From Sphingobacteriales bacterium (GTDB lineage Bacteria; Bacteroidota; Bacteroidia; Chitinophagales; Chitinophagaceae), in NCBI GenBank assembly GCA_003963365.1, contig RXJG01000004.1:1246554-1310553 (forward strand): a stretch of 64,000 nt of DNA, read 5' to 3'. The position numbers and the translations under genes are program-made. Below the pieces are notes generated by a model. It searched no databases. It was not told the DNA's origin and saw only the letters and a program-made list of their open reading frames with translations. Below, one piece after another: positions 1 to 64,000 of this stretch; the stretch's first letter is position 1; the number at the start of each line of letters is the position of its first letter.

Positions 1-28
1 GACTTTATTTATTTAGCATAGGTTCTTA

Positions 29-1126
29 TTAGTTTCCTTTCACCATAAAGATGAAGTCTTTCACTTTGCGGGCCTGCAGTTTTCTTTCCATCTTTTTTAC
101 ACTGGATACAGACGGCACTTTGATATCAGCATATTCTTCATTCTTTTTCAATTCATCCAAAGCTTTATATATGTATTTGGATTGTATGGCAAATACCGCA
201 CCTTCTGTTTCTAACTGGCGGGTGCTCAAAATACCAATCACTTCACCATTTTCATTAAATACCGGTCCACCACTATTGCCGGGGTTTGCCGGTACATCTA
301 TCTGGCAGGTGAGTGTATCACCATTAAAACCGGTTTTAGCACTCAGGTAACCTTCGCCATAAACAATATCATTTCTTGGGTAACCAAAAGTATAGATTGG
401 CTCTGCAATATCAGTTGTTGATTTGCTGATGGCGTATGGTAAAGGAACAGGTTTGAATTCGCTATCGGCAATTTTTAAAATTGCCAGGTCTTTTGTATTA
501 TCGATAAAAGCAATCCCGGCCTTGTATTCTTCCCCTTTACTATTTAAAACCACTACAGTACTGGAATTTTTTATAATGTGTGCATTAGTGGCTAAATAAC
601 CTTTTGCATCAATAAGAAAGGCAGTACCGCTTGATTTAAACTTTACGTTTGGAACCTTCAAATCATCTTTTACTTTATTCAGCTCACTGCCCTGCGCATC
701 TGTTGTCTTCTTTATATCATCAATCTTTTTGCTTAACTCCTGTACCTGGTTAATATCTGCTTTAGGAGCAACTAAATTGCTGGCAGCATAAGTGAGCAGC
801 GATGTTATACCTGCAATAGAAGCAGCGATAGCGATCGTTTTCTTATAACGCTTATACAGGGTAATCACTTTAGCTCCGGCACTTAATGCTTTTTCTTTGA
901 GCACACCTTCCGCTTCCAGTTTGGCCTGTGTTTCATGCAGGTTATTTTTGAAAGATTTAATGCTGCTGTAGCGGTTCATTTCATTTAAAAAGAAATGATG
1001 CTCCACCACCAGTTGATCCAGTTCAGGATTGGTGCGGCGCATTTGTTCGAAAGAGGCTTTTTCCTGTTCGTTCATTTCCCCTTTCAGGTAACGCTCTGCA
1101 GCATCGAGTAATAAAATTTCATCCAT
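29..1126 (-). CDS. Membrane-anchored trypsin-like (S1C) serine protease with anti-sigma-like N-terminus
   Basis: The 365-residue protein has three parts. Residues 1-45 (motif ERYLKGEMNEQEKASFEQ) resemble the N-terminus of Bacteroidota anti-sigma factors. A hydrophobic segment lies at about 97-116, followed by a short coiled-coil-like stretch (125-155). Residues 165-330 form a trypsin/Deg-type protease with His183 (ATNAHII), Asp213 (DLAIL) and Ser285 (NPGNSGGP). No PDZ domain is visible, so it is not a classical DegP/HtrA. The gene starts one base after the stop of the ECF sigma gene, so the two are surely co-transcribed. By topology the N-terminus should face the cytoplasm and the protease the periplasm (inference). 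The natural reading is a sigma-linked stress protease or sensor. The protease call is firm; the anti-sigma role is inferred from position and weak similarity. Confidence 0.88.
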   Translation of the reverse strand: MDEILLLDAAERYLKGEMNEQEKASFEQMRRTNPELDQLVVEHHFFLNEMNRYSSIKSFKNNLHETQAKLEAEGVLKEKALSAGAKVITLYKRYKKTIAIAASIAGITSLLTYAASNLVAPKADINQVQELSKKIDDIKKTTDAQGSELNKVKDDLKVPNVKFKSSGTAFLIDAKGYLATNAHIIKNSSTVVVLNSKGEEYKAGIAFIDNTKDLAILKIADSEFKPVPLPYAISKSTTDIAEPIYTFGYPRNDIVYGEGYLSAKTGFNGDTLTCQIDVPANPGNSGGPVFNENGEVIGILSTRQLETEGAVFAIQSKYIYKALDELKKNEEYADIKVPSVSSVKKMERKLQARKVKDFIFMVKGN

Positions 1127-1127
1127 C

Positions 1128-1694
1128 TCAGTTCCCGTTTTTATATTGAGTAAAGAAAAGTTTTTTTAGTCTCATAAGGCATTTGTATTTCTGGTTTTTG
1201 GCATTATCGGCATTGGTGTAGCCAAAGTTCTCTGCTATTTCCTGCATGTTCTTACCCTGTAAGTAATATGCCTCTAACAAACTTTTACACGGCTCCCCTA
1301 TATGCCCCATTGCTTTTTCCATCATTAAATAGGCCTCATTCTTTTTCTGGTGTTCCTCTAATTCATCTTCCACCGGCACCACCTCATCCAGGCTTTCCAC
1401 CGGCGAGTTATAGCGTTGAGATTGTTGTAACCTTTTAAGCCATAGTCGCCTGCATACGGAATATACATAGGTTTTAATTTGTGCTGTTAACTCAAAGGAC
1501 CCCGACGCTGCTTTTTCATATAGCACAATCATAGCTTCCTGGAAAATATCCTTGGCATCATCCGTAGTACCACTATTATTAAGAATATAGGTCTGTATCA
1601 GTCCGAAATTCTCCTTATAAAGAACTTCAATGGCCTGTTTATCGTTCGATGCCAGTCCTTTAAGCAATAAATCGTCGTTAGGGTATACTTTCAC
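1128..1694 (-). CDS. RNA polymerase ECF-type sigma factor
   Basis: This 188-residue protein has the two-domain ECF layout. Region 2 lies at about residues 20-95 (DDAKDIFQEAMIVLYEKA, then a KTYVYSVCRRLWLKRL segment). Region 4 lies at about 125-180 (SLLEAYYLQGKNMQEIAENFGYTN, a helix-turn-helix). A Glu-rich linker joins them. No extra C-terminal domain is seen. It is the first gene of a two-gene unit with the membrane protease, which suggests the downstream product controls it or is controlled by it. The stimulus cannot be read from sequence. The family assignment is secure. Confidence 0.93.
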   Translation of the reverse strand: MKVYPNDDLLLKGLASNDKQAIEVLYKENFGLIQTYILNNSGTTDDAKDIFQEAMIVLYEKAASGSFELTAQIKTYVYSVCRRLWLKRLQQSQRYNSPVESLDEVVPVEDELEEHQKKNEAYLMMEKAMGHIGEPCKSLLEAYYLQGKNMQEIAENFGYTNADNAKNQKYKCLMRLKKLFFTQYKNGN

Positions 1695-1832
1695 CTGTTC
1701 GTTTTTAATACAGAAAGAGCAAAATTGTAACCCAAAAAGCGGAAAAAAAAATTTTTTAAAATTAGCGGGTTACCTTTTTGCACCCTGTGGTATTATTGGT
1801 CAAATAATTATTTCAAAAACTTAAAAATCATC

Positions 1833-2036
1833 ATGATGAAAAAAGCATTATTAGCTTTCGCTATCGTAGCGTTCGTAGCTTGTAATTCAGAAGGAACTAA
1901 AACTGAAACTAAAGACACGACTGCTGCTCCTGCAGTAGCTCCTGTTCAAGACACTACTAAGAAAGATACTACTGTAAAAGCTCCTGTTGCTGATACAACT
2001 AAAAAAGCTGACACAACAGCTAAAGCTAAGAAATAA
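1833..2036 (+). CDS. Small Thr/Lys/Ala-rich lipoprotein
   Basis: A 67-residue protein with a short signal peptide ending in the lipobox FVAC; the mature protein would begin at the Cys near residue 17. The rest is low complexity: DTTKK and DTT units alternate with Ala/Pro/Val, with no predicted fold. Two adjacent ATGs at 1833 and 1836 could both serve as start. It is followed by a structured intergenic stretch and a terminator at 2144-2180, so it is probably monocistronic. The size, lipobox and absence of shadowing genes support a real gene. Function is unknown; such short lipoproteins may be abundant envelope components. Confidence 0.75.
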   Translation: MMKKALLAFAIVAFVACNSEGTKTETKDTTAAPAVAPVQDTTKKDTTVKAPVADTTKKADTTAKAKK

Positions 2037-2143
2037 GCTAACAATCGCTGAACCCATACGGGTATGGTCATAAAAAAGAATTGCTTGTAGCTTTTAAAGA
2101 CCTGTAATCAGCTAAAGATTTTCATATGGCAAGCAATCGTTAG
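2037..2143 (+). other. Structured 3-prime region with competing helices, possible small RNA
   Basis: The stretch between the small lipoprotein and its terminator holds two mutually exclusive long-range pairings. Bases 2038-2049 (CTAACAATCGCT) pair with 2132-2143 (10 of 12). Bases 2080-2087 (ATTGCTTG) pair perfectly with 2130-2137 (CAAGCAAT), with an inner TAGCT/AGCTA pair at 2088-2092 and 2110-2114. A small local hairpin CATA-CGGG-TATG lies at 2055-2066. It could be a structured 3-prime UTR or an independently stable small RNA. I do not recognise a known RNA family. Confidence 0.3.
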
Positions 2144-2180
2144 AGGCCGCTTCATTCCTGAAGTGGCTTTCTTTTTTTTA
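2144..2180 (+). terminator. Rho-independent terminator after the small lipoprotein
   Basis: A stem of about 10 bp, GCCGCTTCA / TGAAGTGGC (one G-U pair), closes a TTCC loop and is followed by a run of T residues (TTTCTTTTTTTTA). It ends the lipoprotein transcript. Confidence 0.85.
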
Positions 2181-2249
2181 TGGGCAATTGATAATTTAAC
2201 CATGAATTTCATTTTTAATTGTCCATTTTTCATGGTCAATTACCCATTG
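2180..2249. repeat. Degenerate heptad-repeat element, inverted pair
   Basis: Two arms (about 2180-2207 and 2218-2249) are built of A/T-rich 7-mers and are roughly inverse complements: ATGGGCAATTGA on the left against TCAATTACCCAT on the right. It lies between the terminator of the lipoprotein gene and the aromatic operon leader. It resembles the cleaner heptad elements elsewhere in the window but is less regular. Confidence 0.5.
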
Positions 2250-2343
2250 CAAACACACGTTTGTTTTAATAATATTTTGAAAATCAATAAAATTTTTGAA
2301 CAATTCTGTTGGCTGTTTAATCACTTAATCTTACTTTCGTTCT

Positions 2344-2427
2344 ATGCTCAACAGCAAAGGATATTTCTGGTTTTACTTTTACTTCTATTTTACTAATAGA
2401 CCGGGAATGCTTTTGTTGAACGCTTAA
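2344..2427 (+). CDS. Aromatic amino-acid operon leader peptide (27 residues)
   Basis: A 27-codon reading frame beginning ATG CTC AAC and ending TAA encodes ten consecutive aromatic residues, YFWFYFYFYF (five Phe, four Tyr, one Trp), at codons 7-16 (2362-2391). It stands 61 bp upstream of pheA and is followed by a perfect terminator hairpin. This is the classic arrangement of a translated attenuator peptide such as PheL or TrpL. As with most genes here, no Shine-Dalgarno sequence is visible. Ten aromatic codons in a row immediately before an aromatic biosynthesis operon are very unlikely by chance. Confidence 0.9.
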   Translation: MLNSKGYFWFYFYFYFTNRPGMLLLNA

Positions 2428-2487
2428 ACTAGACAGAACTAAAACAACATAAAGAGTCCCGGTAAAAAACCGGGACTCTTGCTTTTA
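2348..2487 (+). promoter_or_regulatory. Ribosome-mediated transcription attenuator of the aromatic operon
   Basis: Four pairing segments can be traced. Segment 1 (2348-2370) pairs with segment 2 (2401-2419): TCAACA with TGTTGA, AAAG with CTTT, and 2362-2370 with 2401-2409 including G-U pairs. Segment 2 (2400-2406, ACCGGGA) can instead pair perfectly with segment 3 (2457-2463, TCCCGGT). Segments 3 and 4 form an 11-bp terminator, AAGAGTCCCGG / CCGGGACTCTT (2452-2462 with 2470-2480), followed by GCTTTTAT. A ribosome stalled on the aromatic codons in segment 1 would free segment 2 to block the terminator. A ribosome reaching the stop codon would cover segment 2 and allow termination. Confidence 0.88.
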
Positions 2488-2488
2488 T

Positions 2489-3319
2489 ATGACAACAAGA
2501 GTCTCCATACAAGGCTATGAAGGCAGTTTTCACCAGGTGGCTGCACAACAATTTTTCGGAAAAGAGACCGAAGTGATTCCATGCGCTACTTTTAAGGAAG
2601 TGGTAAAGATTGCTGCAAACAAAAAGGAAAGTAATGGCGGAGTAATGGCAATTGAAAATTCTATTGCCGGCAGTATTTTGCCTAACTACAATTTACTTCA
2701 AAAAAGTAATCTTAAAATTGTTGGTGAGATTTATTTACAGATTCGCCAAAACCTCCTGGTGAATCCCGGTGTGAAGCTGGAAGATATCCGTGAAGTCCAT
2801 TCTCACCCAATGGCCATCCTTCAATGTTTGGAATACCTGGAAAAATTTAACTGGAAATTAATTGAAACAGAAGATACGGCGTTAAGTGCAAAACATATTC
2901 ATCAGCATCGCAGTAAACATACTGCTGCCATTGCCAGTAAGCTGGCTGCCGAATTATTTAAGTTGGAAGTGATTACTCCTAATATTCACACGATGAAAAA
3001 TAATTACACGAGGTTTTTGATTTTACAAAGAGAAGATGTGGCTCAGCCGGTGAATGATGCTAATAAAGCTTCGGTTAATTTTCACACCGACCATTCAAGA
3101 GGAAGTTTGGCAAAAGTGCTTACCGCTATTTCCAATGGTGGTATAAATTTGAGCAAACTGCAAAGTTTTCCTATTCCGGGAAGTGATTTTAAATACAGTT
3201 TTCATGCAGATATGGAATTTGATACAATAGAGCAGTTCAATAAAGTAATAGATGAAGTAAAACCATTGACGGCTGAGTTGAAAGTGTATGGAACATATAA
3301 AAGAGGAATGTGGAAATAG
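2489..3319 (+). CDS. pheA: Prephenate dehydratase (monofunctional, with ACT domain)
   Basis: Converts prephenate to phenylpyruvate, the committed step to phenylalanine. The 276 residues hold the catalytic domain (about 3-180; AIENSIAGS at 54-62, NNYTRFLIL with the catalytic Thr-Arg-Phe at 174-176) and a C-terminal ACT domain (about 195-270) for Phe feedback. The ACT Phe-binding motif usually written ESRP appears as SKLQSFP here. There is no N-terminal chorismate mutase domain; that activity is fused to the DAHP synthase downstream. The ATG lies 8 bases after the attenuator terminator stem, so this is the first structural gene of the operon. Confidence 0.95.
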   Translation: MTTRVSIQGYEGSFHQVAAQQFFGKETEVIPCATFKEVVKIAANKKESNGGVMAIENSIAGSILPNYNLLQKSNLKIVGEIYLQIRQNLLVNPGVKLEDIREVHSHPMAILQCLEYLEKFNWKLIETEDTALSAKHIHQHRSKHTAAIASKLAAELFKLEVITPNIHTMKNNYTRFLILQREDVAQPVNDANKASVNFHTDHSRGSLAKVLTAISNGGINLSKLQSFPIPGSDFKYSFHADMEFDTIEQFNKVIDEVKPLTAELKVYGTYKRGMWK

Positions 3320-3376
3320 TTTGTCTGAACCACTATTTGCGGATATAAATGATTAAAAGGAAAAGAGCATATTAAT

Positions 3377-4540
3377 ATGATTCAAACATCAAAAAGATTA
3401 GAGGGAATTGGAGAATATTATTTTTCTCAGAAGCTGAGAGAGATTGATGAACTGAATAAGCAGGGGAAGAATATTATTAATCTTGGTATCGGCAGTCCTG
3501 ATTTGCCGCCGCATCCTGATGTGATTAAAGTATTACAGGAAGAAAGCAGCAAACCCAATACACATGCTTATCAATCGTATAAAGGTTCGCCGGTGTTGCG
3601 TAAGGCTATGAGTGATTGGTATAATAAATGGTATGGTGTTGAATTAAATCCTGATACGGAAGTATTACCGCTGATAGGAAGCAAAGAAGGTATCATGCAC
3701 ATCTGCATGACTTATTTAAACGATGGCGATAAAGTTTTAATTCCTAATCCCGGTTATCCAACGTATACCAGTGCGGTAAAATTAGCAGGTGGAACTTGTG
3801 TGGAGTATGAACTGCATGATGATAACGACTGGAAACCTGACTTTGCCGAACTGGAAAAAATGGATTTGAATAGTGTGAAGCTGATGTTTGTGAATTATCC
3901 GCATATGCCAACCGGTAAATTGCCGGAACAAAAATTCTTTGAAGAACTGGTGGCATTTGCCAAAAAGCACAGCATCTTAATTGTTCATGATAATCCATAC
4001 AGTTTTATTTTGAATGATTCACCTATGAGTTTATTAAGTGTGAATGATGCAAAAGAAGTGGTGCTGGAATTAAACTCGTTGAGTAAAAGCCAGAATATGG
4101 CAGGATGGAGAATTGGAATGTTGTGTGCGGCCAAAGAAAGAATTGATGAAGTGCTTCGCTTTAAAAGCAATATGGATAGTGGAATGTTTTTGCCGGTGCA
4201 GTTAGCAGCAGCAAAAGCATTAAGTCTGGGTAAAGACTGGTATGATAGTGTGAATGCTGTGTACAAACGCAGAAGAGAAAAAGCATTTGAGTTACTGGAC
4301 TTGTTAGGTTGCAAATATTCCAAAGACCAGGCGGGAATGTTTGTATGGGCTAAAATCAACAGCCGTTACAAAGATTGTTATGATTGTGCTGATTTTGTTT
4401 TATACAACAGCAACGTATTTATTACACCCGGTGGAATATTTGGTAATGCCGGTAACAATTATGTTCGGGTAAGTTTATGTGCTACCGAAGAAAAATTTGA
4501 AGAGAGTATCAACCGTATTAAAAACAGTTTGAAAAATTGA
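3377..4540 (+). CDS. Pyridoxal-phosphate aminotransferase (class I/II), likely aromatic or prephenate aminotransferase
   Basis: A 387-residue fold-type I aminotransferase. The PLP lysine is Lys237 in SLSKSQNMAGWRIG, and the ring-contacting Asp is Asp205 in HDNPY. The signature usually written NPNNPTG is NYPHMPTG (173-180), with Met177 where Asn is expected. Sitting between pheA and tyrA, it most likely catalyses the final transamination to Phe/Tyr or acts on prephenate. By sequence it looks closest to the aspartate/LL-diaminopimelate aminotransferase group, so the exact substrate is an inference from the operon. Confidence 0.88.
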   Translation: MIQTSKRLEGIGEYYFSQKLREIDELNKQGKNIINLGIGSPDLPPHPDVIKVLQEESSKPNTHAYQSYKGSPVLRKAMSDWYNKWYGVELNPDTEVLPLIGSKEGIMHICMTYLNDGDKVLIPNPGYPTYTSAVKLAGGTCVEYELHDDNDWKPDFAELEKMDLNSVKLMFVNYPHMPTGKLPEQKFFEELVAFAKKHSILIVHDNPYSFILNDSPMSLLSVNDAKEVVLELNSLSKSQNMAGWRIGMLCAAKERIDEVLRFKSNMDSGMFLPVQLAAAKALSLGKDWYDSVNAVYKRRREKAFELLDLLGCKYSKDQAGMFVWAKINSRYKDCYDCADFVLYNSNVFITPGGIFGNAGNNYVRVSLCATEEKFEESINRIKNSLKN

Positions 4541-4550
4541 TTGATATAAG

Positions 4551-5399
4551 ATGTTTAATAACCTGGCGATAATAGGCACCGGTTTAATTGGAGGTTCTTT
4601 CAGTTTGTGTCTGAAAGAAAGAGGATTGGTTAAACATACCATTGGAGTAAGCCGTACACAGAAGAGTGCAAACAAAGCACTGGAACTGGGAATTGTAGAT
4701 GAAATTCTTCCATTGGAAGAAGCAGTGAAGAAAGCTGATTTGATTTATGTAGCCATTCCTGTTGATGTTACTATCCCAACCATGGAAAAGATAATGGACA
4801 TAGTTACGGATAAACAAATAGTGGTGGATGCAGGCTCAACAAAATATGCGTTATGCAGTGCATTAGCCAATCATACCAGGCGGAGTCGTTTTGTGGCATC
4901 GCATCCCATGTGGGGAACCGAGTATAGTGGTCCTGAAGCAGCAGTGAGAGAAGCTTTTACCGGGAGAGCCTGTGTGATTTGTGAAAAAGAAAAGAGTGAT
5001 AAAGATGCGCTGGAAGCAGTAGAAAAAATTTACCGTGACTTAGGAATGCATATTGTGTACATGGATGCAGCTGCACATGACATACATGCTGCGTATGTAA
5101 GTCATATATCTCATATCACTTCATTTGCTTTGGCGAATACGGTGTTAGAAAAAGAAAAAGAAGAGGATGCCATTTTTGAATTAGCGGGTGGTGGTTTTGA
5201 AAGTACCGTACGTTTGGCCAAGAGTAACCCGGCCATGTGGGTGCCCATTTTTATGCAGAATAAAGAAAATATTCTGGATGTATTGAATGAACATATCAGC
5301 CAGTTAAGAAAGTTTAAGGCAAGTTTGGAAAAAGAGAATGCTGAATATTTGCTGGAGCTGATTGAAAATGCGAATAAGATAAGGAGGATTATTAAGTAG
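4551..5399 (+). CDS. tyrA: Prephenate dehydrogenase
   Basis: Oxidatively decarboxylates prephenate (or arogenate) toward tyrosine. The 282-residue protein starts with a Rossmann NAD(P) motif, IIGTGLIGGS (7-16), followed by GSTK, SHPMWGTEYSGPEAA and the helical C-terminal domain with VSHISHITSFALA, which carries the catalytic His of the family. There is no ACT or chorismate mutase extension. It starts 10 bases after the aminotransferase stop. A 162-bp gap with a short heptad element follows before the DAHP synthase. Confidence 0.94.
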   Translation: MFNNLAIIGTGLIGGSFSLCLKERGLVKHTIGVSRTQKSANKALELGIVDEILPLEEAVKKADLIYVAIPVDVTIPTMEKIMDIVTDKQIVVDAGSTKYALCSALANHTRRSRFVASHPMWGTEYSGPEAAVREAFTGRACVICEKEKSDKDALEAVEKIYRDLGMHIVYMDAAAHDIHAAYVSHISHITSFALANTVLEKEKEEDAIFELAGGGFESTVRLAKSNPAMWVPIFMQNKENILDVLNEHISQLRKFKASLEKENAEYLLELIENANKIRRIIK

Positions 5400-5404
5400 T
5401 TATT

Positions 5405-5425
5405 TTGAATGATGAATGTTGAATG
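5405..5425. repeat. Heptad-repeat element, three units
   Basis: Three tandem 7-mers, TTGAATG ATGAATG TTGAATG, just after the tyrA stop codon. It is the same kind of unit as the element at 6648-6675. Nothing else is recognisable in the 162-bp tyrA to aroG spacer. Confidence 0.6.
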
Positions 5426-5561
5426 AAAAGTTTTCACGATTGACGAAAAGAAGAATAAAGAACAGGACGTACAAGTGAGTGACACAACAGCAGCTGAAAA
5501 AAGTTTTAGCTGCCGGTAACATAAAAACAAAACCAAATTTTAATAGTTTAATTTTGACATC

Positions 5562-6647
5562 ATGCAAGCAACACAAACAGTGAATGAAAAAGCACAGGCG
5601 GCGTGGAATAAAAGACCGCTGGTGATTTCTGGTCCGTGCAGTGCGGAGACAGAAGAACAAGTAATTGAAACTGCCCGGCGACTGGCAGCAACCGGTAAAG
5701 TAGACATGCTGCGGGCCGGTATCTGGAAACCACGTACCAAACCCGGAATGTTTGAAGGAGTTGGCGCCAAAGGTTTGCCCTGGTTACAACAGGCGAAGAA
5801 ATTAACCGGTTTGCCAACGACAGTAGAAGTAGCTACCGGCAAACAGGTAGAAGATGCCTTAACTTTTGATGTGGATGTATTATGGATAGGTGCCCGTACA
5901 ACGGTAAACCCTTTTAGCGTACAGGAGGTGGCTGATGCACTGCGTGGGGTAGATGTACCCGTGTTAATTAAAAACCCTATCAATCCTGATTTGGAATTGT
6001 GGAGTGGTGCCGTTGAACGTATAGCAAGAGTGGGTGTAAAACAAATTGGTTTGATTCACCGTGGGTTTAGTGCCTATGGTAATACCGAATACCGTAATGC
6101 TCCGATGTGGCACCTGGCTATTGAAATGAAACGCCGCAATCCCGGTATGATGATTATTAATGACCCTTCACATATTTGTGGACGCAGGGATATATTGATG
6201 GATGTGGCTCAAAAAGCGATTGATCTTGACTTTGACGGGTTGATGATTGAAAGTCATATTGACCCTGATAAAGCATGGAGTGATGCCAAACAACAAGTTA
6301 CCCCGGAAGCACTGGGTGAAATGATCAGTTCCATTAAATGGCGTAAAGAAGATGTTGCTTCTGATGAGTTTCATTCCGCACTGGAAAAATTACGTCAGCA
6401 AATTAATCACCTCGATGATGAACTGATGGATTTATTAGGTCAGCGTATGAAGATTGCTGAAAAGATTGGTGAATACAAAAAGAATAACAGCGTAACTATT
6501 TTACAGACCAACCGATGGAATTCCATATTGGAAAGAGCTTTTGCAAAAGGTGAGAAGTTAGGATTGAGCAAAGAATTCATCACCAAGTATTTTGATGCGG
6601 TGCATATGGAAAGCATCAATAAGCAAAACAGGATTATGAATTCATAA
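5562..6647 (+). CDS. Bifunctional DAHP synthase / chorismate mutase
   Basis: Joins the first shikimate-pathway step (PEP + erythrose 4-phosphate to DAHP) with chorismate to prephenate. Residues 15-265 form a short type I-beta DAHP synthase (SGPCSAE at 23-29, RAGIWKPRTKPG, IGLIHRGFSAYG, NDPSHICGRRD). Residues 273-358 form an AroQ-type helical chorismate mutase (LEKLRQQINHLDDELMDLLGQR, then KKN and LQTNRW). The same domain order is known from Prevotella-type enzymes, where the mutase domain acts as an allosteric unit for prephenate (established for that family; assumed here). At 361 residues it is full length. Confidence 0.93.
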   Translation: MQATQTVNEKAQAAWNKRPLVISGPCSAETEEQVIETARRLAATGKVDMLRAGIWKPRTKPGMFEGVGAKGLPWLQQAKKLTGLPTTVEVATGKQVEDALTFDVDVLWIGARTTVNPFSVQEVADALRGVDVPVLIKNPINPDLELWSGAVERIARVGVKQIGLIHRGFSAYGNTEYRNAPMWHLAIEMKRRNPGMMIINDPSHICGRRDILMDVAQKAIDLDFDGLMIESHIDPDKAWSDAKQQVTPEALGEMISSIKWRKEDVASDEFHSALEKLRQQINHLDDELMDLLGQRMKIAEKIGEYKKNNSVTILQTNRWNSILERAFAKGEKLGLSKEFITKYFDAVHMESINKQNRIMNS

Positions 6648-6675
6648 GTGAATGGTGAATAGTCAATGGTGAATG
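6648..6675. repeat. 28-bp heptad-repeat element (four 7-mers)
   Basis: GTGAATG GTGAATA GTCAATG GTGAATG fills most of the spacer between the DAHP synthase/chorismate mutase stop and aroB. It has exactly the 4 x 7 structure seen inside aroA and elsewhere. Confidence 0.8.
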
Positions 6676-6688
6676 ATATAAATGAACA

Positions 6689-7717
6689 ATGAAAGAATTA
6701 AAGTACCAGTTTTCTAAACGGGAGGTGACATATTACCTGGATGCTGAATTTTCTTATTTGGAAAATTTGGTTGAGAGGAATAATACAGTACTGATACTGG
6801 ATGAGAATGTTGCCGGTTATCATAAAGAAAAACTGGAAGGGTGGAAGACGATTGTAATACCGCCGGGGGAAGCTTATAAACAACAATCAACCGTTGATTC
6901 TATTATTCATCAGCTGATAAAAATTGGAGCAGACAGAAAAACATTTTTAGTGGGAGTTGGTGGAGGTGTGATTACGGATATGACCGGTTATGTTGCTTCC
7001 GTGTATATGCGTGGTGTGCAATTTGGTTTTGTTCCCACTACTTTGCTGAGTATGGTGGATGCTTCTATTGGTGGAAAGAATGGAGTAGATATTGGTATTT
7101 ACAAGAACCTCGTTGGTACAATTAATCAACCAAAGTTTATTTTATTTGACTATTCACTGCTGCAAACATTGCCCGAAGCAGAATGGGTTAATGGTTGTGC
7201 CGAAATGATAAAGCATGGTTGTATAAAAGATGCCGGTTTATTTCAGTTGCTGGAAGAAAACAATCTTTCATCTATTCAATCAAATGCATCATTGTTTGCT
7301 TCTGTCATCGAAAGAAATGTGACAATCAAATCCGATGTAGTTAAGAACGATGAATTTGAAAATGGTGAAAGAAGATTACTCAACTTTGGCCATACGCTGG
7401 CGCATGCCATTGAGAATAATTATCAATTATCTCATGGACAGGCAGTAAGTATTGGAATGGTGGTGGCAGCAGCCATATCGGAAACGATTAATCGTTTTAG
7501 TGCCGGTGATAAAGCAAGATTGATTAAAGTATTGCAGCAATATCAACTGCCGGTACAATTTTCTTACAATAAAGAAAAAGCTTTTGAAACACTGGTGATG
7601 GATAAAAAGAGGTCAGGTAATGCCATGAATTATGTATTGCTGAAATCAATTGGTGAAGCAGAGGTTAAATCCATTCCTTTAGAACAATTAAAAGAATTAT
7701 TGCTACAAACGAATTAA
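6689..7717 (+). CDS. aroB: 3-dehydroquinate synthase
   Basis: Cyclises DAHP to 3-dehydroquinate, using NAD and a divalent metal. The 342 residues include the NAD-binding GVGGGVITDMTGYVAS region, the conserved TTLLSMVDASIGGKNGVD block, and the metal ligands Glu in GCAEMIKHG, His in FGHTLAHAIE and His in LSHGQAVSIGM. It is the fifth structural gene of the aromatic operon. Its start codon lies 41 bases after the preceding stop, within a spacer largely made of a heptad element. Confidence 0.95.
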   Translation: MKELKYQFSKREVTYYLDAEFSYLENLVERNNTVLILDENVAGYHKEKLEGWKTIVIPPGEAYKQQSTVDSIIHQLIKIGADRKTFLVGVGGGVITDMTGYVASVYMRGVQFGFVPTTLLSMVDASIGGKNGVDIGIYKNLVGTINQPKFILFDYSLLQTLPEAEWVNGCAEMIKHGCIKDAGLFQLLEENNLSSIQSNASLFASVIERNVTIKSDVVKNDEFENGERRLLNFGHTLAHAIENNYQLSHGQAVSIGMVVAAAISETINRFSAGDKARLIKVLQQYQLPVQFSYNKEKAFETLVMDKKRSGNAMNYVLLKSIGEAEVKSIPLEQLKELLLQTN

Positions 7718-7720
7718 ACA

Positions 7721-9022
7721 ATGAATGTAACGATATCACCTTCTACAGTAAACGGAACAATACAGACCCCCACTTCTAAAAGTTCGATGCAAAGGGCTTG
7801 TGCGGCAGCTTTACTGGTGAAAGGAAAGAGTGTGATAAAGAATCCCGGTTTCTCCAATGATGATAAGGCGGCTATGGATGTGATACAAAAACTGGGAGCG
7901 AAGATTGAAGTTGACAGTTCACAGTTGACAGTAGACAGTATGGGAGTAAATCCTTCAAGACCTGAAATAAATACTGGTGAAAGTGGATTGGGTGTAAGAA
8001 TGTTTACACCTATTGCAGCTTTGAGTGAAAAAGAAATTTTAATTTCCGGTCATGGTAGTTTGATGGAAAGACCAATGAATTTCTTTGATGAAATTTTACC
8101 AAAGCTGGGAGTAAAGATTGAATCCAACAATGGTAAACTCCCAATGAAAATCCAGGGACCATTAAAACCGGCTACTATTGAAATTGATGGTTCATTAAGT
8201 TCGCAATTTCTTACGGGTTTGCTGATGGCCTTTAGTGCAGCAAATGCAAAAGATGTTTCTATCAAAGTAAATAATCTCAAGAGTCGTCCTTATGTTGATT
8301 TAACATTGGCGGTGATGAAAGAATTCGGAATGAAAGTTCCGCAGAATAAAAACTACGAAGCATTTTATTTTGATTCTCTTCCGGTTAACGGTCAACCGTC
8401 AACGGTCAACTATACCGTTGAAGGCGACTGGAGCGGAGGCGCATTCTTGCTTGTTGCTGCAGGAATTGCCGGTGATGTAACAGTAAATGGTTTGCAGAAT
8501 ACATCCACTCAGGCTGATAAAAAAATTATTGATGCTTTACTGGATGCAGGTGCGGATGTAACTGTGAATGAAGATTCAATCCACATCAAAAAAAATAAAC
8601 TGGAAGCATTTAGTTTTGATGCAACAGATTGCCCGGATTTGTTTCCACCATTAGTGGCATTAGCGGCAAATTGTAAAGGCATCACCAAAATACGTGGGTT
8701 ACGCAGATTGAAACATAAAGAAAGTGACCGTGGTGTTACACTCAAAGAAGAGTTTGACAAACTAAGTACAGCAATTGATTTGAATGATGATGAAATGCTG
8801 GTGCATGGTAATGGTGGCATCTTTGTAAAAAACCATACCATGAATTCACATAATGATCATCGTATTGCCATGGCGGTGGCAGTGGCTTGTCTCAATGCAG
8901 ATTTTGATGTGGAAATAAGAAATGCAGAAGCGGTGAATAAATCATACCCTGATTTTTACCAGCACCTGCAAAAACTGGGAGTAAACGTAACTTTACCTAA
9001 TAAGCAAACGGTTCATGAATAG
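7721..9022 (+). CDS. aroA: 3-phosphoshikimate 1-carboxyvinyltransferase (EPSP synthase)
   Basis: Transfers enolpyruvate from PEP to shikimate 3-phosphate. The 433-residue protein has the repeated beta-alpha-beta fold and the usual signatures: SKSSMQRACAAA near the N-terminus, NTGESGLGVRMF, SLSSQFLTGLLMA, and RLKHKESDR with NSHNDHRIAMA near the C-terminus. The start lies 3 bases after the aroB stop, and the 3-prime end overlaps aroC by 8 bases. Two loops (residues 64-73 and about 221-230) are encoded by 28-bp heptad-repeat elements that look like intergenic repeats, yet the frame is intact. The active-site motifs are untouched. Confidence 0.95.
   Translation: MNVTISPSTVNGTIQTPTSKSSMQRACAAALLVKGKSVIKNPGFSNDDKAAMDVIQKLGAKIEVDSSQLTVDSMGVNPSRPEINTGESGLGVRMFTPIAALSEKEILISGHGSLMERPMNFFDEILPKLGVKIESNNGKLPMKIQGPLKPATIEIDGSLSSQFLTGLLMAFSAANAKDVSIKVNNLKSRPYVDLTLAVMKEFGMKVPQNKNYEAFYFDSLPVNGQPSTVNYTVEGDWSGGAFLLVAAGIAGDVTVNGLQNTSTQADKKIIDALLDAGADVTVNEDSIHIKKNKLEAFSFDATDCPDLFPPLVALAANCKGITKIRGLRRLKHKESDRGVTLKEEFDKLSTAIDLNDDEMLVHGNGGIFVKNHTMNSHNDHRIAMAVAVACLNADFDVEIRNAEAVNKSYPDFYQHLQKLGVNVTLPNKQTVHE
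7910..7937. repeat. 28-bp heptad-repeat element inside aroA (first)
   Basis: GTTGACA GTTCACA GTTGACA GTAGACA, four tandem 7-mers. It encodes V64-DSSQLTVDS within a predicted surface loop of EPSP synthase. The element is open in this frame. Confidence 0.85.
8383..8410. repeat. 28-bp heptad-repeat element inside aroA (second)
   Basis: GGTTAAC GGTCAAC CGTCAAC GGTCAAC, four tandem 7-mers. It encodes the loop PVNGQPSTVN just before the conserved YTVEGDWSGG strand. Its unit differs from the first aroA element, so it is not a simple internal duplication. Confidence 0.85.
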
Positions 9023-10034
9023 TTTTGGAAGATTATTACGGGTATCCATATTTGGTGAATCACATGGTGAATGTGTGGGAATAACCATTGATGGTTGTCC
9101 TGCAGGTTTATCATTATCGCCGGAAGATTTATTGGCTGATTTGGAAAGAAGAAAAGGTGGTAAACAAAAAGGAACCACACCAAGACAGGAAGAAGATTAT
9201 CCCATTTTTAAAAGTGGTGTGTTTAATGGAAAGACAACCGGTTTCCCCATCACCATTTTATTCGAAAATAAAAATACCCGCAGCGAAGATTATAACAAAC
9301 AAAGAAGTATACCACGGCCGGGCCATGCAGACTGGACAGCACATCAAAAGTTTGGCGGTAATGAAGATTACCGTGGCGGCGGACATTTCAGTGCAAGATT
9401 AACTACAGGTATTGTAGCTGCAGGCGCCATTGCAAAAAAATTAATGCATGGCATCAGCATTCATGCCGGGGTAACAGAGATAGGTGGTGAAAAAGATTTG
9501 GAGAAGGGATTGCAGAAAGCAATCGATGCAAAAGATTCTGTTGGTGGAGTGGTAGAGTGTAAGGTAACCGGTATGCCTGTTGGTATTGGTGAGCCGTATT
9601 TTGATTCTGTAGAATCTGTTTTATCGCATATATTATTTGCTATTCCTGCCGTACGGGGAGTCGAGTTTGGTACTGGCTTCGCAGCAGCAAAAATGTTTGG
9701 CAGTGAGCATAATGATGCCATTGAGAATATGCAGGGCAAAACAGTAAGCAATCATGCAGGTGGAGTAGTAGGTGGAATCAGTAATGGAAATGATTTAGTT
9801 TTTCGCCTGGCAATTAAACCAACTTCTTCTACACCCAAAGAACAATACAGTTTAAACTGGGATACAGAACAAATGGAAAATTTTTCCATTAAAGGAAGAC
9901 ATGATCTGTGTGTGGCATTAAGAGCACCGGTTATTGTGGAAGCAGTAACAGCATTAGTGCTGGCTGATTTTATGTTATTGGAACAACGTATACCAAGAGT
10001 GTTGCCCGTTTCGGGAATAATGAATAAAGAATAA
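9015..10034 (+). CDS. aroC: Chorismate synthase
   Basis: Converts EPSP to chorismate with reduced FMN. The 339 residues carry the family signatures: FGESHGECVGITIDGCPAG near the N-terminus, RPGHADWTA, GGGHFSARLT, GVEFGTGF and GRHDLCVALRAPVIVEA. It overlaps aroA by 8 bases, so coupling is likely. It appears to be the last biosynthetic gene of the operon. An inverted pair of heptad elements follows, the first of which starts inside the last codons of the gene. Confidence 0.95.
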   Translation: MNSFGRLLRVSIFGESHGECVGITIDGCPAGLSLSPEDLLADLERRKGGKQKGTTPRQEEDYPIFKSGVFNGKTTGFPITILFENKNTRSEDYNKQRSIPRPGHADWTAHQKFGGNEDYRGGGHFSARLTTGIVAAGAIAKKLMHGISIHAGVTEIGGEKDLEKGLQKAIDAKDSVGGVVECKVTGMPVGIGEPYFDSVESVLSHILFAIPAVRGVEFGTGFAAAKMFGSEHNDAIENMQGKTVSNHAGGVVGGISNGNDLVFRLAIKPTSSTPKEQYSLNWDTEQMENFSIKGRHDLCVALRAPVIVEAVTALVLADFMLLEQRIPRVLPVSGIMNKE

Positions 10035-10101
10035 TGAATATCGAATGAAGAAATATAACTTTTCCCTTCATCATTCAATATTCTTTGTTCGGTGTTCGAT
10101 A
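10021..10101. repeat. Inverted pair of heptad-repeat elements after aroC
   Basis: The left arm is four 7-mers (10021-10048, TGAATAA AGAATAA TGAATAT CGAATGA) and covers the aroC stop codon. The right arm is five 7-mers in inverse orientation (10067-10101, TTCATCA TTCAATA TTCTTTG TTCGGTG TTCGATA). GAA/TTC is the constant core. The arms could form an imperfect hairpin in the mRNA between aroC and the next gene. Confidence 0.75.
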
Positions 10102-10135
10102 TTTTAAATAAGAAATAAAAACTTTTTGAAAGTAT

Positions 10136-10435
10136 ATGGCAGAAATATATCACATCACCACTAAAAAAGAATGGCAGGAAGCAAAAAAGAAAGGTTCGTA
10201 TGAAGCTGCATCATTAGCCACAGAGGGTTTTATTCATTGCTGCGAATTAAAACAGTTGCGTGGAGTGGTTAAAAGATATTATGCGGGGCAGAAAGGATTG
10301 GTAGCATTATTAATAGATACAGAATTAATCAAATCGCCAATCAAGTACGAGCTTTCACCATCGGTTAATGAAGAGTTTCCGCATATTTACGGGCCGATCA
10401 ATGTGGATGCAGTAGAAGATACTTTAGAGTTATAA
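10136..10435 (+). CDS. DUF952-family protein
   Basis: A 99-residue cytoplasmic protein with the DUF952 (COG3502) features: YHITTKKEWQEAKKKGSY at the start, EGFIHCCE in the middle, LLIDTELI, and FPHIYGPINVDAV at the end. The biochemical role of the family is not established to my knowledge. It lies behind aroC and only 9 bases before the next gene, so the two probably share a transcript. Confidence 0.8.
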   Translation: MAEIYHITTKKEWQEAKKKGSYEAASLATEGFIHCCELKQLRGVVKRYYAGQKGLVALLIDTELIKSPIKYELSPSVNEEFPHIYGPINVDAVEDTLEL

Positions 10436-10444
10436 GATTTTATT

Positions 10445-10744
10445 ATGCACAATTATATTATCAACGCTTCTATTCAAATTCTTCCGGTTGGTACAGCTAA
10501 ACATCCGTATAGCTGGGTAGATGAAGCTATTGAAGTAATAAAGCAATCCGGTATTAAACACGAGGTTAGCCCCTTTGCTACAGTGATAGAGGGAACTTAC
10601 AAAGAAGTGATGAAGGTGATTGATGAGGTAAATGAATACCTGGTTTCCAAAGGGTGCGAAGAATGGATCAGCAGTTTGCAAATACAAATTCGCAGTAATG
10701 GAGATATTACTGGTGATGAAAAGACAGATAAATTCAGGGATTAA
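10445..10744 (+). CDS. Thiamine-binding-like / UPF0045 (MTH1187, YkoF-related) protein
   Basis: A 99-residue small alpha-beta protein. It contains NASIQILPVG at the N-terminus, IKQSGIKHEVSPFATVIEG in the middle and a C-terminal helix plus strand. These match the MTH1187/YkoF ferredoxin-like family (DUF77), some members of which bind thiamine or its pyrimidine. Ligand binding here is inference. It ends in a 4-base convergent overlap with the minus-strand gene. Confidence 0.75.
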   Translation: MHNYIINASIQILPVGTAKHPYSWVDEAIEVIKQSGIKHEVSPFATVIEGTYKEVMKVIDEVNEYLVSKGCEEWISSLQIQIRSNGDITGDEKTDKFRD

Positions 10745-11430
10745 TTATTCTGCCAATTAAATTTTACAGTGATCTTTTTGTAAAGAATTATTTTCTCTTT
10801 GCTGTTTATATTTTTATAACTGGCTACCATGCTTAAAGGGGGATAAGATGTCCATCCGCCTGGTTGATCTGAATCGTAGCTGACTTTTAATTCGCTTATT
10901 GAAAGGATTTTCTTGCCGGATTGTGTTGCGATAAATTCAGCTTCTTTTTTTGCTTTTTCCATTACCTTTTTAAATAATTCTTTATCCCAATATTCAGTTT
11001 TACTGTTTTTTAGTTGATAAATAAAAGTTCTGATATTTACTTTCTCACCAATTTCATTTATAAAAAATTTTATTTTATCAATACTGGAAAAGCTTATTGT
11101 ATATAATTGGAGTGAGAGGCCCTCTAAGCGATCATTTAAAAAAGATTCTACTTTGTATAGGCTATCTATTGAGTATTTGGCGGCTATTTTTTTTACTATT
11201 TGAATTCGTTGGGTAACAGACTCTTTACTTTTTTTAATTGAAGTCAATAATTCGTCAGCATAATATCCTGAAAAAGTAATTCCCAATACAATCACTTCCG
11301 GAACCAGTTCAATTGTATCTGCTACTTCAATTTGAAGCGTTTCTTCTGTTTTTGTTTGTGATGCAGACTTAATTGAAGGAAAAGTAATGGAGATTGTGAT
11401 AAGAATCAGCGTATAAAGTTTGATGCGCAT
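10741..11430 (-). CDS. Secreted SIMPL-domain-like (DUF541) protein
   Basis: A 229-residue protein with a signal peptide at about 1-22. It lacks a lipobox and has no TM segments after the signal. The middle and end (EAKKKAEFIATQSGKKILSI-like pattern, with a closing strand KKITVKFNW) fit the SIMPL/DUF541 periplasmic family. Similarity is visible mainly in the C-terminal half, so the call is moderate. It lies 4 bases after the VanX-like gene and probably forms an operon with it. Confidence 0.6.
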   Translation of the reverse strand: MRIKLYTLILITISITFPSIKSASQTKTEETLQIEVADTIELVPEVIVLGITFSGYYADELLTSIKKSKESVTQRIQIVKKIAAKYSIDSLYKVESFLNDRLEGLSLQLYTISFSSIDKIKFFINEIGEKVNIRTFIYQLKNSKTEYWDKELFKKVMEKAKKEAEFIATQSGKKILSISELKVSYDSDQPGGWTSYPPLSMVASYKNINSKEKIILYKKITVKFNWQNN

Positions 11431-11434
11431 ATAA

Positions 11435-12172
11435 TTAAAGTTTAAGCTTCTTGAGTTGTTTAAAGGTAAGATTCATTACCTCATATTCTTTCCCATCTAC
11501 CCAGAAATAATGCCACCATTCGGTATCAAACGCTTTAAAACCATATTTCTCCATCGTTGATTTCAAGAGGTGGCGGTTATTTAATACTTGCTCCGGTAAG
11601 TTTTTAAAAACATGATGAGCAGAATCGGTAAAATTATCAAAACCGGTACCCATATCTAATTCTTTACCGGTTTTCAAATCAATGATAGTAAGGTCGGCAG
11701 CAATGCCCCTGTTATGTCCGCTTCCTTTGGCCGGGTTAGCTGTATAGCGTTCATCTTTTACCAATTCCCACATATATTCAGTTGCGGTATACGGACGATA
11801 AGCATCCCATATTTCCAATCCATAACCTTTTTCGTTTAATTCCTTTTGTACCAGTGCCAGTGCATTGGCGGCGGGTTGCCGCATATAAGTAGCCGTTACT
11901 TTGGGATAAATTTTTGTGTGAGTAAAATTATTGGTGGTGGCGTAAACCAGGTCCAGTACAATATTGGGGATCACTTTTTTAAGATTGACCAGTCTTTTGG
12001 AAGAATCGCTTGCAACCGTTTGCTTATAATCAGCAACTTTAGTAATAACTTTTAATCCGTATTTATTGGGTTCATTATGCTGAGCGAACAGGCAATTGGA
12101 AGTGGATAAAAAAAAATCCTGTATAAAAAAGATTAATAGCAGCAGATACAGTAATTTCCGTTTAATTAACAT
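11435..12172 (-). CDS. D-alanyl-D-alanine dipeptidase (VanX/DdpX family)
   Basis: A zinc dipeptidase of peptidase family M15D that hydrolyses D-Ala-D-Ala, here exported by an N-terminal signal sequence (about residues 1-30). Motifs visible are WDAYRP, the zinc site SGHNRGIAADL (His and Asp ligands) and TEWWHYFW (catalytic Glu and third His). The length of 245 fits. A periplasmic DdpX-like cell-wall recycling role is more likely than vancomycin resistance, since no vanH/vanA genes are nearby. It is divergent from the L,D-transpeptidase gene. Confidence 0.9.
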   Translation of the reverse strand: MLIKRKLLYLLLLIFFIQDFFLSTSNCLFAQHNEPNKYGLKVITKVADYKQTVASDSSKRLVNLKKVIPNIVLDLVYATTNNFTHTKIYPKVTATYMRQPAANALALVQKELNEKGYGLEIWDAYRPYTATEYMWELVKDERYTANPAKGSGHNRGIAADLTIIDLKTGKELDMGTGFDNFTDSAHHVFKNLPEQVLNNRHLLKSTMEKYGFKAFDTEWWHYFWVDGKEYEVMNLTFKQLKKLKL

Positions 12173-12223
12173 GAGACCTTTTCCTGTGAAGATAGATTGT
12201 TTTTTAAATTTATCTGTTATTCC

Positions 12224-13918
12224 ATGAGTCAGCGTTTGATTTATTTTTTAACCGCCTTTATTCTCACCTCGGGTTTATTAAATTCCTGTGGTAACCATAA
12301 CACCGTAAAAAAAGAAGATATTGTAGAGGAGCCGGAGAAAATGGATACCCGCAAGGCAGCTAACATTACCGACATTGTAATGTTTGCACTGGAACATGAA
12401 GGCAAAGTGGATGATAGTATAAAGATTGCTAACCCTTCTTTAGTTCAGGCCTATTATAAAGCGAAAGATTATAAAAGCATCTGGAGTGAGCAGGAGAACT
12501 GGTTGCGGGCAGCAGATTCACTGTATTCCTTTATTGAACATTCAAGAACGTATGGATTATTCCCTTCTGATTATAACTACAGGAATATAAAAACTATCCG
12601 CCAGCGATTTGTTACGGATAGTTTATCAACGAAAGATGCTGCATTATGGTCAAAGGCGGATGTAATGTTTACTGACGCTTTTTTTAGTATTGCTGCCCAT
12701 GTTCATATTGGCAGATTAGGCAAAGACAGCACTTATTTAAATCCTGACAGTGTATTGACGGAAAGCTTCTTTTTTAATAACCTGGATGATGCCTTAAAAA
12801 AATCAAGTATAACAGCGGTGGTGGATTCGCTGGAGCCGAAAATACCAGCGTACAGGGAATTGCGTTATGCCATCAAATCTTTTTTGGACTCAGCTGATCT
12901 TGATAAAAAATATACATGGGTTTCTTTTCCGTTTAAGGATTCATCAGCTTTCATAAAATCATTAGTGAAAAGATTGCAGGAGTATGGAGCACTTTCAAAT
13001 GAGATAAAGAATGTTGATACCAGTTTACTCAAATCTACCATTACAAAAATTCAGAAAGCAAGAGGACTAACTGTAGATGGCAAGCCCGGAGCACAGTTTA
13101 TAAGAATGCTCAATAATACAGATGACGAAAAGTTTAAACGATTAGCCATCACGTTAGACCGGTACAAACAGTTGCCGACCAAAATGCCGGAAACATACCT
13201 GATGGTTAATCTTCCAAGCTATTATTTGAAATTATGGGATAGTGATACCGTTGTGTTTGAATCAAAAGTAGTGGTGGGTAAACCTCAAACCCGCACCCCT
13301 GTGCTCACCAGCCAGATATCCAACATGATCACCTATCCGCAGTGGACCATTCCTACCAGTATCATTGTGAAAGAAGTTCTTCCCGGGTTAAAAAAGAATC
13401 CCGGCTATCTTGCCAAAAAAGGATATATGCTGATGGATGCCAAAGGAGAGGAGGTAGATCCGTACACTGTAAATTGGGAAAAGTATACTAAAGGAATACC
13501 TTATAAAGTAGTGCAGGGTAGCGGGGATGATAATGCATTAGGCGTTTTAAAATTTAATTTCAACAACAAATACGCCGTTTATCTGCATGATACCAACCAA
13601 CGCTATTATTTTGGACGTCCAATCCGGGCTCTCAGTCATGGATGTGTTCGTGTGCAGGAATGGCAAAAATTGGCTCATTTTCTTATTGAAAGGGATAGCC
13701 TGTCATTAAAAGAGCCAGAAACACTAAAATTTGGAACTGATTCCCTTAATGCGTGGTTATCAAGAAAAGAGAAGCATACCCTGCTCATTAAAAACAGGCT
13801 GCCCGTTTATTTAAGGTATTTTACCTGTGATGCTAAAAAGGGAAAAGTTGTATTTTACGAAGATATTTATGGTGAAGACAAGATTTTGAGGGAGAAATAT
13901 TTTGCCAACAAAAACTAA
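12224..13918 (+). CDS. L,D-transpeptidase (YcbB-like, lipoprotein)
   Basis: Forms 3-3 cross-links or attaches proteins to peptidoglycan. From the ATG at 12224 the product is 564 residues with a lipobox LLNSC. An upstream TTG at 12197 would add nine residues, but the ATG gives the better signal. Next come an N-terminal helical scaffold domain, a peptidoglycan-binding-like segment (about 240-300) and the YkuD catalytic domain (about 325-500) with YLHDTN and SHGCVRVQEW, whose Cys is the nucleophile. The domain order matches YcbB/LdtD. It is followed after 3 bases by rlpA, which suggests a cell-wall remodelling pair. Confidence 0.9.
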   Translation: MSQRLIYFLTAFILTSGLLNSCGNHNTVKKEDIVEEPEKMDTRKAANITDIVMFALEHEGKVDDSIKIANPSLVQAYYKAKDYKSIWSEQENWLRAADSLYSFIEHSRTYGLFPSDYNYRNIKTIRQRFVTDSLSTKDAALWSKADVMFTDAFFSIAAHVHIGRLGKDSTYLNPDSVLTESFFFNNLDDALKKSSITAVVDSLEPKIPAYRELRYAIKSFLDSADLDKKYTWVSFPFKDSSAFIKSLVKRLQEYGALSNEIKNVDTSLLKSTITKIQKARGLTVDGKPGAQFIRMLNNTDDEKFKRLAITLDRYKQLPTKMPETYLMVNLPSYYLKLWDSDTVVFESKVVVGKPQTRTPVLTSQISNMITYPQWTIPTSIIVKEVLPGLKKNPGYLAKKGYMLMDAKGEEVDPYTVNWEKYTKGIPYKVVQGSGDDNALGVLKFNFNNKYAVYLHDTNQRYYFGRPIRALSHGCVRVQEWQKLAHFLIERDSLSLKEPETLKFGTDSLNAWLSRKEKHTLLIKNRLPVYLRYFTCDAKKGKVVFYEDIYGEDKILREKYFANKN

Positions 13919-13921
13919 TAC

Positions 13922-14347
13922 ATGCGATTTTTAAAGCCATTCATCTCGGTTTGCTTCGTCTTTATTGGTATTGCCCTTTTTGGCCAGGATACTATAAAGC
14001 AGAAAAAGAAAGTGAGCAGGGTACAGTATGGTACAGCCAGTTTTTACGACAATAAATTTAATGGCCGTAAAACAGCCAGCGGCGAAATATTTAGTCAGAA
14101 AAAGCTTACCGGCGCACATAATACCTTACCGCTTGGAACATATGTAAAGGTTACTAACCTGCGAAATAAGAAATCCGTTATAGTAAAAATAAATGACAGG
14201 CTTCATGCCAAAAACACCCGGTTAATAGACCTTACAAGAACAGCAGCAACGCAACTGGGCTATATAAAATCCGGGCTGACACGGGTAAAAGTGGAAATTT
14301 TGGGCAAAACACGCCCTGCAGATAAACAAAAATATGTTCGTAAATAA
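13922..14347 (+). CDS. Septal ring lytic transglycosylase RlpA-like protein
   Basis: A 141-residue exported protein: signal peptide at about 1-21, then a double-psi beta-barrel (about 36-132). Family signatures are GTASFYDNKFNGRKTASGE, LPLGTYVKVTNL and KINDRLHAKNTRLIDLT. There is no SPOR domain, unlike E. coli RlpA. It is immediately behind the L,D-transpeptidase gene, so both probably act on peptidoglycan. Enzyme activity in this short form is inferred. Confidence 0.88.
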   Translation: MRFLKPFISVCFVFIGIALFGQDTIKQKKKVSRVQYGTASFYDNKFNGRKTASGEIFSQKKLTGAHNTLPLGTYVKVTNLRNKKSVIVKINDRLHAKNTRLIDLTRTAATQLGYIKSGLTRVKVEILGKTRPADKQKYVRK

Positions 14348-14405
14348 TTTGAGCAATTTGTTGATAGCCATTATTTTTGCCATGATTTAAATCAAAACTT
14401 ACTGT

Positions 14406-15746
14406 ATGAAGAAAATTGTACTATCACTGTTAGCAGCAATGGGATGCCTTTACTCATTTGCTCAGACAGCTGATTTAAAGAAAAATTCTGCATTGGGTGT
14501 TCATTTCACTCTTACTGATTTTCAAACTGCTGCAGATATAAGAAAAAGCGGATTGAGTTCTGTCCTCCAAAAAGGAAACTATACGGATATATCTCTGATG
14601 AATCCTGGTTTGGGGCTTTCTTATTGGAAAGGGTTAACTAATCAAATTGATTTTTCAAGCTGGGTAAATTTTTCCTTTTTAAAATACCCTGTGCCCAACA
14701 AGCCAGTTCAAACTGCTGATGCATTTACCATTTCTGCTGACGCTAATCTTAATTTCAAAATGCTGCCAGATAATTTTGTGGTTGTACCATATTTATCTGC
14801 CGGTATCGGGGCAACAAAATATAAAGGTTATTTTTCTGCTTATATGCCATTAGGGGCAGGATTGCAGGTAAATCTTTTCAACGATGCTTTTTTGATGATT
14901 AATTCACAATACAGGGTGCCCACAACCAGTTTGGGAGCTTATCATTTCTTTCATTCTATAGGCTTTGTGGGGGTTATTGGAAAGAAAAAGGAACCAGTTG
15001 TAGTAGTACCGCCACCGCCACCGCCACCACCTCCTCCGGTAGATACGGATAAAGACGGAGTAGTTGATTCATTGGATGCTTGTCCAACAGTACCCGGCCC
15101 GGCTTCCTTAAACGGATGCCCGGATACCGATGGTGATGGTATATTAGATAAGGATGATGCTTGTCCTACTAAGCCCGGCATTGCTAAATATAAAGGTTGT
15201 CCAATACCGGATACCGATGGTGATGGTATTAATGATGAAGAAGATAAATGTCCTACTGTACCAGGGTTGGCCCGTTACCAGGGTTGTCCAATACCGGATA
15301 CCGATGGGGATGGTATCAATGATGAAGAAGATAAATGTCCTACTGTACCTGGGGTGGCAGAAAACTTTGGTTGTCCAAAAATTGATGAGGCCATTATCAA
15401 GAAGATAGAATATGCTGCCAAAAATGTTTACTTCGCTACCGGTAAATATACTTTATTAGCCAAGTCGTTTAAGCCACTAAATGATGTGGTTAAAATTTTA
15501 GCTGAGCATCCTGAATTAAAACTGGATATAGGCGGCCATACCGATAACACAGGCGACGCTACCAAAAACCAGGCATTGAGCCAGAACCGTGCAAAAGCTG
15601 TGTTAGATTATTTGGTTAAGAAAGGTGTTGCAGCTGCTCGTGTAACTTCTGCTGGTTACGGACAGGACCAACCGGTTGCTGATAACAAAACTGCTGCCGG
15701 TCGTGCAAAGAACCGCAGGGTTGAAATTAAAGTGCGTAACTACTAA
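14406..15746 (+). CDS. OmpA-family outer-membrane protein with thrombospondin type-3 repeats
   Basis: The 446-residue protein has a signal peptide (1-19), an N-terminal beta-rich region resembling a barrel (about 25-195), and a ten-proline run near 204-214. Then come four calcium-binding type-3 repeats (DTDGDGI...D.CP pattern, about 215-335) and an OmpA peptidoglycan-binding domain (about 350-446, GHTDNTGD and NRRVEIKV). The architecture is typical of Bacteroidota. Two of the repeats are nearly identical at DNA level. It probably links outer membrane and cell wall. Confidence 0.93.
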   Translation: MKKIVLSLLAAMGCLYSFAQTADLKKNSALGVHFTLTDFQTAADIRKSGLSSVLQKGNYTDISLMNPGLGLSYWKGLTNQIDFSSWVNFSFLKYPVPNKPVQTADAFTISADANLNFKMLPDNFVVVPYLSAGIGATKYKGYFSAYMPLGAGLQVNLFNDAFLMINSQYRVPTTSLGAYHFFHSIGFVGVIGKKKEPVVVVPPPPPPPPPPVDTDKDGVVDSLDACPTVPGPASLNGCPDTDGDGILDKDDACPTKPGIAKYKGCPIPDTDGDGINDEEDKCPTVPGLARYQGCPIPDTDGDGINDEEDKCPTVPGVAENFGCPKIDEAIIKKIEYAAKNVYFATGKYTLLAKSFKPLNDVVKILAEHPELKLDIGGHTDNTGDATKNQALSQNRAKAVLDYLVKKGVAAARVTSAGYGQDQPVADNKTAAGRAKNRRVEIKVRNY

Positions 15747-15774
15747 TAACAACGATTACTAAAACTTACTGCTG

Positions 15775-15803
15775 AAAGTCCCGCCAGATGGCGGGACTTT
15801 TTT
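15775..15803 (+). terminator. Terminator after the OmpA-family gene
   Basis: A perfect 11-bp stem, AAAGTCCCGCC / GGCGGGACTTT with AGAT loop, is followed by TTTTC. It lies between the convergent OmpA-family and recF genes. Confidence 0.9.
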
Positions 15804-15824
15804 TCTTACAACAAAAAAAGTTGT

Positions 15825-16910
15825 TTATCTTAATTCTATTACCTGGAAAGAAATGGCTAATTGGCCTAATGATTCTTTTATTCTTTCTTCATGCGTATCG
15901 GTGATAAATACCTGGGCTTCGTTCTCTAAACAAACATGTTGCAGTAAATTATCCATCCGCTCATCATCTAATTTCTCAAAGACATCATCCAATAAAAGTA
16001 AGGGAGCAAATCCTTTATTATCTTTTAATACATCAAATTCTGCCAGTTTTAAAGCAAACAACAAACTTTTTCGCTGCCCCTGGGAGCCCACAGGCTTAAA
16101 CGGCTGACCGTTTAATTGTATAAACAGATCATCTTTATGCACACCGGCATTGGTTCTTTGTAAAGCAAAATCTTTTTGGCGAAATTGTTCTATCAGTGAT
16201 TCGAAAGAATGTTCATTTAACTGGCTTTCATATTGGAGGGTTACTGCTTCATTGTTGTCTGCAATTTGCCTGTAAAGGTTTTGTACTTTGGGTATAAAGG
16301 AGGCAAAGAATTCCTTTCTCCGGGTATGAATTTTTTTTGCCGGCGTTATTAACTGGTGATCGATAATATCCAGCAGACTCCAGTCTGTTTTACCTGTTTC
16401 TGCAAAAGTTTTTAGAAGCCCGTTACGTTGCTGTAATACTTTGGTGTAAGTAATCAGCTGTTGCAGGTAATCTGCATCCAGCTGAGAGAGCATGGTATCA
16501 AGAAATTTTCTTCTTTCTTCACTGCCGCCTGTAATGAGTTCTACATCATCCGGTGCAATGATTACACAGGTGAATTGGCCAATATGCATAGAAAACTTTT
16601 CATATAGCACATCATTTAAGGAAACTTCTTTTCTCCCGGCGCCCCGGTAAATGGCGGTTACTTTTTGTGCTGCATTTTGTTTTTCAAACATTCCTTCCAC
16701 CCGAAAGCCTTCTTTATTAAACTGGGTGGCCTGCGGGTCTGTACTGCTGAAATAACTTTTAGTAAAACACAGGTAATGGATAGCATCTATCAGGTTGGTT
16801 TTGCCAATACCATTTTTGCCAGTGATAGCTACAATTTTCTCCGTGAAATCAAATGATTGAAAATCGTAGTTTTTAAATTGAGTTAATGATATTTTTTTCA
16901 GCAGGAGCAT
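15825..16910 (-). CDS. recF: DNA replication and repair protein RecF
   Basis: An SMC-like ATPase that helps load RecA at gaps. The 361-residue product shows Walker A GKNGIGKTNLIDAIHYL (about 33-49), the RecF signature SQGQRKSLLFALKLAEF and Walker B LLLLDDVFEKLDDERM. The length is standard. It stands alone here rather than beside dnaA/dnaN/gyrB. Just upstream on the minus strand there is a TATCTTGC sequence close to the start, a weak match to a -7 element. Confidence 0.95.
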   Translation of the reverse strand: MLLLKKISLTQFKNYDFQSFDFTEKIVAITGKNGIGKTNLIDAIHYLCFTKSYFSSTDPQATQFNKEGFRVEGMFEKQNAAQKVTAIYRGAGRKEVSLNDVLYEKFSMHIGQFTCVIIAPDDVELITGGSEERRKFLDTMLSQLDADYLQQLITYTKVLQQRNGLLKTFAETGKTDWSLLDIIDHQLITPAKKIHTRRKEFFASFIPKVQNLYRQIADNNEAVTLQYESQLNEHSFESLIEQFRQKDFALQRTNAGVHKDDLFIQLNGQPFKPVGSQGQRKSLLFALKLAEFDVLKDNKGFAPLLLLDDVFEKLDDERMDNLLQHVCLENEAQVFITDTHEERIKESLGQLAISFQVIELR

Positions 16911-17213
16911 TCACCCGCAAGATAAATTAGTTTGTATTTACTCTTTATATAAAAAAGTATTCTCAAATGATCCTGATAAATCTACCGTAACTCCCGGGTA
17001 AAAGAACAAAGAAGTTAAAATAATTACAGCATTAAAAACAACACATTTTAAGTGCAAAAAGTGATGAACCGGTGATCTTTAAAAAACAAGATTTTTCTTT
17101 CCTATGCGGCCTTTTGCATAATGGTTGTACAGACGCTGAAAGGTGCGACGCCTTTATCGTTGAAGCCGGGAAATCAGCTGGTCACATCAAAAAAATCAGG
17201 GGGCTGTAAACTG
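16911..17213. other. Intergenic stretch between recF and pdhA with no recognised gene
   Basis: About 300 bases between the divergent recF and pdhA genes. I see no open frame with coding character and no strong hairpin. A weak six-pair stem (AAGGTG / CGCCTT) lies near 17140-17155. It must hold the recF promoter; the pdhA promoter is listed separately. Confidence 0.5.
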
Positions 17214-17243
17214 TTTTCTGCAAACCGAAATCCCTTATCTTTG
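17214..17243 (+). promoter_or_regulatory. Candidate Bacteroidota-type promoter of pdhA
   Basis: A perfect TAnnTTTG -7 element, TATCTTTG (17236-17243), stands 18 bp downstream of TTTT (17214-17217), a partial TTTG -33 element. A start about 5-7 bases downstream would leave a leader of roughly 30 bases before the ATG at 17279. Confidence 0.6.
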
Positions 17244-17278
17244 CCCCTCCCAAAATCAGCCTTTTGGGGTGTTCATCT

Positions 17279-18271
17279 ATGGCTACAAAGTTTACCAAAG
17301 AAACATATTTTTACTGGTATGAATTAATGCTGCTTCTTCGTCGTTTTGAAGAAAAAGCCGGGCAATTGTATGGTATGCAAAAGATCCGTGGTTTTTGCCA
17401 CCTGTATATAGGACAGGAAGCGTTAGCTGCGGGTGCAATGACGGCTACCAAACCCGAAGATACTTTTATCACTGCTTATCGTGATCACGGATTGGCCATT
17501 GCTAAAGGGATTACTGCCCGGGCTTGTATGGCTGAACTTTATGGTAAGGCTACTGGTTGCTCAAAAGGTAAGGGCGGTAGTATGCACTTCTTTGGTGTAA
17601 AAGAAAGATTTTTTGGCGGACATGGTATTGTGGGTGCTCAAATTGGAACAGGTGCCGGATTGGCTTTTGCCGAGAAGTATAAAGGAACTGATTTTGTTTC
17701 GCTCACATTCTTTGGTGATGGTGCGGCCCGCCAGGGTATTTTGCATGAAACTTTCAACATGGCCATGACATGGAAGCTACCGGTAATTTTTATTTGCGAA
17801 AACAATAACTACGCAATGGGTACATCCGTTGAACGTACCAGTAACGTAGTGGATATTTATAAACTGGCTGATGCGTATGATATGCCGGGCGACAGTGTGG
17901 ATGGTATGAGTCCTGAAGCGGTACATGAAGGCGTAGCCCGTGCTGTGAAAAGAGCAAGAGAAGGTGGGGGCCCAACTTTACTGGAAATTAAGACCTACCG
18001 TTACCGTGGACACTCCATGAGTGATCCTCAGAAATACCGTACTAAAGAAGAAGTGGAAGAATATAAACAGCGGGACCCTATTGAACATTGCCATCGGGTA
18101 CTGGTAAATGATTTTGGTGTGGCCGAAGCAGAAATTGAAGCCATTAATGAAAGGGTAAGATTAGAAGTGGAAGATTGTGTAAAGTTTGCTGAAGAAAGTC
18201 CCTGGCCCAGTGATGATGAACTGTTGAAGGATGTTTATGTACAGGAAGATTATCCTTTTATCATGGATTAA
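17279..18271 (+). CDS. pdhA: Pyruvate dehydrogenase E1 component, alpha subunit
   Basis: The thiamine-diphosphate-dependent decarboxylase subunit of the pyruvate dehydrogenase complex. The ATG at 17279 (MATKFTKETY) is preferred over the one at 17264, giving 330 residues. Signatures are YRDHGLAIAKG, GGSMHFFG, the ThDP motif GDGAARQGILHE with CENNNYAMGT, and the phosphorylation-loop region YRYRGHSMSDP. The beta subunit is encoded far away at 52836, so E1 is split over two loci here. The E2 and E3 genes are not in the window. Confidence 0.95.
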   Translation: MATKFTKETYFYWYELMLLLRRFEEKAGQLYGMQKIRGFCHLYIGQEALAAGAMTATKPEDTFITAYRDHGLAIAKGITARACMAELYGKATGCSKGKGGSMHFFGVKERFFGGHGIVGAQIGTGAGLAFAEKYKGTDFVSLTFFGDGAARQGILHETFNMAMTWKLPVIFICENNNYAMGTSVERTSNVVDIYKLADAYDMPGDSVDGMSPEAVHEGVARAVKRAREGGGPTLLEIKTYRYRGHSMSDPQKYRTKEEVEEYKQRDPIEHCHRVLVNDFGVAEAEIEAINERVRLEVEDCVKFAEESPWPSDDELLKDVYVQEDYPFIMD

Positions 18272-18323
18272 TTTTTACATCCGTCATTTCTTTTAAACAA
18301 CAAATTCAAACTAAACAATAAAA

Positions 18324-19049
18324 ATGAGCGAAAAACAAAAGCTTTCCCACAGATTGGCTGAAGAGGCTCCTGTAATTAAATCGGCATTGGGTTTTTGGGA
18401 AAAGTATTCTAAAAGGATTATTTATATAAGTGCTGCTATTATTATACTGGGGGGCGGCTACCTGGTGTATAAATATATGTTCGTAAATCCTGCTAATGAA
18501 AAAGCAAATGATGCGGTTTTCCAGTTGCAGGATGTATATGAGCAATTAATAAATGCGCAAACTGACAGTGCCAGAACAGCGTTGGCAGATAAAGTATTAA
18601 ATGGTGATGCACAAACAACCGGCGCCCTTAAGTTTTTAAGTAAACATAGTGGTACCGATGCTGCCAACCTGGTACACTTTTATGCCGGCCGTGCTTATGT
18701 TGAAAAGAATGATTTTAAAAAAGCCATCAAACAATTAGAAGATTTTAATGCGCATGGCGCCACACAGGTAGCTACAGCGGCTTTAAAATTGTTGGGCGAT
18801 TGTTATATGCAGGATGGACAGAAAGAGAAAGGTGCTGAAACATATAAGAAAGCCGGCACATTGAATGAGAAAGACGAAAATTTCTCTTCTGAATGTTTAT
18901 ATTATGCCGGGCAGGCTTACGAAACAGCTGGTAAAACTGAGGAGGCTATAAAAGCGTATCAAATCATAAAAGATAAATACCCCGGAACACAGAGAGGCAG
19001 CAGCATAGATAAATACCTGGCCCGCCTGGGTGTAATCACTAAAGACTAA
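18324..19049 (+). CDS. YfgM-like tetratricopeptide membrane protein
   Basis: A 241-residue protein with a cytoplasmic N-terminus, one transmembrane segment (about 30-50, IIYISAAIIILGGGYLVYKY) and TPR-like helical repeats to the end (AGRAYVEKNDFKKAIKQLEDF, LGDCYMQDGQKEKGAETYKKA, YYAGQAYETAGKTEEAIKAYQ). The layout is that of YfgM/ancillary SecYEG translocon proteins, though that role is inference. It overlaps ribH by one base (TAATG), so translation is likely coupled. Confidence 0.8.
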   Translation: MSEKQKLSHRLAEEAPVIKSALGFWEKYSKRIIYISAAIIILGGGYLVYKYMFVNPANEKANDAVFQLQDVYEQLINAQTDSARTALADKVLNGDAQTTGALKFLSKHSGTDAANLVHFYAGRAYVEKNDFKKAIKQLEDFNAHGATQVATAALKLLGDCYMQDGQKEKGAETYKKAGTLNEKDENFSSECLYYAGQAYETAGKTEEAIKAYQIIKDKYPGTQRGSSIDKYLARLGVITKD

Positions 19050-19540
19050 TGGCAGAAGTAACTAAAAGTAATTTATATACTACAGGCATCCCACACGTAC
19101 AGGATGCCTGTATCGTTATTGTGCGTACCGAATGGAATGCGGCGATTGTAGATGAACTGGAAAACGGCGTTAGAAAAGTATTGACTGAACATAAAGTAAA
19201 GAATGTTACAACTGTTACAGTGCCCGGTGCATTTGAAATTCCGTTTGGAATAAAAAATTACTGGGAGAAGAATAAAAGTAAAAAGAAGAAAAAGCCAGAT
19301 GCATTTATTGCATTGGGTACCATTATTCGTGGCGATACACCGCATTTTGATTATGTATGCAAAGCCGTTACAGATGGTGTGGTACAGTTGAACCTGGTGC
19401 TTCCTGTTCCTTCTATCTTTGGTGTATTGACTGTGGATAATCAGCAACAGGCGGAGGAAAGAATAGGAGGTAAGCATGGACATAAAGGTGAGGAAGCTGC
19501 ATTGACTGCATTAAAGATGATTGCAATCACTAATCATTAA
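19049..19540 (+). CDS. ribH: 6,7-dimethyl-8-ribityllumazine synthase
   Basis: Catalyses the penultimate step of riboflavin synthesis. The 163 residues include RTEWNAAIVDEL, VPGAFEIPFGIK, GTIIRGDTPHFDYVC with the catalytic His, and FGVLTVDNQQQAEER. A lysine-rich stretch (NKSKKKKK, about 75-82) sits in the loop before the GTIIRGDT strand. It is coupled to the preceding TPR gene rather than to other rib genes. Confidence 0.95.
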   Translation: MAEVTKSNLYTTGIPHVQDACIVIVRTEWNAAIVDELENGVRKVLTEHKVKNVTTVTVPGAFEIPFGIKNYWEKNKSKKKKKPDAFIALGTIIRGDTPHFDYVCKAVTDGVVQLNLVLPVPSIFGVLTVDNQQQAEERIGGKHGHKGEEAALTALKMIAITNH

Positions 19541-19558
19541 CTATTCCCGATTGGGTTT

Positions 19559-20275
19559 ATGAACGTTCAAATTTTTATACCTTGTTTTGTTGACCAGTTG
19601 TATCCTGAAACTGCTTTCAATATGGTGAAAGTGCTGGAGAAAGCAGGATGCAAAGTTTCGTATAATACCAATCAAACCTGTTGCGGACAACCAGCTTTTA
19701 ATGCCGGTTTTTGGGATGAATCCAAAGCGGTATGTACAAAGTTTGTGAAAGACTTTAATGGCTCCGATTATATTGTTTCACCCAGCGCTTCCTGTACAGG
19801 ATTTGTGAGAAATTATTACAGCAAACTATTTGATAATTCTTCCTTGCATAATGAAGTAAAAGATTTGCAGAAACGTTTGTTTGAATTCAGTGAGTTTATG
19901 ACAGATGTACTGAAAGTAGAAGATGTGGGAGCTGTATTGAATGGTAAAGCAACCTATCATGATAGTTGTGCAGGTTTACGGGAATGTAAAATAAAAGAAG
20001 CCCCTCGAAAATTATTGCATAAAGTAAAAGGGTTGGAATTAGTAGAGATGAATGATGTGGAAACCTGTTGTGGTTTTGGCGGAACCTTTGCGGTTAAGTT
20101 TGATGCTATATCTGTAGCCATGGCTGATCAGAAAATAACGAATGCACTGGAAACAGGTGCTCAGTATATCATTTCAACCGACCTCAGTTGTTTAATGCAC
20201 ATTGATGGTGTGATTAAAAACAAAGGTGTTAATCTTCGCACTATGCATATAGCAGATGTGCTGGCGAACAGTTAA
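19559..20275 (+). CDS. LutA/YkgE-like (Fe-S)-binding cysteine-rich protein
   Basis: A 238-residue protein with two CCG domains: TCCGQPAFNAG (about 40-50) and ETCCGFGGTF (about 165-175), plus paired Cys in PSASCTGF and YHDSCAGLREC. This is the LutA/GlcF/HdrB-type cysteine-rich fold, in which CCG motifs bind iron-sulfur clusters. LutA acts with LutB and LutC in lactate oxidation, but neither partner is in view, so that role is tentative. It ends 5 bases before the stop of the convergent TonB receptor gene. Confidence 0.87.
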   Translation: MNVQIFIPCFVDQLYPETAFNMVKVLEKAGCKVSYNTNQTCCGQPAFNAGFWDESKAVCTKFVKDFNGSDYIVSPSASCTGFVRNYYSKLFDNSSLHNEVKDLQKRLFEFSEFMTDVLKVEDVGAVLNGKATYHDSCAGLRECKIKEAPRKLLHKVKGLELVEMNDVETCCGFGGTFAVKFDAISVAMADQKITNALETGAQYIISTDLSCLMHIDGVIKNKGVNLRTMHIADVLANS

Positions 20276-20279
20276 CTAA

Positions 20280-22508
20280 TTAAAAGAACACCGCCATTTT
20301 CACTCTTGGAAAGAAAGGAACACCTGGGGTAAAATGTAATTCCCTCACCGGACTGAGTTCATTCTTCAATCTTGATTCAGTGTCAAACTGCGCTTCATTC
20401 CATTTGGTATTGAATAAATTCTCAACTGAAAAACCAATTTCGTATTTAGGTTTGGTGTAATTCAATACGGCATCCACCACAAAATACCCTTTGGCAGTAA
20501 CCGTATTATTTTCATTGGCCGGTCTGTCTTTCAGTAAACGGTAATTGATACCGCCATTAAATCCCTGTTTCGATTTGTAAAACAATCCGCCAACGCTGGT
20601 AAAAGTTGGAGCTAAAGGAATATAGTTCTCTCCTTTTGGATTATCAATTGATCTTGCCCTGGTAAGATTGATATTTACATTGGCAAACAGATGATCATTG
20701 AACTGGTAACGGCCAATAATATCAATACCCATTCTCCTCGTTTTGCCGCTGGGCTCAATTACACCTTCATCACCCACATAAACAAACTCCTGTTGCAGGA
20801 ATAAATACCAGGCAGCAACATTTAATAACAATTTATTGGTTGGTTTTAATACAATACCCAAATCAGTACCATAAGCAGCAGGTAAAATATCTCTTCCATT
20901 ATTTTGCACTACCACTCTGGTATCATTGCTATGAAAACCTTTACCAGCCTTCACGTATAGTTGGGTTGCCTTATTGATGGTATATTGAATATTTAATTTA
21001 GGACTGATGATTGTTTTATTTCGAGATGGTAATTGTTCAATACTGAGTTTGTTGAGATAATAATTATTAAAGTAGTCGGCTCTTATTCCAAACCCAATAC
21101 TCCATTTATGATTTACTAATTGCTTATCAATAAAAGCATAGGCATTTGTTTCTTTAATATCACCCAGCGTAATATTTTTTAAAAACTCCCGTTTAACTAC
21201 ATGCGCCAATGTGGTGTTTTGTGTAGCATCATACCGTACACCTGCAGCATAAGTGGAAGTAATATTCCATTCATTAAAATTTTTCTTGGCGGTTAATTTT
21301 GATAAATATCCCCAAACATTTCTGCCTTCTTTCTGATTGATTTCGTCACCATTTACCGGGTCATTTAAAAAGAAAGTAAAATCTGAGAATAAATTAAACT
21401 GGTAATGAGTATAATAAACCTGGTTCTCCCAGTTCATTCCCTCGTGGAAATTATGATTGATAATGAGGTTTGCATTGTAACGTTCAGTATTCCCCCCTTC
21501 ACTGGGGTCAATTGAACCAAAGCGATCGATCATACCACTTTGTACTGCTCTTGTGGGAACTTGTCCGCTGGCATCCCATTTACTACTAAACGCTGAGGTG
21601 CTGAATGAAAGTTTTGTTTTATCAGTTAAAGCTAAATTGTATTTACCAAACAAATTGATACGGTTGAAATGTTGTTTGTTAATAGTTGGTCCGTCTGTAT
21701 AATTAAATTCTCCGGCGATATAGGCACTTTGTTTGGCTTTATTATTTTTTAATAAATCGATCACTGCTAATGTGCGGAATGTATTAAATCTTCCGGCTTC
21801 AATTTGCACCCGGCTTTTATCAATAGAATTAAAGGTAGAGAAGCTTACATAACCAGCAGTATTTAAATTTCCATGAGCAGCATAGTAAGGTCCTGTTCCA
21901 AAATCAATATTATTCACTGTTTCAGGAATAATGAAATGCGAATCGGCATAACCTTGTCCATGTGCATGACTAACCATGTTTACAGGCAAACCATCAACAC
22001 TTACCTGCACATCTGTTCCGTGATCGGCATCAAAGCCTCTCAAGAAAATTTGTTCAGCTTTTCCGCCACCGGCATGTTGCGCCACAAATAATCCCGGAAC
22101 AAGCCGCATTAACTCCTGCGAATTTTTAACGGGGCGGATATCGAGGTCGATCTTACTGATAGTTTTAAAAATACTATTGCTGTTTCCTGAAGAAACCAAT
22201 GTTATTTCTTTAAGACTTACCGCACCTCTCTGTAATGAAATAATATTCAGTTCTGCTTTAAAGAGTGTTATATTTTTTGAACTATATCCTATTGAACTAA
22301 TAAATGCTGTGGCTGACTCATCCGGAAGGACGATTGAAAAATTACCTTCTTTGTCAGTAATAATATTTTTATTGGATTCAACAACTGATATTACTGCAGC
22401 CTCAACTGGTTCTTTTGACTGCTCATCAATTATCTTCCCTTTAAAGATGTTTTGTGCAGACGTGTCAATGTTTAACAGCAGGCTTAATATGATAAAAAAA
22501 TTTCTCAC
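20280..22508 (-). CDS. TonB-dependent outer-membrane receptor of the DUF4331 locus
   Basis: The 742-residue protein has a signal peptide (1-18), a CarboxypepD_reg-like domain (about 20-95), a plug domain (about 115-220) and a beta-barrel ending in Phe (VKMAVFF). The plug is rich in His and Asp around FLRGFDADHGTDVQ and VNMVSHAHGQGY, a pattern suggesting metal or metal-chelate transport (inference). It is the last gene of the minus-strand DUF4331 run, 5 bases after a TPR lipoprotein. The receptor class is certain, the substrate is not. Confidence 0.9.
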   Translation of the reverse strand: MRNFFIILSLLLNIDTSAQNIFKGKIIDEQSKEPVEAAVISVVESNKNIITDKEGNFSIVLPDESATAFISSIGYSSKNITLFKAELNIISLQRGAVSLKEITLVSSGNSNSIFKTISKIDLDIRPVKNSQELMRLVPGLFVAQHAGGGKAEQIFLRGFDADHGTDVQVSVDGLPVNMVSHAHGQGYADSHFIIPETVNNIDFGTGPYYAAHGNLNTAGYVSFSTFNSIDKSRVQIEAGRFNTFRTLAVIDLLKNNKAKQSAYIAGEFNYTDGPTINKQHFNRINLFGKYNLALTDKTKLSFSTSAFSSKWDASGQVPTRAVQSGMIDRFGSIDPSEGGNTERYNANLIINHNFHEGMNWENQVYYTHYQFNLFSDFTFFLNDPVNGDEINQKEGRNVWGYLSKLTAKKNFNEWNITSTYAAGVRYDATQNTTLAHVVKREFLKNITLGDIKETNAYAFIDKQLVNHKWSIGFGIRADYFNNYYLNKLSIEQLPSRNKTIISPKLNIQYTINKATQLYVKAGKGFHSNDTRVVVQNNGRDILPAAYGTDLGIVLKPTNKLLLNVAAWYLFLQQEFVYVGDEGVIEPSGKTRRMGIDIIGRYQFNDHLFANVNINLTRARSIDNPKGENYIPLAPTFTSVGGLFYKSKQGFNGGINYRLLKDRPANENNTVTAKGYFVVDAVLNYTKPKYEIGFSVENLFNTKWNEAQFDTESRLKNELSPVRELHFTPGVPFFPRVKMAVFF

Positions 22509-22513
22509 CTGAT

Positions 22514-23818
22514 TTAAATTTTAGTAACTTCTTTTTTAATAATGTTAGCTTTAACCGGACCTAACTCATAGCCACTTTTATAAGCATTTGATAAATATTT
22601 TTTTGCTTTTTCTTTTTCACCAGCAGCTTTATAAATCATGCCCTGGTGATAAATAGAGAAGGGCTCAAAACATTTTCCTTCCACATAAGTTTGACTAATG
22701 TTATAAGCTTTTTGAACTTCACCTGTTTTATACAATGCATACGCCAGCATGTCGTAGGAGAGAGCGGTAGGACGATTGTTTACTTCTCTTTCTGCAATTC
22801 GTAACGCTTCACTATTGTTTTTAAATACATCTGCCTGCAGGGAGAATGCATATTTATTATACATATCTCCATAAAGTGGATTGCTGATATCGGTTAAGAA
22901 TTCTTTATACCACTTTTCTTTTCCTGGCAGGTTGTTTTCAAACTCAGCAATTTCGCCCATCATTAATTTATAATCAGGAACGGGATGAACTTTCATCAGG
23001 TAATATAAAATGCGTTTTGCTTCAGTTGTATTTTTATCATGAGCATAAGCTAACCAGGCAATTCCTTTCAGTGCATGATAATTTTCCGGTTCGACTTTCA
23101 ATGCATCTAAATAAGATTCATAAGATTCTTTGTAGTGATTGTTGTGACCCAACCAATCACCAAGATTTGTTTTAGCCCAGATATAACTTGCTTTTTCAAA
23201 CTCAGGATTAATATTTTTTAAGGCTTCCTGTAAAGTTGCAATAGCTTCTTCTCCATTACCGTCATGATCAAGTATTTTGGCTTTGCGAACGAGGTAGGGA
23301 AAATCTTTTTTATCCTGTAAAGAATTAAGGACGGTTTTAGCTTTCTGTACATCGCCCAATTCCATCGCAATATCAATCTCCATTAATACACTCAGGTATT
23401 TATTATCGCCTAACTGCAAAGCAGAATCAATAAATATTCCTGCTTCTCTGAATTTATGCTGCGTAATATCGTTACTGGCTAATGACCGAAATGTACTGGA
23501 TGAAGTAGTACGGTTAACATTATTAATGATGCGGTATAAACTGTCTGCGCTGTGTACTTCATTAATATTTCCGGAAAAAGCAAATCTCGTGGTAAGTAAT
23601 CCGGCGATTTTTGATTGTGCGGCGATATCATTTGAATTAACCGATAATTTATTCCTCCAGAAACTGAGCTCTGTATCTATGTCTTTTAATTTTTTTGACT
23701 CAGCACTTTGCAAATAAACATTGTAATCACCAGGCTTTACAATGTTGTTATTGTTTCTGCAAGCGGTAAAACTTACTGCAGCAATAATTAGTAAAGAAAT
23801 GAAATATCGTAAAGTCAT
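22514..23818 (-). CDS. Tetratricopeptide-repeat lipoprotein
   Basis: The 434 residues begin with a signal peptide and lipobox SFTAC (Cys20). Helical TPR-like repeats fill the rest (for example EEAIATLQEALKNI, KESYESYLDALKVEPENYHALKGIAWLAY, GEKEKAKKYLSNAYKSG). It lies between the split DUF4331 pair and the TonB receptor. A scaffold or assembly role for the neighbouring secreted proteins is plausible but unproven. It shares layout with the TPR protein at 26167-27510 of the same locus. Confidence 0.85.
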   Translation of the reverse strand: MTLRYFISLLIIAAVSFTACRNNNNIVKPGDYNVYLQSAESKKLKDIDTELSFWRNKLSVNSNDIAAQSKIAGLLTTRFAFSGNINEVHSADSLYRIINNVNRTTSSSTFRSLASNDITQHKFREAGIFIDSALQLGDNKYLSVLMEIDIAMELGDVQKAKTVLNSLQDKKDFPYLVRKAKILDHDGNGEEAIATLQEALKNINPEFEKASYIWAKTNLGDWLGHNNHYKESYESYLDALKVEPENYHALKGIAWLAYAHDKNTTEAKRILYYLMKVHPVPDYKLMMGEIAEFENNLPGKEKWYKEFLTDISNPLYGDMYNKYAFSLQADVFKNNSEALRIAEREVNNRPTALSYDMLAYALYKTGEVQKAYNISQTYVEGKCFEPFSIYHQGMIYKAAGEKEKAKKYLSNAYKSGYELGPVKANIIKKEVTKI

Positions 23819-23843
23819 GATGATTGATTAGTTGGTTAAAAGG

Positions 23844-23867
23844 AGCGGAGACGAACCCGTCTCCGCT
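23844..23867 (-). terminator. Stable intergenic hairpin between DUF4331-C and TPR lipoprotein genes
   Basis: A perfect 10-bp stem AGCGGAGACG / CGTCTCCGCT with a four-base loop. On the minus strand it is followed by CCTTTTAACC, a weak U-run, so it could be a partial terminator or a processing or stabilising element within the run. Confidence 0.6.
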
Positions 23868-23885
23868 GGTTTTTATGCAAGGAGA

Positions 23886-24407
23886 TTAATGTGGTGTGGC
23901 TAAGTATGGGAACGATGTTAAGAAAGCTTTATCGTTATGATCAACATGATCGCTGGTTAAACCAGGATTAGAAGTTCCATTAGGCCCGCCAAAAATCAGG
24001 GTTAATTCAGCATCAATCACATCATCATTCAACGCTCTTCCTGTTAAAACATTTGTTCCGTCAAAGAATGTGGTTTTACCATTTAATGATACATTCAGTA
24101 CATCGGTTGAAAGTATACCGGTGAAGGTGGAAGCATCCAAACCCAGTGCATTGGTGGTATATCCCGGATTCAGAGCCATCAATCTTGCTTTAAATTTAGC
24201 GCCAAAAGCTGCAGCTTGTGCTGAAGGGGGAGTTTCATTAAAAGTTTGTTTATCTGCCGGGGCATTGAAGACAGTATTTATTGCCGGACGGGCCATTTGA
24301 TCCTGTTGTTCAAAAATTGAATTGTCCTCAATTGGTTTATCTTTTTTACAGGCAGTAAAGCTAATAGCCCCAGCCATTAATATTGCGAATAATTTTATTG
24401 TTTTCAT
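23886..24407 (-). CDS. DUF4331 C-terminal-half lipoprotein
   Basis: A 173-residue protein with signal peptide and lipobox SFTAC (Cys20). It contains what I recognise as the C-terminal part of DUF4331: DQMARPAINTVFNAP, LTGRALNDDVIDAELTLIFGG and LTSDHVDHNDKAFLTSFPYL. The N-terminal half of the domain is missing here but present in the gene just upstream in transcription (24446-25102). The two therefore look like one domain divided between two exported proteins. Both carry their own export signal. Function of DUF4331 is unknown. Confidence 0.75.
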   Translation of the reverse strand: MKTIKLFAILMAGAISFTACKKDKPIEDNSIFEQQDQMARPAINTVFNAPADKQTFNETPPSAQAAAFGAKFKARLMALNPGYTTNALGLDASTFTGILSTDVLNVSLNGKTTFFDGTNVLTGRALNDDVIDAELTLIFGGPNGTSNPGLTSDHVDHNDKAFLTSFPYLATPH

Positions 24408-24445
24408 TTTTTAAAATTTAGAAATGAATAAGTGTTGTTGATGAA

Positions 24446-25102
24446 TTATGATTTTCTTTTCTTGGTTTCTAGCCATACGCTGATTTTACCGTTTGAAGAA
24501 CCCAGCATTGATTTTGGAAGTTCTACCACCAGGCTTAATACGTTTGTTCCGGCAAATGTGTCACTACCCGGGTTGTTGAAACTGGTTGCATCTCCTGCAA
24601 GAATGTGTTTAAACTGAGATAAATCAAAAAAGAATGGATCGTCACGTGGTCCGGCAAATACTTTTAATCCGCCGCCAGTTCCAATTTTCGCATCGCTTCC
24701 ATAAGAAGTAATGTCAACTGATGCGGTTGGGTTGCCTTTAATTACGCTTTGGGTTCCTGTCATAGCTGGTTTAACCGGACCCCATATATACATTTTACCA
24801 TTTTTAGCAATACCCTGTATAACAAGGTCTTCCACATTGTCACCATTGTTATCAATGTTAAATTCAATTAAGGTGTTTTCATCAAATTTAGCAGCGGCCG
24901 TTGCAGATGGTGCTAATAAACCCTGTGTGTTAGCTACCAGTACTAAGTTGTTGGCATCCTGACCCTGAAATGCATACACATCGGTAATATCAGTTGTTTG
25001 ATTGGTAACCGCAGGTGAGTCAATATGGTCAGCTGCATACACAATACCTCCGGCTATGGCTATTATAGCTATAGCAGCAGAGATGATTTTAGTCTTTTTC
25101 AT
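24446..25102 (-). CDS. DUF4331 N-terminal-half secreted protein
   Basis: A 218-residue protein with a non-lipidated signal peptide (about 1-23, ending AYA-A). It then has the typical DUF4331 beginning: AADHIDSPAVTNQTTDITDVYAFQGQD, SATAAAKFDENTLIEFNIDNNGD and GPRDDPFFFDL. It stops after SNGKISVWLETKKRKS, where full-length relatives continue. The continuation is encoded 38 bp downstream as a separate lipoprotein. About 280 bp separate it from the HupE-like gene upstream, so it may have its own promoter. Confidence 0.78.
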   Translation of the reverse strand: MKKTKIISAAIAIIAIAGGIVYAADHIDSPAVTNQTTDITDVYAFQGQDANNLVLVANTQGLLAPSATAAAKFDENTLIEFNIDNNGDNVEDLVIQGIAKNGKMYIWGPVKPAMTGTQSVIKGNPTASVDITSYGSDAKIGTGGGLKVFAGPRDDPFFFDLSQFKHILAGDATSFNNPGSDTFAGTNVLSLVVELPKSMLGSSNGKISVWLETKKRKS

Positions 25103-25382
25103 TGATTTAATTTTTGTTTAATGATGTTTATAAGATGAAATATTTACGAAGTATTGTGCTGTGTGGTTTCAGACAAAACATTTTTTATTTCCGGGGCTGC
25201 TACTGCCGTTTAGTTGTATTAGCGACCATTAGATTCCCTGGTGGGAATACTGTTTAGAAGGAGAGAGGAATTATTCATTAGTATTAGGTAACTGTCAGCC
25301 GGTAATGGATAAAAATTTTCCTGCTATCGTTTTGCACAGGCAGTGAATGACTAAGGTTTTTATTTCTTTTTGAGAGATTAAA
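25103..25382. other. Intergenic stretch upstream of the split DUF4331 pair
   Basis: About 280 bases without a gene. A short inverted repeat ATTCCC-TGG-TGGGAAT lies near 25231-25246. No clear -33/-7 pair is seen on the minus strand, though the gap suggests an internal promoter for the last four genes. Confidence 0.4.
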
Positions 25383-26066
25383 CTAGAGCTCCATAATTCT
25401 TTCTACTGCCCAGTAAGCAGCAATTAATGCAATTAAAATGGAAAGAGGATAAACCACAAACTTCCGGTACCAAACCTGTTTGGCAAATGGAAGGAATATA
25501 AGTAAAGCTACTAAAGTAATAACAGTTATTTGTCCTAATTCAACACCTGCATTAAAGGAGAAAATAGAAGTAAAGAATTTATTTCGTGGCAAACCGACTT
25601 CATTTAATGCGCTTGCGAAACCCATGCCGTGTATTAAACCAAACATAAATACAATAGCAATTCGCCAGGGTTTCAATTGGGTTAGCAATAAATTTTCAAC
25701 GGCTACAAATACAATGGATAAAGCAATGATGGGTTCAACAACTGCTGGTGGCATTACAATAATATTTTTCATGCTCAATGCCAGTGTAATTGAATGTGCG
25801 ACTGTAAAGGCCGTAGCCTGCCACATTAATATTTTTACTTTTGGACTTAGTAAACACAACCCCACCACAAATAAAATATGGTCAAGTCCCAGCGGAATAA
25901 TATGACTAATGCCCATCTTCAAATAAAACCAAACCGCTTCATGCGTGGGAGCTTTCTCTAACCGGTAGTTGATGGTGTGGGCAAACAAAATGTTCCCTGC
26001 CAGCAGCATTATCGCCAGCAGGAATGTTTTTTGAATGATTGTTTTATGATTAAAATTGGTTGACAA
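25383..26066 (-). CDS. HupE/UreJ-like multi-pass membrane protein
   Basis: An integral membrane protein with about six to seven helices and the HupE/UreJ_2 signatures GLDHILFVVGLCLL, FTVAHSITLALS, FGLIHGMGFASAL and FNAGVELGQ. These His/Asp/Glu residues suggest metal handling; HupE/UreJ relatives are linked to nickel (family knowledge). The frame is open back to an ATG at 26159, but residues 1-24 from there would be encoded by an inverted decamer repeat. I therefore favour a start near the TTG at 26066 (or GTG 26081), just before the signal-like helix. It belongs to the DUF4331 run. Confidence 0.8.
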   Translation of the reverse strand: MSTNFNHKTIIQKTFLLAIMLLAGNILFAHTINYRLEKAPTHEAVWFYLKMGISHIIPLGLDHILFVVGLCLLSPKVKILMWQATAFTVAHSITLALSMKNIIVMPPAVVEPIIALSIVFVAVENLLLTQLKPWRIAIVFMFGLIHGMGFASALNEVGLPRNKFFTSIFSFNAGVELGQITVITLVALLIFLPFAKQVWYRKFVVYPLSILIALIAAYWAVERIMEL

Positions 26067-26089
26067 TTTTTCTGATTTCACCGTAGTGT

Positions 26090-26160
26090 TCTTTGAGTTC
26101 CTTTGTGTACTTCGTGACCTAATGGAGCACAAAAAACGCAAAGAAGGAATGAAGGACACA
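26090..26160. repeat. Inverted decamer-type repeat between TPR and HupE-like genes
   Basis: The left arm, GTGTTCTTTG AGTTCCTTTG TGTACTTCGT, faces an inverse arm containing ACAAAAAACGCAAAGAAGG and GAAGGACAC. Units are about 10 bp with a CTTTG core, related in style to the internal part of the element at 39280-39424. Confidence 0.55.
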
Positions 26161-26166
26161 CAGCGT

Positions 26167-27510
26167 TTACAATGATTTTAAAACAACCTCACTTTCACTT
26201 TTTAATGTTTCGTTTATGTTGGGATTATTCTTCAATGCTTCGCTGATATAATTTTTCGCCATTAATTTATCATTGGCTTTTGCATAAATCAACCCGGCCC
26301 GGCAAAGACGCACAGGATTTTTGCTGTTGGTCTTCATTGCCACTTTCATATATTCAGTTGCTTTGCTGTAATCGCCTTTTTTGTAATAAACCCAGGCAAG
26401 CATTTCGTTTACATCAATATTACCCGGGCGACGGTTGTATTCCAATAAAGCATGTTCCAATGCTTTATCAATATTATTATCGTTGAGATAAGCATAAGCC
26501 AATTCCCTGTCGGCATAATGACCAATGGCATCATTATTATTCGCAGACGCTGCATCACTGCTTAACCGGTCTATGATTTCTTTATTTAATACAGCTGCTT
26601 TTTCTTTTTCATTCTGCTGAATATACAGTTCAACCAATTCTTCTTTAATAGAATAATCATTCACCAGTGCAGATGCCTGTTTGTATAAATCAACAGCTTT
26701 GGTAAAATCTTTTTTAGCAGCAGCTATTCTGGCCATCCCTGCCATTGCATAAGCATACGAAGGACGGTTATTGATAGCAATAGTATAATTCATTTCAGCA
26801 TTTGCTATATCACCCGCTTGTTCATACAAATGTCCTAACTGCACTCTTGCCCATTCGGTTGATTCATCGCCCGGTGCACCGGCATCCACTGCCATTTTCA
26901 TAGCATCGATAGCCCCTTTGTAATCATCATAAATTTCTCTTAAATAGGATACCCGGGAATAAGAACGTATATCAGGCCGCATGCTAATCATGGAGTCAGC
27001 GCTGTTAACGGCTGCATCATAATTTCCCATCTCCACATTACCATCTACCAGCATGCCGTATATAAAGGCACTGTATGGATTTTTTTGTTGAGCTTTTTGT
27101 GCCCAGTTTAATCCATCAGCAAAATGGTGTTGGGATAAGTAAAGCATCGATTTAAAACACATTGCCTCAAAATTGGAACTGTCAATGGACAATACACGAT
27201 TGGTATAGTTCATGGCTGCCTTATCGTAATACATATAATCACCGGTAATCCTTGCCTCCTGTATAAAAAGCGAAGCCATGCCGATTAATGCTTTGGTATC
27301 AGTTGGGTCGGTGCTTAATGCTTTTTTAAATTCATCCGCTTTTTTTTGCACCAGGTGCCATTCATCACTATTAGCGAGGGAACCATTACGTTTTTTTAGC
27401 TCGAATAAAACAGTTTTTTCTTTTTGTACATTGGCTTTGTATTTATATACTACAAAACCGATAACGGTAACAAACAAAATGATAACCGTTGTGTAAATAA
27501 TCTTTTTCAT
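26167..27510 (-). CDS. Membrane-anchored tetratricopeptide-repeat protein
   Basis: The ATG at 27510 (MKKIIYTTVIILF) gives a 447-residue protein with an N-terminal membrane segment and TPR-like repeats throughout. The frame is open 22 codons further upstream, but that extension would run through a hairpin and has no signal character. Repeats include KADEFKKALSTDPTDTKALIGMASLF, AEMNYTIAINNRPSYAYAMAGMARIA and DYSKATEYMKVAMKTN. Its neighbours are the T9SS-type DUF4331 protein and the HupE-like protein. A scaffold role is inferred. Confidence 0.82.
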   Translation of the reverse strand: MKKIIYTTVIILFVTVIGFVVYKYKANVQKEKTVLFELKKRNGSLANSDEWHLVQKKADEFKKALSTDPTDTKALIGMASLFIQEARITGDYMYYDKAAMNYTNRVLSIDSSNFEAMCFKSMLYLSQHHFADGLNWAQKAQQKNPYSAFIYGMLVDGNVEMGNYDAAVNSADSMISMRPDIRSYSRVSYLREIYDDYKGAIDAMKMAVDAGAPGDESTEWARVQLGHLYEQAGDIANAEMNYTIAINNRPSYAYAMAGMARIAAAKKDFTKAVDLYKQASALVNDYSIKEELVELYIQQNEKEKAAVLNKEIIDRLSSDAASANNNDAIGHYADRELAYAYLNDNNIDKALEHALLEYNRRPGNIDVNEMLAWVYYKKGDYSKATEYMKVAMKTNSKNPVRLCRAGLIYAKANDKLMAKNYISEALKNNPNINETLKSESEVVLKSL

Positions 27511-27545
27511 TGTCTTTGGTTGATGTTGAAGTGAAGCCCGGTTTT

Positions 27546-27576
27546 GTGAGTCCGCAACAATTATATGCGGACTCAC
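27546..27576 (-). other. Perfect intergenic hairpin upstream of the TPR gene
   Basis: An 11-bp perfect inverted repeat, GTGAGTCCGCA / TGCGGACTCAC with a nine-base loop, lies between the DUF4331-T9SS gene and the TPR gene. No U-run follows on the minus strand, so it is more likely an mRNA-processing or stabilising structure, or a protein-binding site, than a terminator. Confidence 0.6.
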
Positions 27577-27604
27577 ATCATCGGGTTAAAAGAACTGAAA
27601 AGAA

Positions 27605-29686
27605 CTATTGTTTTACTAATTTTATTGTTTGTTTTGCCTGTCCGTTTACAGAAGTGGTGAGGAAGTAAACACCTTTGGCTGTGTTACCACTCTTCCATTC
27701 TATATCGTAAATACCGGGCTGTTGTTTTTGATTTACCAATACACTAACCAATCTGCCCTGCTGGTCAACCACACTGATGTTTACTGTCGATAGTGTGCTT
27801 ACACGGTAACGGATGATGTTGTTATTTACAAAAGGATTAGGTGAAGCAGTAACAAAGAAATCAGGCGATGCTATTTCTAAAGTTGATTTACTGAGATTAT
27901 TGTTAACACTACGGCGTACTGATTGATTCGTTGCAGGAGTAACTTCCGTGCCACCACAAGGGCCTGTACCGGAGAATGGTTCAGCCACATACGGGAAGAT
28001 TGACTGGAACGGCATATCATTCGCTTCAATACCTGTTGTATAAGTGAGATTGTTTACTAACTGTTGGGTAACAGGGCTGCCTGTTCCATTATAATCATCA
28101 TACCACAAACCAATGGCAGCTAAAGCAATACCACCCACGGCTTGTAATTCTATTCTTGTTACATCATCTTCTAATCTTCTTCCATTGGGAAAACCATCCA
28201 TGTTGGGAATCCATTGTAAATTTTTATTGCTGTTGTAAGCCGGGTCAGTTAAACCCAGCACAGCCGCAGAAATAATACCCCCACTGCTGAATTGCGGATG
28301 ATTACGTGGTGTAACCGGTGTGGCCATATTCAAACGGAGCATATCGCCACCATTAGGTAAAAAGTTATTGATAAAAGGTTTTCCTTCTGCTAAAGGATTA
28401 CCATTTTTGCCAGTAGCTAACTGATAGGGTTTTAAATTAGGCACACCTGTGTTGAAGATTGGCCATAAGTCAACTGAACGTGGAGACTTTGCTGCGGGTA
28501 GTAATAACTTACCAAAGATGGCATCATCTAATGCTGTACCTTTTAATGCAGCATTACCTTTTAATCCATATAAACCATCCTGTCCGTTACCAAATCCAAA
28601 TGCGCCTAATGAATTGCGCTGTATGCGCAACTTGGTTAATCCCGGAACAGCGCCACCAAAAAATGTATCATCCATGTACAACGCCAACTCAGGATTATAG
28701 AAATAATTTCCAAATCGTTTGATGTAAGATAAATCTTCGTAAGGAGTTAAACGGTTCCACAAATCTTTATTACCAACGGGAATTACTGCTTCATTGGTTA
28801 ATGGCATACCTAAACGGCTAACCTGTACCCAGGGGCCACTTGTATTTTCACTTCCATCATCCTGCAATACACGTATTCGCTGGCGGCTGGCACTCGCCCA
28901 CACACCAATTACATAATCACTATCTAAAATATTTTTTGCTTCACTAACGGGCTTACGGTTTTTTTGTAAAGTGGAAATATCAACCTGCAATACAATAGCA
29001 CTTACATTTTTGCAGGCCACACCATCACGGGGTTGTGTGCCGGTAGTACGAGGTGCATCACCCAAATCAAAAATACCGCCCAGGTCAACAAAGAATGGGT
29101 CATCACTGGTTCCACAAAAAACTTTTTCACCGGTGCTTGCTGTGGCAATTGAATTTTGCATGAGTGTTTTGTAATCAGGCGCATTCAATCCAACTGGTGA
29201 ACTGATAGAACGGGTACCAATATTGGGAGGGGGAACAATTCCATTCTTCACCACCACCTGGAACTTTTTACCACCATCCATGCTTCTTTCCAGTGTGTAG
29301 GTTGTTTTTAAATTTTGTTTTCCCAGCCGAATATTAAAAAATGTGGTGGGATCTTCGTTTACTTTTTTGAAAGTAAACCGGTAGATGATATCATCACCGG
29401 GAGTGGCAGTGTTGTTATCAATATGGATTTCATAACGGATGTTTTCACCAAAAGAGTAATAGTTAGGCCCGCCCTGTGGTAATTGTAAAGGCACATAGTT
29501 GGCTACTATTGTAACGGTATTGGGTTTATCCGGGCTGCGGAAGGCATACAAATCTGTATTATCCGCCAGCGGGTCATCGGCAATGGCCGGTGCTTCTCTG
29601 TGGCTGGAGGCAAATACCTGCACAGGAAACATATTTATTGCCATTACCGCTAACAAAAAAGCTGCAATTATTTTTTTACGTTTCAT
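27605..29686 (-). CDS. DUF4331 protein with T9SS C-terminal sorting domain
   Basis: The 693-residue protein has a signal peptide (about 1-26, ending VFA-SSHREAP). A long DUF4331 domain follows (SSHREAPAIADDPLADNTDLYAF, FNIRLGKQNLKTTY, DDPFFVDLGGIFDLGDAPR, GMPLTNEAVIPVG, FPNGRRLEDDVTRIE). A Por-secretion C-terminal domain occupies about 610-693 (ASPNPFVNNNIIRY, GRLVSVLVNQKQQPGIYDIEWK, GVYFLTTSVNGQAKQTIKLVKQ). It should be exported by the type IX system and be surface-attached or released. The gene upstream is a close paralogue without the sorting domain. Molecular function is unknown. Confidence 0.85.
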   Translation of the reverse strand: MKRKKIIAAFLLAVMAINMFPVQVFASSHREAPAIADDPLADNTDLYAFRSPDKPNTVTIVANYVPLQLPQGGPNYYSFGENIRYEIHIDNNTATPGDDIIYRFTFKKVNEDPTTFFNIRLGKQNLKTTYTLERSMDGGKKFQVVVKNGIVPPPNIGTRSISSPVGLNAPDYKTLMQNSIATASTGEKVFCGTSDDPFFVDLGGIFDLGDAPRTTGTQPRDGVACKNVSAIVLQVDISTLQKNRKPVSEAKNILDSDYVIGVWASASRQRIRVLQDDGSENTSGPWVQVSRLGMPLTNEAVIPVGNKDLWNRLTPYEDLSYIKRFGNYFYNPELALYMDDTFFGGAVPGLTKLRIQRNSLGAFGFGNGQDGLYGLKGNAALKGTALDDAIFGKLLLPAAKSPRSVDLWPIFNTGVPNLKPYQLATGKNGNPLAEGKPFINNFLPNGGDMLRLNMATPVTPRNHPQFSSGGIISAAVLGLTDPAYNSNKNLQWIPNMDGFPNGRRLEDDVTRIELQAVGGIALAAIGLWYDDYNGTGSPVTQQLVNNLTYTTGIEANDMPFQSIFPYVAEPFSGTGPCGGTEVTPATNQSVRRSVNNNLSKSTLEIASPDFFVTASPNPFVNNNIIRYRVSTLSTVNISVVDQQGRLVSVLVNQKQQPGIYDIEWKSGNTAKGVYFLTTSVNGQAKQTIKLVKQ

Positions 29687-29706
29687 TTTGATCAGTTTAA
29701 AGTGTT

Positions 29707-31497
29707 TTATTGTTGTGCGTCCGTTCCTCTCCAGGGCTTAGCAGCATACGGGAATGATGAAGTAAATGGTGCATCATTGCCGTTTACCCCGGTGTTATAC
29801 GTAATCACATTGAGTAATTGCTGTGTAACAGGGCTGCCAGTTCCATTATAATCATCATACCACAAACCAATGGCGGCTAATGCCACACCACTCACGGCCT
29901 GTAATTCAATTTTTGTTACATCATCTTCTAATCTTCTTCCGTTAGGGAAACCGTCCATGTTAGGAATCCACTGCAGATCTTTTGTGCTGTTGTAAGCCGG
30001 ATCAGTTAAGCCCAATACAGCCGCACTAATAATTCCTTCATTGCTGAATTTCGGATGATTACGTGGAGTGGGGGGGACTGCCATATTTAAGCGCAGCATA
30101 TCGCCACCATTTGGTAAAAAGTTATTGATGAAAGGTTTTCCTGCTGCTAAAGGGTTACCATTTTTACCCGTTGCTAACTGGTAAGGTTTTAAATTAGGAA
30201 CACCTGTGTGGAAGATTGGCCATAAATCCACCGAACGTGGTGAATTAGCAGCGGGTAACAACAATGTACCAAAGATGGCATCATCTAATGCAGTGCCGGC
30301 CAATGCAGGATTGCCTTTTAATCCATACAATCCATTTTGTCCGTTACCAAAACCAAAAGCGCCTAATGAATTACGCTGAATACGCAATGGCGAAAAGGCA
30401 GGAACAGCAGCGCCAAACTTGGTGTCGTCCATATACAATCCTAATTCGGGATTGTAGAAATAATTGCCAAAGATGCCAATGTTAGTTAAATCCTGGTAAG
30501 GAGTAAGACGGTTCCAGTAATCTTTACGGCCAATAGGAATAACTGCTTCATTGGTTAAAGGCATACCCAAACGGCTTACCTGAACCCATTCGCTGTCTTT
30601 ATCATCATCATCATCATCATATTTTCTTTCGCTTTCATCATCATATTTACGGCCGCCATAATATTTGCCTAATGTGCTTACACGTTTGCGACTGGCACTT
30701 GCCCAGATGCCGATAACATAATCGGGGTCTAAAATATTTTTTGCTTCGGCTACTGATTTGTGATTCTTTTGCAAAGTGGAAATGTCGATTTGCAACGCAA
30801 TAGTATGTACGTTGTAATGACCAAGCCCGTCTCTTGGTTTAGCATTTTGACGGGGTGCATCGCCTAAATCGAAAATACCGCCGAGATCAACATAGAAAGG
30901 ATCGTCAATAGGTCCGCAATAAATTTTTTCACCTGTTGAAGCTGTTTTAATGGCAGCACTCATTACATTTTCGTAACTACCGGCATTTAAACCAACCGGG
31001 CCATCAATACTGCGTGGGCCGATGTTTGTTGGGGGAACGGGGCCTTTGCGCATGATAGTGGTGAAAGATTTGCCGCCATCAGTGCTGCGTTCACAGGTGT
31101 ACGTGGCTTTTACATTAAGTTTGCCCAGCTGGATATTAAAAAAAGTGCTGGGGTCTTCATTTACTCTTTTAAAAGTGAAACGGTAAATGATGTCATCATT
31201 AGGAGTAGCGGTGTTGTTATCAATATGAATTTCGTAACGGATATTTTCGCCGAAAGTGTTGTAGTTAGGACCACCATAAGGCAATTCGGCGGGGATGTAG
31301 TTGGCCAGGATGGTGATGGTGTTGGGTTTGTCGGGGCTGCGGAAGGCGTAGAGGTCAGTATTATCAGCCAGTGGATCGTTACTGATCAACGGTGCTTCCC
31401 GGTGGCTTGATGACTGAAGTACTAATGAACCAGCCGCAACAATGAGCAGTGAGGATAAAATTTTTACCCTTTTGCCCAAACGCATAATGCTTCTCAT
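29707..31497 (-). CDS. DUF4331 protein without sorting domain, with Asp-rich insertion
   Basis: A 596-residue paralogue of the adjacent 27605-29686 protein, clearly similar along the DUF4331 part (SSHREAPLISNDPLADNTDLYAF, VDLGGIFDLGDAPR, MPLTNEAVIPIG, GFPNGRRLEDDVT). It ends after FPYAAKPWRGTDAQQ, where the paralogue continues into a T9SS domain. An extra acidic loop (KYDDESE then KYDDDDDDKDSE) sits where the paralogue has only QDDGSENTSGP. The signal peptide is near residues 1-30, with ATGs at M1 and M5. It is the first gene of the run. Confidence 0.83.
   Translation of the reverse strand: MRSIMRLGKRVKILSSLLIVAAGSLVLQSSSHREAPLISNDPLADNTDLYAFRSPDKPNTITILANYIPAELPYGGPNYNTFGENIRYEIHIDNNTATPNDDIIYRFTFKRVNEDPSTFFNIQLGKLNVKATYTCERSTDGGKSFTTIMRKGPVPPTNIGPRSIDGPVGLNAGSYENVMSAAIKTASTGEKIYCGPIDDPFYVDLGGIFDLGDAPRQNAKPRDGLGHYNVHTIALQIDISTLQKNHKSVAEAKNILDPDYVIGIWASASRKRVSTLGKYYGGRKYDDESERKYDDDDDDKDSEWVQVSRLGMPLTNEAVIPIGRKDYWNRLTPYQDLTNIGIFGNYFYNPELGLYMDDTKFGAAVPAFSPLRIQRNSLGAFGFGNGQNGLYGLKGNPALAGTALDDAIFGTLLLPAANSPRSVDLWPIFHTGVPNLKPYQLATGKNGNPLAAGKPFINNFLPNGGDMLRLNMAVPPTPRNHPKFSNEGIISAAVLGLTDPAYNSTKDLQWIPNMDGFPNGRRLEDDVTKIELQAVSGVALAAIGLWYDDYNGTGSPVTQQLLNVITYNTGVNGNDAPFTSSFPYAAKPWRGTDAQQ
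30600..30652. repeat. ATC trinucleotide repeat and local duplication inside the DUF4331 gene
   Basis: Six ATC triplets (from 30601) are followed by ATATTTTCTTTCGCTTTC and another short ATC run. This encodes the Asp-rich loop. Changes in triplet number would keep the frame. Confidence 0.7.
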
Positions 31498-31867
31498 AAA
31501 GAACTTTTTTTGTGTAAGTAATTAATGTTTCGTTAAGAATATACGGAGCGGATAAGCTTAGCGGATTGATAAATGAAAGAAAAATAATATTGGTTACTAT
31601 GAAGAAGGTGAAATGTAAGAATAAAAATAACTTTCATGTACGAAATATTGCAGCCGGTGGATTTACGAAAAAGAATTTTTCTTTATTTTTTTAAATGAAA
31701 TGCAGATTATATCAGCTCAATCATTGTTGTCAATTGTACCCGGGGATTGGTATCTCCTGTATCAAGCCGTTCAATCATATTGCTTCGGTGATTACCAGCT
31801 GTATTGTGACTAATAATAAAATCTTATTATTTAAAAACGTTTTCAGAAAGTGAACCCGTTATATAAA
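31498..31867. other. Intergenic stretch upstream of the DUF4331 locus
   Basis: About 370 bases without a convincing gene. It must carry the promoter of the first DUF4331 gene. A 38-codon minus-strand open stretch (31707-31823, containing NMIERLDTGDTNPRVQL) has some coding flavour and might be the tail of a decayed gene, but it is too short to call. Confidence 0.4.
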
Positions 31868-31896
31868 TAAAAGCCCCGCAGTTAAACGGGGCCTTT
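31868..31896 (-). terminator. Terminator after the fasciclin-domain gene
   Basis: On the minus strand GCCCCG-loop-CGGGGC is followed by TTTTATTTATA. It lies 27 bp after the fasciclin gene stop. Confidence 0.75.
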
Positions 31897-31923
31897 GAAT
31901 GAAATCAATCATTCAATAAAAGT

Positions 31924-32484
31924 TTATTGTGGCATCACCACACTGTCTATTACATGAATAACACCATTGCTCTGGTATACATCTTTAATGGTTACATGTG
32001 CCATTCCTCCTTTTTCATCCATCAATACAATTTTATTCCCCTTCATGCTTGCCCATAATTTACCTCCGGCTACAGTGGTAAGTTCAGCTTTGCCATTTCC
32101 TTCTTTAATCTTTTCAGCAAGCGCTTTGGAGTCAAGTTTTCCTGCTACTACATGATAGGTGAGAATTTTTGTGAGCGTATTCTTATTCTCCGGTTTTAAT
32201 AAACTTTCTACTGTGCCTTTGGGTAATTTGTCAAAAGCATTATTAACTGGGGCAAATACTGTAAAAGGCCCTGCTCCCTGCAAGGTTTCTACCAGGCCGG
32301 CAGCCTTAACTGCTGCAACCAGGGTGCTGTGATCTTTTGAGTTTACAGCATTCTGAATAATGTTTTTAGATGGATACATAGGAGCACCACCTACTTCTAC
32401 TGTTTTTTCTTTCGTGTCGTTCATTTGAGCAAAAGAAGCATTCATGATCAATGCTCCTGCAATCAGCAAAGCGATTTTTTTCAT
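31924..32484 (-). CDS. Secreted fasciclin (FAS1)-domain protein
   Basis: The 186-residue protein has a signal peptide (1-19, ending SFA-Q) and a single FAS1 domain (about 45-185). FAS1 motifs are H1-like GPFTVFAPVNNAFDKLP, ILTYHVVAGKLDSKAL and H2-like NGVIHVIDSVVMP. FAS1 proteins usually mediate adhesion or cell-surface interaction; a specific role cannot be read here. It is monocistronic with its own terminator. Confidence 0.92.
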   Translation of the reverse strand: MKKIALLIAGALIMNASFAQMNDTKEKTVEVGGAPMYPSKNIIQNAVNSKDHSTLVAAVKAAGLVETLQGAGPFTVFAPVNNAFDKLPKGTVESLLKPENKNTLTKILTYHVVAGKLDSKALAEKIKEGNGKAELTTVAGGKLWASMKGNKIVLMDEKGGMAHVTIKDVYQSNGVIHVIDSVVMPQ

Positions 32485-32624
32485 CTGTTTTATTTTAAAT
32501 GTTTAATAAATAATTTTCCACTTGCGGTAATTGATCAACAACCATCCAGTGGTTCATCAATGGAATTTATATACGGAATATTTTTGCAGATGGTTTTTAG
32601 CTTGAACCATTTATCTTCGCCGCC

Positions 32625-33323
32625 ATGGCTGAAGAAGCAGTAAATCCTTTTGCAGAAGGGAAAATGTTGTTGATCGATAAGTCTCTCCGCTGGACATCTT
32701 TTGATGCGGTGGCAAAGATCCGTTCGCTTATACGGATAAAAAAAGTGGGGCATGCTGGAACGCTGGATCCATTAGCTACAGGGCTGTTAATTATCTGTAC
32801 GGGAAAGTTTACGAAAAAGATCAATGAATACATGGCACAGGAAAAAGAATATACCGGCACATTTACACTGGGGGCTACCACAGCAACTTATGATTTAGAA
32901 AGTGACCCCGAAAATTTTAAACCATACCAACATATCACGGTTGATGAAATGCATAAGGTACTGCCTAAGTTTACTGGTGATATTTTGCAAATGCCTCCTA
33001 TGCATTCAGCCATAAAGGTAGATGGCAAGCCTTTGTATAAATCAGCCAGGAAAGGGATTGAAGTAAAAGTAGAACCGAGAAAAGTTTTTATAAAAGAATT
33101 TGAAATTACAAAAGTAGCATTGCCGGTTATTGAGTTTCGCATCGTTTGCTCAACGGGAACTTATATAAGAAGTATTGCCAATGACTTTGGCGAAGCATTA
33201 GGATGTGGAGCCTACCTCAGCAGTTTGCGCAGAACAAGAATAGGAGAGTTTAAAGTAGAAGATGCACTGACAATAGATGCATTTATTGAAAAGTATCAGT
33301 CCGGCTATTATCAAAAGGCGTAG
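32625..33323 (+). CDS. truB: tRNA pseudouridine(55) synthase
   Basis: Makes pseudouridine 55 in the tRNA T-loop. The 232 residues include the TruB signatures LLIDKSLRWTSFDAV, GHAGTLDPLATGLL with the catalytic Asp, YTGTFTLGATTATYDLE, QMPPMHSAIKVDGKPLYKSARKG and STGTYIRSIANDFGEALG. No C-terminal PUA domain is present, as in short forms. A TATCTTCG sequence ends only 5 bases before the ATG. Its end overlaps the convergent TamL gene by 13 bases. Confidence 0.95.
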   Translation: MAEEAVNPFAEGKMLLIDKSLRWTSFDAVAKIRSLIRIKKVGHAGTLDPLATGLLIICTGKFTKKINEYMAQEKEYTGTFTLGATTATYDLESDPENFKPYQHITVDEMHKVLPKFTGDILQMPPMHSAIKVDGKPLYKSARKGIEVKVEPRKVFIKEFEITKVALPVIEFRIVCSTGTYIRSIANDFGEALGCGAYLSSLRRTRIGEFKVEDALTIDAFIEKYQSGYYQKA

Positions 33324-35785
33324 TTGATACCAAAAGTGAAATTATAATTTTCATACCGCCATTGTCTTCCGTTTTTACCAAATACATTTTTTAAATTGAT
33401 GGCCGGTATCTGCCATCCGTTGTTTGCTGAAATATCAGGTCGTTTGAAACGGAAACCAAAATCAAAACGAAGAATAAAATAATTAAAGTCTAACCTCAAT
33501 CCGGTTCCTAATCCCACCGCTAATTGTTTATACAGGTTGTTTAGTTTAAATACTTTGGGATCATCCGTTACATTTTGATCTTTTTTAATAGCCCACACAT
33601 TTCCGGCATCCATAAACACAGCACCTTTAAGATTGATTACATTATTGAAGAGTGGTGCTATATCATAACGGTATTCTACGTTGGCTTCTATTTGCACATC
33701 ACCCACCCGATCATTAAAACGACTGGTACCCGGTTGATAAACCGGGAATGCTGCTCCGCCTAAGCCCAACGAACGTATAGGCCATGCCCGCATGCTATTA
33801 GGGCCACCGGCAAAATATTGTTTAAAGAAAGGTAAACCGGAATCACCCCTGACGGGTGTACCGGCGCCAATAAAAGCTCTTAAGGCCAGCGTTGATTTCT
33901 GGAAATTGATAAAACGTTTATATTCCACATCCGCTTTTACATATTGCCGTAAATTTTTTAAAACAGTCTGATCCTTAAACCATTTTTTTATCTCCCCAAA
34001 AAGTACACCCGATTCTTCGAGGTTGATCTTTAAACTATGCACTATGTTGGCTTTTTTGGAAGCCAATGAGAAAAGATAAGTAGTACTTAACCCCATTACC
34101 AGTGAAGTTTGAAAAGAGTTTTTAAGAAACGGATTGTCTTTTATAGCATCTTTAAATGCCTGCGATTCATTATAAAGGTTGGTATAATCAACATTCATTT
34201 TAGCCGTACGGGCAAGATTTGCTTTTTGTTTCCAGTCATAACCGGCTCCCACACTAAAGGATGCCAGGTTGAAAAACCCCACCCGATTGAGAGAAGATAC
34301 GTTACCGCTAAGATTGGTTGATTTGTAAATCATTGGTTTTTTCTTCCATAATATAAACAAATCTACCAGTGGAATCACTTTAATGAATTTGGGAAATACA
34401 TAATTATTGGTAAGTCCGAGTTCCCTTGAGTTCTGGCTCCAATTATCTTTAGTATTGTATTCAACACCGCCACGTAAACTTAATGAAGCCCTTACGCCCT
34501 GTTTTGCTACATTCCTGTCTGTTAGTGATACGTTACTTAAAAAACCAAGTATATTACCATTTCCACTTCCCGCCGTACTCACATTGGTAGAAAAGCTGGA
34601 TTCTACATTGGCAGAAAAACTGTACCGTTTTACAGGCGTGAGATAAAAATTAAAATTCACCCTGCCGGCAGAATCCTGGTAAGTGGAATCAATATACGAT
34701 TGTACATTCACTACCTGCCAGGAGCCCAGCAGGTTAATATTATTGATGGTACGTACATAATCCTCTTCCCTGTATAAAGCTCCTTTCTTTAAATAAATAT
34801 TGTTGGCTAAATACGATGTTTTGAATTTATACATGTTGTATACCACACGTATGTTACTGTCTTTTGACAAAGTTGTTTCAAGAAAACTGGTATCCCGCAG
34901 GAAATTAAAATCCGGGTATATGTTTATGTTGCCAATGTAATATTTTTTTAATTTGGAGGTGTCATATACAGTTGGTTTAACACTGTCAATCTTCGGACGC
35001 ATTTTCATCAGCACATTAATCATGGGCCGCCTGTTTTTACTGCGGGCCAAAATAATGATACGTTCAAAATCGCTGAGGGCGGGATTTAATAATGCTTTAT
35101 TTACTGTATCAACATCCGCATACAAATCACCACGGTTAATATTATAGTATCCATTGTTCCTGTAATCAGCCAGCAGGCGGTTAATTTCTCCGGAAACTTT
35201 TTCAACTGTAAATGGCTTTCCCTTTTTAAGCAGGGCATCCTCTAACTTATTATTGGTTATTCTTTGCAGATCTGCTGTAGGAAGGATATAATTAAGCGAA
35301 TCGATGATTGTGTTTTTTTTGGTATCCACTTTAAAAGTCGTAATAACGGGGTACTGCCCTTTTTTTATGTATTTATTGGAGGAATCAACAAAATGTTCTG
35401 CAGACACTTCTGCTCTGAAATAGCCAAGGTTATTCATCAAAAGCTTAATATTCCTCATGGAGCGGTTAACTGCATTGGTATCAAAAGCAGGTGGATTTTT
35501 TATAAGACCTTTAAAAATAGCCCTGTCAAGCACCCTTGCCATCATACTGTCATCCAATTGTGCTGCAATCCGGCTCTTTAATTCTGATTTTTGTGAGGCA
35601 CTGAGAGAATCCGTTTTTATTTCAAATTTATTATGGTACACAAAGGTGACCCCTTTCTGAAAATTTTTTACTTTATAATCTGGTATTTTATTCTTCTTAA
35701 AAATAAAACAGGCGGGCAGCAATGCAGAAAATAGTATAAGGATAGCGAAACACCGAACGATATTTATTCCTTTCTTTACAATCAT
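33311..35785 (-). CDS. TamL-like BamA-superfamily outer-membrane lipoprotein
   Basis: From the ATG at 35785 the product is 824 residues. It starts with a signal peptide and lipobox LLPAC, continues with POTRA-like domains (about 40-410) and ends with a 16-strand-type Omp85 barrel (GTPVRGDSGLPFFKQYFAGGPNSMRAWPIRSLG, closing YNFTFGINYAF). A lipidated N-terminus on a BamA-like protein is the hallmark of Bacteroidota TamL. An upstream in-frame ATG at 35830 would lie inside the divergent methyltransferase gene and spoil the signal peptide. The divergent RNA methyltransferase neighbour is common for tamL in this phylum (from memory). Confidence 0.9.
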   Translation of the reverse strand: MIVKKGINIVRCFAILILFSALLPACFIFKKNKIPDYKVKNFQKGVTFVYHNKFEIKTDSLSASQKSELKSRIAAQLDDSMMARVLDRAIFKGLIKNPPAFDTNAVNRSMRNIKLLMNNLGYFRAEVSAEHFVDSSNKYIKKGQYPVITTFKVDTKKNTIIDSLNYILPTADLQRITNNKLEDALLKKGKPFTVEKVSGEINRLLADYRNNGYYNINRGDLYADVDTVNKALLNPALSDFERIIILARSKNRRPMINVLMKMRPKIDSVKPTVYDTSKLKKYYIGNINIYPDFNFLRDTSFLETTLSKDSNIRVVYNMYKFKTSYLANNIYLKKGALYREEDYVRTINNINLLGSWQVVNVQSYIDSTYQDSAGRVNFNFYLTPVKRYSFSANVESSFSTNVSTAGSGNGNILGFLSNVSLTDRNVAKQGVRASLSLRGGVEYNTKDNWSQNSRELGLTNNYVFPKFIKVIPLVDLFILWKKKPMIYKSTNLSGNVSSLNRVGFFNLASFSVGAGYDWKQKANLARTAKMNVDYTNLYNESQAFKDAIKDNPFLKNSFQTSLVMGLSTTYLFSLASKKANIVHSLKINLEESGVLFGEIKKWFKDQTVLKNLRQYVKADVEYKRFINFQKSTLALRAFIGAGTPVRGDSGLPFFKQYFAGGPNSMRAWPIRSLGLGGAAFPVYQPGTSRFNDRVGDVQIEANVEYRYDIAPLFNNVINLKGAVFMDAGNVWAIKKDQNVTDDPKVFKLNNLYKQLAVGLGTGLRLDFNYFILRFDFGFRFKRPDISANNGWQIPAINLKNVFGKNGRQWRYENYNFTFGINYAF

Positions 35786-35797
35786 AAATGCGTAATC

Positions 35798-36541
35798 ATG
35801 CTGGGTAAAGCGCAGGCCAAATATATTCAAAGTTTAAGCCATAAAAAATTCAGGGATGAAGAAAACCTGTTTATTGCAGAAGGCCCTAAAATAGCTGCGG
35901 AAATTTTGCAGGAAAAGCCTCATGCAGTAAAGCAAATATATGCATTGGATGAGTGGCTGATTAAAAATAAAAATTTGGTTAAAAATATTGATGCAACGGC
36001 TATTACTCCTGTAAATGAAAATGAGCTGGAACGAATATCACAGCTAAGCACACCCAACCAGGTTTTGTTGCTGGTAGAAAAGTTTAGCATTGATGATAAT
36101 ATTGATTTGAATAAAGAACTCGTGATAATGCTGGATGCCATTCAGGATCCCGGCAATTTGGGAACCATCATCCGCATTGCTGATTGGTTTGGTGTAAAGC
36201 ATATTATTTGTTCGGCTGATTGTGCCGATGCTTACAATACCAAAGTAATACAGTCAACTATGGGTAGTATTATGCGGGTAAATGTATTGTATAAAGACCT
36301 GCCTGCATTTTTAAAACTTCAAAAAAATGTTCGCATATATGCGGCTGTGCTGGAAGGAACACCCATACAAAAACTCAGCGGTGAACATACCGGTATATTA
36401 TTGATCGGTAATGAAAGCAAAGGTATCAGTGAAGAGTTGCTGCAATTGGCGAATAAAAAAATTACAATCTCAAAAAAAGGAAATGCTGAATCATTAAATG
36501 CGGCAGTGGCTACGGGAATTATTTTGTCGCATCTTATTTAG
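35798..36541 (+). CDS. SpoU/TrmH-family RNA 2-O-ribose methyltransferase
   Basis: A 247-residue SPOUT methyltransferase. The N-terminal substrate-binding domain (about 1-90) starts SLSHKKFRDEENLFIAEGPKI. The knotted catalytic domain has LDAIQDPGNLGTIIRIADWFG, IIQSTMGSIMRV-like and LLIGNESKGISEEL, with NAESLNAAVATGIIL at the C-terminus. It probably modifies rRNA. Only 12 bases separate its ATG from the divergent tamL ATG, so each promoter must lie within the other coding region. Confidence 0.92.
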   Translation: MLGKAQAKYIQSLSHKKFRDEENLFIAEGPKIAAEILQEKPHAVKQIYALDEWLIKNKNLVKNIDATAITPVNENELERISQLSTPNQVLLLVEKFSIDDNIDLNKELVIMLDAIQDPGNLGTIIRIADWFGVKHIICSADCADAYNTKVIQSTMGSIMRVNVLYKDLPAFLKLQKNVRIYAAVLEGTPIQKLSGEHTGILLIGNESKGISEELLQLANKKITISKKGNAESLNAAVATGIILSHLI

Positions 36542-36559
36542 GCGTTTGTCACACTACAA

Positions 36560-37306
36560 TTAATTTTTCTTCGCCACCACCATCCAATCCCATGGATAAG
36601 GTTCAGCCAGCCACTTCGGCGGATTATGAAATTCAGTTGCCCAGGTATAGTTGATCTTTTCAATTCTATCCACCGTAAATCCTTCCAGCGTTAATAATAG
36701 CTGAAGTTCTTCCTGCAAATAATGTTTAGTAGGTACATTATCAATATCCGTAACACCCTGTTTTATATTCTTTGCCAAAGCATATGCTTTCTCTACACTT
36801 TCAATCCGCTCTTTATGATCATCATCCACATTCCAGCGGTGAGCAATGATGTTGGTGTACAGTTTTGATTCAAGTGAAGGAACCACTAATATCAAATGAC
36901 CATCTTTGTTGATGCAGATATTGAGTGATTGAAAAAAGTTGATACGCTTTTTTAAGTCATGCGTTAAAATAGCATTGATGCATACTGCCACATCACAGGG
37001 AGTAACCGTAAGGTTATCGGCACTCATATCCATCCGCACATATTCTACGTTGGGGTAGGCGGTGCATCTTTCTTTGGCTATGTCTAAATTTTTAGCTGAT
37101 ATATCGGTAGCAATTACCTGTTTAAACGCAGTGGCTAACAACGGTATCCATTTGCCAATGGCACAACCTAAATCTGTAACTGTTTTTTCTTTGGAAGCAA
37201 TTTGTTCAATCGCGGTAACAATTTTTCCGCTTTTATCGTTTTTAAGTACGTCAAAAATTTCTTCGTTGTAGCTCGGGGCAATACGTTCCCAGTATTTCCT
37301 GTCCAT
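36560..37306 (-). CDS. Class I SAM-dependent methyltransferase
   Basis: A 248-residue protein with SAM motif I TDLGCAIGKWIPLLA (about 44-58), motif II ATDISAKNLDIAKERC and PCDVAVCINAIL at motif IV. The substrate is not evident; the fold resembles small-molecule methyltransferases. It is convergent with the SpoU methyltransferase and has no operon partner. Confidence 0.85.
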   Translation of the reverse strand: MDRKYWERIAPSYNEEIFDVLKNDKSGKIVTAIEQIASKEKTVTDLGCAIGKWIPLLATAFKQVIATDISAKNLDIAKERCTAYPNVEYVRMDMSADNLTVTPCDVAVCINAILTHDLKKRINFFQSLNICINKDGHLILVVPSLESKLYTNIIAHRWNVDDDHKERIESVEKAYALAKNIKQGVTDIDNVPTKHYLQEELQLLLTLEGFTVDRIEKINYTWATEFHNPPKWLAEPYPWDWMVVAKKN

Positions 37307-37383
37307 GCGTTAAAGATAATTGTTTGTACGAAACCGGTATTTAATAAATAGAAATGATGATTAATAAAGAAAGTTAAAGAAAT

Positions 37384-37416
37384 AAAAAATCCCTCCTGCA
37401 ACAGGAAGGATTTTTA
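37384..37416 (-). terminator. Terminator after the 37446-38165 gene
   Basis: On the minus strand AAATCCTTCCTG-TTG-CAGGAGGGATTT (one mismatch) is followed by TTTATTTC. Confidence 0.75.
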
Positions 37417-37445
37417 TGTAATATATAATTAATGATGAGAAAGTC

Positions 37446-38165
37446 TTATTTCGATCCAAGATCATTTCTTACAAAAAGCAATTCACTCCAGCGGCTTTCC
37501 ACAATCTTTGCATAATCTTCCAGGTAATGTGTCCAGGCGCCTTCTCCATATACTTCATTATATCTTTCGGGAAACGATTTCCGGTAGCTGGCATCTAATT
37601 CTTTCAACCCTGCCTTTAATCTTGTTACCTGTGATATTTGCGGTGCTCCTGAATACACTGTGTGATACACCGCCACACTTTCGTTGCTGGCCTGCCATAC
37701 TTTTTTCATTCTTTTTACTAAATCATTCAATGCAGTTAACATTCCCGGTTTGGGATGTATGTGGTTGATTATTATTTTATCTGCATAATCTGTCATGGCT
37801 ACATTACTGAGGGCGGTATCAAATTCATTATAACTGCTGGTGCCCTGGCTGGTAATATACGGCGCAACATTTTTATTCCAGTCTGCCTGGTGTTCAGCGC
37901 TAAGGTCACCTCTTTTATCAAATTCATCCCAGCTCAATGGTCCTTCAATTACATGAAACCCGTTAGCATCCGGCCCGCTTTGTATTTCATACACCCGCCA
38001 CTTCCAGTTGCCTGTATGATATTTCTGTGCATGAGCAGCCATGCCTTTTTCAAATTCGGCTATTTTATCAGGTTTTGGAAAAACACGAAAACTGTTGATG
38101 ACATTTTTTGTCTGACTGATGCTTAATAAAGGTATAAGCAGCAGGATGAAGAAAAATTTTCTCAT
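37446..38165 (-). CDS. Secreted protein of unknown function
   Basis: A 239-residue protein with a signal peptide (1-18). The body has two similar halves: strand-helix patterns beginning NVINSFRVFPKPDKIAEFEKGM and KIIINHIHPKPGMLTALNDLVKRMKKVW. This suggests a tandem dimeric alpha-beta-barrel (ferredoxin-like) fold such as seen in monooxygenase-like proteins. I do not recognise a named family. It is monocistronic with its own terminator. Confidence 0.7.
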   Translation of the reverse strand: MRKFFFILLLIPLLSISQTKNVINSFRVFPKPDKIAEFEKGMAAHAQKYHTGNWKWRVYEIQSGPDANGFHVIEGPLSWDEFDKRGDLSAEHQADWNKNVAPYITSQGTSSYNEFDTALSNVAMTDYADKIIINHIHPKPGMLTALNDLVKRMKKVWQASNESVAVYHTVYSGAPQISQVTRLKAGLKELDASYRKSFPERYNEVYGEGAWTHYLEDYAKIVESRWSELLFVRNDLGSK

Positions 38166-38284
38166 GTGTTTAAATTTTTAAGAATGAAGAAAGAGGTTGG
38201 GTGAGCCTTGAATAGGGGGCGAAAGAATAAAAAAGGTAGAACGATTTCCATAGGGTACAAAATTTTTTATTGTAGTTTGCAACT

Positions 38285-38803
38285 ATGAGTGGAATAATTA
38301 TCAGACCGGTTAATATGAATGATGCTGCAACGATAGCTGACCTCAGCCGCAAAACTTTTTACGAAACGTTTGCGCAGTACAACACAAAGGAGAACATGGA
38401 TAAGTTCATGAACGAACAATTTACCCGTGAAGGGTTGATAAAAGAGGTAGAAGAGAGCAACGGCTATTTTTTTATGGCTTGGGATGATGAAAAACCGGTT
38501 GGTTATGTAAAGATGCATGATGGAGATAGGTATAATGCGTTTGGTAATAAATCTTCTGTGGAAATTGTTCGCATTTATGCTGACCAGTCGGTAATTGGAA
38601 AAGGAGTGGGGAGTGCTATGATGCAGTTTTGTTTGGATGAAGCAAAGCGAATGAACCGTACCATCATTTGGTTAGGTGTGTGGGAGAAGAATGACCGGGC
38701 CATTGCCTTTTACGAAAAATGGGGATTTAAAAAATTTGGCAAACATGATTTTTGGCTGGGCGATGACCGGCAGACGGATTGGTTGATGATGCGGGAGCTG
38801 TGA
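38285..38803 (+). CDS. GNAT-family N-acetyltransferase
   Basis: A 172-residue acetyltransferase. The acetyl-CoA motif reads VIGKGVGSAMMQFCLDEA (Q/RxxGxG variant, about 103-120). It is preceded by the strand SVEIVRIYADQ and followed by WLGVWEKNDRAIAFYEKWGF, typical of GNATs. The substrate is unknown. It stands alone upstream of the YCII/DinB/sigma cluster. Confidence 0.92.
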   Translation: MSGIIIRPVNMNDAATIADLSRKTFYETFAQYNTKENMDKFMNEQFTREGLIKEVEESNGYFFMAWDDEKPVGYVKMHDGDRYNAFGNKSSVEIVRIYADQSVIGKGVGSAMMQFCLDEAKRMNRTIIWLGVWEKNDRAIAFYEKWGFKKFGKHDFWLGDDRQTDWLMMREL

Positions 38804-38893
38804 TTAAAAAAAACATTTAACCGTTTGTCCAGATTTGTTTCAGTACAGCGTCAATATGAGGTAAATTAATTGTCAAATTCAAAAACAATTCTC

Positions 38894-39238
38894 ATGGAAA
38901 AGTTCATGTTGATCTTTCACGGCGGTATGGCCGCCCAGGGCAAACGACCTACTCCCGAACAAATGCAGGCAGAAATGACTAAATGGATGGCCTGGATTGA
39001 CCGGCTGGCTAAAGCTGGTAAATATGTTAGCGGTGAGCCGTTGCTGCCCGGTGGTAAACTCGTTAGCGGCAAGGATAAAAAAGTAATGGATGGTCCTTAT
39101 ACAGAAGGTAAGGAACTGGTGGGCGGATTTTTTATCATCAACGCTGCTGATATAAATGAAGCAGTGGAAATAAGCAAAGATTGTCCAGATTTTGAATATG
39201 GCGGCAGTGTGCAGGTAAGGCAGATAATGAAGATGTAA
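38894..39238 (+). CDS. YCII (DGPF)-domain protein of an ECF42-type cluster
   Basis: The ATG at 38894 gives 114 residues (MEKFMLIFHGG); a TTG eight codons earlier is less likely. The YCII/DGPF family motif appears as VMDGPYTEGKELVGGFFII, with Tyr where Phe is usual. Such proteins are typically encoded beside ECF42-type sigma factors and may be part of their response. That sigma gene follows about 700 bp downstream. An inverted-repeat element has been inserted between this gene and the DinB gene. Confidence 0.85.
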   Translation: MEKFMLIFHGGMAAQGKRPTPEQMQAEMTKWMAWIDRLAKAGKYVSGEPLLPGGKLVSGKDKKVMDGPYTEGKELVGGFFIINAADINEAVEISKDCPDFEYGGSVQVRQIMKM

Positions 39239-39279
39239 TTTGATGATTGGGTGATTTGTAAATTAACCGATGAAATACA

Positions 39280-39424
39280 AAGAGGCTGTCTCAAAATCTT
39301 AATAAGTTCACGCAAAGAACCGCAAATTGAAATGCAGCGCAAAAAACAATGATTAGAATTCAGCTTATTGCGTTCTTTGTTTTCTGGCGTTCTTTGCAGA
39401 AAAATAATTTTGAGACAGCGTCTT
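39280..39424. mobile_element. MITE-like 145-bp element
   Basis: Terminal inverted repeats of 18 bp match at 17 positions: AAGAGGCTGTCTCAAAAT at 39280-39297 against the inverse complement of 39407-39424. Inside are inverted decamer-like units with a GCAAAGAAC / GTTCTTTGC core. There is no open frame. The end sequence resembles insertion-sequence termini I have seen in Bacteroidota (GAGGCTGTCTCAAAA), so a non-autonomous element is likely. No target duplication is obvious. Confidence 0.7.
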
Positions 39425-39478
39425 GCATAATTGATAACAGATCATTATGCGGATGATCATTAACTTGCCAATAAAAAG

Positions 39479-39931
39479 ATGAAAGAAACCATCAGCCAGT
39501 TACAGGATATTATTGCACAGTATGAACCGATGCTGCTTCAGTTAAAAGAAGAACAGTTAACTGCTAAACCCAACCCTGCCAAATGGAGTAAGAAAGAGAT
39601 CATCGGGCATTTGATTGATTCCGCCTTATCCAATGCAAGAAGATTTGTAGTGGCGCAGTATGAAGATGCTCCTCATATTGTATATGCACAGGATACATGG
39701 GTTAAAGCATCAGGTTATCAGAATTATGATGCTGCTGATTTAATAAGCTTATGGCGGTTGCTGAATAAACATATCGTTTCTATTCTTTCTAATATGAATC
39801 CTGAACTGTATAGCAGAACCTGTGTTACCGGCGAACCACATACTATTGAATGGCTGGCGGCTGATTACAATAAACATTTGCTCCATCATATGCATGTAAT
39901 CCTTGACCGGGAGCCGGTTGTTTATCCGTAA
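39479..39931 (+). CDS. DinB-family (four-helix bundle) protein
   Basis: A 150-residue protein with the DinB/YfiT-type helical pattern and metal-ligand histidines: KEIIGHLIDSALSNARRF, then HTIEWLAADYNKHLLHHM at the end. The family comprises metal-binding enzymes, often thiol transferases; the substrate here is unknown. Its 3-prime end overlaps the open frame of the sigma gene, so the two are probably co-expressed. Confidence 0.87.
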   Translation: MKETISQLQDIIAQYEPMLLQLKEEQLTAKPNPAKWSKKEIIGHLIDSALSNARRFVVAQYEDAPHIVYAQDTWVKASGYQNYDAADLISLWRLLNKHIVSILSNMNPELYSRTCVTGEPHTIEWLAADYNKHLLHHMHVILDREPVVYP

Positions 39932-39953
39932 ATTAGATCATAAAATTAATGGC

Positions 39954-41213
39954 TTGAGTTCCGGTTCATTTATTCATCAAACAGTTGATCATCTTTTCCG
40001 GCACGAATCGGGTAAACTCATTGCGTCCTTAACCAAAGTATTTGGTCCGCATAATATAGAATTAGCGGAAGATGTGGTGCAGGATACCTTGTTAAAAGCC
40101 ATGCATACCTGGAAGATGGGATCAATACCGGATAATCCTACCGCCTGGTTATTTACGGTGGCAAAGAATAAAGCCATTGATGTTATTCGTAAACAAAAAA
40201 GACAAAAGGAATTTGCAGATAACATATCCCATCTTTTAAAATCTGAATATACTTTGTCAGCCACCATCAACGATATCGTTTCTGCCGGTGAAATAGAAGA
40301 TGACCAGTTGCGGATGATGTTTACCTGTTGTCATCCATCGCTGAGTACAGAAAGCCAGGTAGCATTGATATTAAAAACACTTTGCGGTTTTAGTGTGGCG
40401 GAAATAGCCAAATCATTTATTTGTGCTGTTGACACGATTGATAAACGATTGTACCGGGCCAAACTACAGTTCAGAGAAAATAAGATTGCCTACGAGATAC
40501 CATCGGGAAATGAATTAGAACAACGATTGGAAAATGTATTGACGGCGATCTATCTTTTGTTTAATGAAGGTTATAACTCAGCGCAGCATGCAGAACTGGT
40601 ACGAAAAGAGTTACAGGATGAAGCTATCAGGCTGGCTGAATTGTTATTGAAGAATAATATTACAGCCAAGCCGCAAGTGTATGCTTTGCTGTCTTTAATG
40701 TGTGTTACGGCTGCCCGTAATAAAGCCCGTGTTGACAATAAAGGAAACATCATCTTATTGCAGCAACAAAACAGGAACTTATGGAATAATGAGCTGATAG
40801 CAAGAGGAATTAATTATATGGAAGAAGCAGCTTCCGGTGAAACCATCACCACCTATCATGTGGAAGCAATGATTGCCTGTGAATATGTAATGGCCAATAC
40901 TTACGAGCAGACCAACTGGCCGGCCATATTGCGTTATTATGATGTACTGTACCGGCTAAAGCCTACACCCGTTGTGGCATTAAACCGTGCCGTAATTATA
41001 AGTGAGTTAGATGGGCCGGAGGCGGCAATTGAGGCTGTACATTCCATTCCCGGTATTAACGCTATTAAAAATTATTACCTGCTGCCCTCTATTTTAGGTG
41101 AGTTACATAAAAAGGCCGGTCATATTGATGAGGCCAATCAATATTTCAGGGAAGCTGCTGATTTAACCAGTAATGAATCGGAAAAGAAATTACTATTTGA
41201 TAAAATGAAATAA
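39954..41213 (+). CDS. ECF42-type sigma factor with long C-terminal TPR-like extension
   Basis: The protein has sigma region 2 (LAEDVVQDTLLKAMHTW, NPTAWLFTVAKNKAIDVIRKQKR) and region 4 (LRMMFTCCHPSLSTESQVALILKTLCGFSVAEIAKSF). A further 200-plus residues follow, as in ECF42 proteins (ERLENVLTAIYLLFNEGY, then TPR-like helices). There is no ATG at the expected place. A TTG at 39954 puts 12 residues before HLFRHES, matching relatives; the frame is open back to TTG 39903 inside dinB. ECF42 factors lack an anti-sigma and pair with DGPF/YCII proteins, as seen here. Confidence 0.88.
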   Translation: MSSGSFIHQTVDHLFRHESGKLIASLTKVFGPHNIELAEDVVQDTLLKAMHTWKMGSIPDNPTAWLFTVAKNKAIDVIRKQKRQKEFADNISHLLKSEYTLSATINDIVSAGEIEDDQLRMMFTCCHPSLSTESQVALILKTLCGFSVAEIAKSFICAVDTIDKRLYRAKLQFRENKIAYEIPSGNELEQRLENVLTAIYLLFNEGYNSAQHAELVRKELQDEAIRLAELLLKNNITAKPQVYALLSLMCVTAARNKARVDNKGNIILLQQQNRNLWNNELIARGINYMEEAASGETITTYHVEAMIACEYVMANTYEQTNWPAILRYYDVLYRLKPTPVVALNRAVIISELDGPEAAIEAVHSIPGINAIKNYYLLPSILGELHKKAGHIDEANQYFREAADLTSNESEKKLLFDKMK

Positions 41214-41244
41214 AAAAACCTCCATTGTAAAACGGAGGTTTTTT
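41213..41244 (+). terminator. Terminator after the ECF42-type gene, probably bidirectional
   Basis: AAAAAACCTCC / GGAGGTTTTTT with a ten-base loop, followed by ATTTG. The symmetric A and T runs mean it can also end the small minus-strand gene at 41250-41384. Confidence 0.88.
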
Positions 41245-41249
41245 ATTTG

Positions 41250-41384
41250 TTAGTTGCTTACGAAGAGTTTAAGTGCAGCGATCAATACATAGATAAACAT
41301 GTACATTACGACCAGCATAAACCCTGCTAAAGCACCTACTTTAATTAAGATTTGCCACAAGGGCGAGGGTGCCTGGGTGTTCAT
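41250..41384 (-). CDS. Small single-pass membrane protein (44 residues)
   Basis: A 44-codon frame starts ATG AAC ACC CAG. Its N-terminus is MNTQAPSPLWQ and a long hydrophobic helix follows (about 12-42, containing VGALAGFMLVVMYMFIYVL). The terminator at 41213-41244 ends it precisely, and the region upstream is free of other genes. These support a real gene despite its size. No known family is recognised; it may be a small membrane regulator or subunit. Confidence 0.65.
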   Translation of the reverse strand: MNTQAPSPLWQILIKVGALAGFMLVVMYMFIYVLIAALKLFVSN

Positions 41385-41501
41385 AGTTTTTCATTTTAGA
41401 TACGGGTAGTAATAGGAATTAATACCTTCAAAGTAACTATATATATGTTCAAATGACAATAGCAAAACCCCTGAACAATCTTTTTCGTAAAATTACTGCT
41501 C

Positions 41502-42266
41502 TCACCATCTTTTTAATTGATCTTTATAAAATACCCATTCAGGTGTATATATAATATTGTCATTATTAGCAAAATACCAGGGACTATTGGAGTATTTGGG
41601 GTTTTTAAGTACATGAATATCCTGTGCCGGCATATAACTCTGTGCCAGCATATAAGCTTTCTTACCCTCTTTATTAATTGCCGCATCTACCACTATAACA
41701 GCATGACCTGGTGAACCTCCTTTTATTAAAACATCACCGGGTTTAATATTTTCATAACCCTTAACCTGATTTAATTGTATGGATAATGAAGCTGTTCCGC
41801 AGTTAGCAAATACCCGCAGTAAATATTTATCAAAATGCTCTTTGGTATAAGGCGGAGAAAATGGATAAACCCGGTGTGCATTATCAATAAAAATAATTTC
41901 ACTGAATCTTTTTTGAGCAAACAGGTATTCGGCCCTAATCCGCATTACTGCATCGGCACATTGCTGCAAGTCCACTTTAGGAACGGGTATGTCCAGCACG
42001 GCATATTGTGCGGACTGGTTACGTTTAGGTACGCCATTATACAGGTAAACCGTTTTATCTTTTTTCAATTTTATATTTCTGAGAAAACTGGTGAATGAAT
42101 TTTCATCCGCCGTTATTCTTTCAAACCCTTCAGGAGGAGGAATATCGCCTATTGATGTAATGGAAGTTTTAAAACTGTCAGTAGAAAAGTTTGGCTGAAC
42201 ATTTGCAGAAGGCTGACTGCATGAAAAAAAGGGAAGCGCAGCCATTAGTAGCAGTATCGGTTTCAT
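41502..42266 (-). CDS. DUF4846-family lipoprotein
   Basis: A 254-residue protein with lipobox FFSC (Cys16). The body matches the DUF4846 pattern: PPPEGFERI near the start, VYLYNGVPKRNQSAQYAVLDI, QCADAVMRIRAEYLFAQKRF, NCGTASLSIQL and GDVLIKGGSPGHAVIVVD. The Cys followed later by GHAVIVVD hints at a papain/NlpC-like fold (inference). It is monocistronic and divergent from the response-regulator gene. Confidence 0.82.
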   Translation of the reverse strand: MKPILLLMAALPFFSCSQPSANVQPNFSTDSFKTSITSIGDIPPPEGFERITADENSFTSFLRNIKLKKDKTVYLYNGVPKRNQSAQYAVLDIPVPKVDLQQCADAVMRIRAEYLFAQKRFSEIIFIDNAHRVYPFSPPYTKEHFDKYLLRVFANCGTASLSIQLNQVKGYENIKPGDVLIKGGSPGHAVIVVDAAINKEGKKAYMLAQSYMPAQDIHVLKNPKYSNSPWYFANNDNIIYTPEWVFYKDQLKRW

Positions 42267-42349
42267 TTTCCTTACTTTTGGTTTAAATGAGATTTACTGA
42301 TAACGGTAATCCATAAAAAATACACGTTAACGAATAATTAAATCACCGT

Positions 42350-43513
42350 ATGTCGAACATTTTGATAATAGACGATGAAAAAGCGATCCGTAAAACCCTT
42401 ACTGAAATCCTTTCGTATGAGGGATATAAAATTGATGATGCAGAGAATGGAGAAGATGGACTAAAACGTTTGAAAGAAAAGAACTATGAAGTGGTGCTTT
42501 GTGATATAAAGATGCCAAAGATGGATGGTATTGAATTTTTAGAGAAGGCAAGAGAAGCAAGACCTGATGTTCCGGTAATTATGATCTCTGGTCATGGTAC
42601 TATTGAAACAGCTGTGGAAGCAGTAAAGAAAGGTGCTTTTGATTATGTATCCAAACCACCAGATCTTAACCGGCTGCTCATCACCATCCGCAATGCGATG
42701 GATAAAACAACTTTAGTAGAAGAAACCAAAGTGCTGAAACGCAAAGTGAGTAAGGTGCAGGAGATGATTGGTGAAAGCGAACCTATCAAACGCATTAAAG
42801 ATACTATTGATAAAGTGGCTCCAACAGAAGCCAGGGTAATGATCACCGGTGAAAACGGTTCAGGTAAAGAGTTGGTGGCAAGATGGATTCATGAAAAAAG
42901 CAACCGTGCCAATGGACCTTTAGTAGAGGTTAACTGTGCTGCTATTCCCGGCGAACTGATAGAAAGTGAATTGTTTGGTCATGAAAAAGGATCATTTACT
43001 TCAGCTATCAAACAACGCATTGGTAAATTTGAAACAGCCAACGGCGGTACACTTTTCCTTGATGAAATAGGGGATATGAGCCTGGAAGCACAGGCCAAAG
43101 TATTAAGGGCTTTGCAGGAAGGAAAGATCACAAGGGTAGGAGCGGATAAAGATATTAATGTAGATGTAAGAGTGATTGCCGCCACTAATAAAGATCTGCT
43201 GAAAGAAGTAGAAGAGAAAAAATTCAGGCTGGATTTGTATCACCGGTTGAGTGTGATATTGATTCATGTACCATCATTAAATGACCGGAAGGATGATATT
43301 CCTTTGCTGGTAGATAAATTCCTGGTTGATATTGCAGCCGATTATGGGCAGCCGGTTAAAGCCATTGACACAACAGCACTGGAATTACTTAAGAGTCATA
43401 ACTGGACAGGTAATATCCGTGAATTAAGAAATGTAGTGGAACGCTTAGTGATATTATCCGGTAAAACAATTACACCGGACGATGTGATGAATTTTGTTTT
43501 GCCAAGGAAATAA
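42350..43513 (+). CDS. NtrC-type response regulator lacking the DNA-binding domain
   Basis: The 387 residues comprise a receiver domain (1-120; Asp52 phospho-acceptor in LCDIKMPKMDG, Lys102) and a sigma-54-type AAA+ domain (about 138-375). The AAA+ domain has Walker A GENGSGKE (167-174), Walker B TLFLDEIG and NWTGNIRELRNVVERL. The sigma-54 contact loop GAFTGA reads GSFTSA (214-219). The protein stops at NFVLPRK, right after the AAA+ lid, with no Fis-type helix-turn-helix. It must act in solution, through a partner, or independently of enhancers. No kinase gene is adjacent. Confidence 0.9.
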   Translation: MSNILIIDDEKAIRKTLTEILSYEGYKIDDAENGEDGLKRLKEKNYEVVLCDIKMPKMDGIEFLEKAREARPDVPVIMISGHGTIETAVEAVKKGAFDYVSKPPDLNRLLITIRNAMDKTTLVEETKVLKRKVSKVQEMIGESEPIKRIKDTIDKVAPTEARVMITGENGSGKELVARWIHEKSNRANGPLVEVNCAAIPGELIESELFGHEKGSFTSAIKQRIGKFETANGGTLFLDEIGDMSLEAQAKVLRALQEGKITRVGADKDINVDVRVIAATNKDLLKEVEEKKFRLDLYHRLSVILIHVPSLNDRKDDIPLLVDKFLVDIAADYGQPVKAIDTTALELLKSHNWTGNIRELRNVVERLVILSGKTITPDDVMNFVLPRK

Positions 43514-43518
43514 TCAAA

Positions 43519-44634
43519 CTATTTACTGTCGGCTTTAATCCATTTTATACATACAGGGTTACCCACCTCAATTCTTTTACCGGTATCAGTAAGGAGTCCT
43601 GTTTGTTTATTTCTTTTAAATACAACGATATTGTCGCTGTTCTGGTTGGCTACTAATAAAAAGTTGCCGCCGGGGTCAAAATTGAAATTACGGGGCGTTA
43701 ATCCCATCGTTGATTGAAAACCGATGCTGGTTAGTTTACCATTGACCGGATTAATTTTGAAAATGGCAATGGTATTACTTTCACCACGGTTGCTGCAGTA
43801 CAAAAATTTTCCATCAGGCGATACATGAATATCGGCGCTGCCTTTTGTACCAGTATAATCTTTCGGGTGACTGGAAATAGTTTGTATTGATTTTAATTTT
43901 CCATTGTGGTAGGCAAATGCTTCTACCGTTCCGCTTAATTCTTCCATTAAGTAAGCATACTTGTTGTTGGGATGAAAATCAAAATGCCTTGGTCCAGCTC
44001 CGGCCGTAGTTTGCACAAATGGCTGAGCGGCTTTCGTAAGCCGGCCATTTGAATTATTGAACTGATATATCATTACTTTATCTATACCTAAATCGGGAAC
44101 AAAAACATATTTATTGTCTTTTGATAAAACAGTTTGATGTACATGTGCCGATTCCTGTCTGTCTTTGTTAGCACTACTGCCGCTATGAGCAATTACCTGT
44201 GAGGCGGTATCTAAAGAATTATCTTTTTTAACGGGATAAACAGATAATGTACCGCTACTGTAATTGCCAACCAGCACAAACTTTCCATTGCTGCTGGTGG
44301 TAACATAGCAGGGATGATCTCCTTTGGATGACTGTTGATTGATGGTGGTGAGGCTACCGTTGCTTTTATCAAAGGAATAAGCAGTTACATCACCAGGTTT
44401 ATTTTCATTAACGGCATACACATATTTTTGATTAGGTGAGATAGCTAAGTAGGACGGGTTAGAGCTTTTGATTGAGCTTACAGGAGTAGCGTCACCTGTT
44501 TTACTGTCGAATTTATAAACATATATACCTTCACTTTTGCCGGTAGTATAGGTGCCAATGAGTAAATAATTTTGTTTTTGTGCAAGGACTGAAAGTGAAA
44601 TAACAGCAAAGCAAACGTTAAATAGAATTTTCAT
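43519..44634 (-). CDS. Secreted lactonase-family seven-bladed beta-propeller protein
   Basis: A 371-residue protein with signal peptide (1-18). It has the Pgl/YbhE-type repeats: LLIGTYTTGKSEGIYVYKFD, YLAISPNQKYVYAVNE, GPRHFDFHPNNKYAYLMEEL, ADIHVSPDGKFLYCSNRGESNTIAIF and GLTPRNFNFDPGGNFLLVANQ. Cytoplasmic relatives are 6-phosphogluconolactonases. The export signal argues for a periplasmic substrate, so the specific activity is uncertain. It is convergent with the response regulator (5 bases apart). Confidence 0.9.
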   Translation of the reverse strand: MKILFNVCFAVISLSVLAQKQNYLLIGTYTTGKSEGIYVYKFDSKTGDATPVSSIKSSNPSYLAISPNQKYVYAVNENKPGDVTAYSFDKSNGSLTTINQQSSKGDHPCYVTTSSNGKFVLVGNYSSGTLSVYPVKKDNSLDTASQVIAHSGSSANKDRQESAHVHQTVLSKDNKYVFVPDLGIDKVMIYQFNNSNGRLTKAAQPFVQTTAGAGPRHFDFHPNNKYAYLMEELSGTVEAFAYHNGKLKSIQTISSHPKDYTGTKGSADIHVSPDGKFLYCSNRGESNTIAIFKINPVNGKLTSIGFQSTMGLTPRNFNFDPGGNFLLVANQNSDNIVVFKRNKQTGLLTDTGKRIEVGNPVCIKWIKADSK

Positions 44635-44652
44635 GTAAGTTGATTGATGATG

Positions 44653-45579
44653 TTAAGCTAATTTAGAAAGCGCAGTAATAATTTTTTCTTTTGTTTCCTC
44701 ATCACTCAATGATTGAGGAATAAATTTTTCGCCAATTACTTTCTCATACAATTCAATATATCGTTTAGAAATTGTATCTACCCACTCATCACTCATCTCC
44801 GGAACAGTTTGTCCTTCTTTACCCATAAAATTATTAGCGATCAGCCATTCCCTTACAAATTCTTTACTCAATTGTTTTTGTCTTTCGCCTGTTGCCTGTC
44901 TTTCTTCAAATCCGTCCGCATAAAAATATCTTGAGCTATCGGGTGTATGAATTTCATCCATCAGGTAAATAGTATCCCCAATTTTTCCAAACTCATATTT
45001 TGTATCTACCAGTATCAATCCCTGTTTGGCGGCAATCTCTTTTCCTCTTGCAAATAATTTAAGTGCATAATCACTCAATATTTTCCAATCAGCTTCTGTA
45101 GCAAGACCGTTAGCAATAATTTCAGCTGGACTGATATCTTCATCGTGCCCTTCAGCAGCTTTGGTACTGGGAGTAATAATAGGAGACGGGAAATAATCAT
45201 TTTCTTTCATTCCTTCGGGCATTTGCGCTCCGCACAAAATTCTTTTTCCGGCAGCATAGGTTCTCCAGGCATGACCGGTTAAATTGCCCCGAACCACCAT
45301 TTCAATTTTAAAGGGGTCACATTTTTGGCCAATACTTACATTAGGTGCAGGAACATCCACCAGCCAGTTGGGACAAATATCAGCCGTGGCGTTTAGCATA
45401 TAAGCAGCTATCTGGTTTAAAACCTGTCCTTTAAATGGAATTGGCCTTGGTAAAATAACATCAAAAGCAGAAATGCGGTTGCTGGCTATCATAACCAGCC
45501 ATTGATTGTGTATGGTGTAAACATCCCTTACTTTTCCCCTGTAAAAAGCGGTTTGACCCGGAAATTGAAATGAACTCAT
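44653..45579 (-). CDS. purC: Phosphoribosylaminoimidazole-succinocarboxamide (SAICAR) synthase
   Basis: Joins aspartate to CAIR in purine synthesis. The 308 residues include [64 protein letters not shown] and [19 protein letters not shown]. The length is of the longer, eukaryote/Bacteroidota-like form rather than the 240-residue E. coli type. No other pur genes are nearby. Confidence 0.95.
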
Positions 45580-45728
45580 GCGCTAAAATACCAAGACGAG
45601 GGTTTCCGCCCAATTTTAAGACGGTAAAGAAATTAACAGGGTCCCTCAAAATGGTGCAAAGAAAATTTTTATAGTAAGCTAACAATCACTATTTTGGCAG
45701 CCGATTGTTTAATCCAAAACTTCTGAAT

Positions 45729-48593
45729 ATGAGAAAAAGCATGAGCTCTTTTGCTTGCTTGTTATTAGCATGCCTTATAAGCCTCACTTCGATTGCACAA
45801 AATGTTACCATTACCGGTAATGTTAAAAATGGTTCAAACAAAGAAAATGTGGCTGCCGTATCAGTAGTAGTAAAAGGCACAACTATTGGTGCATTTACGG
45901 ATGATAACGGTAATTTCAGATTAACGGTAGCCAAACTCCCTGTAACATTAGTTATATCTTCTGTTGGTTTTGAAACCACGGAAGTTACTGTGTCTGGTTC
46001 CGAAAAAGTAGCTGTAGAATTAACGGCAGTTTCTTCATTAGGACAGGAAGTGGTAGTAGCAGCTACCCGTACTTCAACCCGTTTACTGGAATCGCCTGTT
46101 TCAATTGAAAGAATTGGTACTGCAGCTATTCGCAACGCCAGTGCTGCCAGTTATTATGATATTATAAGAAATGCCAAAGGTGTGGATGTAACTAATTCCA
46201 GTTTAACTTTTACTACCGTTACTACCCGTGGTTTCAATGGTAGTGGTAGTGCCCGTGTAAACCAGGTAGTGGATGGAATGGATAACCAGGCTCCCGGCTT
46301 AAACTTCTCCGTTGGTAACATTGTAGGTGTTACCGAACTGGATGTGGAAAGTATGGAATTACTGCCGGGTGCATCTTCAGCATTGTATGGTCCGGGTGGT
46401 ATGAACGGTACTGTTCTCATCAACAGTAAAAATCCTTTCAAATACCAGGGTTTAAGTGCACAGATTAAAACGGGTATGATGCATACTGATCAACGGGAAA
46501 GACCAACTGGTGCTTACCATGACTGGTCTGTAAGATGGGGAAAAGTGATAGGTGAAAAATTTGCTTTTAAAATCAATGCTCAGTTATTACAGGCAAAAGA
46601 CTGGATTGGAGATGATTTCAGAAATTATTCCCGATTAGGTTCTACCGGTTCTGTAATTCCGGGAACAAGAGAAACAGATCCCAATTACGATGGTATTAAT
46701 GTATATGGCGATGAAACAACCCGCAACCTTCGCAGTGTTGCGACAGCAGGAGGAAATGTTGACATTTACGGAGCGGTAGCAGCAGCTATTGGTGCGCAAC
46801 AACCTTCTGCGGTACCTGTTTTAAATTATATAATGTCTTCTTTGCCCAACACCATTAACGTATCCCGTACCGGTTATACAGAAAGAGAACTACTGGATAA
46901 TAACACCACTAACTTCAAACTGTCCGGTGGACTTTTTTATAAAATAACCAACAAACTTGAAGTTTCCTGGTTGACTAACTGGGGAACCGGTAACACTGTT
47001 TATACCGGAAGTGAACGTTATTCTATCAAGGATTTTAAAATGGGTCAGCATAAGCTGGAGTTTAAATCAAAGAACTGGTTTTTGCGTGGCTACACCACTC
47101 AGGAAAATGCCGGTGGTTCACATAACTCAACTATTACAGCGCAGCTATTTAATGAAGCATGGAAACCAAGTGCTACCTGGTACCAACAGTATGTGCAGGG
47201 TTATTTAGTACAGGAGCTTACAGATTGGACTACTGCTTACACTATAGCTTTACAGGGTGGTCAAAGCCAGGCACAGGCACAGGCAGCAGCATTTAATGCA
47301 ATTGCTACTACCAACCCACTTAAATATCATAATGTAGGAAGGGCATTAGCTGATCAGGGTCGTCCTGTTTCAGGTACCGATTTGTTCCGTAACCTGTATA
47401 ATAAAGTAAGTTCTGATCCAATTCCTATTGGAGGATTGTTACTTGACAGAAGTGATTTATGGGGAGCTGAAGGTCAGTACAACTTCCAGGATATTATCAA
47501 GTTTGTAGATGTACTGGTAGGTGCAAACTGGAAACAGTATGTATTGAATTCAAAAGGAACATTATTTATTGATTATAATGGACCCATTAAAATAAATGAG
47601 TACGGCGGGTATGTACAGTTGACTAAGCGTTTGTTCAATGAACGATTAATTCTTTCTGCATCCGGACGATATGACAAAAATGATAATTTCAAAGAAAGGT
47701 TTACCCCCAGGGCAACTGCAGTAATTAAAGTTGCTAAAAACAATAATATTCGTTTATCCTACCAAACTGCTTATCGTTTTCCAACAACACAGCAACAATA
47801 TATTAACCTGGTTGTAGGTAGCGGTGTGTTCCTGGCAGGTGGCTTACCCTGGGTACAAGACCTGTATAACCTCAAGAATAATCCCGGTTTTCAATTAGAA
47901 AATGTGCTGGCAGGAAACTTTACTCCATATAAGTTTAAAGAATTTAAACCTGAAGTGGCTTCAACATATGAAGTAGGTTACAAGAGCCTGGTAAAAAATA
48001 AATTGTTGCTGGATGCTTATGGATATGTTGGCGAATACAAAGATTTTATTGGCCGCATAGTGTTATTACAGCGTAAAGCCGGTGCCCCACAATCACAGGC
48101 AGATTTTCTTGATTTCTTAAGTGCCTCTAAAAGAAATGCAATTGGTATTGTAACCAACAGTGATACTAAGGTTACTACATGGGGCTGGGGTTTTGGTATG
48201 GACTACAACTTTGTTAAGTTCTGGAACTTCAACTTTAACGTATCATCCGATAATATTGAAGATGTACCATCAGGGTTTGTCAGCAACTTCAATACGCCTA
48301 AATACCGTTTCAATCTTGGGTTAACCAGCACAGGTTTGGGTAAAACCAAACAGTTTGGTTTCAGTATAAATTTCCGCTGGCAGGATGATGTAAAATATGA
48401 AAGTGATTTTGCTAATGATCGCCTGCCTGCATTTAATACAATTGATGCACAGGTTAACTATAAAGTGCCAAAAATTAAATCTGTATTTAAAATTGGTGCC
48501 AATAACCTGCTGAACCAATACTATCGTAATGGTGTGGGTAACCCGGCCATTGGTGGTTTGTATTATGTTAGCTTCGGTTACAATGTATTTTAA
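45729..48593 (+). CDS. TonB-dependent outer-membrane receptor
   Basis: From the ATG at 45729 (the open frame begins at a TTG 24 bases earlier) the protein has 954 residues. A signal peptide (1-24) is followed by a CarboxypepD_reg-like domain (about 26-100), a plug domain (about 110-235, VDGMDNQAPGLNFSVGN, LPGASSALYGPGGMNG) and a large barrel ending GLYYVSFGYNVF. No SusD-like partner follows, so it is not a SusCD pair. The substrate is unknown. A terminator follows at 48613. Confidence 0.92.
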   Translation: MRKSMSSFACLLLACLISLTSIAQNVTITGNVKNGSNKENVAAVSVVVKGTTIGAFTDDNGNFRLTVAKLPVTLVISSVGFETTEVTVSGSEKVAVELTAVSSLGQEVVVAATRTSTRLLESPVSIERIGTAAIRNASAASYYDIIRNAKGVDVTNSSLTFTTVTTRGFNGSGSARVNQVVDGMDNQAPGLNFSVGNIVGVTELDVESMELLPGASSALYGPGGMNGTVLINSKNPFKYQGLSAQIKTGMMHTDQRERPTGAYHDWSVRWGKVIGEKFAFKINAQLLQAKDWIGDDFRNYSRLGSTGSVIPGTRETDPNYDGINVYGDETTRNLRSVATAGGNVDIYGAVAAAIGAQQPSAVPVLNYIMSSLPNTINVSRTGYTERELLDNNTTNFKLSGGLFYKITNKLEVSWLTNWGTGNTVYTGSERYSIKDFKMGQHKLEFKSKNWFLRGYTTQENAGGSHNSTITAQLFNEAWKPSATWYQQYVQGYLVQELTDWTTAYTIALQGGQSQAQAQAAAFNAIATTNPLKYHNVGRALADQGRPVSGTDLFRNLYNKVSSDPIPIGGLLLDRSDLWGAEGQYNFQDIIKFVDVLVGANWKQYVLNSKGTLFIDYNGPIKINEYGGYVQLTKRLFNERLILSASGRYDKNDNFKERFTPRATAVIKVAKNNNIRLSYQTAYRFPTTQQQYINLVVGSGVFLAGGLPWVQDLYNLKNNPGFQLENVLAGNFTPYKFKEFKPEVASTYEVGYKSLVKNKLLLDAYGYVGEYKDFIGRIVLLQRKAGAPQSQADFLDFLSASKRNAIGIVTNSDTKVTTWGWGFGMDYNFVKFWNFNFNVSSDNIEDVPSGFVSNFNTPKYRFNLGLTSTGLGKTKQFGFSINFRWQDDVKYESDFANDRLPAFNTIDAQVNYKVPKIKSVFKIGANNLLNQYYRNGVGNPAIGGLYYVSFGYNVF

Positions 48594-48612
48594 TCAAATA
48601 ATCATTCTTTAT

Positions 48613-48644
48613 AAAAAGGCTGTCGGTTATGACAGCCTTTTTTG
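48613..48644 (+). terminator. Terminator after the TonB receptor gene
   Basis: AAAAAGGCTGTC / GACAGCCTTTTT, a perfect 12-bp stem with GGTTAT loop and a following T-run. Confidence 0.92.
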
Positions 48645-48717
48645 TTGAATCTAATCTTTCACTGGTTGAATTATATATTGACATACTGATTAAATTTGTT
48701 CAACTAAATTTATTACT

Positions 48718-49128
48718 ATGGCATACTGGCTGGTAAAATCAGAACCTTCTACTTACAGTTGGGAGCAACTGGAAAAAGATAAGCAAACTATGTGGGATGG
48801 GGTACGTAACTATGCTGCCCGGCTCCATTTAAAAGGAATGAAGAAAGGCGATGAAGTATTATTCTATCATAGTAATGAAGGAACAGAAATAGTAGGTATT
48901 GCCAAAGTTGCCAAAGAATTTTATCCTGACCCTACTGCAGAAGATGATACATGGGTGGTGGTGGATTTGAAACCTTACAAAAAAATAAAAAAGCCGGTAA
49001 CTCTTGCGCAGGTAAAAGCGGATAAACGTTTAACCAATATGGCACTTGTTCGCCTTGGAAGATTAAGTGTGCAGCCGGTAACAGATACTGAGTGGGAAAT
49101 TATAATGGAATTGGGAGATATGAAATAG
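48718..49128 (+). CDS. EVE-domain protein
   Basis: A 136-residue protein consisting of one EVE (PUA-like) domain: YWLVKSEPSTYSWEQL, WDGVRNYAARLHLKGMKKGDEVLFYHSN and GIAKVAKEFYPDPTAEDD. EVE domains bind modified bases or RNA; a specific ligand is not known here. It is monocistronic. Confidence 0.94.
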   Translation: MAYWLVKSEPSTYSWEQLEKDKQTMWDGVRNYAARLHLKGMKKGDEVLFYHSNEGTEIVGIAKVAKEFYPDPTAEDDTWVVVDLKPYKKIKKPVTLAQVKADKRLTNMALVRLGRLSVQPVTDTEWEIIMELGDMK

Positions 49129-49183
49129 ACGACATTAATTCCAGGATTTGAAGATTTCGATATTGCTATCGTCAAATTTCTTT

Positions 49184-49211
49184 TCAATAATTAATAATTA
49201 GTAATCAATAA
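49184..49211. repeat. 28-bp heptad-repeat element (four 7-mers)
   Basis: TCAATAA TTAATAA TTAGTAA TCAATAA in the spacer after the EVE gene. The rest of this spacer (49129-49426) holds no gene that I can support. Confidence 0.75.
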
Positions 49212-49426
49212 TCGTCCCTTCAAAAACTTTTAACAACTTTAGCAGGTTACTTTTTAAAAGTGCACAGTATTATTATCTGCTGATGTAATGAACTGCAGAT
49301 TATTTCCCTTCAGCCTAACCTCGTGTTTTCCATTCAATGATTGTATGCTGTAAGAAAGCAACCGGCAATAAAATCAACTGCCCGGGTATTAAACTTCATT
49401 TTTCCAAACAAATTAAAAGTACAATT

Positions 49427-49864
49427 ATGAAAAAAGTATTCATTGGCTTGCTGCTGCTGGTAGTAAGCGGGGGAGTGGTGTATTATTTCCTCACCCAAAA
49501 ACCTACAGTAAATAATCCAATTGGTTTCAACAAAGAATTATTAATTGGCAAATGGAAACTCGATAGTACCGATGCTAAAAATAATTTAGCCGCCCTGAAT
49601 ATTGCGGCTGCCGGAACAATTGATTCCAACCAGAAAAAATATGAGTATGTTATTGGGCCAAATGGTAAAGGGTTAATCATTTTACCCGGCAAAGCAAAGG
49701 CAGATACTATTGCCTACGAATGGACAAGCGATACGCAATTAAACTGGACACAAAGTGATTCTGCCAAAACAAAAACTGCCTGTACAGTAGTGAAGTTAGA
49801 CAGTATGAGTTTTGGTATCCAAACGAAAGACAGTTCTCTCTTTCAATTTACCCGTGTAAAGTAA
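49427..49864 (+). CDS. Membrane-anchored or secreted protein of unknown function, lipocalin-like
   Basis: The ATG at 49427 (MKKVFIGLLLLVVSGG) is favoured over an in-frame one 30 codons upstream, because a signal/anchor helix starts there. The 145-residue product has a hydrophobic N-terminus (about 4-22) and then a beta-rich body beginning NKELLIGKWKLDST. It also contains YEWTSDTQLNWTQSD and ends SSLFQFTRVK. The LxGKWKLDS start resembles lipocalin-like Bacteroidota proteins, but this is weak. A strong terminator follows. Confidence 0.72.
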   Translation: MKKVFIGLLLLVVSGGVVYYFLTQKPTVNNPIGFNKELLIGKWKLDSTDAKNNLAALNIAAAGTIDSNQKKYEYVIGPNGKGLIILPGKAKADTIAYEWTSDTQLNWTQSDSAKTKTACTVVKLDSMSFGIQTKDSSLFQFTRVK

Positions 49865-49872
49865 AATTCAGG

Positions 49873-49904
49873 CAGGCCGGAAAATATTTTCCGGCCTGTT
49901 CTTT
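49873..49904 (+). terminator. Terminator from a perfect 26-bp palindrome
   Basis: CAGGCCGGAAAAT followed by its exact inverse complement (49873-49898), then TTCTTTTAC. It ends the 49427-49864 transcript. Confidence 0.88.
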
Positions 49905-50018
49905 TACATTTTTTTAATATCCAATCATAATAATTTATAAATTACCCAACAGCGGGTATTGCTGAGCTAAGATTTGAAGTGTAACTTCATATATCTGTAA
50001 ACAATAAAATTATTTGTT

Positions 50019-50714
50019 ATGAATTCCATCGAACAAAGATTGCAAAAGCTGGAACAAAATCTCCGGTTTTATAAAATTACTTTAGTAGCTGTATTACTTA
50101 TCGGTAGTTTTTTCTTAATTACATCTTTCCGGTTAAATCAAGCTGATGTGTCCAACCTTGTAAAAGCTAAGGAGTTTCAGGTGATTGATGACCAGGGTAA
50201 AGTTTTGGTCGATATTAAAAATGATACTTATGCAAATGCCGGGGAAATAAAAGTAATTAATAAATATGGTAATGAAATAATTGACCTCTATGAGACTTCA
50301 TATGGGACTGGGAGTATGTTAACAAAGAACACTAATGGCAACAACGCATGTTGGATTGGAAATTATAACGATGGAAGTGGGAAAATGCAAGTTTATAATG
50401 TTGAAGGAAAACTGGTTGATGAAATAGGATCAAATATTGTTAAAAATGGAAATATTATTTGCAAAAACGTGGATGGTAACTCTATAATTGAAGTTAACTC
50501 AACAACCAACGGTAATGGTATTTTAACGATCAATGATAATAAAGGCAATAAAAGAATAAGTCTGGGGTCTTCTGATAATAACGATGGTGGCTTCTGGGCG
50601 TATAATCGAAACGGGTATTTGATTGGTAATGTGGGGGGTACCTCATCAGGTGACGGAGCTTTAGTTGTATATAATAGCTACGGCGGTAATCTTAATGGTG
50701 TGTGGCCAAAATAA
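50019..50714 (+). CDS. Membrane-anchored beta-repeat protein of unknown function
   Basis: The 231 residues comprise an N-terminal coiled-coil-like helix (SIEQRLQKLEQNL), one membrane segment (about 20-40) and a long run of short Gly/Asn-rich strands (KAKEFQVIDDQGKVLVDI, GSGKMQVYNVEGKLV, GNGILTINDNKGNKRISLG, GDGALVVYNSYGG). The pattern resembles a right-handed beta-helix or stacked-strand stalk seen in many uncharacterised bacterial proteins. The C-terminal side is likely periplasmic. I do not recognise a named family. Confidence 0.75.
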   Translation: MNSIEQRLQKLEQNLRFYKITLVAVLLIGSFFLITSFRLNQADVSNLVKAKEFQVIDDQGKVLVDIKNDTYANAGEIKVINKYGNEIIDLYETSYGTGSMLTKNTNGNNACWIGNYNDGSGKMQVYNVEGKLVDEIGSNIVKNGNIICKNVDGNSIIEVNSTTNGNGILTINDNKGNKRISLGSSDNNDGGFWAYNRNGYLIGNVGGTSSGDGALVVYNSYGGNLNGVWPK

Positions 50715-50756
50715 GAAGCATTATCAATTATTGATTATGTAATAAAGTTTGAATAT

Positions 50757-51449
50757 GTGATAAGAAAAAAAGTAGTGGTCCTAACCGGTGCCGGCATCAG
50801 TGCCGAGAGCGGTTTAAAAACTTTTCGTGACAGTGATGGATTGTGGGAAGGTTATGATATTGAAGATGTGGCAACACCGATGGCGTGGAGAAGAAATCCT
50901 CAACTGGTATTAGATTTTTATAATTACAGAAGAAAGAATGTGCTGGATGCAATACCCAATGCTGCACATTATGGATTGGCAGAACTGGAAAATGATTTTG
51001 ATGTAACCATCATCACACAAAATATAGATGACCTGCATGAAAGAGCCGGTTCAACTAAAGTGCTTCACCTGCATGGAGAAATATTTAAAATGCGGAGTGA
51101 GTTGGATGAAGAATTGATTTATGAAATTAAAGGTGATATTAAACTGGGTGATAAAGCCGAAGATGGTGCACAACTCCGTCCGCATATTGTTTGGTTTCAC
51201 GAAGCTGTGCCGATGATAGAAGTAGCGGTTCCTTTAGTGCATAATGCGGATGTATTTGCCGTGGTAGGAACTTCACTCGTGGTTTATCCGGCAGCCGGAT
51301 TGGTGAACTATGCTCAGCACCAGGTACCGAAGTTTATCGTTGATAAAAAGATTCCCTACACTTCATCAGTTTATAATCTCACTACAATCGAAAAGCCTGC
51401 AACGGAAGGAGTGAAGGAGTTGACTTTGTTGTTGAAGAATTTATTGTAA
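50757..51449 (+). CDS. cobB: NAD-dependent protein deacylase (sirtuin, CobB type) without zinc cysteines
   Basis: A 230-residue sirtuin starting at GTG. The NAD motif is GAGISAESGLKTFRDSDGLWEG; TQNIDDLHERAG and LHLHGEIFK carry the catalytic His. FYNYRR has the Tyr and Arg of class III (CobB/SIRT5) enzymes that bind succinyl or malonyl groups. The protein contains no cysteine at all, so the usual four-Cys zinc site is absent; the replacing segment is MRSELDEELIYEIKGDI. The last part, FAVVGTSLVVYPAAGL, is typical. Confidence 0.9.
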   Translation: MIRKKVVVLTGAGISAESGLKTFRDSDGLWEGYDIEDVATPMAWRRNPQLVLDFYNYRRKNVLDAIPNAAHYGLAELENDFDVTIITQNIDDLHERAGSTKVLHLHGEIFKMRSELDEELIYEIKGDIKLGDKAEDGAQLRPHIVWFHEAVPMIEVAVPLVHNADVFAVVGTSLVVYPAAGLVNYAQHQVPKFIVDKKIPYTSSVYNLTTIEKPATEGVKELTLLLKNLL

Positions 51450-51455
51450 GTAAGG

Positions 51456-52736
51456 TTAGTTGGTTGTGATTGTTTCTTTAAATACAATTCCATGTTCCGC
51501 CAATTCTTCTAATACTGGCTCATAAATTTCTTTCACCACCGGTATTTGTATTCCTGTTAACTGAATCTTTCCTCTTAATATTAATTTAGCTGCAATGCCT
51601 AATGGCAATCCCACTGTTTTTGCCATAGCAGTATGTAAACTGTCATCTCCCTTCACAATTAAACTGCTTTCAACTTTTGACTTTTTACTTTTGACTTCGT
51701 ACTCTATTTCATGCAGCATTACAATCATATCTTTATCGTGTGGCTGCATCGCTAATTTTGTTTCCAATAAATACTGCATTATATCAGCTGAACTTTTTGC
51801 ATTGGCCGGCACATTAGTTTCATCAAACAAACCCAGGAACTCATATAATTCCTCATTCTCATCATTTACAAAAGGAGTAATGCCTTTTGCCCATTCTTTA
51901 TATGTTAAACCATCTGTTTGCAAATTATCGGTATCGTTCGTTAACCCTGCATCAATAATATAATCCCATGCTTTATTGTAAGCAGGATAACGCAAAGTTG
52001 TTCTTATAAATGTTTCTGCTTTATCCAAATGATAAAGCGGAATATAACTTAATGAATCACGGTTGGGATAAGTAGCCAGCACATCCAATCCTTCAATGGC
52101 AATATCATCACTGTCTTCAAAAACTTTATCATAAGCAACAGTAACAGTCTTTCCATCTTTTTTATAAATGGCTCCTGCTTTTCCTGCTAATACAACGTTT
52201 CTTGGGTTCCAGCTTATTTTATAATGCCATGGATTATTATCACTTTCAGGTGCTACCAATCCACCGCAATGCGATTTAAAAGAAGTAACTGTTCCACCTT
52301 TTGCTTCAATTTCATGAAAGAGTTTCATGGCACTCATATGGTCAATGCCCGGGTCTAATCCTATCTCACATAAAAACAACAAATTATTTGCTTCAATTTT
52401 TTCTTTCAGGTTGCGGATGCCTTCATCTACATACGAAGCTGTGAGCAAATTCTTTTTCAGTTCCACACAATCGGTAGCTACCAAATAATGCAAATGTGCA
52501 GGCATCATGGAAATAACAATATCAGCAGTTGTAATTATTTCTCTGCGGGCATTGGCATCAGTAATATCCAGTTGAATGGCCCTGGTGTGAGCAACTTTCT
52601 TTGTTTTGCTTTCAATCAGTTCTTTACTGGCATCAGCCACCAGCAGTATCCAGTCGTATTTCCGGCCTTCTTCAATGAGGTACTCAATTAAAACAGTGGC
52701 CGATTTCCCGGCTCCAAACAACGCAATCGTTTTCAA
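51456..52736 (-). CDS. Saccharopine dehydrogenase-like reductase
   Basis: A 426-residue NAD(P)-dependent protein with Rossmann start IALFGAGKSATVLIEYL, DIVISMMPAHLHYLVATDC, LCEIGLDPGIDHMSAMKLF and FKSHCGGLVAPESDNNPWHYK. These match saccharopine dehydrogenase (glutamate-forming, LYS9-like). The reaction may be in lysine degradation, but no LKR partner is seen. A loop at residues 347-356 (EVKSKKSKVE) is encoded by a 28-bp heptad-repeat element. It is convergent with the sirtuin gene. Confidence 0.9.
   Translation of the reverse strand: MKTIALFGAGKSATVLIEYLIEEGRKYDWILLVADASKELIESKTKKVAHTRAIQLDITDANARREIITTADIVISMMPAHLHYLVATDCVELKKNLLTASYVDEGIRNLKEKIEANNLLFLCEIGLDPGIDHMSAMKLFHEIEAKGGTVTSFKSHCGGLVAPESDNNPWHYKISWNPRNVVLAGKAGAIYKKDGKTVTVAYDKVFEDSDDIAIEGLDVLATYPNRDSLSYIPLYHLDKAETFIRTTLRYPAYNKAWDYIIDAGLTNDTDNLQTDGLTYKEWAKGITPFVNDENEELYEFLGLFDETNVPANAKSSADIMQYLLETKLAMQPHDKDMIVMLHEIEYEVKSKKSKVESSLIVKGDDSLHTAMAKTVGLPLGIAAKLILRGKIQLTGIQIPVVKEIYEPVLEELAEHGIVFKETITTN
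51671..51698. repeat. 28-bp heptad-repeat element inside the saccharopine dehydrogenase-like gene
   Basis: Plus strand: CAACTTT TGACTTT TTACTTT TGACTTC, four 7-mers. Read on the minus strand it encodes EVKSKKSKVE from an exact codon boundary. Confidence 0.85.
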
Positions 52737-52778
52737 TTTTCGGTAAATTTTGGCGGCAAGCTAAGGCATTTAACGCAA

Positions 52779-52810
52779 TTTGATTATGTGGTCATTTACC
52801 GATATTTTTG
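52779..52810 (+). promoter_or_regulatory. Bacteroidota-type promoter of pdhB
   Basis: A perfect TTTG (52779-52782) and a perfect TAnnTTTG, TATTTTTG (52803-52810), are separated by 20 bp. The predicted start near 52815 lies about 20 bases before the ATG at 52836. It also supports that ATG over the in-frame GTG at 52788, which is upstream of the predicted start. Confidence 0.75.
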
Positions 52811-52835
52811 CTGCTCTTTAAAAAGAACTATTCCA

Positions 52836-53819
52836 ATGAGACAAATTGCTTTCAGAGAAGCTTTACGTGAAGCGATGCAGGAAGAAATGCGCAGGGATGA
52901 ACGTGTTTTTTTAATGGGTGAAGAGGTAGCCGAGTACAACGGAGCCTATAAAGTAAGCCAGGGAATGCTGGACGAATTTGGCGAGAAGAGGGTGATAGAT
53001 ACACCTATCGCCGAGTTAGGTTTTGCCGCCATTGCAGTGGGTGCTGCACAAAATGGCCTGCGTCCCATTGTGGAATTTATGACATGGAACTTTGCCGTTT
53101 TGCCTTTAGACCAGATTTTAAATACAGCCTCAAAAATGCTGGCCATGAGTGGCGGTCAGGTGGGCTGTCCTATCGTGTTCCGCGGACCTAATGGTTCTGC
53201 CGGTCAGTTAGGTGCCCAGCACTCTACTGCTTTTGAAAGCATGTATGCTAACATTCCCGGTTTAAAAGTTATTTCTGTAAGTAATCCTTATGATGCAAAA
53301 GGATTATTAAAAAGTGCTATCCGTGATGATGACCCGGTTATGTTTATGGAAAGTGAAGTAATGTATGGTGAAAAAGGTGAAGTACCGGAAGAAGAATATT
53401 TGATTCCCATTGGTAAAGCAGATATTAAGCGTCCCGGCCGTGATGTGACGATTGTTTCTTTTAATAAGATGATGAAAGTGGCTTTAGGTGCGGCCGAAGA
53501 ACTGGCGAAAGAAGGTATTGAAGCTGAAGTAATCGATTTAAGAACGATTCGTCCGATGGATTGGTTCACGATATTAGAAAGTGTGAAAAAGACAAACCGC
53601 TTAGTGATTGTAGAAGAGCAATGGCCATTTGCTTCTGTGTCATCTGAAATTTCTTACCGCATACAAAAAGAAGGGTTTGATTATTTAGATGCTCCTATCC
53701 GCCGTATCACATCTGCAGATGCGCCGATGCACTATGCACCAAACTTAGTTGCTTTGTATTTACCTGATGTAGCAAGAACAGTGAAGCTGGTGAAGGAAGT
53801 GATGTATATGAAAAAGTAA
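52836..53819 (+). CDS. pdhB: Pyruvate dehydrogenase E1 component, beta subunit
   Basis: The ATG at 52836 (MRQIAFREALREAMQEEM) gives 327 residues. The promoter position rules against a longer form. Signatures are FLMGEEVAEYNGAYKVSQGML, DTPIAELGFAAIAVGAA, FMTWNFAVLPLDQILN, GPNGSAGQLGAQHSTAFE, SNPYDAKGLLKSAIRD and EEQWPFASVSSEI. Its partner pdhA is at 17279-18271, about 35 kb away, and both genes carry TATNTTTG-type -7 elements. The end of the gene runs into a heptad-repeat stretch. Confidence 0.95.
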   Translation: MRQIAFREALREAMQEEMRRDERVFLMGEEVAEYNGAYKVSQGMLDEFGEKRVIDTPIAELGFAAIAVGAAQNGLRPIVEFMTWNFAVLPLDQILNTASKMLAMSGGQVGCPIVFRGPNGSAGQLGAQHSTAFESMYANIPGLKVISVSNPYDAKGLLKSAIRDDDPVMFMESEVMYGEKGEVPEEEYLIPIGKADIKRPGRDVTIVSFNKMMKVALGAAEELAKEGIEAEVIDLRTIRPMDWFTILESVKKTNRLVIVEEQWPFASVSSEISYRIQKEGFDYLDAPIRRITSADAPMHYAPNLVALYLPDVARTVKLVKEVMYMKK

Positions 53820-53856
53820 AAACTAAAAAGTAAAAATTAAAAATTAAAAAGTAAAA
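53815..53856. repeat. Heptad-repeat element, six units, covering the pdhB stop
   Basis: AGTAAAA ACTAAAA AGTAAAA ATTAAAA ATTAAAA AGTAAAA. The first unit contains the pdhB stop codon, as with the element at the aroC end. Confidence 0.75.
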
Positions 53857-53862
53857 ATAGTT

Positions 53863-53898
53863 AAAAGCCCATTCAATTTTGAGTGGGCTTTATTTTTA
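53863..53898 (+). terminator. Terminator between pdhB and the convergent THUMP methyltransferase gene
   Basis: AAAGCCCA / TGGGCTTT with a 12-base loop, followed by ATTTTTATT. It sits at the junction of two convergent genes and touches the end of the minus-strand one, so it may serve both. Confidence 0.8.
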
Positions 53899-55071
53899 TT
53901 GTTCTTTTATTTCTCTGCGGCTGCCGGAATATAGTTCATACTCTAACAAACGACAATCAATAGTACTGTTATAAAATTCTATTCTTCGTTTAGCTTTTAA
54001 TCCTATTTTTTTGGCCAACTCCATATTACCGGTAAACACATAACCGAAATAGCCGCCACACTTCTGTTTCATAAAATCTCCGATACGACTATAAGTTTCT
54101 TCCAATGCTTTTATATCTCCCAACCGTTCACCATATTCAGGATTGATCATCATGACTCCTTTTTCATTGGGGGGAACACTTGTTAAAGCAAAATCACAAA
54201 CAGCAAACTCCATCAGTTTATGAACACCTGCTGCCACTGCATTTTTCTTTGCATTCTCAATTGCCTTTGGATTATAATCAGTCGCAATAATTTTTAAACC
54301 GGGCACATCAATAATTTGTTCTTCCAGTAAAGCATCTTCTTTTTGATAAACAGTTTCATCATATCCCTGCAAATGCATAAACGCATAATTAGTGCGAAAC
54401 AAACCCGGTCTTCTGTTAGTAGCTATCAAAGCTGCTTCTATTGCTAATGTTCCTGAACCACACATAGGATTAATGAAAGGAGAATGCTTATCCCAATTGG
54501 TAGCGAAAATAGTAGCAGCCGCTAATCCTTCCAGCATAGGAGCAAGACCCGGTATTTTTCTATACCCGTGTCTCGCTAATGAATCACCTGAAGTATCAAT
54601 AAAAATTTCAGCTTCTTCATTTTTCCAATGTAAATGAATTACTGCACCGGTTAACTCTGCACCAGTCGATGGTCTTATTCCTCTTTTGTCACGAAGCCGG
54701 TCAACTACCGCATCTTTTACTCTTAAATTAGCAAACATGCTGTTGTTGATAGTAGGATTATTGACATTGCTGGTAACAGAAAAATATCCGGGCCCGGGTA
54801 ACAGCTTTTCCCATGGATAATTTTTCAGGTTGTTGTAAATATCGTTGGCATCATTGGCAGTAAATTGTTTCAGGCTGTATAAAACCTGGCTGGCACAACG
54901 AAGGTTTAAATTCAGTTTGATGCAATCATTAATGGTACCTTTCAATTTAACACCGGTAATAAATGTTTCTTCAATAGTAAATCCCAGTTCTTTTACTTCC
55001 TGTTCCAAATAAGGAGCAATTCTTTTATGGCAGGTGATGATGATGGAGGAGATGGTGGTATAAGGATTCAT
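53896..55071 (-). CDS. THUMP-domain class I RNA methyltransferase (RlmL/TrmN type)
   Basis: The 391 residues hold an N-terminal THUMP region (about 40-160, ending AVIHLHWKNEEAEIFIDTSGDSLARHGYR). A Rossmann methyltransferase domain follows with FINPMCGSGTLAIEAALIA and IIATDYNPKAIENAKKNA. The catalytic NPPY motif reads NPEYGERLG. It probably makes N2-methylguanosine in rRNA or tRNA. It is encoded 7 bases downstream of the helicase gene in the same direction, so both may act in ribosome maturation. Confidence 0.92.
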   Translation of the reverse strand: MNPYTTISSIIITCHKRIAPYLEQEVKELGFTIEETFITGVKLKGTINDCIKLNLNLRCASQVLYSLKQFTANDANDIYNNLKNYPWEKLLPGPGYFSVTSNVNNPTINNSMFANLRVKDAVVDRLRDKRGIRPSTGAELTGAVIHLHWKNEEAEIFIDTSGDSLARHGYRKIPGLAPMLEGLAAATIFATNWDKHSPFINPMCGSGTLAIEAALIATNRRPGLFRTNYAFMHLQGYDETVYQKEDALLEEQIIDVPGLKIIATDYNPKAIENAKKNAVAAGVHKLMEFAVCDFALTSVPPNEKGVMMINPEYGERLGDIKALEETYSRIGDFMKQKCGGYFGYVFTGNMELAKKIGLKAKRRIEFYNSTIDCRLLEYELYSGSRREIKEQ

Positions 55072-55078
55072 GCTGAAT

Positions 55079-56407
55079 TTATTTTGCTACAGCAATCTTT
55101 ACTTTTTTGTTTTTAATTTTTTCATCTTTTATCAGGTGCAGCATTGAGTTTACTTTTATTTTTCTTACACCCACAAATGAAAAGAAATCTTTTACCTCTA
55201 TCAAACCAATATCTTCTTTTTTCAGTTTGCCTTTGTTGGTGAGAAAACCAACAATATCAATTTTGTTTATTTTATCTTTTTTACCGGCAGCAATAAATAA
55301 AGTGGTCCAGCTGGGTTTATCGGGAAGCGTAATTGTTTCGGGTAAGGTTATTTGTTCTGTATTGGCAGGAATATATTCCGGTATCTTTTCTCCCGGTCCA
55401 ATAATTAAAATAGCCGTACCGCTGGCATCCATCCTGGCTGTTCTTCCGTTACGGTGAGTAAATACATCTTCACTCATGGGCAAATGATAATGGATGATGT
55501 AACGGATATGGGCAATATCCAAACCTCTTGCGGCAAGATCGGTTGTGACTAAAATATTAGAAGTTCCATTTCTGAATTTACACAAAGCAGCATCCCGTTC
55601 TCTTTGTTCCATTGCTCCATGATAAAATACATTGTGGATGTCTTTCTCTTTCAGCAAAGTGCTGGAACGTTCAACGGACTCTCTATGGTTACAAAAGACG
55701 ATAGTAGAACGATTCCCCAGCATACAGATCAACCGGAAGAGTGCATCTACTTTATCTTTTTCATCACTTAGTAAAACTTTTACTTCCAGTTTGGAATCGG
55801 CCTCTTCGCTGTCAGCTAAAAAATCAAGCTTTACCGGTTCCTGCAATCCAACAAAATCAGGTATCACTTCTAATGAAGTGGCAGAAGTTAATATTCTTTT
55901 TTGCACAGCAGGCAATGAACCAATAATAAACGACATCTCTTCCTGGAAACCCAATTCAAGTGATTTATCAAATTCATCCAGCACCAGCGTTTCAATAGTA
56001 GCTGTTTTGATATTTCCTCTTCGTATATGATCTGCCAGGCGACCGGGTGTACCAATAATCAAAGCTGGAGCTTGTATCAAATTGTTTTCTTCGATCTCCC
56101 TCTTATGCCCGCCATAGCAGCAGGTTACTTTTAAATTTAATCCCAGGCTTTTAAAAACCTGTTCAATCTGCAAAGCCAGTTCACGGGAAGGAACAATGAT
56201 AAGCGCTTTAGTGTTGTTATTAGCCGTTTGCAGCAATGGAACGATGGGCAATAAAAAAGCCAGCGTTTTACCGGAACCGGTGGCGGATAATAAAATAATA
56301 TTTTGGTGATTACTGTAAGCCTCCATAGCCGATACCTGCATTTCGTTCAATGCTCTGATGCCGATATTGGAAAGGATAGTATCCAGCAATGCTTTTTTGT
56401 TTTGCAT
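55079..56407 (-). CDS. DEAD-box RNA helicase, DbpA-like
   Basis: The 442 residues include LLSATGSGKTLAFLLPI (motif I), PSRELALQ, GTPGRLADH, LDEFDKSLELGF (DEAD reads DEFD), SAT in ILTSATSLE, FCNHRESVE and HRNGRTARM (HRxGRxxR). A C-terminal DbpA-type RNA-binding domain begins near 365 (FIAAGKKDKINKIDIVGFLTN, SFVGVRKIKVNSML). DbpA binds 23S rRNA hairpin 92 and aids large-subunit assembly (family knowledge). It is adjacent to the THUMP methyltransferase. The DEFD in place of DEAD is a visible variant. Confidence 0.92.
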   Translation of the reverse strand: MQNKKALLDTILSNIGIRALNEMQVSAMEAYSNHQNIILLSATGSGKTLAFLLPIVPLLQTANNNTKALIIVPSRELALQIEQVFKSLGLNLKVTCCYGGHKREIEENNLIQAPALIIGTPGRLADHIRRGNIKTATIETLVLDEFDKSLELGFQEEMSFIIGSLPAVQKRILTSATSLEVIPDFVGLQEPVKLDFLADSEEADSKLEVKVLLSDEKDKVDALFRLICMLGNRSTIVFCNHRESVERSSTLLKEKDIHNVFYHGAMEQRERDAALCKFRNGTSNILVTTDLAARGLDIAHIRYIIHYHLPMSEDVFTHRNGRTARMDASGTAILIIGPGEKIPEYIPANTEQITLPETITLPDKPSWTTLFIAAGKKDKINKIDIVGFLTNKGKLKKEDIGLIEVKDFFSFVGVRKIKVNSMLHLIKDEKIKNKKVKIAVAK

Positions 56408-56481
56408 AGCGGCGAAGGTAAAGAAGTTTAAATGCAGAGTGACATGGAGTTTAGGTGCCTCTTTATTAACCTAACAATCGT

Positions 56482-56489
56482 TATCTTTG
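56482..56489 (+). promoter_or_regulatory. Candidate -7 promoter element of the thiolase gene
   Basis: TATCTTTG matches TAnnTTTG perfectly. A good TTTG at the -33 position is missing (nearest is TTTA at 56462-56465, 16 bp away). The preceding CTAACAATC (56471-56479) also precedes the -7-like element of the TonB receptor gene at 45690. Confidence 0.5.
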
Positions 56490-56535
56490 CGCATCTTTTG
56501 AATTTTTACTCTTTAATTTTGAATTAAATAACCAT

Positions 56536-57714
56536 ATGAAAGAAGTTGTTATTGTATCTGCCGTTAGAACTCCCATTGGAAGTTTTGGTGGTAGTTTAAA
56601 AAGTTTAAGTGCTACACAGTTAGGAGCGATTGCTATTAAAGGGGCCGTTACCAAAGCAGGATTAAAACCAGAAGATATACAGGACGTTTTAATGGGCTGT
56701 GTTATCCAGGCCAATCTGGGACAGGCACCGGCAAGACAGGCTGCTAAATTTGCTGGTTTGCCCAATAGTGTGAATTGTACAACGGTAAATAAAGTTTGTG
56801 CCAGTGGAATGAAAGCCATTGCTCAGGCAGCACAGAGTATTGCTTTGGGTGATGCGGATATTGTAGTGGCTGGTGGAATGGAAAGTATGAGCAATGTTCC
56901 TTTTTATGCAGACAGTGTTCGTTGGGGAAATAAATATGGTAATACATCTTTAATTGATGGTTTAGCAAAAGATGGCTTGACGGATGTGTATGATGGAAAA
57001 GCGATGGGCAATGCGGCTGAATTATGTGCCAAAGAATGTGGCATCAGCAGGGAAGACCAGGATGCATTTGCTATTGAAAGTTATAAGCGTTCACAAGCTG
57101 CCTGGGAAAAAGGTTTGTTCGCTAATGAAATTGTTCCTGTAGAAATTCCGCAGCGTAAAGGCGATCCCATTGTGTTTGCCAAAGATGAGGAACCTTATAA
57201 TGTTAAGTTTGATAAGATTCCTTCGCTAAGTCCGGCCTTTCAAAAAGATGGAACAGTAACCGCTGCCAATGCTTCCACTATGAATGATGGTGCAGCAGCA
57301 TTAGTGCTGATGAGTGCTGATAAAGCAAAAGAATTGGGATTAAAACCTATTGCCAAAATAAGATCGTATGCAGATGCGGAGCAGGCACCGGAATGGTTTA
57401 CCACCACTCCTTCATTAGCTGTTCCTAAAGCAGTAGCTAAAGCAGGATTGAAAATGGAGGACATTAGCTATTGGGAGTTGAATGAAGCATTTGCTGTGGT
57501 AGGAATTGAAAACTCTAAAAGAATGAAACTAGATCCTGCTAAAGTGAATGTACATGGTGGAGCTGTTTCATTGGGGCATCCATTGGGTTGCAGCGGAGCA
57601 AGAATCATCGTTACGCTGATCAATGTATTAAAAGCCAACAATGCAAAATTTGGTGCTGCCGGAATTTGTAATGGTGGAGGCGGAGCCAGTGCCATGGTGA
57701 TTGAGAATGTTTAA
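56536..57714 (+). CDS. Acetyl-CoA C-acyltransferase (thiolase)
   Basis: A 392-residue thiolase. The acyl-enzyme Cys lies in NKVCASGMKAIAQAAQSI (about residue 88); the second site is GGAVSLGHPLGCSGARI, with NGGGGASAMVIE at the end and ELNEAFAVV. It could be biosynthetic (AtoB/PhaA) or a beta-oxidation thiolase (FadA). No hydratase or dehydrogenase neighbours decide between them. It is monocistronic, with its own -7 element and terminator. Confidence 0.93.
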   Translation: MKEVVIVSAVRTPIGSFGGSLKSLSATQLGAIAIKGAVTKAGLKPEDIQDVLMGCVIQANLGQAPARQAAKFAGLPNSVNCTTVNKVCASGMKAIAQAAQSIALGDADIVVAGGMESMSNVPFYADSVRWGNKYGNTSLIDGLAKDGLTDVYDGKAMGNAAELCAKECGISREDQDAFAIESYKRSQAAWEKGLFANEIVPVEIPQRKGDPIVFAKDEEPYNVKFDKIPSLSPAFQKDGTVTAANASTMNDGAAALVLMSADKAKELGLKPIAKIRSYADAEQAPEWFTTTPSLAVPKAVAKAGLKMEDISYWELNEAFAVVGIENSKRMKLDPAKVNVHGGAVSLGHPLGCSGARIIVTLINVLKANNAKFGAAGICNGGGGASAMVIENV

Positions 57715-57734
57715 TACAGAAAGTTTAATTAAAT

Positions 57735-57762
57735 AAAAGGGATGCAACTGCATCCCTTTTTT
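57735..57762 (+). terminator. Terminator after the thiolase gene
   Basis: GGGATGC-AACT-GCATCCC flanked by AAAA and TTTTTTG. Confidence 0.9.
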
Positions 57763-57873
57763 GTTAGCATCGGATGCTTCACAAATTTTTAACTCCTTTG
57801 ATTTAACCTTTTCTTTAAACTGGCTGTGGAAATTATAACGTTAAGCATCCTCATTCCACTTACACTTTCCGTT

Positions 57874-58527
57874 ATGAGATTAATGCTGAAACTCCTGTTC
57901 ACCATTTTATTAATGGGTATTTGTCTTAGTTTACTTGCCTGGTTCTTCTGGTATAAGCCTAAACTCAATCATAATAAACCGTTTTCCACTGTAAAATCAG
58001 TTATAGTAGATGAGGCATTTACATCAGTAATTAGAGATAAAGCATCTGAAGCAAAGAAATTTGTTCAGCAAAGATCTTTTAACCGCAGCATTTGCTTTTT
58101 AGTGGACATTAAAATTGAATCAGGTAAGAATCGGTTCTTTGTATATGATTTTAAAAGAGATTCTCTGCTAAATGCAGGTTTAGTTACGCATGGCAGTTGC
58201 AATGAAAGATGGTTAAATGGCAGAAAGTTTGGGAATAATCCCGGATGTGGTTGTACTTCGCTGGGAAGATACAAGGTTGGAAGTGCGTATACTGGCAGAT
58301 TTGGACTGGCGTATAAATTATACGGCTTAGACAGCAGTAATAGCAATGCTTATAATCGGTTCATAGTTTTGCATTCTATGAATTGCGTTCCGGAAGGAGA
58401 AGTGAGTCCTGCACCTATTTGTCAAAGTCTGGGTTGCCCCACTGTTTCTCCCAATTATTTAAAGTATTTGCAAAAGCTGATTGATAATTCCCCACAACCC
58501 ATTTTACTTTGGATATTTAATGAATAA
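57874..58527 (+). CDS. Membrane-anchored L,D-transpeptidase-like protein (YkuD_2 type)
   Basis: The ATG at 57874 gives 217 residues. The open frame starts earlier at a GTG (57826), but the membrane helix starts here. After one TM segment the domain shows CFLVDIKIESGKNRFFVYDF, LVTHGSCNERW, PGCGCTSLGRYKVG, FIVLHSMN and CQSLGCPTVSP. The last provides the His and Cys of the murein L,D-transpeptidase catalytic-domain family (PF13645). A role in cell-wall modification is inferred from the family. Confidence 0.83.
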   Translation: MRLMLKLLFTILLMGICLSLLAWFFWYKPKLNHNKPFSTVKSVIVDEAFTSVIRDKASEAKKFVQQRSFNRSICFLVDIKIESGKNRFFVYDFKRDSLLNAGLVTHGSCNERWLNGRKFGNNPGCGCTSLGRYKVGSAYTGRFGLAYKLYGLDSSNSNAYNRFIVLHSMNCVPEGEVSPAPICQSLGCPTVSPNYLKYLQKLIDNSPQPILLWIFNE

Positions 58528-58530
58528 AAA

Positions 58531-58552
58531 AAGTCCTGCAGTGGCAGGACTA
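58531..58552 (-). terminator. Terminator of the pyk transcript
   Basis: AGTCCTGC-AGTG-GCAGGACT. On the minus strand it is followed by TTTTTTTATTC, a strong U-run, so it ends the pfkA-pyk transcript. On the plus strand the following AAATATTTTT is weaker. Confidence 0.88.
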
Positions 58553-58576
58553 AATATTTTTATTTGATCATCAATC

Positions 58577-60070
58577 TTATTCCACTTTAGTAATCTTAAG
58601 CATATTGGTTGGCAGGTGTAAATGTATGGGGGTACTTCCGGTATTTATAACGGTACTGCCGCTTTTAATAAAACCACGTTCTTTTAGTATTTGTATCTGG
58701 TCAAAAATGATATCGTCCAGACTTTCTTCTTCTGCATAGAAGAAGGCTCTTACACCCCAGCTTAAACTTAACTGGTTAACCAATGTTTTTTCTTTAGTAA
58801 AAATATACAAAGGAGATTTTGGACGATAACTGCTCAGCATAAATGCTGTGTAACCACTTTGCGTCATCCCAACTAATGCATCAGCATTTACATCTCTTGC
58901 AATTTTACAGGCGTTATAGCAAACGGCGTCACTCAGGAAGGAAGGTGAATGTGGCTGAGGTTCCAAATCATCCTCCCGGTTGTAACGGTATTCTTTGCTT
59001 TCCACTTCGTTGATGATCTTAACCATGGTTTGTACCACTAATGCCGGGTGCATACCGGTAGCTGTTTCACCGCTCAGCATTACAGCATCGGCACCTTCTA
59101 ATACGGCATTGGCTACATCAGTGATCTCACTTCTGTTTGGCTTAACACGGTCAATCATACTTTCCATCATCTGCGTTGCCACAATTACCGGCTTGGCACG
59201 ATGGATACATTTACGGATAATATCTTTTTGAATTAAAGGAACTTTTTCAACCGGTAATTCAACACCCAAATCACCTCGGGCAACCATGATACCATCACTT
59301 TCAACAATGATATCACGGATATTGACGATCGCTTCAGGTTTTTCAATTTTAGCAATAATCTTGGTCTTGCTTTTTCTTTCATCCAGTTTATTACGCAGGA
59401 TAACGATGTCTTTTACGTGACGAACAAAAGATAAAGCTACCCAATCCAGTTGCTGATCAATTATAAATTCCAGGTCAGCTAAATCTTTTTCCGTTAAAGC
59501 CGGAAGAGAAATTTTGGTATCGGGTAAGTTGATTCCTTTTTTGGAAGAAAGCCTTCCACCCAGTGTAACCTGTACTTTCACATCTCCATTCTTCTCAATA
59601 TCTTTTACTACTACTTCCAGCTTACCATCATCAATTAAAATGATATTTCCCAGTTTTACATCTTTATGAAGATCAGGATAGGAAACATAAATTTTTTCTT
59701 TGGTGCCTATACATTTTTCATTGGTAAACGTAAGGATATCACCTTCCGCCACATCAATACCACCATTCTCCATTTCCCCTACTCTCAGCTTTGGTCCCTG
59801 CAAATCACCGAGGATAGCAATGTTGTAAGGTTCTTTAGTATTGATCTCACGGATATAGTTAATGATCTTTGCTTTGTCTTCATGTGCGCCGTGAGAAAAG
59901 TTTAACCGGAAAACATTCACACCGGCTTTCACCAGTTCCAGCAATTTTTCATACGTATCACAGGCCGGGCCAACAGTAGCCACAATTTTTGTACGATGAG
60001 CATTAAAATGTTCAATACCTGCCTGGTTATCCATTTCCTGGTGTGTGTATTTGGAAATATTCTTTGACAT
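58577..60070 (-). CDS. pyk: Pyruvate kinase
   Basis: Makes pyruvate and ATP from PEP and ADP. The 497 residues include TKIVATVGPACDTYEKL, FRLNFSHGAHEDK, KGINLPDTKISLPALTEKD, IIAKIEKPEAIVNI with the catalytic Lys, DGIMVARGDLGVELP and the C-terminal allosteric domain. Starts at Met1 or Met13 are both possible. It lies behind pfkA in the same direction, separated by a 121-bp spacer with an inverted pair of heptad elements, so the two glycolytic kinases are likely co-transcribed. Confidence 0.96.
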   Translation of the reverse strand: MSKNISKYTHQEMDNQAGIEHFNAHRTKIVATVGPACDTYEKLLELVKAGVNVFRLNFSHGAHEDKAKIINYIREINTKEPYNIAILGDLQGPKLRVGEMENGGIDVAEGDILTFTNEKCIGTKEKIYVSYPDLHKDVKLGNIILIDDGKLEVVVKDIEKNGDVKVQVTLGGRLSSKKGINLPDTKISLPALTEKDLADLEFIIDQQLDWVALSFVRHVKDIVILRNKLDERKSKTKIIAKIEKPEAIVNIRDIIVESDGIMVARGDLGVELPVEKVPLIQKDIIRKCIHRAKPVIVATQMMESMIDRVKPNRSEITDVANAVLEGADAVMLSGETATGMHPALVVQTMVKIINEVESKEYRYNREDDLEPQPHSPSFLSDAVCYNACKIARDVNADALVGMTQSGYTAFMLSSYRPKSPLYIFTKEKTLVNQLSLSWGVRAFFYAEEESLDDIIFDQIQILKERGFIKSGSTVINTGSTPIHLHLPTNMLKITKVE

Positions 60071-60093
60071 AATCGTTAGTTTCTGTTTTCTGG

Positions 60094-60186
60094 TTGCTGG
60101 TTTGTAGTTAATAGTTGCTGGTTATGATCAGGAAGTTTGATGTCATTAATTGCTGCAACCAGTAACCAGCAACCAATAACCAGTTA
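60094..60186. repeat. Inverted pair of 28-bp heptad-repeat elements between pfkA and pyk
   Basis: Left arm 60094-60121: TTGCTGG TTTGTAG TTAATAG TTGCTGG. Right arm 60159-60186: CCAGTAA CCAGCAA CCAATAA CCAGTTA. The arms are inverse complements (TGGTTGCTGGTT against AACCAGCAACCA), giving a long hairpin in the pfkA-pyk transcript. Confidence 0.85.
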
Positions 60187-60191
60187 CCAAT

Positions 60192-61184
60192 TTAGCTTGC
60201 CAGTATCTTTACAATCTTCATCCATTCATCACTGATCTTTTGTTTAGCCTTAATGGCTTTGTCCAATGGAGTAAAATGAATGCGGTTGTTTAATATACCG
60301 ATCATATGGTTATGATGGGTACCAGTGGGATCTAACAGTGCTTCAACCGCAGCATAACCCATACGACTGGCAATTAAGCGGTCAATACAACTGGGGGCAC
60401 CACCTCTTTGAATATGCCCCAAAATACAAACCCGCACATCAGCCATTGGTAAACGTTCTTTCACTACTTTGGCCACTTCATCGGCACCACCAAAATCATC
60501 ACCCTCTGCTACTACAATCATGTTCACCAGCTTCTTACGTTTTTCTTTTTCTTCCAGTGAACTGATCACCGCTTCAATATCTGTTTTACGTTCCGGAATC
60601 AAAATATGTTCCGCACCAGTAGCGATACCACTGTGCAGCGCAATATAACCGGCATCACGACCCATCACTTCAATAATAAATAAGCGATCATGTGCATCAG
60701 CAGTGTCACGAATCTTATCTATACATTCTACCGCTGTATTAACGGCTGTATCAAAACCTATTGTAAAATCTGTTCCGGCAATATCTTTATCAATGGTACC
60801 GGGCAACCCGATACAGGGAATATCAAATTCGTGGGAAAATTTTTGTGCACCACGAAAAGAGCCATCACCGCCAATAATCACCAGCCCGTCAATTCCATGT
60901 TTCTTTAAATTTTCGTATGCTTTTTTTCTGCCGGAGAGTTCAAAAAATTCTTTGCAGCGGGCAGTTTTTAAAATAGTTCCACCCCGTTGAATAATGTTGG
61001 CCACACTTCTTGAATGCATCGGAACAATATCATCGTCAATCATACCCTGGTAGCCACGCATAATGCCAAACATTTCAAGGCCATGGTATAAACCGGTACG
61101 AACCACTGCACGGATACAGGCATTCATGCCGGGAGAATCACCACCAGAAGTAAGTACGCCGATATTGGAAACTTTTTTGGTCAT
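60192..61184 (-). CDS. pfkA: ATP-dependent 6-phosphofructokinase
   Basis: Phosphorylates fructose 6-phosphate. The 330 residues include GVLTSGGDSPGMNACIRA, IIGGDGSFRGA (GGDG with Gly, the ATP-type signature), GLPGTIDKDIAGTD with the catalytic Asp, EVMGRDAGYIALHSG and LGHIQRGGAPSCIDRL. The length is that of bacterial type A enzymes. It is the first gene of a pfkA-pyk pair on the minus strand. Confidence 0.96.
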   Translation of the reverse strand: MTKKVSNIGVLTSGGDSPGMNACIRAVVRTGLYHGLEMFGIMRGYQGMIDDDIVPMHSRSVANIIQRGGTILKTARCKEFFELSGRKKAYENLKKHGIDGLVIIGGDGSFRGAQKFSHEFDIPCIGLPGTIDKDIAGTDFTIGFDTAVNTAVECIDKIRDTADAHDRLFIIEVMGRDAGYIALHSGIATGAEHILIPERKTDIEAVISSLEEKEKRKKLVNMIVVAEGDDFGGADEVAKVVKERLPMADVRVCILGHIQRGGAPSCIDRLIASRMGYAAVEALLDPTGTHHNHMIGILNNRIHFTPLDKAIKAKQKISDEWMKIVKILAS

Positions 61185-61420
61185 CTGTTGAGTTAGTCTG
61201 GGTTTTTGATTTTAAGTAATCGTCTGATTGGCAGCACAAATCGTTAGTAATGAAATCACTTTCATTTAAACGAGGCCAAAAATACGGAATGCAATCGAAA
61301 AAAGGACGTATTAAAAGCGATTATAAAGCAAACGGATGTTAGTGGTAAAGCACTATTTTATACAATGAAAACGATTGCATAAGGAGTAGTTATTTTTGTT
61401 TTATAATTTATCAACAGGGT

Positions 61421-62311
61421 ATGGAAAAGATTTTGATAACAGGAGTAAATGGAATGCTTGGAAAAGAACTGGCTAAGCAGTTGCTGGAGAAAAATTTTTT
61501 TGTAATTGGAACTTCGAGAGGAGAATGCAGGACTGTTTATAATAGTGAGAAATTTAAATATTATGAAGTTGATATCACCGATGATTTCCAATTGCATGAT
61601 GTTTTGTTTGATGAAAGAGCGGAAGTGGTGATTCATGCAGCAGCAATGACCCAGGCAGATGAATGTGAACTAAATGAAGATAAATGTTGGAATGTGAATC
61701 AACATGGCACTGTGCATGCATTGGTGTGTGCAGAAATGTATAGTTCTTTTATAATTTATATTTCTACTGACTTTGTATTTGACGGGAAAAAAGGAATGTA
61801 TAGCGAAGAAGATGAGTGCAGACCAGTGAATTGGTATGGCCGTTGTAAGTTGGAAGGTGAATCGGTGATTAAAGATGCTGAAATTCCCTGGGCAATAGTG
61901 AGGACTTGCCTTGTGTATGGAGAAAAAACTCCGGGTGGCAGAGATAATATCATTACATGGGCGGATGGAAAATTATCCAAAGGTGAAAAAATAAAAGTGG
62001 TGGATGACCAGGTAAGAACACCCACTTATATTGGTGACCTGGCAATGGGAATTATCAGCATTATTGAAAAGAGGGCAACAGGTATTTATCATCTTTCAGG
62101 CAAAGATGTATTAACTCCTTATCAAATGGTAAAAGCAGTTGCCAGCTATAAAGGTTATGATGAATCGCTGATAGAAAGAGTGACAGCTGATACTTTTACA
62201 CAACCCGCTGAGCGTCCTGCCAAAACCGGTTTTGTAATTGATAAAGCAATGAATGAACTTAATTATAATCCCATCAGTTTTGAAGAAGGAATTAAAAAGG
62301 TACTGGGTTAG
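61421..62311 (+). CDS. RmlD-like NAD-dependent sugar-nucleotide reductase (SDR)
   Basis: A 296-residue extended short-chain dehydrogenase. It has ILITGVNGMLGKELAKQL (NAD motif GxxGxxG), VVIHAAAMTQADECE, IYISTDFVFDGKKGMYSEED and the active-site WYGRCKLEGE (YxxxK). It resembles dTDP-4-dehydrorhamnose reductase (RmlD), but no rmlABC genes are nearby, so the substrate is open. Its end overlaps the arginase-family gene by 4 bases in convergent orientation. The 236-bp upstream spacer contains nothing I recognise. Confidence 0.87.
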   Translation: MEKILITGVNGMLGKELAKQLLEKNFFVIGTSRGECRTVYNSEKFKYYEVDITDDFQLHDVLFDERAEVVIHAAAMTQADECELNEDKCWNVNQHGTVHALVCAEMYSSFIIYISTDFVFDGKKGMYSEEDECRPVNWYGRCKLEGESVIKDAEIPWAIVRTCLVYGEKTPGGRDNIITWADGKLSKGEKIKVVDDQVRTPTYIGDLAMGIISIIEKRATGIYHLSGKDVLTPYQMVKAVASYKGYDESLIERVTADTFTQPAERPAKTGFVIDKAMNELNYNPISFEEGIKKVLG

Positions 62312-63255
62312 TTCATCATCAAAATGTTCACACTCCGCTGGAGTATGTTGAAGGCAATTTCGGCCATCAGGTTTTCTTTATCCAGTGTAGGATTTACTTC
62401 GGTTATTTCAAAGCAGCATACTTTGCGTATCTGCATAAATTTACTGATCAAATCTTCGGCTTCCCTTTCTCTTAATCCGTTGCCCACTGGTGTACCGGTA
62501 CCTTTTGAAATAGACGAATCCAAACTGTCCACATCAAAAGAAATATAGATATCTGTACAATCCGCTAAATATCGAATGACACTTCTTACAATATTCTCAG
62601 GGCCTTTACTCCTTACTTCTTTAGTAGTTATCACTTTCATTCCGTGTTTTTCAATCAGGTGCTTTTCTTCTTTTTCATAATCCCTCAGGGAAATGAATAC
62701 AATATCTTCCGGCAGTACTTTGGGATGTATTTTACCAATCCGTTTTAAAGCTTCCCATGCTTTTTTTGTTTTTTCATCTAGCTCATGTACAGCACATTCT
62801 TCATTATCTTCATCAATAGAAGCCGAAAGCGGCATACCATGCATGTTACCAGATGGAGTTGTGTAAGGTGTATGCAGGTCGGCATGGGCATCAATCCATA
62901 TCACCCCCAATTTACTTTTAGGCCTGGCCATTTTAATGCCGGCCATTGTACCGCCGGATGTGCTGTGATCCCCGCTCAGGACTATAGGGAAGAAATTTGT
63001 TTTAATACTTTCACAAACTGCTCTACTTACTTTTTCATACATGTTAAAAACACCCTGTATACGCTTGGCATAAGGTGATTGTATGGGTTCGTATAACAAA
63101 TGATTCTCCACTTCAATTTTTTCGCTGGGAAAATGAATAAAAAAGTTACTCATAAAATCCAGTGCAGCAATTTTAATGGCTTCAACACCCAGACTGGCGC
63201 CTCTTGTACCAGCACCTATTTCAGACGGAACTTCAATAAGCTTAATATTCTTCAT
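62308..63255 (-). CDS. Arginase/agmatinase/formiminoglutamase-family ureohydrolase
   Basis: A 315-residue binuclear-Mn enzyme. Ligand motifs are VLSGDHSTSGGTM (His), VIWIDAHADLHTP (Asp-His-Asp) and YISFDVDSLDSS (two Asp), followed by EITEVNPTLD. The Ser-His segment and overall length fit arginase (RocF) better than agmatinase, but the substrate cannot be fixed by eye. It is monocistronic. Confidence 0.9.
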   Translation of the reverse strand: MKNIKLIEVPSEIGAGTRGASLGVEAIKIAALDFMSNFFIHFPSEKIEVENHLLYEPIQSPYAKRIQGVFNMYEKVSRAVCESIKTNFFPIVLSGDHSTSGGTMAGIKMARPKSKLGVIWIDAHADLHTPYTTPSGNMHGMPLSASIDEDNEECAVHELDEKTKKAWEALKRIGKIHPKVLPEDIVFISLRDYEKEEKHLIEKHGMKVITTKEVRSKGPENIVRSVIRYLADCTDIYISFDVDSLDSSISKGTGTPVGNGLREREAEDLISKFMQIRKVCCFEITEVNPTLDKENLMAEIAFNILQRSVNILMMN

Positions 63256-63447
63256 ACAGCATAATTAATTAAAACAAAAAGGGACGTAAGTAATGCGGAT
63301 TGGGAAGAACGTATCAGTCGGGTATGTAAAAATTAACCGGTAAAAGAAAACCGGCTATGGCGTAAGGATTGCCTGTATTTTGCTGAAAGTTCATCAGCAC
63401 AAAGCTAAGGCTTTTATTTTGGGGAAGCAAACAGCCGTTAATATGGC

Positions 63448-63921
63448 TTAAACCACTGCTAATTCCTCTTTTGTATAAGCACTTTCAGGGATGTTAATAG
63501 TGTTTATTAGTTTTTCCTCCAGTAAATCAGCAAATGTTTCAAAATAAAGAATCACATCTTCTCTTACATTCCTTCTCAACCATCTGAAACCACCGGGCAG
63601 TTGTTTTAAGACATCCTTGTCCTCTAAATATTCAATGTTATGTATATCCGTTGGTGTAAGTCCAATCTTTTGTAATTCGGTCAGAAGCAAATCAATTGGA
63701 GCATTGGTTATACCACAATACTCTTCTGCCAGTTCTGTCCATTCACCAATGCCACTGTGAGCATACTGTAAAATTTGTGCTTCAGTTAATTGGGTTACGC
63801 TTTGCAACAGGTTACCACAATTACAGGCCCCATGGTTACCCCATGCATAGTGAGCTCCGTCTTTTAATTGGTTAGCAGTTTTGCGTAATGCTTCAATCAA
63901 TTCTATAGTAGGATATGCCAT
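63448..63921 (-). CDS. Conserved-looking cytoplasmic protein of unknown function
   Basis: A 157-residue protein without signal peptide or membrane segment. It has a Cys-rich HGACNCGNLLQ motif near residue 30, another Cys in EYCG, and is otherwise mostly helical (LLLTELQKIGLTPTDI, DVILYFETFADLLEEKL). The His/Cys cluster may bind a metal or cluster (inference). I do not recognise a family. The spacers on both sides lack other genes. Confidence 0.72.
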   Translation of the reverse strand: MAYPTIELIEALRKTANQLKDGAHYAWGNHGACNCGNLLQSVTQLTEAQILQYAHSGIGEWTELAEEYCGITNAPIDLLLTELQKIGLTPTDIHNIEYLEDKDVLKQLPGGFRWLRRNVREDVILYFETFADLLEEKLINTINIPESAYTKEELAVV

Positions 63922-64000
63922 ACTTCAAATTTCATATAATAACAGTCAGGGTAAAAATTTTGTTTAAGTACAGGGCATAAAAAATCCCGCCTAACCGGCA

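Follow-up and report, generated by a model that had tools for sequence, protein, structure and literature searches.

A probable ribosome-mediated attenuator with a phenylalanine/tyrosine leader peptide and a predicted leaderless start ahead of the pheA operon in Chitinophagaceae

The attenuators of E. coli pheL-pheA and trpL (RF01859 and RF00513, respectively) combine a leader peptide containing codons for the product amino acid, a set of 1:2, 2:3 and 3:4 pairings in the leader RNA, and a terminator before the first structural gene. A leader with two aromatic amino acids is known from Corynebacterium glutamicum, where a Phe-Tyr-Phe leader precedes the DAHP synthase operon (aroR-aroF; Neshat et al. 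2014, cited in PMC11802643) and stalling at the aromatic codons of aroR reportedly raises transcription. Leader peptides that are translated from leaderless transcripts have been described for S. meliloti trpL (PMC7298713) and for S. lividans trpL, leuL, ilvL and thrL (PMC8079986). In Bacteroidetes, the Bacteroid-trp RNA (RF01692; PMC2864571) is a predicted cis-regulatory RNA found before amino-acid operons, and leader-peptide attenuation has been inferred in F. psychrophilum (PMC9723704). No published Bacteroidota pheA leader was found in a literature search largely confined to papers outside subscription. Comparative surveys by Vitreschak et al. in 2004 and Lopatovskaya et al. in 2010 may cover leaders of Bacteroidetes.

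The window, i.e. the whole stretch of 64,000 nucleotides analysed from a Sphingobacteriales bacterium of the family Chitinophagaceae (contig RXJG01000004.1), includes a seven-gene cluster beginning with pheA and preceded by a short ORF, alternative RNA pairings and a promoter-like box. The features are as follows.

2309-2311, + strand: possible -33 TTG element, 20 nt before the -7 box (weak, from sequence alone)
2332-2339, + strand: -7 promoter box TACTTTCG (consensus TAnnTTTG, Bacteroidota primary sigma factor), 4 nt before the leader ATG
2344-2427, + strand: leader peptide ORF, 27 codons, MLNSKGYFWFYFYFYFTNRPGMLLLNA (predicted transcription start 2344-2345)
2352-2373, + strand: segment 1, pairing with 2398-2418 (MFE fold)
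2362-2391, + strand: regulatory codons 7-16, YFWFYFYFYF (run kept in 100 of 104 family genomes)
2398-2418, + strand: segment 2, within the leader ORF, with the core 2400-2406 (ACCGGGA) that pairs with segment 3 (MFE fold, covariation and stall simulation)
2452-2463, + strand: segment 3, the 5' arm of the predicted terminator, with the antiterminator partner at 2457-2463 (pairing)
2469-2480, + strand: segment 4, the 3' arm of the predicted terminator, followed by GCTTTTATAT (pairing)
2489-3319, + strand: pheA, prephenate dehydratase, heading the operon under control (PF00800, E 3.7e-58)
3377-4540, + strand: class I/II aminotransferase (PF00155)
4551-5399, + strand: tyrA, prephenate dehydrogenase (PF02153 and PF20463)
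5562-6647, + strand: aroG/CM, DAHP synthase fused to chorismate mutase (PF00793 and PF01817)
6689-7717, + strand: aroB, 3-dehydroquinate synthase (PF01761 and PF24621)
7721-9022, + strand: aroA, EPSP synthase (PF00275)
9015-10034, + strand: aroC, chorismate synthase (PF01264)

As read from the sequence, the mechanism is the classical trp/phe attenuator principle in a lineage-specific variant. The locus differs from pheL and trpL of E. coli in that its leader mixes Phe and Tyr codons, segment 2 is located within the leader ORF, ahead of the stop codon, the start is predicted to be leaderless with a TAnnTTTG-type promoter, and the genes that follow include shikimate, Phe and Tyr genes together. 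The initial annotation had set a mixed leader against the single-amino-acid PheL and TrpL; the mixture of Phe and Tyr stands, though it was already known from C. glutamicum AroR (PMC11802643), which is actinobacterial, has three aromatic codons and reportedly responds to Phe but not to Tyr limitation. The S. meliloti and S. lividans leaders resemble the window leader in that the attenuator ORF starts at the 5' end of the transcript, which is predicted from promoter position in the window and was derived from transcript 5' ends in those other phyla. Bacteroid-trp RNA is a different, trp-associated motif, and the accessible text of the F. psychrophilum account (PMC9723704) names neither a Phe/Tyr leader nor a leaderless start. 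As far as searched, the joint occurrence of a Phe/Tyr run, a segment 2 placed within the ORF and a leaderless start predicted across the family is new for Bacteroidota. No Rfam family matched the window at the gathering threshold; for Phe_leader (RF01859), there was no match for L001 up to E 0.5, and the relative L100 reached 29 of the 55 bits needed.

The gene content of the operon, predicted in the initial annotation to supply shikimate intermediates, Phe and Tyr, is borne out by the Pfam assignments. The seven genes (2489-10034, all on the + strand) cover much of the common pathway and the Phe and Tyr branches, a content that matches Phe/Tyr sensing, and Pfam identified no trp gene among the seven. 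Given their close spacing on one strand, the genes from pheA to aroC would form a single transcript. Further upstream, 1833-2036 encodes a Lys/Thr-rich small protein of 67 aa with a lipoprotein-like start (MMKKALLAFAIVAFVACNS) and no Pfam match, and a terminator-like hairpin follows it at 2143-2170. An imperfect palindrome (AACCATGAA...TTCATGGT, 2176-2250), of which the genome has one partial second copy, lies between this terminator and the attenuator promoter.

Translation of 2344-2427 gives the 27-codon leader peptide that had been proposed, with ten aromatic codons in succession at codons 7-16. No ATG ORF with a stretch of eight aromatic codons in eight arose in 2000 dinucleotide shuffles of 2037-2488. 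Likewise, an ORF with seven aromatic codons in eight was present in 93 of the 104 real pheA upstream regions of the family and in none of 1040 shuffles of the relatives' upstream DNA. The codons of the run in relatives are TTT, TTC, TAT or TAC in 810 of 851 cases, and their third base varies synonymously, as is expected of a translated tract. The C-terminal part of the leader peptide is conserved as either RPGMLLL or SRVVFAK. As segment 2 is located inside the leader ORF, this part is probably kept for its RNA.

The family sample comprised 149 genomes, in 104 of which PheA was found, and 100 of the 104 carry a short aromatic-run ORF before pheA. The leader was found in all nine close relatives of the window genome and in 76 of 80 title-bearing loci, for example in Niastella, Filimonas, Flavihumibacter, Segetibacter, Terrimonas and Sediminibacterium. 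With a looser criterion (five of eight codons aromatic), it was also detected in 45 of 65 genomes from other families of the class. By the leader criterion used, a recognisable leader was not found in 4 of the 104 family genomes and in about one third of the other-family genomes. In the four family genomes concerned (L074, L080, L103 and L104), the 600 nt before pheA contain no recognisable aromatic leader; in L074 a 187-codon open frame runs directly ahead of pheA, which may thus not be the first gene there. Two aromatic leader ORFs, each with its own terminator-like hairpin, precede pheA in L098 (G007) and L100 (G108), and tandem aromatic leaders with hairpins also occur before pheA in L191 and L193, which belong to another family of the class, and in L216 (same order). 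These pairs have the appearance of tandem ribosome-mediated attenuators, no description of which was found in the largely non-subscription literature searched.

The entire leader has a folding energy of -44.6 kcal/mol (z -6.96), and equal stability was reached in none of 200 shuffles. Segments 3 and 4 form a hairpin at 2452-2480 with a perfect stem and the tail GCTTTTATAT, ending 8 nt before the pheA ATG at 2489. The perfect terminator stem claimed just before pheA is thus present, with a length of 12 bp (2452-2463 with 2469-2480) rather than 11 bp. The proposed 7-base antiterminator is confirmed as a perfect pairing, 2400-2406 (ACCGGGA) being the exact complement of 2457-2463 (TCCCGGT), and its formation excludes the 3:4 hairpin. 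The 1:2 hairpin is likewise real; its limits in the MFE fold are 2352-2373 and 2398-2418, not 2348-2370 and 2401-2419, and it takes in codons 7-10. Pairing of segments 1 and 2 was seen in the MFE folds of 96 of 100 family leaders, pairing alone being examined.

Covariation of the alternative pairings was assessed by a swap test, in which the best post-leader hairpin was taken for each genome and its 5' arm was scored against the leader stretch after the run, in matched and in swapped genomes. For 2:3, the mean score was 19.6 for matched and 16.9 for swapped genomes (z 12.3, 0 of 5000 permutations, kinship ignored). Among the 36 leaders diverging from the common sequence, the corresponding values were 17.8 and 13.4 (z 10.0, kinship ignored), and matched 1:2 pairings exceeded swapped ones with z 10.0 (kinship ignored). 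Compensatory 2:3 pairs include GCCAGGATT/AATCCTGGC in L012, CCGGAGG/CCTCCGG in L042 and AGCCCGG/CCGGGCT in L102, and the pairs are fully compensated in L082 (GATCGGGT/ACCCGATC) and L093 (AGGCGGGA/TCCCGCCT). In the column alignment, 92.3% of 3:4 positions are paired, and nine of the twelve pairs have changed on both sides somewhere. For 2:3, pairing amounts to 78.7% at the register and 76.5% at +1, so that the register is ambiguous by one base, since the segment is made up of consecutive C and G bases. As this slippage blurs the column alignment, the swap test is the better evidence. Thus, the family alignment for aromatic runs and covarying pairs that the initial annotation had proposed as a check returned both, with the run conserved in 100 of 104 genomes and a z of 12.3 for 2:3.

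Family-wide conservation and covariation strongly support the proposal that a pheA/shikimate operon of Bacteroidota is under ribosome-mediated attenuation. Very probably, the locus controls the pheA-aminotransferase-tyrA-aroG/CM-aroB-aroA-aroC operon as a transcription attenuator sensing charged tRNA-Phe and charged tRNA-Tyr. Transcription would start at the leader AUG or about one nucleotide from it, and the ribosome would probably initiate on a leaderless 5' end. When Phe-tRNA or Tyr-tRNA is scarce, the ribosome would stall in the ten-codon run, covering segment 1 and leaving segment 2 free from about 2400 onward. Free segment 2 could then pair with segment 3 ahead of the synthesis of segment 4, no terminator would form, and the operon would be transcribed. 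When both tRNAs are plentiful, the ribosome would pass segment 2 to the stop codon, allowing the 3:4 hairpin to form and transcription to halt before pheA. If translation is absent, formation of the 1:2 hairpin would again leave 3:4 to terminate.

In simulated stalls with the RNA extended to 2466, all seven 2:3 pairs formed when the first free base was at 2372-2400 and only two when it was at 2404. Stalling across most of the run would hence allow antitermination, and a ribosome reaching segment 2 would forbid it, provided that 2:3 pairing precedes segment 4. With the RNA extended to 2487, so that segment 4 is present, the terminator was the more stable structure. The 2:3 pairing formed in the simulations for 98 of 100 family leaders. 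The 7-bp 2:3 core (-9.6 kcal/mol) is much weaker than the 3:4 hairpin (-22.0 kcal/mol), so antitermination would have to be kinetic, as it is in other attenuators. In the window, about 9 nt separate the last aromatic codon from segment 2; the median over the leaders is 9 nt, and 85 of 94 have 6-11 nt. This is roughly the length that a ribosome covers ahead of its A site, and the gap therefore fits the leading edge of a ribosome stalled in the run. Segment 2 follows the leader stop codon in trpL; here, it lies within the leader ORF, a median of 17 nt upstream of the stop codon.

Most mRNAs of Bacteroidota are leadered, and they lack Shine-Dalgarno sequences. Leaders longer than 10 nt are found in 87% of F. 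johnsoniae transcripts with a probable promoter (PMC6847099), 5' UTRs below 10 nt in 3.7% of cases in B. thetaiotaomicron (PMC7366714), and 5.5% of F. psychrophilum mRNAs are leaderless (PMC9723704). A sigma-70 scan is inapplicable to Bacteroidota promoters. The position of the box TACTTTCG, missed in the initial annotation, would imply leaderless initiation: transcription in F. johnsoniae starts 4 or 5 nt past the -7 box (PMC6847099), and the box located 4 nt before the leader ATG thus predicts a start on the A (2344) or the U (2345) of AUG. The possible -33 TTG is weak evidence, conservation of the -33 motif being poor in Flavobacterium (PMC6847099).

In 74 of 100 family relatives, 3-10 nt separate the end of the box from the leader start (mode 7 nt), as compared with 32 of 2000 samples of shuffled upstream DNA (1.6%), and the position of the box is fixed amid highly diverged upstream sequence. 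The same spacing was found for 20 of 27 his leaders of the family. Among 30 trp leaders, the strict motif is close to the start in seven, and many carry a variant resembling CATATTTG. As a baseline, the motif turned up within 60 nt of only ten out of 246 ordinary ORFs whose upstream DNA is free, and in three of the ten it was at 3-10 nt. Another upstream promoter with an ordinary 5' UTR, the TAnnTTTG-like box being coincidental, would be in keeping with the single mismatch of TACTTTCG to the consensus and with the other families of the class, which mostly have no box near the leader start and show a gap of 15-33 nt where one is found. A leadered start of this kind is nevertheless unlikely for the window, given the fixed close position in the pheA leaders of the family and its recurrence before the his leaders. 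The leaderless start is accordingly predicted family-wide and is not shared by the other families of the class (a close box in 74 of 100 family leaders versus 2 of 45 elsewhere; Fisher p 3e-16, kinship ignored).

The initial annotation had Phe, Tyr and Trp sensed together, and this did not hold up. Tyr occurs in every family leader and Phe dominates the runs, but Trp occurs in merely 18 of 100. Moreover, the same genome has a Trp-Trp-Trp leader (MKQQIQNNHWWWHTTLRGL) before trpE (about G000:C2:1039876), and a Trp-rich leader was present upstream of trpE in 30 of 30 loci examined. The trp leader region of the genome (L276:1215-1312) scored 37.2 bits against the Rfam Trp_leader cut-off of 41 (E 0.00018). 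Given that Trp codons are not conserved and that trpE has its own leader, the pheA leader is best read as a Phe/Tyr sensor. A true sensor of all three amino acids is improbable, even with the one Trp codon within the run in the window genome and its sister genome and with chorismate, their common precursor, among the products of the operon; in this species, an effect of Trp starvation is still conceivable. These observations indicate that Trp is handled apart from Phe and Tyr. Other leaders of the genome include an HHHH leader (MNQNIHMHHHHTCPQR) before hisG (about C4:458492), an ILV-run leader (MLNNRINNVISLLTILVVVVIIIPAHGGGCL) before ilvD (about C2:734398) and a Thr-run leader (MVKQTTYSFSATAISVAASTTTTTTTIR) in the region ahead of an aspartokinase/homoserine dehydrogenase gene (about C2:755794).

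The 3:4 hairpin might instead, or in addition, block ribosome loading at the pheA AUG, from which it is separated by 8 nt in the window, where the U-tract of the terminator copy (GCTTTTATAT) is weak and short. A sequestering hairpin would be expected to stay near the start codon, whereas the distance to pheA in relatives ranges from 6 to 391 nt and is at least 60 nt in 41 of 100. In addition, the best post-leader hairpin of relatives is terminator-like in 100 of 100, with a mean of 5.29 T in the 8 tail positions versus 2.6 expected. The variable distance and the T-rich tails favour termination, and translational attenuation is considered very unlikely. Finally, the genome is T-rich and has 11 sites (14 hits) matching a seven-codon F/Y DNA pattern, equal to the control and uninformative by itself, but a chance combination of the upstream gene's terminator with an open T-rich spacer can be dismissed, as the leader is the sole such site forming a short ATG ORF, a separate terminator-like hairpin (2143-2170) already serves the upstream gene, and conservation, covariation and shuffles exclude it, the family comparison having already refuted it.

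The Phe/Tyr attenuator thus represents a well-conserved, testable class for Bacteroidota, for which the published accounts found offer predictions based on transcriptome maps or on motif searches. It is reasonably probable that Chitinophagaceae run several amino-acid operons (Phe/Tyr, His and probably Trp) by attenuators with leaderless sensor ORFs, as a lineage-specific redesign. If so, ribosome loading would be tied to the 5' end as it emerges from RNA polymerase. The system joins two rarely linked questions, namely how start codons are found without Shine-Dalgarno sequences and how the leader ribosome keeps pace with RNA polymerase, and the natural variants in the family, with compensated stems, tandem copies or no close promoter, may serve as ready experiments.
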